Of a stretch of 23,573 nucleotides of DNA, positions 1-23,573 are shown one piece after another. A model generated the notes under the pieces. It worked only from the letters and a program-made list of their open reading frames with translations, made no database searches and was not told where the DNA came from. The stretch is from Candidatus Caccocola faecipullorum (GTDB taxonomy: Bacteria > Synergistota > Synergistia > Synergistales > Synergistaceae), in NCBI GenBank assembly GCA_018716365.1, contig DVKA01000200.1, forward strand, positions 1 through 23,573, in the 5' to 3' direction. The position numbers and the translations under genes are program-made. Numbering within the stretch: the first letter of the stretch is position 1; each line of letters starts with the position of its first letter.

Positions 1-1247
1 ATTCGATTCCAGACGCCTTCGCGCTCGCCATCCATACGCCGCTCGGCGTCATCGTCCACACCGGAGATTTCAAATTCGACCCGACGCCGGCGGACGGCAA
101 CAGGCCCGACTACAGCACACTCGCGCGCCTCGGGGACGAGGGCGTGCTTCTGCTGATGTCCGACTCGACGAACGTCGAGCGTCCCGGCTCGACTCCGTCG
201 GAGAAGGTCATCGGGCAGACCTTCGAGCGCTTCTTCCGCCTCTACAAGGACAGGCGCATCGTAATCGCGACCTTCGCGAGCAATCTCAACAGGACGCAGA
301 TGATTCTTGCGACGGCGGCGCGCTTCAACCGCAAGGCCGTGCTCGTCGGACGCAGCATGACGGCGAACGTCGAGCTCGCGGCGCAGCTCGGCTATCTCGA
401 CGTGCCGGACGGCCTTATCGTTTCGGCGCAGGAGGCGGAGCATATGCCGGACAACCACGTCGTCGTGCTGACGACGGGCAGCCAGGGAGAGCCGTTCTCC
501 GGGCTCGTGCTTATGAGCCGCGGCGCGCACCGCCAGGTGAAGCTCGGGCCGAAGGATCTGGTAATCATCTCCGCTACGCCGATTCCGGGCAACGAGAAGC
601 TCGTGAGCCAGACGGTGAACAGGCTCTTCGCCTGCGGCGCGGAGGTCATCTACGAGCGCGAGGAGAAGATTCACGTCTCCGGCCACGCTTCGCGCGACGA
701 GCTGATGCTGATGTTCAGCCTGACGCGGCCGAAGTTCTTTGTGCCCTGCCACGGCGAGTACCGCCATCTTGTGCGCCACGCGCAGCTTGCGCGCGAGATG
801 GGCGTAGCGGCGAAGAACGTCTTTATTTTGCAGAACGGAGACCAGCTGCGTTTCAGCGGGCAGCGCGCGGAGATGATAGGACGCGTTCAGGCAGGGCCGG
901 TGCTCATCGACGGCGTCGTGCTCGGCGAGTTCGAAGGCAGCATTCTGCGCGAGCGGCGCGAAATGGCGGAGAACGGCCTCGTCGTAGTCTCCGTCGTACT
1001 CGACGCTTCGATGAAGCCTGCGGCGCCGGTGCAGATACAGACGCGCGGAAGCGTATATTCTGCGGACGACGGCAGTACCTTCGGCGAGCTTGAAAGCGCC
1101 GTGCTGACCGCAGTCGCGCAGTTCGCGCGCACGCCGGGCGCGAAGCGCGAGACTCTGCCGACGGAGATACGCAAGCGGATACGCGAGGTTTTCTCGAAGA
1201 GTTCGCGCAATTATCCGACCATCATACCGCTTATAACGTATATTTAA
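1..1247 (+). CDS. rnj: Ribonuclease J (beta-CASP metallo-beta-lactamase RNase), 5'-truncated by window edge
   Basis: RNase J is an endo/5'-3' exoribonuclease of mRNA decay and rRNA maturation. The frame is already open at base 3 and runs 414 codons to TAA. About 140 N-terminal residues, including the HxHxDH zinc motif, lie outside the window against a usual length near 555. Visible motifs in order are SIPD, HTGDFK (metallo-beta-lactamase part), SDSTN (beta-CASP motif A), GSQGEP, HVSGHAS (motif B) and HGEYR (motif C). The small C-terminal domain follows and ends in TYI. An internal ATG at 144 is not the start, because the family match continues upstream without a break. A 121-nt gap separates it from uppP, so it may be the first gene of the envelope run or a separate unit. 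The identity is firm; whether this is a J1 or J2 paralogue cannot be told. Confidence 0.95.
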   Translation, partial: SIPDAFALAIHTPLGVIVHTGDFKFDPTPADGNRPDYSTLARLGDEGVLLLMSDSTNVERPGSTPSEKVIGQTFERFFRLYKDRRIVIATFASNLNRTQMILATAARFNRKAVLVGRSMTANVELAAQLGYLDVPDGLIVSAQEAEHMPDNHVVVLTTGSQGEPFSGLVLMSRGAHRQVKLGPKDLVIISATPIPGNEKLVSQTVNRLFACGAEVIYEREEKIHVSGHASRDELMLMFSLTRPKFFVPCHGEYRHLVRHAQLAREMGVAAKNVFILQNGDQLRFSGQRAEMIGRVQAGPVLIDGVVLGEFEGSILRERREMAENGLVVVSVVLDASMKPAAPVQIQTRGSVYSADDGSTFGELESAVLTAVAQFARTPGAKRETLPTEIRKRIREVFSKSSRNYPTIIPLITYI

Positions 1248-1261
1248 GGCGCGGAAGGATA

Positions 1262-1267
1262 TATAAT
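1262..1267 (+). promoter_or_regulatory. Possible -10 box upstream of uppP
   Basis: A perfect TATAAT lies in the 121-nt gap between the RNase J stop and uppP. No good -35 hexamer sits 16-18 nt upstream (the bases there read tatatt). A GC-rich inverted repeat (gccgc, 6-nt loop, gcggc; about 1315-1330) lies between this box and uppP, without a T-run. It may mark an internal promoter for the envelope cluster; the evidence is weak. Confidence 0.25.
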
Positions 1268-1368
1268 TTCTACCGGCTTCGCCGCGCCGTATCTTCCGTG
1301 CGCCGGCGGCGCGCGCCGCTCTTTTGCGGCGGGGCGCAAAATTTAGGAACATGAGGTAAAAACTGCAA

Positions 1369-2178
1369 ATGAATACGGATACGATCATTCTCGGCCTTGT
1401 ACAGGGCTTTACGGAATTTCTGCCGGTCAGCAGCTCGGGCCATCTCGCTCTCGCAAAGATATTCCTCGGCATGGAGATGCCGCCGCTCAACTACGACCTT
1501 GTGCTGCACGTCTCGACGACGCTCGCGACGATAATTTTCTTCTTCCCCGATATATACTCGCTCTTCGTCGAATGGTGCAAGGGCTTCGGCGGCGGCGCGG
1601 CGCGCAGCAAGCCGGGCTGGAACATAGGCTGGGCCGTCGCTCTCGGCACCTGCATCACTGGGGCCATCGGCATGTCGATCAAGGATTTTTCCGAGGCTGC
1701 GTCGCTCAATTCGCTGATCGTCGGAATATGCCTGCTGATAACGGGCGTCATGCTCCTGCTCTCGCGTTATATACGCGGCGGTGGGGACAAGGTCACGCTG
1801 AAAAACGGCCTCGTCGTCGGCGTAATTCAGGGCATCGCAGTGATGCCCGGCATCTCGCGCTCAGGCTCGACCATCATCGCGGGGCTCGCCTCCGGGCTCT
1901 CTAAAGAAGAGGCTTTCCGCTTTTCGTTCCTTCTTTCCATACCTGCGATAATTGGCGCGACCTGCGTTCAGGCCCTTGAGTTCGGCGGCTGGGACAGCTT
2001 CGTCTCCACGCTGCCGGAGGGATGGCTTATCGGCGCGGTCTGCTCATTTGCGAGCGGGCTTCTGTCGCTCTTCCTTTTGAAACGGCTCGTCATCGCCTCA
2101 AAGTGGTGGTACTTCGGCGTCTACTGCCTCGCGGTCGGCGGCCTGTCAGTAATTCTTACCTGCATGGGAGGATGGTAA
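1369..2178 (+). CDS. uppP: Undecaprenyl-diphosphatase UppP (BacA family)
   Basis: This integral membrane phosphatase converts undecaprenyl diphosphate to the monophosphate, recycling the lipid carrier for peptidoglycan and other surface polymers; extra copies give bacitracin resistance. At 269 aa it has the usual family length. The first signature is at residues 12-25, with Q12 and E16 forming the (E/Q)xxxE catalytic pair, followed by PVSSSGH with His25. The second signature, PGISRSGS at 160-167, carries the phosphate-binding Arg164. About eight hydrophobic segments are visible. The ATG has a GAGGT Shine-Dalgarno at 1353-1357. The next gene begins 2 nt after its stop, so the two are probably co-transcribed. 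Catalytic residues are all present. Confidence 0.96.
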   Translation: MNTDTIILGLVQGFTEFLPVSSSGHLALAKIFLGMEMPPLNYDLVLHVSTTLATIIFFFPDIYSLFVEWCKGFGGGAARSKPGWNIGWAVALGTCITGAIGMSIKDFSEAASLNSLIVGICLLITGVMLLLSRYIRGGGDKVTLKNGLVVGVIQGIAVMPGISRSGSTIIAGLASGLSKEEAFRFSFLLSIPAIIGATCVQALEFGGWDSFVSTLPEGWLIGAVCSFASGLLSLFLLKRLVIASKWWYFGVYCLAVGGLSVILTCMGGW

Positions 2179-2179
2179 T

Positions 2180-2428
2180 ATGGCTCTCGTAAAAAGCGCT
2201 TCGATACGCTGGGGCGTGATTTTCCTCTGCATGATACTCGGCACGTGGCTCGGCATCTTTCTCCAGAGGTTTTCCGCCACGTCTTTGCTTTTCTCGAACA
2301 TCGTCGATTTCACGGTGGATGTGCGCGAGATCGACCTTCTGATGCTGCGGCTCGGCTTTCTCTTCGCGCTGAAGCTGAACCTCGGAACGCTCATCGGCGC
2401 GATATGCGGGATAGTGATAACAAGATGA
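2180..2428 (+). CDS. DUF4321 family small membrane protein
   Basis: This 82-aa protein has two hydrophobic segments (about residues 9-28 and 55-80) around a short polar stretch with VDVREIDLLMLRLGF. The C-terminal pattern of a leucine-rich stretch followed by LKLNLGTLIGAI matches what I recall of DUF4321, a short family commonly found directly upstream of maf in Clostridia and relatives. Its ATG follows the uppP stop by one base, and its TGA overlaps the maf ATG (ATGA). Function is unknown; the context between uppP and maf suggests a role in the envelope or division cluster. The family call rests on length, pattern and position, not on a search. Confidence 0.7.
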   Translation: MALVKSASIRWGVIFLCMILGTWLGIFLQRFSATSLLFSNIVDFTVDVREIDLLMLRLGFLFALKLNLGTLIGAICGIVITR

Positions 2429-3018
2429 TAAAGAATCTAATCCTCGCCTCGGGCAGCCCGAGACGGCGCGAGCTTCTAGCGGGGCTCGGCTGGGAGTTCC
2501 GCGTCGAGCCGTCGCTCATAACGGAGACGAAGCCGGAGGGCGAAGCGCCCGCGCATCTCGTCAAACGCCTCGCCTTTGAGAAGGCCTCGGAGGTTGCGTC
2601 GCGCTTCCCGGGTAACTGGGTCGTCGGGGCGGACACCGTAGTCTCGATCGACGGAATGATCCTCGGCAAGCCGAAGGACGAGGTGGAGGCGAAGTCCATG
2701 CTGCGCCGCCTCGCCGGAGAGACGCATTCAGTATTTACCGGCGTCGCGCTCATCGCGCCGGACGGCAGAAGTTTGTCTGAGACTGAAGAAACGAAGGTGA
2801 CCTTCCGTCCGCTCAGCGACGAGGAAATCTCCGCCTACGTCGCCTGCGGCGAGAGCATGGACAAGGCCGGAGCCTACGCGATACAGGGTCGCGGCACGCT
2901 GCTCGCTTCGCGCGTCGACGGCTGTTATTTCAACGTCGTCGGCCTTCCGCTATTCCTGCTGAGCCGTATGTTCGCCTCTATGGGCGCGCCGCTTTCCGCG
3001 CAGTGGAGGAATGAATGA
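2425..3018 (+). CDS. maf: Maf-like nucleoside triphosphate pyrophosphatase (YhdE type)
   Basis: Maf proteins hydrolyse non-canonical or selected nucleoside triphosphates (dTTP, UTP and modified forms for the YhdE branch) and are linked to septum control. The 197-aa product shows the full family set: ASGSPRRREL near the N-terminus, KASEVA, VVGADTVV, LGKPKDEVEA, LAGETHSVFTGVAL and DKAGAYAIQGRG, where the AYAIQG form fits the YhdE dTTP/UTP subgroup. The frame is open back to 2245, but the start is set at ATG 2425 because the family N-terminus (MIKNLILASGS) begins there and the codon overlaps the preceding TGA. Its own TGA overlaps the next gene's ATG, indicating translational coupling. Confidence 0.95.
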   Translation: MIKNLILASGSPRRRELLAGLGWEFRVEPSLITETKPEGEAPAHLVKRLAFEKASEVASRFPGNWVVGADTVVSIDGMILGKPKDEVEAKSMLRRLAGETHSVFTGVALIAPDGRSLSETEETKVTFRPLSDEEISAYVACGESMDKAGAYAIQGRGTLLASRVDGCYFNVVGLPLFLLSRMFASMGAPLSAQWRNE

Positions 3019-4919
3019 TGAAGAATATAAATAGAAGGAATCTTTTATACTTCGCGCTCGTCGTCGCCGCGGCGCTGGCGCTTTACGGCCTTTCCGCGCG
3101 CTTGGCCGCAGAGAGCGGCGGCAAGACGGCGGCCTTCGTCACCGACAGCCGCGAGATTTTCTCGCTCGCCTATCAGAGCGGCAAAACGCCCGCGGACGTA
3201 TGGCGCGAGGTAAACGCACTCGGAGTCGCCGGAGCCGCTGTCTCTGAGTTCACCGGCGACGAACTCGCCATGTATTCCAACCTCGGCGTGCGTTTCGGCT
3301 CCGCCGCCTCGTTTACCGCGAAGCTGAACGCGGACGCGGCGCGCGCCGTGCTCTGCTGGAGCAAGAACGCGACCTACGCCGCGCAGCTCCGTTCGTATCT
3401 TGAGCGCAAGCTTCCGAACGTCGGCTTCGTCGAGGCGAGCGGCAACGTTTACGCGCTTCTGCCTGGTACGGTGGAGGAGTTCAAGTCTTCGGCGCTCGTC
3501 CCCGATTTTTCGGCGCTTGAGTTCTGCCGCGCCAACGGCGCGGACGCTCTTTTTCGCCCCGGCCCATGCACGCCGTCCTCCGGCGCCGACGTCGCAGAGG
3601 CTCTCGACTGGCTCACCAACGAATATCCTCAGATTAAAAATATAATCCCCGCCGGCGCGATACTGGCCGGTTATCCCGACGTGCGCCCGATAGTCTCCGT
3701 TATGAAGGCGAAGGGAATAACGCTGTCGCAAGTCGAGTTTGTGCGGCAGATAGGCGTTCCAGCGCTTGCGCGGAATCTCGGCAGCCTCGTGGTGCCGATG
3801 CACAGCCTCACAAAAGAAGAGATAATTTCGCGCAGCATCAGCCGCCCCACAATCGTCGACCGCTACGTGCGCGCGGTGCACGAGCGCTCTATACGCCTCG
3901 TCATGGTCCATCCATACGATTTGCAGATGGGCGCGCGGCTCGACGTTTTTCTGAAGGACCTCGGCGACTATAAGACGGCGCTCGAAGCGCGCGGCTATGC
4001 GCTCGGCTGGCCGAAGCCGCTGCCCGTCTGGCCCGCGCCGCTCGCGGGGGCCTTCGCCTGCGGAATATGCTTCGTCTTTACGCTGTGGTTCTACGGCTCG
4101 CGTATGGCCGGCAGCGAAAAACTTCCCGTGCCGTTCTCTTCTGCGCTTGCGCTCTTTGCGGTTTCGGCGGCATTCGGCGGCGCGCTATGGTATTCTTCCG
4201 CCGCGGCGCGGCTGGCTGGCGGCCTATGCGGCGCGCTGGTTGCAACCGAAGCGGCGCTATGCGCGCTTGAAAGCGCCCACAGCCGTGTGCGCGGCGCAGT
4301 CCTCGCGCTGCTGACCGTCGTCGCTGGCGGGCTGTCGATAGCTTCGTTCTACGGGACGTCTGACGCGGCGCTTCGCCTCACTCCGTTCTCCGGCGTTAAG
4401 CTTACGCTGCTGCTGCCGCTGATTCTGATCTTCGCCCACGACATGAAAAGGCGCGTCCACCCCGAGGGCTTCCTCGAAGTCATGCGCCGCTCGCCGCTCT
4501 GGACTGAGCTGGCGCTGCTCGGCGTCGTGATGCTCGGCGCGCTTGTGATGGCGATGCGCAGCGGCAACGTCTCGAACGTCCCCGGCTGGGAGGTCGCTTT
4601 CCGCGATTTCGTCGAGAATATGCTCATAGTGCGCCCGCGCACGAAGGAGTTCATGATCGGCTATCCGGCGCTCGTCATATACTGGTTCACCGTGCGCAAG
4701 GGGCTCATACCGTATTACCGCGAGGTGCTGCGGCTCGCCGCGGCGCTCGCCTTCTGTTCTGCGGTCAACACATTCTGCCATTTCCACACGCCGCTCTATC
4801 TCAGCGTAATACGCACGCTTAACGGCTGGTGGCTGGGGCTGCTCATCGGCGTCGTCTGCGCGGCTGCGCTGGGGCTGGTTCTGCCGCGGCTGAAACGCGC
4901 AGCTAATATACGGCTGTAA
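3015..4919 (+). CDS. DUF5693 family multi-pass membrane protein
   Basis: This 634-aa protein starts with a membrane anchor (about residues 8-27), then a roughly 300-residue extracytoplasmic domain, then about eight hydrophobic segments from residue 335 to the end. The block RPRTKEFMIGYPAL near residue 545 is, from memory, characteristic of DUF5693, a family that sits beside csaB in Paenibacillus and other SLH-anchor bacteria. A GGAGG at 3005-3009 precedes two tandem ATGs (3015 and 3018); either could be used, and the first overlaps the maf stop. The next gene is csaB, so it is a plausible partner in making or exporting the pyruvylated wall polymer, possibly as a membrane transferase or flippase. 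That role is inference only. Confidence 0.8.
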   Translation: MMKNINRRNLLYFALVVAAALALYGLSARLAAESGGKTAAFVTDSREIFSLAYQSGKTPADVWREVNALGVAGAAVSEFTGDELAMYSNLGVRFGSAASFTAKLNADAARAVLCWSKNATYAAQLRSYLERKLPNVGFVEASGNVYALLPGTVEEFKSSALVPDFSALEFCRANGADALFRPGPCTPSSGADVAEALDWLTNEYPQIKNIIPAGAILAGYPDVRPIVSVMKAKGITLSQVEFVRQIGVPALARNLGSLVVPMHSLTKEEIISRSISRPTIVDRYVRAVHERSIRLVMVHPYDLQMGARLDVFLKDLGDYKTALEARGYALGWPKPLPVWPAPLAGAFACGICFVFTLWFYGSRMAGSEKLPVPFSSALALFAVSAAFGGALWYSSAAARLAGGLCGALVATEAALCALESAHSRVRGAVLALLTVVAGGLSIASFYGTSDAALRLTPFSGVKLTLLLPLILIFAHDMKRRVHPEGFLEVMRRSPLWTELALLGVVMLGALVMAMRSGNVSNVPGWEVAFRDFVENMLIVRPRTKEFMIGYPALVIYWFTVRKGLIPYYREVLRLAAALAFCSAVNTFCHFHTPLYLSVIRTLNGWWLGLLIGVVCAAALGLVLPRLKRAANIRL

Positions 4920-4933
4920 AAACAGTTACCGCA

Positions 4934-5932
4934 TTGAAAAAAGAATTTGACGTACTTCTCCTAGGATATTACGGCTTCGGCAACCTCGGCGACGAACTTC
5001 TCTGCGAAGCGTCGCTGAGGCTTCTTTCTTCGTGCGGCGTGCCGAAGGAGCGCGTCGCGTTGCTTTCCGCCTCTCCGCGCGTGAGCGAAAAAAAATACGG
5101 CGTCCGCGCGTTCGACCGCTGGAGCCTGCGCGAAATATGGCGCGCCTGCGCCGCGAGCCGCAGCCTGCTGCTCGGCGGCGGCGGACTTTTTCAGGATTCC
5201 ACGAGCGCCCGCTCGTGCGTCTACTACTACGCCGCGGTGCGCATAGCGAGGCTGCTCGGCCTCAAGGTATGGGCCGAGGGGCAGTCTGTGGGGCCGCTCC
5301 GCCGCGGGCTGTCTCGCGCGCTGACGCGCGGGGCCTTCGGCTCGTGCTGCCACGCCGGCGTGCGCGACGAAAGCTCGCGCGAAATTCTCAGAGCGATGGG
5401 AATCCGATCCGCGCTCGCTCCCGACCTTGTTATGTCGCTGCCTGTGCCGCGCGCAGGCTGCGAAGGGAATGTCCTTCTTTTCAACGCCCGCCCGGGCTAC
5501 CGTGCGCTTGCGGAGCGCGCCGCTGCGAGCTGCATGAAGCTTGCGGAAAATTCCGGCCGCGAGGTCGCCGGCGTCGCGTTGTCGCGCGAGGATGAGGCCG
5601 AGCTTGCGTCGCTCGCCTCGGCGGGGCTCGTGAAGCTGTCGGGCGTTACGCTGGTTTCATCGAAGGAAGATTTTGCGCGCGTCGCTTCGCGCGCTTCCGG
5701 CGCGCTCGGCATGAGGCTGCATTTCCTTATACTTTCCGCGCTTTCCGGCCTTCCGCTCGCGGGCTGCGCCTACGATCCTAAGGTCGCAGGGTTCTGTATG
5801 CGCTATAATATTGCTCTGATAGACGGCGGCGCAGTCTCGCTCTCCGCTCCTCCCTCCGCGGAACTTGCGGCGGAGGAGGCCGCGTCCGTTGAGAAAGTTT
5901 TTGCGGAAGGACTGCGGGCGGCCCGCTGTTAA
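4934..5932 (+). CDS. csaB: Polysaccharide pyruvyl transferase CsaB
   Basis: CsaB transfers pyruvate from phosphoenolpyruvate to a sugar of a wall-linked polymer; the ketal is the ligand for SLH domains that hold surface or outer-membrane proteins to the wall. The 332-aa product opens with LLLGYYGFGNLGDELLCE, the family hallmark, and carries LLLGGGGLFQD (glycine-rich loop), VWAEGQSVGP and a late MRLHFLILSALSGLPLAG block. The start is TTG at 4934; no in-frame ATG precedes the hallmark and no strong Shine-Dalgarno is visible, so initiation may depend on coupling to the gene ending 15 nt upstream. The DUF5693-csaB adjacency is a known pairing and supports an SLH-based envelope anchor here. Confidence 0.9.
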   Translation: MKKEFDVLLLGYYGFGNLGDELLCEASLRLLSSCGVPKERVALLSASPRVSEKKYGVRAFDRWSLREIWRACAASRSLLLGGGGLFQDSTSARSCVYYYAAVRIARLLGLKVWAEGQSVGPLRRGLSRALTRGAFGSCCHAGVRDESSREILRAMGIRSALAPDLVMSLPVPRAGCEGNVLLFNARPGYRALAERAAASCMKLAENSGREVAGVALSREDEAELASLASAGLVKLSGVTLVSSKEDFARVASRASGALGMRLHFLILSALSGLPLAGCAYDPKVAGFCMRYNIALIDGGAVSLSAPPSAELAAEEAASVEKVFAEGLRAARC

Positions 5933-5936
5933 ACAA

Positions 5937-6734
5937 ATGGATGAGAGAAGAATCGAAGAGCTGAAATATATATCGTCCGAGGTGCGCAAGGACATCCTGC
6001 GTATGGTCGGCATGGCGCGCTCCGGCCCGTATGAGACGCCGCTTGCGACCGCGAGCCTGCTCGTCTATCTGTACTGGGAGGAGCTTGTGCTCATTCCAGC
6101 GGAGCCGCGGCGCGACGACAGAGACCGCTTCGTCCTTGGAATGCCGGAGGCCGTTCCGGCGCTTTACGCCGCCCTCGCGCGGCGCGGATTTTTTGAACGC
6201 GAACATCTGTGGCATTACCGCCGTCTGGGCGCGATGCTTCAGGCCCACCCGGATTTCCGCCGCATACCGGGAATGGACGCGCCCTGTTTCACCGTGCAGC
6301 CGTCGCTGTCCGCAGCCGCCGCGCTCGCCGGCGAACTCTCCCGCCGCAGCTTCAAGCCGCGCGTGGCTTTCCTTGTTTCGGAGAACGCGTTCCGTTCCGA
6401 TGAATTTGCGGAGGAGGCGGCGCGCGCCGCTGAGGAGCCCATCCCCAACCTTTTTATGATAGTCGTCTCGAAACAGAACGGCGTTTCCGGCATATCGGCC
6501 TGCTCCGGCTGGGATGTGCGCGGCGCGGTGGCGGACGATTTCGACTCGCTTGAAAGCGCCTGCGCCTCTCTGGATTTTTCGTCAGGCGCGCCGAAGGCGC
6601 TCTTCGTCTCTGCGCGCGGCGGCGGCATCCCGCGCTTCGGCTCGGAGCCTGAGGACGGCGCCCACTCCCTCAGTCTGGGGGAGCTTGACCAGGCGCTTGA
6701 AGAACTGGAGGTAAGATCCGATGAACATAGATAA
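5937..6734 (+). CDS. Transketolase N-terminal-half homologue, degenerate (probable pseudoenzyme subunit)
   Basis: The 265-aa product aligns with the thiamine-diphosphate (PP) domain of split transketolases: RKDILRMVGMARSG, a landmark RDRFVL...PALYAAL at residues 62-79, then LQAHPDFRRIPGMD. Active-site residues are replaced at each key place. SGH reads SGP (29-31), SKGH reads GMPE (68-71), the glycine-rich GxLGQG reads TVQPSL, and the GDG of the metal motif reads SEN, although a later QNG keeps the Asn-Gly. The ATG at 5937 is chosen although the frame is open further up, because homology starts there; no strong ribosome site is visible and csaB ends 4 nt before. Its stop overlaps the C-terminal-half gene by 14 nt. 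A catalytic role is unlikely; a structural or regulatory role is inferred. Confidence 0.8.
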   Translation: MDERRIEELKYISSEVRKDILRMVGMARSGPYETPLATASLLVYLYWEELVLIPAEPRRDDRDRFVLGMPEAVPALYAALARRGFFEREHLWHYRRLGAMLQAHPDFRRIPGMDAPCFTVQPSLSAAAALAGELSRRSFKPRVAFLVSENAFRSDEFAEEAARAAEEPIPNLFMIVVSKQNGVSGISACSGWDVRGAVADDFDSLESACASLDFSSGAPKALFVSARGGGIPRFGSEPEDGAHSLSLGELDQALEELEVRSDEHR

Positions 6735-7659
6735 ACCGGTCTCGACCTTCGAGGCTTTCTGTAAAATAATCGCGGATTACGCGCGCGGACACGACGATTT
6801 CGCGCTCCTGCTGACGGAGAACGTCCCGGAGTGCAGAGAGCTGAGCGCGATACCGGAAGACAAAATAGTAATGAAGGATGCGGCGGCGCACGCCGCACTG
6901 CTGCGCGCGGCGGGGCTCGCTCTCGCCGGAGTGAAGCCGTGGGTGCTCGGACGCAGCCTTGAGCTCGTCGGCGGCAGTTACGCGCAGATACGCGAGGCCG
7001 TCGCCATGCCCCGCCTGCCCATACGGATAGCCGCCATCGACGGCGGCTTTTCGAGCGCGAGCGACGGCGCGGCGAAGCAGCTTTTCTCCGACATAGCGCT
7101 CGCCAGGACTATACCGGGGATGAACCTCTTCGTCCCCTCCGATGCAGTCTCTCTGCGCGGCATCATAGAAAAGGGCGGCGCGCCCTTTTACGTCCGCCTC
7201 GGACGCACGCCGCTCCCCGCGCTGGAAAATCCGGCTGGCGAGATATTCAAACTCGGCGGCGCGCGCATACTCCGCTCAGGCTCGGACGTTACGATATGCG
7301 CCTGCGGGATCATGACGAGCCGCGCTCTGGAAGCCGCCGAACGGCTTGAACGCCAGAACATCAGCGCCGAGGTGATAGACTGCTATTGTCTGAAGCCGTT
7401 CCCCGAGCAGGCGCTGCTCTCCTCCGTCCGGCGGACCGGCTGCTGCGTCACGGCGGAGGTCCACAGCGGCATAGGCGGGCTTTTCGGAGCGGCCGCCGAA
7501 TGCCTCGGACGCACCTGTCCGGTGCCGGTGCGCTCCGTCGCTGTGCCCGACGAGTTCATCGACAGCGGTACGCCGGACGAGCTGCGCGAATATTACGGAC
7601 TGACATCAAAAGAGATAGTTGACGCGGCGGCCCAGGCGTGGGCGCTGCGCAGGAGGTGA
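6721..7659 (+). CDS. Transketolase C-terminal-half homologue, degenerate (probable pseudoenzyme subunit)
   Basis: This 312-aa protein covers the pyrimidine-binding and C-terminal domains of split transketolases: RAAGLALAGVKPWV, AQIREAVAMPRLPIRI, DGAAKQLFSDIALARTIPGM, FYVRLGRTPLP, then a transketolase-C domain with VTICACGIMTSRALEAAERL and VTAEVHSGIGGLFGAAAE. The catalytic Glu of the GIAEQ motif aligns with Ala56, next to His57. The His of the SHQ motif, which contacts the cofactor or substrate, aligns with Lys119 (AAKQ). Its ATG has a perfect GGAGGT at 6707-6712, 8 nt away, and the 14-nt overlap with the N-half implies matched expression, as for subunits of one complex. The stop lies 4 nt before ftsE. 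The fold assignment is firm; transketolase activity is doubtful. Confidence 0.82.
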   Translation: MNIDKPVSTFEAFCKIIADYARGHDDFALLLTENVPECRELSAIPEDKIVMKDAAAHAALLRAAGLALAGVKPWVLGRSLELVGGSYAQIREAVAMPRLPIRIAAIDGGFSSASDGAAKQLFSDIALARTIPGMNLFVPSDAVSLRGIIEKGGAPFYVRLGRTPLPALENPAGEIFKLGGARILRSGSDVTICACGIMTSRALEAAERLERQNISAEVIDCYCLKPFPEQALLSSVRRTGCCVTAEVHSGIGGLFGAAAECLGRTCPVPVRSVAVPDEFIDSGTPDELREYYGLTSKEIVDAAAQAWALRRR

Positions 7660-7663
7660 GCGC

Positions 7664-8359
7664 ATGGATATAAGATTTTCCGGCGTCTCCAAAATTTTCG
7701 AGCCTGATATAGTGGCTCTGGAGGACGTCTATCTCGATATAGAAAGCGGAGAGTTCGTCTACCTCATAGGCGAAACAGGCTCCGGCAAGACGACGCTGAT
7801 GCGCTGTATCTTCCGCGAGGTCGTCCCGACGCGCGGGCATATCAGCGTCGGAGGCCACGCGCTGCGCAAGATGGGGCGCTTCGAGCTGGCTATGTTCCGG
7901 CGCGACATCGGCGTGGTCTTTCAGGATTTCTGCCTGCTGCCCGACATGACGGCGTTCGAGAACGTCGCCTTTGTGCTCGAAGTGATGGGCGTGCCGTCGC
8001 GCGAGATAAGCGAGCGCGTCGAGGACGCGCTGAAGACTGTCGGGATATGGCGGCGGCGGATGCTCTGCCCGCAGCAGATGTCCGGCGGCGAACAGCAGCG
8101 CCTCGCGATCGCCCGGGCGATAGTCAACGAGCCGTCGCTCATCCTCGCGGACGAACCGACGGGCAACCTCGACAACCACACGGCGGACGAAATAATGCAG
8201 CTTCTTCTTGAAATCAACGCCGCGGGCACGACGGTGCTCATGGCGACGCACAACCAGTTCCTCGTGGACACATACAGGCACCGCGTCGTCGAGATACGGC
8301 GCGGGCGCATAATACGCGACGAGAAGGACGGAGGCTACGAAGGCGATGGCACGTATTAA
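7664..8359 (+). CDS. ftsE: Cell division ATP-binding protein FtsE
   Basis: FtsE is the cytoplasmic ATPase of FtsEX, an ABC-type complex that couples septum formation to activation of murein hydrolases. The 231-aa product has Walker A GETGSGKTT (residues 36-44), Q-loop FQDFCLLPD, signature SGGEQQR, Walker B LILADEPTGNLDN and H-loop ATHNQ, so all ATPase elements are intact. The start is ATG 7664, with GGAGGT at 7652-7657 spanning the end of the previous gene; the frame is open further upstream but without family match. It overlaps ftsX by 14 nt, the usual arrangement. Confidence 0.96.
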   Translation: MDIRFSGVSKIFEPDIVALEDVYLDIESGEFVYLIGETGSGKTTLMRCIFREVVPTRGHISVGGHALRKMGRFELAMFRRDIGVVFQDFCLLPDMTAFENVAFVLEVMGVPSREISERVEDALKTVGIWRRRMLCPQQMSGGEQQRLAIARAIVNEPSLILADEPTGNLDNHTADEIMQLLLEINAAGTTVLMATHNQFLVDTYRHRVVEIRRGRIIRDEKDGGYEGDGTY

Positions 8360-9230
8360 ATACATAATGCGCGACGGATGGCGTCTGATATGGCGTCATT
8401 TCGGGATGAGCCTCCTGACGATATTCACGGCGATGGCGGTATTCTTCGTCGTCGGCGCGACGATGCTCTTCATCCTCAACATACGCAGCGTGATCGGCAA
8501 TATGGAAAACCAGCTCTCGATACAGGCATACCTGAAGCCCGAGGCGAACCTTGAAAAGGTCGCCGCCTCCGTGCGCGGTATGCGCGGCATCGAAAGCGTC
8601 ACGATGATTACGAAAGAGACGGCGCTCGAAAGGCTGCGCGCGCGGCTCGGCAATCAGGCCGACGCCGTGATGCTGCTCGGCGAGAACCCGCTGCCGGCCA
8701 GCCTTGAGATACACGTAGCGAAAGCGTCGCAGGTCGCGGAGGTCGCGGGACGGCTGGCATCGGTCGCTGAAATCGAGGACATCGTCTACGCCGGACACGT
8801 AGCCGAAAAACTGACGCGCCTTTCGTCGTTCGTCGAAAAGCTCTCGATAATCATGCTCGCGGTCGCGCTCGCGGCGAGCGGCGTCGTGCTCTTCAACACG
8901 ATACGGATTTCCGTCTACTCGCGTGCGCAGGAGATCGACGTGATGATGAAGGTCGGCGCGACCTCCACATACGTTGCCTTCCCGTTCGTCATTCAGGGCT
9001 TCATCCTCGGCTTCTTCGGCGCGCTCGCGGCCTCGACCGCGCTCGGTTACGCATACCTCAGCGCGCTCGACAGGCTGCGCGACATGCTGCCCTTCATCAA
9101 TTTCATTGAATCGAAGCGGCTGCTGGCGAACCTCTTCATCATGCTCATCTGCTGCGGCGCGGTGGTCAGCCTCATCGCGAGCCTGATAGCCGTTGAAAAA
9201 TTCATCAGAAAGGCCTCGAAGCCGCTTTAA
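8346..9230 (+). CDS. ftsX: Cell division protein FtsX (permease-like)
   Basis: FtsX is the membrane subunit of FtsEX and passes the ATPase state of FtsE to periplasmic wall-hydrolase regulators. The 294-aa product has the family layout: a cytoplasmic N-terminus with GWRLIWRHFGMSLLTI, a first membrane span at about 20-42, an extracytoplasmic domain at 43-175 with YLKPEANLEKVAA, then three spans at about 178-200, 220-245 and 262-285. A GGAGG at 8330-8334 lies inside the end of ftsE. The next gene encodes a coiled-coil M23 protein, its expected periplasmic partner. Confidence 0.95.
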   Translation: MARIKYIMRDGWRLIWRHFGMSLLTIFTAMAVFFVVGATMLFILNIRSVIGNMENQLSIQAYLKPEANLEKVAASVRGMRGIESVTMITKETALERLRARLGNQADAVMLLGENPLPASLEIHVAKASQVAEVAGRLASVAEIEDIVYAGHVAEKLTRLSSFVEKLSIIMLAVALAASGVVLFNTIRISVYSRAQEIDVMMKVGATSTYVAFPFVIQGFILGFFGALAASTALGYAYLSALDRLRDMLPFINFIESKRLLANLFIMLICCGAVVSLIASLIAVEKFIRKASKPL

Positions 9231-9254
9231 CGCGGCGCGCGGACGGTGGCGAAG

Positions 9255-10472
9255 ATGAAAGGGGACGGCAGAAAAATAATCGCGGCGTTCGCCGCCTGCG
9301 CCGTGCTATGCGCGTGCGGCGGAGCTTTCGCCGCTGCGAAACAGCCGGACATCGACGCGCAGATAAAACAGCAGGAGCGGGAATTTGAGAAGATACAGAA
9401 ACAGATCTCCCAGAACCAGAAAAAACTGACCGAGACGGCGAAGCGCGAGAAAAGCGTTGCGAACCAGCTCAACGCGCTGAGCCAGAAAATAACGGTCACG
9501 CAGCAGCGCGTCAACATCGTCAGCCTGAAGATGCAGAAGGTCAAAAAGAACATCTTCACGCTCGACGCAGATATAAAGAAAATGAACAAGGACATCGCCG
9601 CGGCGCAGGAAATTCTGAAAAAGCGCATGGTGAACATCTACAAGTACGGCGGCGTAGCGGAGTTCAACCTGCTTATGTCGTCGCGCGGCGCGGAAGACGC
9701 GCTGGCGAATTCGTACCTGCTCGGCAAAATTGCGGAGCAGGACAAAAAGCTCATCGACTACCTCACGAACGAGAAACGCAAGCTGACGATGACGCAGGAG
9801 GAGCTGCGCAAGGAGCATTCGACGCTGAAGGACCAGAACGCCGACCTTGCGAAGCGCAACAAAGAACTGAAATCCGCAGCCGACGAGCGCAACGCGGTGC
9901 TCGCTAAGGTGCGCAAGGACAAGAAACTCTTCCTCGCGGAACAGGAGGAGCTCCAGCGGGCCTCGGAAGAGATGCAGGCAGCTATAAAGAAGCTGCTTCA
10001 GCAGAAGCAGAAGCTCAAGGCGCAGGCCGACGCAGCGAAGCGCAAGCAGGGCAAGCCCGTAGCGCCGACGCCGGTCTACTATAAGGGAGGCCGCTTCGCG
10101 TGGCCGATACAGGGCAAGATAACGAGCCAGTTCGGCACGCGCGTGCATCCGGTCTTCAAAACGAAGATTACGCACACGGGGCTCGACATCGCGGCGCCGA
10201 AGGGCACGCCGATAAAGGCCGCCGACCCGGGCGAAGTGCTCTACACAGGCTGGATGCGCGGCTACGGACAGGTCGTCATCATCGACCACGGCGCGAACCT
10301 CACGACAGTCTACGCCCATATGTCGAAGATAGAGACGAGCGAAAACGCGAAGGTCACGCGCCAGACCGTGATCGGCCGCGTCGGGGCGACCGGCGTCGCC
10401 ACAGGCAACCATCTGCATTTTGAAGTAAGGGTCAACGGCGACGCCGTGAATCCCATGAAATATCTGAAGTAA
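9255..10472 (+). CDS. EnvC-like periplasmic coiled-coil M23 peptidase (FtsX partner)
   Basis: The 405-aa product has a signal peptide (about residues 1-26, cleavage after AFA), a long Lys/Gln/Glu-rich coiled coil at about 30-260 and a C-terminal LytM/M23 domain from about 285. In EnvC-type proteins the coiled coil docks on FtsX and the LytM domain regulates or performs murein cleavage. Unlike E. coli EnvC, whose LytM site is degenerate, this one keeps all zinc and catalytic residues: His307 and Asp311 (HTGLD), His355 (AHM), His386 and His388 (HLHFE). A direct endopeptidase is therefore likely. ATG 9255 is preferred, with GGTGG at 9245-9249; an in-frame GTG at 9246 is the alternative. It follows ftsX by 24 nt and precedes a ctpA-like gene, a common order in diderms. 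Confidence 0.9.
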   Translation: MKGDGRKIIAAFAACAVLCACGGAFAAAKQPDIDAQIKQQEREFEKIQKQISQNQKKLTETAKREKSVANQLNALSQKITVTQQRVNIVSLKMQKVKKNIFTLDADIKKMNKDIAAAQEILKKRMVNIYKYGGVAEFNLLMSSRGAEDALANSYLLGKIAEQDKKLIDYLTNEKRKLTMTQEELRKEHSTLKDQNADLAKRNKELKSAADERNAVLAKVRKDKKLFLAEQEELQRASEEMQAAIKKLLQQKQKLKAQADAAKRKQGKPVAPTPVYYKGGRFAWPIQGKITSQFGTRVHPVFKTKITHTGLDIAAPKGTPIKAADPGEVLYTGWMRGYGQVVIIDHGANLTTVYAHMSKIETSENAKVTRQTVIGRVGATGVATGNHLHFEVRVNGDAVNPMKYLK

Positions 10473-10493
10473 CGGGGCTTTTCGGAAAGGTAA

Positions 10494-11699
10494 GTGAAGA
10501 AATTGAAATCTAAAATACTGCACCTGCTCTCGGGCATATTCATCGGCGCTCTGCTCTGCGTATCTCTTTACAGCATCCCGCAGGCCGTCGGCGCGGACTG
10601 GGAGCGGAGCCTGCCCTTCACGCCGCAGCAGCTCGCCATCATCAAACAGGTGAAGCTCGCGCTCTCGACCTACCAGGTCGACGGCGACAAAGAGGGCAAG
10701 ATAGACGACACTAAAATGTACTACGGCGCGCTGCGCGGCCTCGTCGCATCCATCGACGACCCGTACACGCGTTTCGTCGACCCCGACGCGCTCGCCGAGG
10801 AGAACATGGAGATAGAGGGCGAGTACGGCGGCCTCGGCATCTACATGGCGAACCGCGACGGGCGGACGACCGTCATCGCGCCGATAGAGGACACGCCCGC
10901 CGACCGCGCGGGCATCAAGCCGCTCGACGAAATAATCAAGGTCGACGACAAGACCGTCGTCGGCATGGAGAGCAACGAAATAGTCAAGATGCTGCGCGGA
11001 GAGCCGGGAACGCCGGTGACGCTGCACATACGGCGCAAGGATGAAAGCAAGCTCATCCCCGTCAAGATAGTGCGCGAAGTCATAAAGATAAAAACTGTGC
11101 GTCTTGAAATGCTCGGCGGCGGAATCGCCTACATCAAGCTGAACCACTTCAACCTCAAGACGGACGAAGAGCTGCGCGCCGCGCTTGAGACGGCGATGTC
11201 GAAGAACGCTAAGGGCGTAATCATGGACCTGCGCAACAACCCCGGCGGCCTGCTCGACGTATGCGTGGACGTCACGTCGCGCTTTATCGGCGACGGAGTC
11301 GTCGTCGGCATGAAGGGACGCTTCGAGCGCGCGAACGACACGCTCTACGCAAAGCCGGGACTTGCGAACGACCTGCCGCTCGTCGTGCTCGTCAACGAAG
11401 GAAGCGCGAGCGCCTCGGAGATATTCGCTGGCGCGATAAAGGATCACAAGCGCGGGACGATAGTCGGCATGAAGACCTTCGGCAAGGGCTCCGTGCAGAC
11501 GCTCTTCAACCTGCCCGACGGCTCCGGCATATACGTGACGATCGCGCGCTACCACACGCCCTCGGGATTCGTGATAGACCATAAGGGGCTTGAACCCGAC
11601 ATAAAGGTAGAGGGCGAGCCGATGAAGAACAAGAAGGACGACAAACAGTTCCAGAAGGCGCTCGCCGTCCTGAAGGACAAGATGAAGAAGACGAAATAA
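10494..11699 (+). CDS. ctpA: S41 family carboxyl-terminal processing protease (CtpA/CtpB type)
   Basis: The 401-aa product has an N-terminal membrane or signal segment (about residues 9-32), a PDZ domain at about 108-195 with GGLGIYMANRDGRTTV and ADRAGIKPLDEIIKVD, and an S41 protease domain with MDLRNNPGGLLD. Spacing places the Ser/Lys pair at Ser306 (within GSASASEIF) and Lys331 (TFGKGSVQ), with Gln335, the same 25-residue spacing as the Ser/Lys pair in Tsp and CtpB. These proteases trim or degrade periplasmic proteins and in several bacteria remove murein hydrolases. The start is GTG 10494, preceded by GGAAAGG ending 4 nt earlier. The position directly after the M23 gene suggests it may control that hydrolase, which is inference. 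Confidence 0.94.
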   Translation: MKKLKSKILHLLSGIFIGALLCVSLYSIPQAVGADWERSLPFTPQQLAIIKQVKLALSTYQVDGDKEGKIDDTKMYYGALRGLVASIDDPYTRFVDPDALAEENMEIEGEYGGLGIYMANRDGRTTVIAPIEDTPADRAGIKPLDEIIKVDDKTVVGMESNEIVKMLRGEPGTPVTLHIRRKDESKLIPVKIVREVIKIKTVRLEMLGGGIAYIKLNHFNLKTDEELRAALETAMSKNAKGVIMDLRNNPGGLLDVCVDVTSRFIGDGVVVGMKGRFERANDTLYAKPGLANDLPLVVLVNEGSASASEIFAGAIKDHKRGTIVGMKTFGKGSVQTLFNLPDGSGIYVTIARYHTPSGFVIDHKGLEPDIKVEGEPMKNKKDDKQFQKALAVLKDKMKKTK

Positions 11700-11715
11700 C
11701 GGGAGATGGCCGCAG

Positions 11716-12708
11716 TTGGCTAAACACTACAAGAGAGCGAAGGACAAACGCAGCCTCAGGCTGAAACTGGCGCTGATACTGCTCGTGATCGCGGCGGCGG
11801 TCTACGCCGTCGCGCTGAAAAATCAGGGGCGTTACGCGAAGCTCGCAGAGCCGGAAGCTGTGCCTGACAAGATAACCGCGTCCGTTCCAGCGCCTGAGCC
11901 CAAGACGCGCGAGTGGGTCGTCGTCTCGGCAGACGAAGGGCTGCCCGCGGCGCAGGAAAGGGTGGAAGCGTCGAAAGCGCAGCCGCCGGTATGCGGTTAT
12001 CCGCGCGCGGACGGAACGCCGCTGCTGGCGATACTCATAGACGACGGCGGAAGCCAGATGAAACTGACCAAGCGCGTCGCCGCGCTGGAGATTCCAACGA
12101 CCTGGGCGATAATGCCCTACCGCCAGTACTCGAAAGAGACTGCGCAGCTCGCGGCATCGAAGTCCGTGCCTTACATCCTGCACCTTCCGATGCAGGCGCA
12201 GTCCGACAAAGATTCAGAGACGGGGAAATTCATCATCGGCCGCGGAATGACGGCGGACGAAGTGCGCGCGAAGACGGCGAAGGCGCTCGACTCTCTGCCG
12301 GGCGTTGTCGGCGTCAACAACCACCGCGGCTCGCGTGCTACCGAGAGCCGCGAGCTGATGGAGCCGTTCATGCAGGTGCTCAAGAGCCGCGGGCTGCTCT
12401 TCGTAGACAGCCGCACGACGGGCAAGAGCGTAGCCTACGATGCGGCGCGTAAAGCCGGAGTGCCCGCGCTGCAAAACCGCGGCTTCCTCGACAACTCGAC
12501 CGACAAGGCGGTGATTGCGAAGCGTTTCGACGAACTTGTGCGCAACGCGCAGAAACGCGGCGCGCTGCTCATAATCTGCCACTTCCGCCCCTCTACGGTC
12601 GCCTTCCTCGAAGAGCTGAACGCGCGCTATAAAAACGTCCCAGTCCGCTTCGTCACCGTCCCCGAGATGCTCGCGCTGACGGATAACGGCGCGCCGAAAA
12701 AGAAGTAA
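11716..12708 (+). CDS. Divergent polysaccharide deacetylase family protein (YibQ-like)
   Basis: The 330-aa protein has a basic N-terminus and one membrane anchor (about residues 14-34), a variable Pro/Glu-rich linker to about residue 90, and a divergent NodB-like domain: LLAILIDDGGSQM, TWAIMPYRQYS, YILHLPMQAQ, GVVGVNNHRGSRAT and LLFVDSRTTGKSVA. The acidic pair of IDD and the His in LHLPM and NNH could bind metal. The GHP motif expected near the end of this family reads CHF (IICHFRPST), a departure to note. The start is TTG 11716 with GGGAG ending about 11 nt upstream; an ATG at 11706 is out of frame. The order M23, S41, YibQ is common in diderm bacteria. Enzymatic activity is unproven for the family. 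It ends the 13-gene run. Confidence 0.88.
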   Translation: MAKHYKRAKDKRSLRLKLALILLVIAAAVYAVALKNQGRYAKLAEPEAVPDKITASVPAPEPKTREWVVVSADEGLPAAQERVEASKAQPPVCGYPRADGTPLLAILIDDGGSQMKLTKRVAALEIPTTWAIMPYRQYSKETAQLAASKSVPYILHLPMQAQSDKDSETGKFIIGRGMTADEVRAKTAKALDSLPGVVGVNNHRGSRATESRELMEPFMQVLKSRGLLFVDSRTTGKSVAYDAARKAGVPALQNRGFLDNSTDKAVIAKRFDELVRNAQKRGALLIICHFRPSTVAFLEELNARYKNVPVRFVTVPEMLALTDNGAPKKK

Positions 12709-12752
12709 CGCGAAGCGCGCGGCGCAGAATTTACGAAAAAGGCAAAAATATT

Positions 12753-12787
12753 CCCCGCGCCTGAGACGCGGGGATTTTTTATTTTTT
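12753..12787. terminator. Rho-independent terminator, probably bidirectional
   Basis: A perfect 7-bp GC stem (ccccgcg at 12753-12759 and cgcgggg at 12767-12773) with a 7-nt loop is followed on the plus strand by attttttatttttt. The upstream side is A-rich (aaaaaggcaaaaata), giving a T-rich tail in the minus direction too. It sits between the convergent YibQ-like gene and the DUF4261-like gene and closes the envelope gene run. Confidence 0.9.
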
Positions 12788-12801
12788 ATATGTCCGCGCG
12801 C

Positions 12802-13683
12802 CTAACTCTCCCTCGCCCCCGACGCGAACTCTCCGGCCTCTATGTCAAGCACCTCGCGCGCGGGCTGTATGAGCGCCTGCTCATAGCGGCAGCGCCACGG
12901 CACATTGCGGCTGATGCGCCCCGTTTCCGCCTCCACGCCGTCTATGATTTCGCCTGACTTTATCGGGCAGTCGTTTTCAATTATGTAGAGCGCGGTGCTG
13001 CATGCGTGATGAACCAGCCAGTTCGGGGCGAGGCTGTGGAAATGGTACTGCAAATCCGGCATGAACAGCGTGCCCATGCCGAGCGTATCGACGACCATAT
13101 CGTCCGTGCCTTCGACGTTGAAGAATCTCGCGTGCAGGCCGAAGCGTATGTATCTGTCCGCGCCGCTCAGCCCGTGCGCGCGCACGTCGCGGGCGCGGAC
13201 GAGCTTGCCCGTGTTATGGAAAAGAAACGCTTCGCAGTCGGGGAAGAGCTCCGCGAGCGCGTCCGTGAAATCCATGTCGAGGTTCGCGCGTTCGAGCGCG
13301 GGCAGCATTGCGAGCATGTCCGACGCGTGTATCTGCCAGCGGCAGGCTCCGAGAATTTCGTCGCGCTCGTCCATGCAGTCCCACATCTGGCTCTTCGTAA
13401 AATCGTCTACACTGTCCGCAGAAAACTCCGACGCGCCGAGCAGCCAAAGCTGCGGCGGCATCTCTCCGTCCTTGAATTTCGCCATGCAGCCGGAGGCGGC
13501 GAAGCCCGCCATGTTTTCTTCGCAGTTGAACATTTCGACGGGGCCGCAGTGCTTTTCCATAATTTTCTTCATTTTCACGGCCTCCGGCAGCTCTGGCTTT
13601 TCTCTGAAAAGCATGCGCACGATGAACGGCGCGCCGGGGAAGTCCCTTTTGTCTTTCAAATCCTGCTTGAACGATTTTTCCAT
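12802..13683 (-). CDS. Uncharacterised protein, DUF4026/DUF4261-like
   Basis: The 293-aa product is soluble, with no signal peptide or membrane segment. The N-terminus (residues about 15-45) with FIVRMLFREKPELPEA, and a C-terminal block at about 200-255 with TLGMGTLFMPDLQYH and a later IIENDCPIKSGEIIDG, resemble my recollection of the DUF4026 and DUF4261 families of unknown function. A search would be needed to confirm. The ATG at 13683 has GGAGG at 13692-13696, 8 nt away, overlapping the stop region of the upstream gene, so the two are probably translated from one mRNA. Cys and Trp are frequent for a cytoplasmic protein. No function is proposed. Confidence 0.72.
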   Translation of the reverse strand: MEKSFKQDLKDKRDFPGAPFIVRMLFREKPELPEAVKMKKIMEKHCGPVEMFNCEENMAGFAASGCMAKFKDGEMPPQLWLLGASEFSADSVDDFTKSQMWDCMDERDEILGACRWQIHASDMLAMLPALERANLDMDFTDALAELFPDCEAFLFHNTGKLVRARDVRAHGLSGADRYIRFGLHARFFNVEGTDDMVVDTLGMGTLFMPDLQYHFHSLAPNWLVHHACSTALYIIENDCPIKSGEIIDGVEAETGRISRNVPWRCRYEQALIQPAREVLDIEAGEFASGARES

Positions 13684-13695
13684 CTTTGCGCCCTC

Positions 13696-14904
13696 CTATC
13701 TCAATTTGAAGCCGTCGGAGAAATTGAAATGCGTCGATACACAGCCTTCGAGCGGCGCGTCCTCTCCGTTCTTCTCCATCATCTTGCAGACTACGCCGTA
13801 GATCGAACTGAATGTGATATAGTCCCAATAGATTTCTGAAGCAGCGTCGCCGAAAGCTCCCTCTGCGAAAAGTTCGAAAAGCAGATTGTGCATCGTCCAA
13901 TAGTCCGCGAGCTGCGCCTTGTATACGCCGGGAGCTATCTGCTCGTCGAAGTCCAAAGTGTCGAATTCGTTCTCCGCGCAGATCTCAGGCAGGAAAAGAT
14001 AACACTCTTCGGCAAGCGTCGGGTCGCCGAGCTGTGTTTTGAGAGCCTCAGGAAGCTTTTCATACTCTTCCTGCGTCTTGCAGCCGTTGAAGAGGTTTAC
14101 CGCGAGCTTTATTTTAGTCAGCAGCTCGGCGCGGCCGTCCGATCCCCAGTATGGGTATGGCGCGACGGTCTCTTCGTCCTGTCGTATGAGTATGAACATT
14201 TTCTGCGACGCGAAGCCCTCCGGCTTCCACTGCGCGCCTATCTCGGCTATGACGTCGCTCAGTTCCTTGCTCTTTATGTCGTTCACGCGGCACTCGCCGG
14301 TCACATCGCCGTCTACATTGGCGCAGTATATCTTCACATAGCAGAGCTTCTGATTGCCGAGGCGCTTCATCACGCCCTCTTTGACCTTGTCCCAGTAGAA
14401 CTTAGGCATATTCTCGTGCGGAGTATTCCCCATACCGACGACGTCGCTCAGCGTCGCGCGCCAGCGGTGGTTTTGCCCCGCGAAGCTCGTCTCGAACGTT
14501 TCGTCGTACTCACCGCGCTCCATGCGCACAATCGCCGGCATGAGCGACAGCATGAACGAACTGAGCGTCATGCCCAGCGCGTGCCGCGTATTCTCGCCAG
14601 GGGAAGCGCAGCATTCAAAAATCTCTGTGCCCCACTGCGGCGCTTCAATGTGGAAATCAACGACGGCTCCCTGCTCCATGAGGCTTTCTATCTCCGGCCG
14701 CACGGTCAGCTTACTGTCAGGACAGTAGAGGCAGCCGTCCTTTATGACGTCCTTCATGCCGAGAAAGCCGTGGAGACAGTCGCGGATTATAAATTCACGC
14801 GCCTTTTCCGCGTCAAGCGGTTTTTCGGCGTTAGCCGCCGCGGCCTCTGGATCCCCGTCCTCTTCGTTCCATTTCGCAATTTGCGCAAAAAATTCCTCTT
14901 TCAC
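13696..14904 (-). CDS. Uncharacterised 402-aa cytoplasmic protein
   Basis: The product (402 aa from GTG) has no signal peptide or membrane span. It is acidic, with recurring aromatic and Cys residues. Recognisable stretches are LHGFLGMKDVIKDGCLYCPD (about 50-70), FHIEAPQWGTEIFECCASPG, and a C-terminal part with DYWTMHNLLFELFAEG. A loose likeness to DUF6348 was considered but not established. The frame is open to 14982, but the start is set at GTG 14904, because GGAGGAGG lies 9 nt upstream of it and the residues further upstream (KKTQRARRWRRRK) look like translated non-coding DNA. The downstream partner begins 12 nt after its stop. No function is proposed. Confidence 0.7.
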   Translation of the reverse strand: MKEEFFAQIAKWNEEDGDPEAAAANAEKPLDAEKAREFIIRDCLHGFLGMKDVIKDGCLYCPDSKLTVRPEIESLMEQGAVVDFHIEAPQWGTEIFECCASPGENTRHALGMTLSSFMLSLMPAIVRMERGEYDETFETSFAGQNHRWRATLSDVVGMGNTPHENMPKFYWDKVKEGVMKRLGNQKLCYVKIYCANVDGDVTGECRVNDIKSKELSDVIAEIGAQWKPEGFASQKMFILIRQDEETVAPYPYWGSDGRAELLTKIKLAVNLFNGCKTQEEYEKLPEALKTQLGDPTLAEECYLFLPEICAENEFDTLDFDEQIAPGVYKAQLADYWTMHNLLFELFAEGAFGDAASEIYWDYITFSSIYGVVCKMMEKNGEDAPLEGCVSTHFNFSDGFKLR

Positions 14905-15075
14905 CGTACTTTTCCTCCTCCGCCACCGGCGCGCCCTCTGTGTTTTTTTGAACGCGGCGTAAGCTGTGAAACTCCCGCACACTTGGCGATTTGCCGCGGC
15001 GCATGGCTTTGCCGTCCGCTCCGCAGTGGCGGCGCCCCCCCGTTATTATATTGCGTTTTTTATCTTCCGCCGCCC

Positions 15076-15106
15076 TTTGCAGGCGGTTCCGACGGTAGTA
15101 TATAAT
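15076..15106 (+). promoter_or_regulatory. Promoter upstream of the S8 protease gene
   Basis: A perfect -10 TATAAT at 15101-15106 lies in an AT-rich stretch 42 nt before the protease start. The best -35 candidate, TTTGCA at 15076-15081, gives a 19-nt spacer and is a partial match (4 of 6). A short inverted repeat (ccgcc...ggcgg) overlaps this region. Confidence 0.5.
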
Positions 15107-15135
15107 TATAAAAAATTAAAACTGCTAAGATTTTT

Positions 15136-15141
15136 GGAGGA
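15136..15141 (+). promoter_or_regulatory. Ribosome binding site that favours TTG 15148 over ATG 15142
   Basis: GGAGGA ends directly against an in-frame ATG at 15142, which is too close for initiation, but lies 6 nt from the in-frame TTG at 15148, an ideal spacing. TTG starts are also likely for at least four other genes in this window. Confidence 0.6.
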
Positions 15142-15147
15142 ATGCTT

Positions 15148-17061
15148 TTGGTACGCAGCGTATTAAGATTACTGCCCGTTCTGATTCTGACTCTGTGTTT
15201 TGCCGCGGCCCCGTCTTTCGCGGAGCTTCCGCGTTATGTCGAGGGCGAGGCCATCGTCATACTGCGGAGCGCGGCGCCGCTTGCCGCGGCGAATTCGCTC
15301 TCGGCGGACGGCGTCCCTGCAATTGCGAAAAATTCTGCCGCGCCGGATCTTGGGGCCATCGTCGTGCAGAGCTTCCGCCCCGTCAAAGCGGCTCCGCAGG
15401 ACGGCGCGGAAGCGGAGGCCGCGGGCGGCGCGGCGCGCATGAGGGCCGCGAACGGTCTTTCGGCGAATGATGAAGAAACGTACCCCGTCACGCATCTGCG
15501 CAGCGCCTCCGGCGAAAGCACGGAAGATTTTATAGAAAGGCTGCGCGGCAACCCGAACGTAGTCTCCGCGATGCCGAACTATATTATGACGCTCTCGGAT
15601 AATTCCGGCGAGACGGACGAAGAATTTGAAGAAGTTGACGTTGCAGAGCCGAACGACCCGGGCTATGACGAGCAGTGGGGATTGAAGAAAATCGGCATGC
15701 CTGAGGTATGGGCGAAAACAGCGGGCGCCGCTTCTGAAGAGGTCGTCGTAGCCGTCATAGATACCGGAATCATCTACGACCACGAGGACCTAAAGGACAA
15801 TATGTTCACCTTCGACGATAATGATGTGCTTGAGCGCATCGCGCAATCGGTTGAAGACATTACCGCGGCGGATTTTATGGGCAGCCACGGCGTGTGGTTT
15901 TCTTCAGACACTTCGGGCTTGGACGGCGACGCCGATGTTGACTTAGGTGAATTAGAAGAACTTGCGAACGACCCAATCCCCGTCGGTCCGGGCGAAACTT
16001 TGACAGTTCCGTGGACGGAGATAGTTTCTGGAGATTGGGGTATGCGCTTGGTCGGCGACGTCGAGGGGCACGGCACGCACGTCGCGGGAACTATCGGCGC
16101 GGTTACGGACAACGGCATAGGAGTCGCTGGCGTAGCGCAGAATGTGAAGCTGATGGCCGTCGGCGTATTTTCCGTCTTTGAGGATGACGGAGAAGAAGAA
16201 GACGAAGCTGTTGAAGGCGGCGAAAGTAGAAGCGAGGAAGACTATCCCGGCGAACCGACAGTAAGCTACATCAGCGGCGCGCTTACCAGCGACCAGATGC
16301 GCGCGATAGACTTCATCATCGCCGCTAAGGAAGCCGGAGTGAACATCCGCGTTGCGAATATGTCGCTTGGCGGGTGGAGCGACCCGAACGACGGAGACGT
16401 GTCTCCGTACAGCGCTAAGATAAGGGAACTGAGCGACGCTGGAATAATCGTCTGCATCGCCGCAGGAAACGATGGACAGGACTTGGACAACCCCACCGGC
16501 GACGAAGCCGGTCAGATATGCACGCCTACGATGTTCCGCTATGAAAACACGATCGCAGTCGGTGCGAGCGACGAGAACGACGAATGGAGCAGCGAGGCAA
16601 TTTCAAATTACAGTTCCTCCGGCAAGTGGGTGGATATATTCGCTCCGGGCGAGGATATACTAAGCACATGCCGAAAGACGTGGATTTTAAATGAAACAAC
16701 TATCCCAGAGGAAGGTATTGGGCAAGACACATATGATTCGCTTGGCTACACGTCAATAAGCGGCACGTCGATGGCCTCGCCGCATGTCGCTGGAGTCGCG
16801 GCGCTGCTCTGTTCCGCATTCCCTGACAGAAGCGCGACAGAGATTAAACAGGCTATACTCGACAGCGCGAACGGCTCAGTTTTGCGCGAAGGATACTCAC
16901 AATACGGCAGGCTTGACGCATACGCGGCGTGGAAGCTCTGCGCGGCGCGTTCCAGCGGCGGCGGTGGCGGCGGCTGCTCTGCGGGAGGCGGCGCTGTTGC
17001 GCTGATCGGGCTTCCGTTCATCTGCTGTCTCATGCGTAAATTCAGGAAGAAAGGCGATTAA
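15148..17061 (+). CDS. Secreted S8 subtilisin-like serine protease with Synergist-CTERM-type sorting tail
   Basis: The 637-aa precursor has a signal peptide (residues 1-25, cleavage after SFA), an I9-like prodomain (about 30-152, with EGEAIVILR at 32-40 and PNYIMTLS at 143-150) and a subtilase domain. The triad is Asp205 (VIDTG), His308 (GHGTHVAG) and Ser541 (SGTSMASPHVAG), with oxyanion Asn441 (AAGND). About 100 residues separate Asp and His, far more than in subtilisin, owing to an acidic insert holding an EF-hand-like loop (259-270). A second acidic stretch follows the His motif. The C-terminus has Ser-Ser-Gly6-Cys610, a hydrophobic segment and a basic tail, matching the Synergist-CTERM plan for surface retention. 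The start is TTG 15148 (ATG 15142 is the alternative). It is probably co-transcribed with the prodomain-like gene 3 nt downstream. Confidence 0.93.
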   Translation: MVRSVLRLLPVLILTLCFAAAPSFAELPRYVEGEAIVILRSAAPLAAANSLSADGVPAIAKNSAAPDLGAIVVQSFRPVKAAPQDGAEAEAAGGAARMRAANGLSANDEETYPVTHLRSASGESTEDFIERLRGNPNVVSAMPNYIMTLSDNSGETDEEFEEVDVAEPNDPGYDEQWGLKKIGMPEVWAKTAGAASEEVVVAVIDTGIIYDHEDLKDNMFTFDDNDVLERIAQSVEDITAADFMGSHGVWFSSDTSGLDGDADVDLGELEELANDPIPVGPGETLTVPWTEIVSGDWGMRLVGDVEGHGTHVAGTIGAVTDNGIGVAGVAQNVKLMAVGVFSVFEDDGEEEDEAVEGGESRSEEDYPGEPTVSYISGALTSDQMRAIDFIIAAKEAGVNIRVANMSLGGWSDPNDGDVSPYSAKIRELSDAGIIVCIAAGNDGQDLDNPTGDEAGQICTPTMFRYENTIAVGASDENDEWSSEAISNYSSSGKWVDIFAPGEDILSTCRKTWILNETTIPEEGIGQDTYDSLGYTSISGTSMASPHVAGVAALLCSAFPDRSATEIKQAILDSANGSVLREGYSQYGRLDAYAAWKLCAARSSGGGGGGCSAGGGAVALIGLPFICCLMRKFRKKGD

Positions 17062-17064
17062 GCT

Positions 17065-17451
17065 GTGAAGGCGGCGTTTTTTATAATTTTTGCCGTCGCT
17101 GCGGCGGCGCTCTGTCTCGGGGCGGCGGAGGCCGCGTGTGCGTGCGGGGGAGAGCGCACATTCGTGCGCGGCGAGGCCGTCGTTCTGCTGCGCGTGCCGG
17201 AGGAGATCCGCGCGTCGGAGGACCGGCGCGAACTGTTCGGCGCATACTGCCGCGGCGTTGCGGCGGACGCATGCGCCGAGGCCGTCTATGTTTCGCCGGT
17301 TTACGAAACCTCGGAGTGTGTGACTGCGACTTTCCGTTCGAAGCTTAAGACTGCCGAACTTATCGCGCGTTTGAAAAAAGACGCGCGCGTCGCGGGAGCT
17401 TCGCCGAATTATATAATGAAGCTGTCGCGTCCGGCTGCGGTGAAAAACTGA
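17065..17451 (+). CDS. Secreted stand-alone subtilase-prodomain (I9-like) protein
   Basis: The 128-aa product has a signal peptide (about residues 1-24) and a mature part that repeats the prodomain of the upstream protease. FVRGEAVVLLR (33-43) matches YVEGEAIVILR there, and an ELIARLKKDARV block followed by SPNYIMKLS (113-121) matches DFIERLRGNPNV and MPNYIMTLS. The linker between these ends is about 30 residues shorter. Five Cys occur after the signal (25, 27, 62, 70, 85); the protease prodomain has none, so disulphides or lipid attachment are possible, although no convincing lipobox is seen. The start is GTG 17065, 3 nt after the protease stop. Stand-alone I9 domains can inhibit or help fold subtilases; that role here is inferred. 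Confidence 0.82.
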   Translation: MKAAFFIIFAVAAAALCLGAAEAACACGGERTFVRGEAVVLLRVPEEIRASEDRRELFGAYCRGVAADACAEAVYVSPVYETSECVTATFRSKLKTAELIARLKKDARVAGASPNYIMKLSRPAAVKN

Positions 17452-17475
17452 CGCGGTTTATAAAATTTAAGGCAC

Positions 17476-17515
17476 GAAAAAAGCGGCGCGTTTTCGCGCC
17501 GCTTTCGCTTTTTCT
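17476..17515. terminator. Bidirectional Rho-independent terminator
   Basis: A strong hairpin (gcggcgcg at 17483-17490, tttt loop, cgcgccgc at 17495-17502) is flanked by A6 on the left and a T-rich run on the right, extending the stem with A-T pairs. It separates the prodomain gene (plus) from the HdeD-like gene (minus) and can serve both. Confidence 0.88.
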
Positions 17516-17535
17516 TTGAGTTTCGCCCCTCGCCG

Positions 17536-18090
17536 TTATTTTGACATCTTCGAGCAGCCGCGGCCCAGCAGTATGAGGCTCACGCCGCTGAACAGGAGGT
17601 CTATGCCAAGCACGATGCCGATCATCGAAGCTCCGGTCAGCCAGTTGTTCCACATCATGAAGGCCAGCAGCACGCCGAGCAGTCCCGAGAGCAAAATCCA
17701 GAGCGAGCCGCCGATTTCGCGTATGCGGAAGTACTCGACGACCTTCGTCACGCCGTCGACGAGGAAGTACGCCGAGAGCAGCATACTCAGCGTCATGACG
17801 CCAGCGAGCGGATGCGTGAGGAATACGACGCCGGCCGCGACGGATATGACCGCCATGAAGGCCTGCTGCCACGGGCTGTCGCCCGAGCGCATCGCGCTGA
17901 AGGCTCCGAAGGCGCTGCCGAGGCCGACCGCGAGCAGGAGGCAGCCGATCATCGTCTCGACCGCGAACGACGCGAGCAGCGGCATCGAAAGCGAGACGAA
18001 GCCGAGCGCGAGCATGATCGCGCCGACGACGTAAAATCTTCTCTTGTTTTTCACGAAATCTTCTTTTGAGCATTTTCCCATAAACAGCAT
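17536..18090 (-). CDS. HdeD/DUF308 family membrane protein
   Basis: The 184-aa product has six hydrophobic segments arranged as pairs, typical of the HdeD (DUF308) family, with GAIMLALGFVSLSMPLL in the first repeat, MAVISVAAGVVFLTHPLAGV in the middle and GIVLGIDLLFSGVSLILLG at the end. In E. coli HdeD is linked to acid resistance; its molecular role is unknown. The start is ATG 18090, with an AGGAG about 9-10 nt upstream; an internal ATG three codons later would be too far from it. It is a single-gene unit, convergent with the protease pair and divergent from DUF523-hutD. Confidence 0.88.
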   Translation of the reverse strand: MLFMGKCSKEDFVKNKRRFYVVGAIMLALGFVSLSMPLLASFAVETMIGCLLLAVGLGSAFGAFSAMRSGDSPWQQAFMAVISVAAGVVFLTHPLAGVMTLSMLLSAYFLVDGVTKVVEYFRIREIGGSLWILLSGLLGVLLAFMMWNNWLTGASMIGIVLGIDLLFSGVSLILLGRGCSKMSK

Positions 18091-18444
18091 TGTTATGATC
18101 TCCTTTTATCGCGCCGCGCCGTCAAATTCCGCGCGTCGCCGGAATTTCCTTCCGTTCACGAGAGTATAGCACAAAGCATAGTTTATTGATATAGTACAAA
18201 ACTTACGGCGTTTTATTGACGCGTGGTAACTTTCAAAAATTTAATGTTTATATAAATAAATTGTCCACGTGGCATTGCGCGCGGCGTCCGGTATACGCGC
18301 ACGGCGCGCGATGAAGCGCTGAAGCCGGGGCGGTGTTTTGCAGAAGCGCCGGATTTTCTGAACGGTGCGCTCGTTGGCCTAAACGGCGCAGGCGTGCTAT
18401 GCTTTGTGCGTGTTCGCATAATTTTGAGCGGAGGGGGAATCGTC
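18091..18444. other. 354-bp divergent intergenic region with an AT-rich core
   Basis: No convincing coding sequence is seen. The left part holds the HdeD-like gene's ribosome site. An AT-rich core (about 18160-18262) stands out from the GC-rich surroundings and includes a possible minus-strand -10 (TATACT on the minus strand, 18163-18168), a plus-strand promoter candidate and an 8-bp palindrome CCACGTGG (18265-18272). The right part is GC-rich with gcgcgc inverted repeats, and would form a leader of about 190 nt if the plus promoter is used. Confidence 0.5.
18216..18245 (+). promoter_or_regulatory. Candidate promoter for DUF523-hutD
   Basis: TTGACG (18216-18221), an 18-nt spacer and TTTAAT (18240-18245) each match the sigma-70 consensus at five of six positions. 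It lies 200 nt before the DUF523 start. A second, poorer -10 (CATAAT, 18417-18422) lies much closer to the gene without a clear -35. Confidence 0.45.
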
Positions 18445-18918
18445 ATGAAGATACTGGTCAGCGCCTGCCTTCTCGGCTCGAAGTGCCGTTACGACGGCGG
18501 CGCGAAGCCCGACGCGCGCGTCATTGCGCTCGGCGCGGAGCATGAGCTTGTGCCGGTCTGCCCCGAGCGGCTCGGCGGCCTTGAAGCGCCGCGCGAGCCG
18601 AGCGAAATATCGGGCGGGCGCGTCATCGGGCGCGACGGCCGCGACGTGACGGCGGAGTTCGAACTGGGCGCTCGGCGCGCTCTTGAGGCTGCACGGCGCT
18701 CCGGCTGCAAGTGCGCGATATTGAAGGAGCGCAGCCCGTCGTGCGGCTCGTCGCAGATTTACGACGGCAGCTTCTCAGGCCGAGTCGTGCCGGGCGCGGG
18801 CGTCGCCGCGGCGCTGCTGATGAAGAACGGCGTGCGCGTCTTCAGCGAGGAAAATTTTGATAAATTGTTTGAAACGGAGGAGTTTTCCAATGAAGGTGGA
18901 AGTGAAGCGCAAAGATGA
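18445..18918 (+). CDS. DUF523 family protein
   Basis: The 157-aa product matches the DUF523 core: ILVSACLLGSKCRYDGG at the N-terminus with Cys8 and Cys14, LVPVCPERLGGLEAPREPSE, CKCAILKERSPSCGSSQIYDG and a late PGAGVAAALL. The ordered cysteines suggest a metal or iron-sulphur ligand set, though the function is unknown. The frame is open to 18394, but ATG 18445 is chosen because the family N-terminus starts there and a strong GGAGGGGG (18430-18437) lies 7 nt upstream. Its 3' end overlaps hutD by 29 nt, indicating co-translation. The histidine-degradation context may be coincidental. Confidence 0.92.
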   Translation: MKILVSACLLGSKCRYDGGAKPDARVIALGAEHELVPVCPERLGGLEAPREPSEISGGRVIGRDGRDVTAEFELGARRALEAARRSGCKCAILKERSPSCGSSQIYDGSFSGRVVPGAGVAAALLMKNGVRVFSEENFDKLFETEEFSNEGGSEAQR

Positions 18919-19501
18919 GCTTTCGCACAACAGATGGAGCGGCGGCGTGACGACGCAGCTCGCGATATGGCCCGAGGGGGCGGACTACGGCGCGCGGCGT
19001 TTCGACTGGCGCATAAGCACCGCCGTGGTCGAGGACGAGAAGTCAGTGTTCACGGCGCTGCCGGGGATTCACCGCCTGCTGATGATTCTTGACGGCGAGA
19101 TAGAGGTGACGCACGAGGGGACGCGCACGCTCTCGATGAAGCCGCTTGCGGACGTCGACGAATTCGAGGGCGGATGGGAGACGGTCTCGGTCGGCCGCTG
19201 CGTCGATTTCAACCTGATGACCGTCAAAGGATACCGCGGCGCGATGTCGGCCTGCGCGGAAGGCGGCGGGTGCGCCGAAATTGCGCCGGAGGGCGCGTCT
19301 GAATACTGGCGCGGAATCTATTCGCTGGCCGACGGCCTGACAGTAAAGTGCGCCGCGGGCGGCGAAGAGGGCGAATACAAGCTCGACAGGGGAGATTTCC
19401 TGCTCTTCTCCTACTCTCCCGCGAAAGAGGGAACGGCGCGCGTTTCGCTGCGCTCCGCAAGCGGCGGCGCGCCCGCGGTCTGCGCCGAGGTGTGGAGATA
19501 A
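18890..19501 (+). CDS. hutD: HutD family cupin protein
   Basis: HutD (Ves-like) is a bicupin accessory of histidine utilisation, thought to bind formylglutamate and limit pathway flux. The 203-aa product shows the family N-terminus RWSGGVTTQLAIWP, then FDWRISTAVVEDE, FTALPGIHRLLMILDG and a second cupin half ending DRGDFLLFSY. The start is ATG 18890, supported by GGAGGAG (18876-18882) 7 nt upstream inside the DUF523 gene; the frame is open earlier but without homology. It converges on a hutG-like gene, strengthening the histidine link. Confidence 0.9.
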   Translation: MKVEVKRKDELSHNRWSGGVTTQLAIWPEGADYGARRFDWRISTAVVEDEKSVFTALPGIHRLLMILDGEIEVTHEGTRTLSMKPLADVDEFEGGWETVSVGRCVDFNLMTVKGYRGAMSACAEGGGCAEIAPEGASEYWRGIYSLADGLTVKCAAGGEEGEYKLDRGDFLLFSYSPAKEGTARVSLRSASGGAPAVCAEVWR

Positions 19502-19528
19502 ACACAAAATTTTCGGCACGAACAAACA

Positions 19529-19564
19529 GGGCCGGAGCCTTTATGAAAAAGCTCCGGCCCTTTG
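19529..19564. terminator. Bidirectional terminator between hutD and hutG
   Basis: A perfect 10-bp stem (gggccggagc at 19529-19538 and gctccggccc at 19551-19560) with a 12-nt loop is followed by tttgtta on the plus strand and tgtttgtt on the minus strand. The T-runs are interrupted but the stem is very stable. Confidence 0.82.
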
Positions 19565-19587
19565 TTATGCAAAAATTTCCGCGCGCT

Positions 19588-20559
19588 CTATCTCTCGCAG
19601 AGCCCTCTGAAGAAGGAGAATATAGCCGAGGCCGCGAGCGCCGCCGTCCTGTGGTCCTCGTCGAGCGGCGGAGAGACCTCCATGATGTCTAGGTACTTGA
19701 CCTTTATACTGCGTCCCGCGAGGTAGGCTATTTTGTCGAGCTCCGGCGCTTTGAGGCCGCTGGGGTTGCTCGCCGAGGCTCCGGGCGCTTCCGTGCTGCG
19801 CACCGCGTCGATGTCGAGCGATACGGCTATCGAACGTCCGTTCTTGCCCGCAGCGTTGAGCGCCTGAAGGAAAAACTCCATGACGCGCTCCGAAACCTCG
19901 CGCAGCGTGACGACGTGCCCACCCTGCTCAAGCACCCAGTTGTAATAATAAGGGGAGTTGTACTGCTCCTGAATGCCGAACTCGACGAAGGCCTCGCCCG
20001 AGAGCGCGCCATCCGGCAGCTGCGTCAGCGCGCGGTAGAACGACGTGCCGCTGTTGATTCCGTTCTCGTCGCTGCGCACGTCGAGATGCGCGTCGACGTT
20101 GATGAGCCCCATGCCGCCGCGCCCCAACCCGGCTCCGCAGACAAGCCCTCTGACGCCCGGGTATGTCAGGTCGTGCCCTCCGCCCAGGACGATGGGCAGC
20201 CCGCCGCGCGATACTATATCGGCCACGGCTTCCGTCTCCGCGTCGTGAACCTCCGCGAGCGTCAGCCCTTTCGTCTCCACGTTTCCCGCGTCGATGATGC
20301 GCAGATTCATAAAATCCGAGTTGAAGCCCGGCGTCAGCTTGTAAAGCCGCCGCCTGATGTCGTCCGGGCCGGCCGCCGCTCCCGCGCGCCCCTTGTTCGC
20401 GGTGATGCCGCGATCTTCCGGCACGCCGATTATGGCGACGGTCCCCTCCGTCACTTCATCTATCGCGGCGCGCCCGATAAGCTCGCCGAGACGGCGGTCC
20501 TTCGGGTCGTTCCTGCTGTAAAACAGGTCTCGTGCCGCCGCGTTGATTTTATATGCCAT
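19588..20559 (-). CDS. hutG: Arginase/agmatinase-fold hydrolase, probable formiminoglutamase HutG
   Basis: The 323-aa ureohydrolase-fold protein carries the dinuclear manganese motifs GGGHD, DAHLD and SLDIDAV in order. The N-terminal block with GVPEDRGITANKGRAGA and GPDDIRRRLYKL is the form seen in formiminoglutamases, which convert N-formimino-glutamate to glutamate and formamide in histidine breakdown. The neighbouring hutD supports this over agmatinase or arginase, but substrate cannot be fixed from sequence alone. The ATG at 20559 has GGGAGGAA at 20567-20574, 7 nt away. It is transcribed alone from its own promoter and is divergent from the glutaredoxin-like gene. Confidence 0.82.
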   Translation of the reverse strand: MAYKINAAARDLFYSRNDPKDRRLGELIGRAAIDEVTEGTVAIIGVPEDRGITANKGRAGAAAGPDDIRRRLYKLTPGFNSDFMNLRIIDAGNVETKGLTLAEVHDAETEAVADIVSRGGLPIVLGGGHDLTYPGVRGLVCGAGLGRGGMGLINVDAHLDVRSDENGINSGTSFYRALTQLPDGALSGEAFVEFGIQEQYNSPYYYNWVLEQGGHVVTLREVSERVMEFFLQALNAAGKNGRSIAVSLDIDAVRSTEAPGASASNPSGLKAPELDKIAYLAGRSIKVKYLDIMEVSPPLDEDHRTAALAASAIFSFFRGLCER

Positions 20560-20594
20560 TACAGATTCCTCCCAAGCTCAAAAGCTGTCGCTAA

Positions 20595-20623
20595 ATTCTA
20601 TCCCTAGCGGCACGCGCGCGCAA
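20595..20623 (-). promoter_or_regulatory. Promoter of the hutG-like gene
   Basis: On the minus strand TTGCGC (20623-20618) and TAGAAT (20600-20595) are separated by exactly 17 nt, with four and five of six consensus matches. They lie 36 nt upstream of the hutG start. Confidence 0.5.
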
Positions 20624-20648
20624 CATTCCGATTCTCGTCAGTTCGGGA

Positions 20649-20654
20649 TATAAT
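20649..20654 (+). promoter_or_regulatory. -10 box for the glutaredoxin-cysK-methyltransferase genes
   Basis: A perfect TATAAT lies 32 nt before the ATG of the glutaredoxin-like gene. The -35 position (TTCCGA, 20626-20631, 17-nt spacer) is poor, so an activator or an extended element may be needed. Confidence 0.5.
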
Positions 20655-20686
20655 AAACGGAAACAACCGAAGGAGACTGACGACGA

Positions 20687-20950
20687 ATGAAAGAGCTTAA
20701 AATGTTCATGTTCGAGGGCTGCCCGCACTGCAAACGCGCATACGAAATGATAGCCGCGCTGCTCGCCGCCCGCCCGGAATATAAAGATGTGCCGTTCGTC
20801 AAGATAGACGAGAAAAAAGAGCCGGAGCTGGCCGATAAATACGATTACTACTATGTGCCCTGCTTCTTCGCCGGCGACGAGAAAATCGCCGAGGGCGCGC
20901 CGACGGAAGAAAACGTGGCGAAAGCCTTCGCCGCCGCGTACAACGGCTAG
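20687..20950 (+). CDS. Small glutaredoxin/thioredoxin-fold protein (CPHC)
   Basis: The 87-aa product fits a minimal thioredoxin fold: a first strand, the redox motif CPHC at residues 12-15, and the cis-Pro at 58 (YYYVPCF), followed by a strand with FFAGDEKIAEG. A further Cys lies next to the cis-Pro (Cys59). CPHC and the length fit glutaredoxin-like thiol-disulphide reductases. No signal peptide is present, so it acts in the cytoplasm. AGGAG at 20671-20675 precedes the ATG by 11 nt. The cysteine-synthase-family gene begins 10 nt after its stop, suggesting a link to sulphur or redox metabolism. Confidence 0.87.
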   Translation: MKELKMFMFEGCPHCKRAYEMIAALLAARPEYKDVPFVKIDEKKEPELADKYDYYYVPCFFAGDEKIAEGAPTEENVAKAFAAAYNG

Positions 20951-20960
20951 GAGGCGCGCC

Positions 20961-21884
20961 TTGCTTAAAGATATAGACAGCCTCGAAATAATGCGCCTCG
21001 TCGGCGGCACGCCGCTCTACCGGCTCGACTGCGGGACTGGCGGCGCGGAGCTCTGGATAAAGCTCGAAGGCGGAAACCCCGGCGGCTCGATAAAGGACCG
21101 CGCAGCGTGGGGGATGCTCCGCGAGGCGCAGAAACGGGGGCTGCTTTCAGAACGCAGCGTGATTGTCGAGCCGACCAGCGGAAACACCGGCATCGGCCTT
21201 GCGCTGCTCGGGCGCGCGCTCGGCCTGCCCGTCATCCTCACGATGCCGGAGTCGATGTCCGTCGAACGCCGCGCCGTACTCTCGGCCTTCGGCGCGAAGC
21301 TGGAGCTGACGCCCGCGGCCGATGGAATGGCGGGAGCCGTCGCGCGGGCGCGTGAAATCCTCGCCGGGAACCCAGACGCAGTGATGCTCGACCAGTTCTC
21401 GAACCCCGGCAACCCGCTCGCGCACGAGCTTACGACCGGGCCGGAGATACTGGCGCAGCTGCCGGAGGGCAAAAAACTCTCCGCCTTCGTCGCGTCGTTC
21501 GGCACCGGAGGCACGGTCACCGGCGTCGCGCGCGCGCTGCGGAAGAAATTCCCAGACGTGCATATCGTCGCGGTAGAGCCCGCGTCTAGCCCGCTCGTCA
21601 CGCAGGGCCGTTCCGGCGCGCACGCAATACAGGGCATCGGCGCGAACTTCGTTCCCGCCTGCCTCGCAGTGGACGAAATAGACGAATTTACGACCGTGAC
21701 GGACGAGGAGGCGGTTGAGACGGCGCGCCGCCTCGCCTCGGAATTCGGCCTCTTCAGCGGAATTTCGACCGGCGCGAACGTTGCGGCGGCGCTCAAAATC
21801 GCGGCGAAAATGCCTGAAGACAGCGCTGTCGTCACAGTCCAGCCCGACAGGGGCGACAAATACCTCAGCGTCTTCACGCGCTGA
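20961..21884 (+). CDS. cysK: Cysteine synthase family PLP enzyme
   Basis: The 307-aa product is a fold-type II PLP enzyme of the O-acetylserine sulfhydrylase group, which makes cysteine from O-acetylserine and sulphide. The PLP lysine is Lys45 in GGSIKDR. PTSGNTGIGLAL is the substrate/PLP loop, GTGGTVTGVAR binds the PLP phosphate, and SGISTGANVAA is the pyridine-ring serine/threonine site. The ending QPDRGDKYLSVF is typical. The frame is open to 20853, but TTG 20961 is preferred: AGGAGG at 20949-20954 lies 6 nt upstream and homology starts there. Related enzymes with other nucleophiles cannot be excluded. It follows the glutaredoxin-like gene closely and precedes a methyltransferase gene. Confidence 0.9.
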   Translation: MLKDIDSLEIMRLVGGTPLYRLDCGTGGAELWIKLEGGNPGGSIKDRAAWGMLREAQKRGLLSERSVIVEPTSGNTGIGLALLGRALGLPVILTMPESMSVERRAVLSAFGAKLELTPAADGMAGAVARAREILAGNPDAVMLDQFSNPGNPLAHELTTGPEILAQLPEGKKLSAFVASFGTGGTVTGVARALRKKFPDVHIVAVEPASSPLVTQGRSGAHAIQGIGANFVPACLAVDEIDEFTTVTDEEAVETARRLASEFGLFSGISTGANVAAALKIAAKMPEDSAVVTVQPDRGDKYLSVFTR

Positions 21885-21929
21885 AGATGGGGTGTAAAGC
21901 GGGAAAAAATCTAAGCGGGGTGCGCGCAG

Positions 21930-22517
21930 TTGAAAGTAGATAAAAACCTCAAAGACCAGATGCTTTTCATAAAAAAATTCGTAACGGAGCCGCGCACGAT
22001 AGGAAGCGTCACGCCCAGCTCGCCGCAGCTCGTCGATTCAATGCTCCAGAACGCCGACTGGGGAAAAATCGGAGCGATAGCCGAACTCGGCGCCGGAACG
22101 GGCGTCATGACGCGCGCGATAATCGAACGCAAGGCGAAAGACAGCGACCTGCTCGTATTTGAAATAGAAGAAGAACTGCGCAAAAATCTGGAAAACGAGA
22201 CTAGGCTCGAAATATACGCCGACGCATGTTCGCTGCCGGAAGTCATGAAGTCGCGCGGAATAAAAAGGGCGGATTTGATAGTTTCCAGCCTTCCGTTCAC
22301 CGTGTTGCCGCGCGAAGTGACGGCGGCCGTTATGGACGGCGTAACGCGCAGCCTCGCCCCAGACGGCAGCTTCGTCGCCTTCCAATACTCCCTGCACATG
22401 AAAGGCACGCTCGAAAAACTCTTCGAAAAAGTAGACGTCCGCTTCGTAATGATGAATATCCCCCCCGCCTTCGTATATGAATGCAGGGGCGTGAGGGAGC
22501 GTCATGCGGACGAATAG
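21930..22517 (+). CDS. SAM-dependent methyltransferase, phospholipid N-methyltransferase (PmtA)-like
   Basis: The 195-aa class I methyltransferase has SAM motif I AELGAGTGVMT (residues 51-61), an acidic strand-2 end FEIEEEL and a motif IV of the form SSLPFTVLP. The N-terminal EPRTIGSVTPSSPQLVDSML resembles the GSI-PSS segment of PmtA-type phosphatidylethanolamine methyltransferases. It also resembles KsgA/Erm rRNA dimethylases at motif IV, but lacks their N-L-P-Y/F form and C-terminal domain. The start is TTG 21930, with GGGGTG at 21917-21922, 7 nt upstream. It lies 45 nt after the cysteine-synthase-family gene. The substrate is not certain. Confidence 0.78.
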   Translation: MKVDKNLKDQMLFIKKFVTEPRTIGSVTPSSPQLVDSMLQNADWGKIGAIAELGAGTGVMTRAIIERKAKDSDLLVFEIEEELRKNLENETRLEIYADACSLPEVMKSRGIKRADLIVSSLPFTVLPREVTAAVMDGVTRSLAPDGSFVAFQYSLHMKGTLEKLFEKVDVRFVMMNIPPAFVYECRGVRERHADE

Positions 22518-22564
22518 CTGCGGACGCTGTTTTTTATTTTTGCGAAGAATCCGCTGAAACACGA

Positions 22565-22595
22565 GAAAACCGGCTGTGAATCAGCCGGTTTTTCT
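22565..22595. terminator. Bidirectional Rho-independent terminator
   Basis: An 8-bp GC-rich stem (accggctg at 22569-22576, 5-nt loop, cagccggt at 22582-22589), extended by A-T pairs, is flanked by aaaa and ttttt. It sits between the convergent methyltransferase and transporter genes. Confidence 0.88.
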
Positions 22596-22640
22596 GTAAT
22601 TCGAACGCCCTTCGCTTTTGCGGTGTTTATTTACAATCCG

Positions 22641-23573
22641 CTACCACTTCAGCCCTGTCACGAAGATGCAGAGTATCGCGGCGGGGGCTATGATTTTCAT
22701 CATGATTTTCCAGAGGCCGTAGGTGGGGAAGTTTATAGTGCCGTTGTTGGTGAGTTCAGCCTTCAGTTTTTCGTCTTTGAGGCTCCAGCCGGCGAAGATG
22801 CAGCAGAGCATCGAGGCCAGCGGCATCATGATGCTGTCGGTGAGGTAGCCGGCAGCGTCAATGAAGTCGCGGCTGCCGATTTTCAGTCCTCCCGCGAGCG
22901 ATATGGCTGACGGCAGGCCGACCAGAAATATCAGCAGGGCCATGACGATCGTCGCGTGCGTGCGCTTGACGCCGTGGTCTATGAGGTAGCCGGTCGGCGC
23001 TTCGAGCAGCGATATGGACGAGGTGAGCGCCGCGAGGAAGAAGAGCAGGAAGAATATCGCTGAGAATATCATCCCGCCCGGCATCTGAGCGAAGAGCCCG
23101 GGCAGCGTAATGAAGGTGAGGCCGGGGCCCGCTTCGGGCGGCGCGTTGAAGGCGAAGACGGCGGGGAAGACCATGAGCCCAGCGAGGAACGCCACGGATG
23201 TGTCGATGAGGCATATCTGCCGCACGGATTTTATGATGTTCGCCGTCTTTGGCAGGTAGCTGCCGTAGATGAGTATCGCGCCCGCGCCGAGCGAGAGCGA
23301 GAAGAAGCCCTGTCCGAGCGCGGCGAGCACGGTCTGCGCCGTTACTTTGGAGAAGTCCGGGTAGAGGTAGAACTCGATTCCCTTCATCGCGCCCGGCAGC
23401 GTGACGGCTCGCACGATGAGGACGAGCATTGCGATGAAGAGCATCGGCATCATTATTTTGCAGCTTTTTTCTATGCCGTTTTTGACGCCCAGCAGAACGA
23501 GCGCCGCCGTTATAACCATGAAGAGCGCCTGATAGAATACGACCTCGCCGCTGTTTGAGACGAATACGCTGAA
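22641..23573 (-). CDS. Sodium:neurotransmitter symporter (NSS) family transporter, 5'-truncated by window edge
   Basis: These LeuT-fold transporters import amino acids or related solutes with sodium. The open frame reaches the right edge of the window; 310 residues are visible of a usual 440-500, so the first three or four membrane helices are missing. Visible hallmarks are GVKNGIEKSCKIMMPMLF, YLYPDFSKV, the Na2-site helix LAALTSSISLLEAPTGYLID and about eight hydrophobic segments. An internal ATG at 23519 is not the start, because VVFYQALF upstream continues the family helix. The C-terminus ends in VTGLKW. The substrate cannot be inferred. Confidence 0.93.
   Translation of the reverse strand, partial: FSVFVSNSGEVVFYQALFMVITAALVLLGVKNGIEKSCKIMMPMLFIAMLVLIVRAVTLPGAMKGIEFYLYPDFSKVTAQTVLAALGQGFFSLSLGAGAILIYGSYLPKTANIIKSVRQICLIDTSVAFLAGLMVFPAVFAFNAPPEAGPGLTFITLPGLFAQMPGGMIFSAIFFLLFFLAALTSSISLLEAPTGYLIDHGVKRTHATIVMALLIFLVGLPSAISLAGGLKIGSRDFIDAAGYLTDSIMMPLASMLCCIFAGWSLKDEKLKAELTNNGTINFPTYGLWKIMMKIIAPAAILCIFVTGLKW

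Follow-up and report, generated by a model that had tools for sequence, protein, structure and literature searches.

Pseudoenzymes are usually studied as single dead paralogs, and human TKTL1, a transketolase paralog, is reportedly widely doubted to be a normal transketolase. Among solved structures, the protein pair described here comes closest to the two chains that make up the Carboxydothermus hydrogenoformans split transketolase (PDB 6yak and 6yaj), an active enzyme that binds thiamine diphosphate (ThDP) and whose ThDP and metal contacts have been listed (PMC7661550). On the side of cell division, SweD and SweC are described as FtsEX cofactors in Bacillus subtilis (PMC6705773). Among the matches listed in a search of literature outside subscription, no paper reports an inactive split transketolase in Synergistota and none links transketolase to FtsEX; one paper contains both terms and does not connect them in the passages concerned (PMC12592800).

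The locus and its erased cofactor site

The window, that is, the whole stretch of DNA analyzed, comprises 23,573 nucleotides of a Candidatus Caccocola faecipullorum contig (DVKA01000200.1), from an order taken here, from record titles, to be Synergistales. It carries the two halves of a split transketolase homolog, tkN and tkC, between a csaB-type gene and ftsE:

4934..5932, forward strand: csaB-type polysaccharide pyruvyl transferase gene, directly 5' of tkN (TIGR03609, over cut-off)
5937..6734, forward strand: tkN, the PP-domain half of the homolog, which corresponds to the transketolase N terminus, 265 aa (Transketolase_N, alignment)
6707..6712, forward strand: Shine-Dalgarno sequence of tkC, GGAGGT, inside the tkN gene
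6721..7659, forward strand: tkC, Pyr plus TKC half of the split transketolase homolog, 312 aa (Pfam, alignment)
7651..7656, forward strand: Shine-Dalgarno sequence of ftsE, AGGAGG, within the last two tkC codons
7664..8359, forward strand: ftsE, directly 3' of tkC (TIGR02673, over cut-off)
8346..9230, forward strand: ftsX (FtsX_ECD and FtsX; NF038347 and TIGR00439 below cut-off)
9246..10472, forward strand: gene for an EnvC-like M23 peptidase that carries a PcsB-type coiled coil and is presumably the FtsEX effector

Further 5' of csaB lie genes for RNase J, UppP, Maf, and a DUF5693 protein, and after the EnvC-like gene come those for a protease of family S41 and for a polysaccharide deacetylase of divergent sequence. 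In Pfam, tkN matches Transketolase_N (3e-8), and tkC matches Transketolase_C (7e-30) and Transket_pyr (3e-9). The coordinates, intact frames, and 14-nt overlap (6721-6734) given for the pair in the initial annotation were all borne out on the window DNA. The good ribosome sites that it noted are present, as strong Shine-Dalgarno sequences, for tkC and ftsE but not for tkN, which starts 4 nt past the csaB stop and has no obvious Shine-Dalgarno in the window sequence. The last two tkC codons are exactly AGGAGG in 32 of the 45 orthologous loci counted, and the near-invariant Arg residues at the tkC C terminus exist because these codons are the Shine-Dalgarno sequence of ftsE; the Arg triplet was therefore rejected as a protein motif and left out of the conserved-residue counts.

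Alignment with canonical members located the replacements of the cofactor site as follows:

6027..6029, forward strand: P31, replacing the His of SGH
6138..6149, forward strand: G68-M69-P70-E71, replacing SKGH (diphosphate ligands Lys68/His70 in Carboxydothermus)
6288..6305, forward strand: F118-S123 (FTVQPS), replacing GxLGQG (contacts Gly117/Leu119 in Carboxydothermus)
6378..6386, forward strand: S148-E149-N150, replacing GDG (metal ligand Asp148 and Gly149 in Carboxydothermus)
6886..6888, forward strand: A56 of tkC, replacing the Glu that is catalytic in the enzyme (Glu55 in the C chain of Carboxydothermus)
7075..7077, forward strand: K119 of tkC, replacing the His that is conserved in [ST]HQ

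The changes of SGH to SGP, SKGH to GMPE, GDG to SEN, the catalytic Glu to Ala56, and the SHQ His to Lys119, first proposed from the window letters, were thus confirmed. The loss of GxLGQG also stands, but the aligned segment is FTVQPS, one residue before the TVQPSL originally given. Relative to the contacts listed for the Carboxydothermus enzyme (PMC7661550), the aligned tkN has Met69 for Lys68, Glu71 for His70, Phe118 for Gly117, Val120 for Leu119, Lys for Asn178, and Glu149-Asn150-Ala151 for Asp148-Gly149-Glu150, and tkC has Ala56 for Glu55 and Glu81 for Phe80 of the C chain. All alignable ThDP and metal contacts in that list are therefore changed in the window pair; Leu180, Ile182, and Lys240 of the N chain and Leu31 and Ile53 of the C chain fall outside the alignment. 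Hence, the window pair shares the two-chain fold of a catalytic split transketolase but has neither its diphosphate and metal ligands (SKGH, GDG, Asn) nor the catalytic Glu of the Pyr domain, A56 standing in its place. The pair combines homology to an enzyme with loss of the catalytic residues, as expected of a pseudoenzyme, and, judging from these residues, it should not bind ThDP. Chance is no concern for the losses in the window because similar losses recur across the phylum.

The fold, by contrast with the site, is predicted to be intact. AlphaFold models of the single chains have a mean pLDDT of 83 (tkN) and 88 (tkC), and the predicted folds align with the 6yak and 6yaj chains at TM scores of 0.87 and 0.88, respectively, at 27-38% identity in the fold comparison. 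The window pair thus resembles the Carboxydothermus enzyme in its division into two chains and in its predicted folds and differs from it in lacking the ThDP-binding, metal, and catalytic residues. By analogy with that enzyme (PMC7661550), the assembly is probably an alpha2beta2 heterotetramer, tkN2-tkC2, rather than the simple heterodimer suggested at the outset.

A separate transketolase in the same genome, which the initial annotation had proposed to look for, is present and canonical, and it is cut by a contig edge. Its 428-aa frame has the canonical N-half residues in the alignment and matches positions 3-377 of 639 of the NCBIfam transketolase model NF004556 with 512 bits; being truncated, it falls short of the 575 bits required of a whole protein (assembly completeness, 87.7%). 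A separate stop-to-stop frame of at least 600 aa that is matched by tkN, presumed to be a full-length transketolase, occurs in 52 of the 60 genomes searched; its residues were checked in two of these (G001 and G015) and its family in G001, where the match is over the cut-off.

Gene order and repeated loss of the site

The orthologous pair was found in 48 of the 60 genomes searched, the window included, with two pairs cut by contig ends; G027 has a fragment only, and no ortholog was detected in 11 of the 60. In the flanks fetched for the 47 pair-bearing genomes besides the window, csaB, whole or partial, lies upstream of the pair in all 47 loci, and ftsE directly follows tkC in all 45 with room for it. 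Another 54 loci were hand-picked from the matches of a phylum-wide search of 185 genomes. All 54 have ftsE downstream; csaB lies upstream in 45 of them, another five loci are truncated at tkN or tkC, and at four (G081, G084, G135, and G139) csaB was undetected in the 1.8-3.1 kb upstream. The order csaB-tkN-tkC-ftsE, which the initial annotation had singled out for checking, is therefore constant on the ftsE side but not on the csaB side, and tight coupling of the pair to csaB was rejected because the four loci keep ftsE. Such genetic linkage to ftsEX is what an FtsEX cofactor would be expected to have. A 675-aa stop-to-stop frame in G006, considered as a csaB-tkN fusion, was set aside as a long open frame, csaB being listed as a separate frame. 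A contig scan for named relatives gave 61 loci; in Fretibacterium fastidiosum (L214) the order is tkN-tkC-ftsE-ftsX, and one of the six core residues defined below is kept. A Cloacibacillus evryensis protein that is 60% identical to tkN appears in databases as "hypothetical protein" and several tkC relatives are named "transketolase"; neither the label of the N half nor that of the C half says anything about activity.

The pair is dispensable. Four genomes (G002, G004, G007, and G024) have no pair, and in them csaB abuts ftsE with 3-55 nt between the stop-to-stop frames. The same four still carry csaB, ftsE, ftsX, envC, and ctpA, so that the pair is not needed whenever ftsEX is present, and its role is accessory because ftsEX and envC persist there without it. 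In G016, the gap between csaB and ftsE holds, as judged by eye, a relic in which the start of tkN is joined to the middle of tkC, followed by a stop. In two genomes of family f3 (G037 and G046), the operonic pair was not found, with csaB and ftsE on different contigs; in G010, G019, and G029 the region is truncated or incomplete, and these genomes are uninformative.

To describe the state of the site, six core residues were scored: the His of SGH, the His of SKGH, the Asp of GDG, the metal Asn, the catalytic Glu, and the His of [ST]HQ. Of 102 pairs, 94 were counted, leaving out six fragments (G023, G058, G060, G085, G172, and G176), the duplicate G056, and G074 with its cut tkN. All six residues are kept in 14 pairs, five in 9, four in 16, three in 6, two in 11, one in 27, and none in 11; thus, 49 of the 94 pairs, 48 of them besides that of the window, keep two or fewer. 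Conversely, three pairs of f11, an order other than that of the window, occupy the same operon and have all six, and therefore the ancestral operonic pair was probably catalytic, as far as these residues tell. Like the window pair, those of f11 (G061-G063), Acetomicrobium (L169 and L174), and Thermovirga (L172) are orthologous and stand in the order csaB-tkN-tkC-ftsE-ftsX-envC. Unlike it, G061-G063, L169, and L172 have the complete set of core residues, and only the His of SKGH, replaced by Gln, is missing from L174 (Acetomicrobium hydrogeniformans ATCC BAA-1850), which thus has five of six; all are presumably catalytic. A metagenome-assembled genome also labeled Acetomicrobium hydrogeniformans (L167) keeps four. 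Orthologs with canonical residues, named in the initial annotation as evidence against a repurposed pair, do exist; they suggest instead a catalytic ancestor and repeated death of the site.

The number of such deaths was estimated on a tree of 107 rows, built by a quick method with the core columns excluded. Counting losses as irreversible gave 10 for the metal pair (an Asp together with either Asn or Asp), 7 for the catalytic Glu, 25 for the GDG Asp, and 16 for the full set. If residues may also be regained, the minimum across the 107 rows is 9, 7, 14, and 8 changes, respectively. All these counts are approximate, as some deep branches are weakly supported, a few rows are long, and the most diverged rows are difficult to align at the column of the catalytic Glu. 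In a first tree, built with care, a branch sets each of the nine taxon families apart from the rest (f1 and f4 with weak support), which fits vertical descent.

Linkage to ftsEX also occurs in Coriobacteriia. A canonical pair precedes ftsE-ftsX in all four loci found there (L206, L207, L208, and L211). For example, Ellagibacter (L207) shares with the window the order tkN-tkC-ftsE-ftsX and a TGCCVVAEEH motif in TKC, but it has all core residues, and csaB was undetected in the available stretch. The three Coriobacteriia rows on the tree group with Synergistota paralogs, outside the operonic orthologs, and this linkage may be ancestral or convergent.

Constraint after loss of the site

Purifying selection continues after the site is lost, as expected for a retained pseudoenzyme. 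In eleven pairs of relatives with two or fewer core residues, dN/dS (pairwise NG86, with many dS values >1 and saturated) spans 0.08-0.29 in tkN and 0.05-0.33 in tkC, with G057-G040 giving the top values, 0.29 and 0.33. In these comparisons the pair mostly lies at, below, or near the values of csaB and maf and at or above those of ftsE and ftsX. The view of the initial annotation that the loss is selective and not random decay, and that the protein pair was repurposed, is supported by these dN/dS values well below 1, the open frames, the predicted fold, and the kept gene order. The role that it suggested, in sensing or scaffolding envelope synthesis, is conjectural.

Constraint is unevenly distributed, and its most conserved part is a single domain:

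7252..7656, forward strand: transketolase C-terminal (TKC) domain, residues 178-312 of tkC, the most conserved part of the pair (identity, dN/dS)

In ten pairs from the clade of the window, dN/dS is 0-0.10 for TKC, 0.02-0.13 for residues 1-115 of the PP domain, 0.04-0.24 for Pyr, and 0.13-0.34 for PP 116-265 (8 of 10 computable). Among the seven canonical pairs used as a control, most of them saturated and incomputable, two f11 pairs have a TKC dN/dS of 0.12-0.14, above their other computable domains; TKC is likewise the highest domain of G072-G076 (0.12), and some canonical pairs from the order of the window, G043-G069 and G072-G076, have no excess conservation of TKC. Mean pairwise identity gives a similar ranking: among 91 orthologs of the order of the window it is 0.61 for TKC, 0.55 for PP 1-115, 0.38 for Pyr, and 0.34 for PP 116-265, and among the 11 canonical ones of these it is 0.67, 0.64, 0.57, and 0.51, respectively. 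In ten paralogous split transketolases, all four domains lie at 0.45-0.52, and TKC has the lowest identity of the four in f11 (0.76 versus 0.83-0.84). The fast-evolving Pyr and PP 116-265 segments indicate that part of the protein is under relaxed constraint.

The former cofactor columns, nearly fixed in 14 canonical members (0.04 bits in tkN and 0.34 in tkC), are extra variable in 19 dead members of the clade of the window (1.91 versus 1.30 bits in tkN and 1.74 versus 1.08 in tkC). Constraint has thus shifted to TKC and PP 1-115, while the old cofactor columns vary freely. Residues R88, W92, Q212, and S235 are present in all 49 dead members.

Six TKC residues bear on the age of this constraint. 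Within the order of the window, Q212, R238, C241, C242, E290, and W307 occur in all 11 canonical members and in 43-49 of the 49 dead ones; none of the three f11 members has them, and R238, C241, and E290 are found in one to three of ten paralogs. Because they are common to catalytic and dead members but not to f11, the new constraint on TKC is probably older than catalytic death, a dating based on comparison with one outgroup order (f11). C241-C242 is present in all three Coriobacteriia rows (Q212 in one of them) and may therefore be older than the order of the window. A metal site formed by the five TKC cysteines (193, 195, 221, 241, and 242) was considered and is not supported; three of the five occur in some paralogs and two in all three Coriobacteriia rows.

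Possible roles of the pair and comparison with known systems

That this pseudoenzyme pair is kept for a binding or regulatory role centered on TKC is well supported. The best explanation as a whole, which adds binding to the FtsEX side of the same operon, has in our estimate an even chance of being right; FtsEX as the partner is inferred from gene order, and the assembly and the signal are likewise conjectural. The catalytic split transketolase would have sat in a csaB-tkN-tkC-ftsE-ftsX-envC operon of the Synergistota ancestor. The present pair would still fold like the enzyme, probably as tkN2-tkC2, with no ThDP bound, and selection would keep a surface to which TKC and PP 1-115 contribute most. 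This surface would bind the product of an operon neighbor, with the cytoplasmic face of FtsEX as the likeliest candidate, and tune the activation of the EnvC-like hydrolase, perhaps in response to a small anion or a sugar phosphate (Arg159 is kept throughout and Arg91 almost throughout). The binding role would have arisen while the pair was still an enzyme; because of this earlier role and the redundant second, full-length transketolase, the active site could die repeatedly and the gene be kept. However, operon inertia could by itself maintain the gene order, and the ribosome site of ftsE lies within tkC; TKC is the least conserved domain in f11 and shows no excess in canonical G043-G069 and G072-G076; Pyr and PP 116-265 evolve fast; dS is saturated and most canonical pairs are incomputable; and Arg91 is lost in some loci. 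A more specific scenario, in which TKC gained a job as FtsEX-EnvC regulator in the Synergistales ancestor, freeing the active site for about ten independent deaths with all stages preserved, is tentative and somewhat doubtful.

Conservation within the old cavity might instead reflect a new ligand or reaction, the pair being a sensor or a new enzyme and its envelope neighbors incidental. PP 1-115 stays conserved, including loop 98-115 of tkN, which presumably lines the substrate channel as in transketolases, and one alignment has Arg91, Asp124, and Arg159 in each of its 46 rows. However, the extra variability of the former cofactor columns in the 19 dead members means that no single new site is fixed there, and the conserved Arg and Asp residues also occur in canonical paralogs and may be structural; Arg159 is present in every row with data, but three of the 54 additional loci (G167, G169, and G172) have lost Arg91. 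This reading is unlikely.

Slow decay, in which an operonic pair redundant with the full-length enzyme is eroding and the remaining conservation is residual, would account for the G016 relic, the clean absence of the pair from four genomes, the graded loss from six to zero core residues, the fast Pyr and PP 116-265 segments, and the dN/dS near 0.3 of G057-G040. It is strongly disfavored by dN/dS (0.05-0.33 overall and 0-0.10 in TKC) and the open frames; moreover, 48 pairs besides that of the window persist with two or fewer core residues, and decay would spare neither one domain nor the four residues invariant in the 49 dead members. We consider it rather improbable, and random decay as the whole story was rejected on dN/dS, the open frames, and the spared TKC, although the relic and the four clean losses show that decay does occur. 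A cis-acting role, in which tkC is kept for the ribosome site of ftsE and for translational coupling and the protein itself is not needed, would explain the AGGAGG at the end of tkC, but some 20 nt would suffice for it, against 1.7 kb under constraint at the amino acid level, and four genomes join csaB to ftsE without the pair, which makes it very improbable. That the pair is still a thiamine enzyme with ThDP bound noncanonically is scarcely credible, for although the predicted fold is retained, every alignable contact listed for the Carboxydothermus enzyme (PMC7661550) is changed in the window.

For the preferred reading, a retained pair that binds FtsEX, a precedent exists in SweDC, which to our knowledge bears no relation to transketolase. 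SweDC is, like the role proposed here for tkN and tkC, a lineage-specific two-protein FtsEX cofactor; it differs in consisting of integral membrane proteins, whereas the tie of tkN and tkC to FtsEX is one of gene order (PMC6705773). If FtsEX is the partner, the pair would form a new link between central carbon metabolism and cell wall remodeling in a phylum with little-known envelope biology, and if the regulatory reading is true, the order of the window would show a central-carbon enzyme turning into a regulator of division or of the envelope. One orthologous pair at a fixed locus has repeatedly lost its site across the order, and catalytic-looking and half-dead relatives persist, so that the order of events, constraint first and death second, is directly testable. 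The contrast is with TKTL1, a single-chain animal protein that lost part of its site once, by deletion; the window group has two chains and about ten losses by substitution.

Overlap of the tkC 3' end with the ftsE ribosome site

The protein encoded by tkC, the second gene of the split transketolase-homologue pair, ends in a near-invariant Arg-Arg-Arg, because a nucleic-acid signal, the ribosome site of the downstream gene, overlaps those codons:

7651-7656, Shine-Dalgarno sequence of ftsE, within the final two codons of tkC

Other genes in the window

2180-2428, 82-aa frame between uppP and maf
12802-14982, - strand, two neighbouring genes with DUF4261 and DUF6348
15142-17451, subtilisin-like protease gene, followed by a 128-aa frame

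The 82-aa frame had no match in a Pfam search, and sequences that match it lie at the same position in many relatives. The subtilisin-like protease is matched by the mycosin and PrtP models, each below its own cut-off. An NCBIfam search of the 128-aa frame that follows it returned no match; by eye, this frame resembles the N-terminal region of the protease.

Split transketolase genes in other genomes

In one relative (G016), a relic of tkN-tkC lies between csaB and ftsE (locus L150, about 7429-7667) and, as read by eye, consists of a single frame in which the start of tkN is fused to the middle of tkC, followed by a stop. Some genomes carry a second split transketolase pair away from the operonic one (loci L112, L111, L110, L113, and others), and these additional pairs are canonical at most or all of the six core positions of catalytic transketolase. 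At the Coriobacteriia loci L206, L207, L208, and L211, with Ellagibacter among the sources, ftsE-ftsX is immediately preceded by a split transketolase pair of canonical type.
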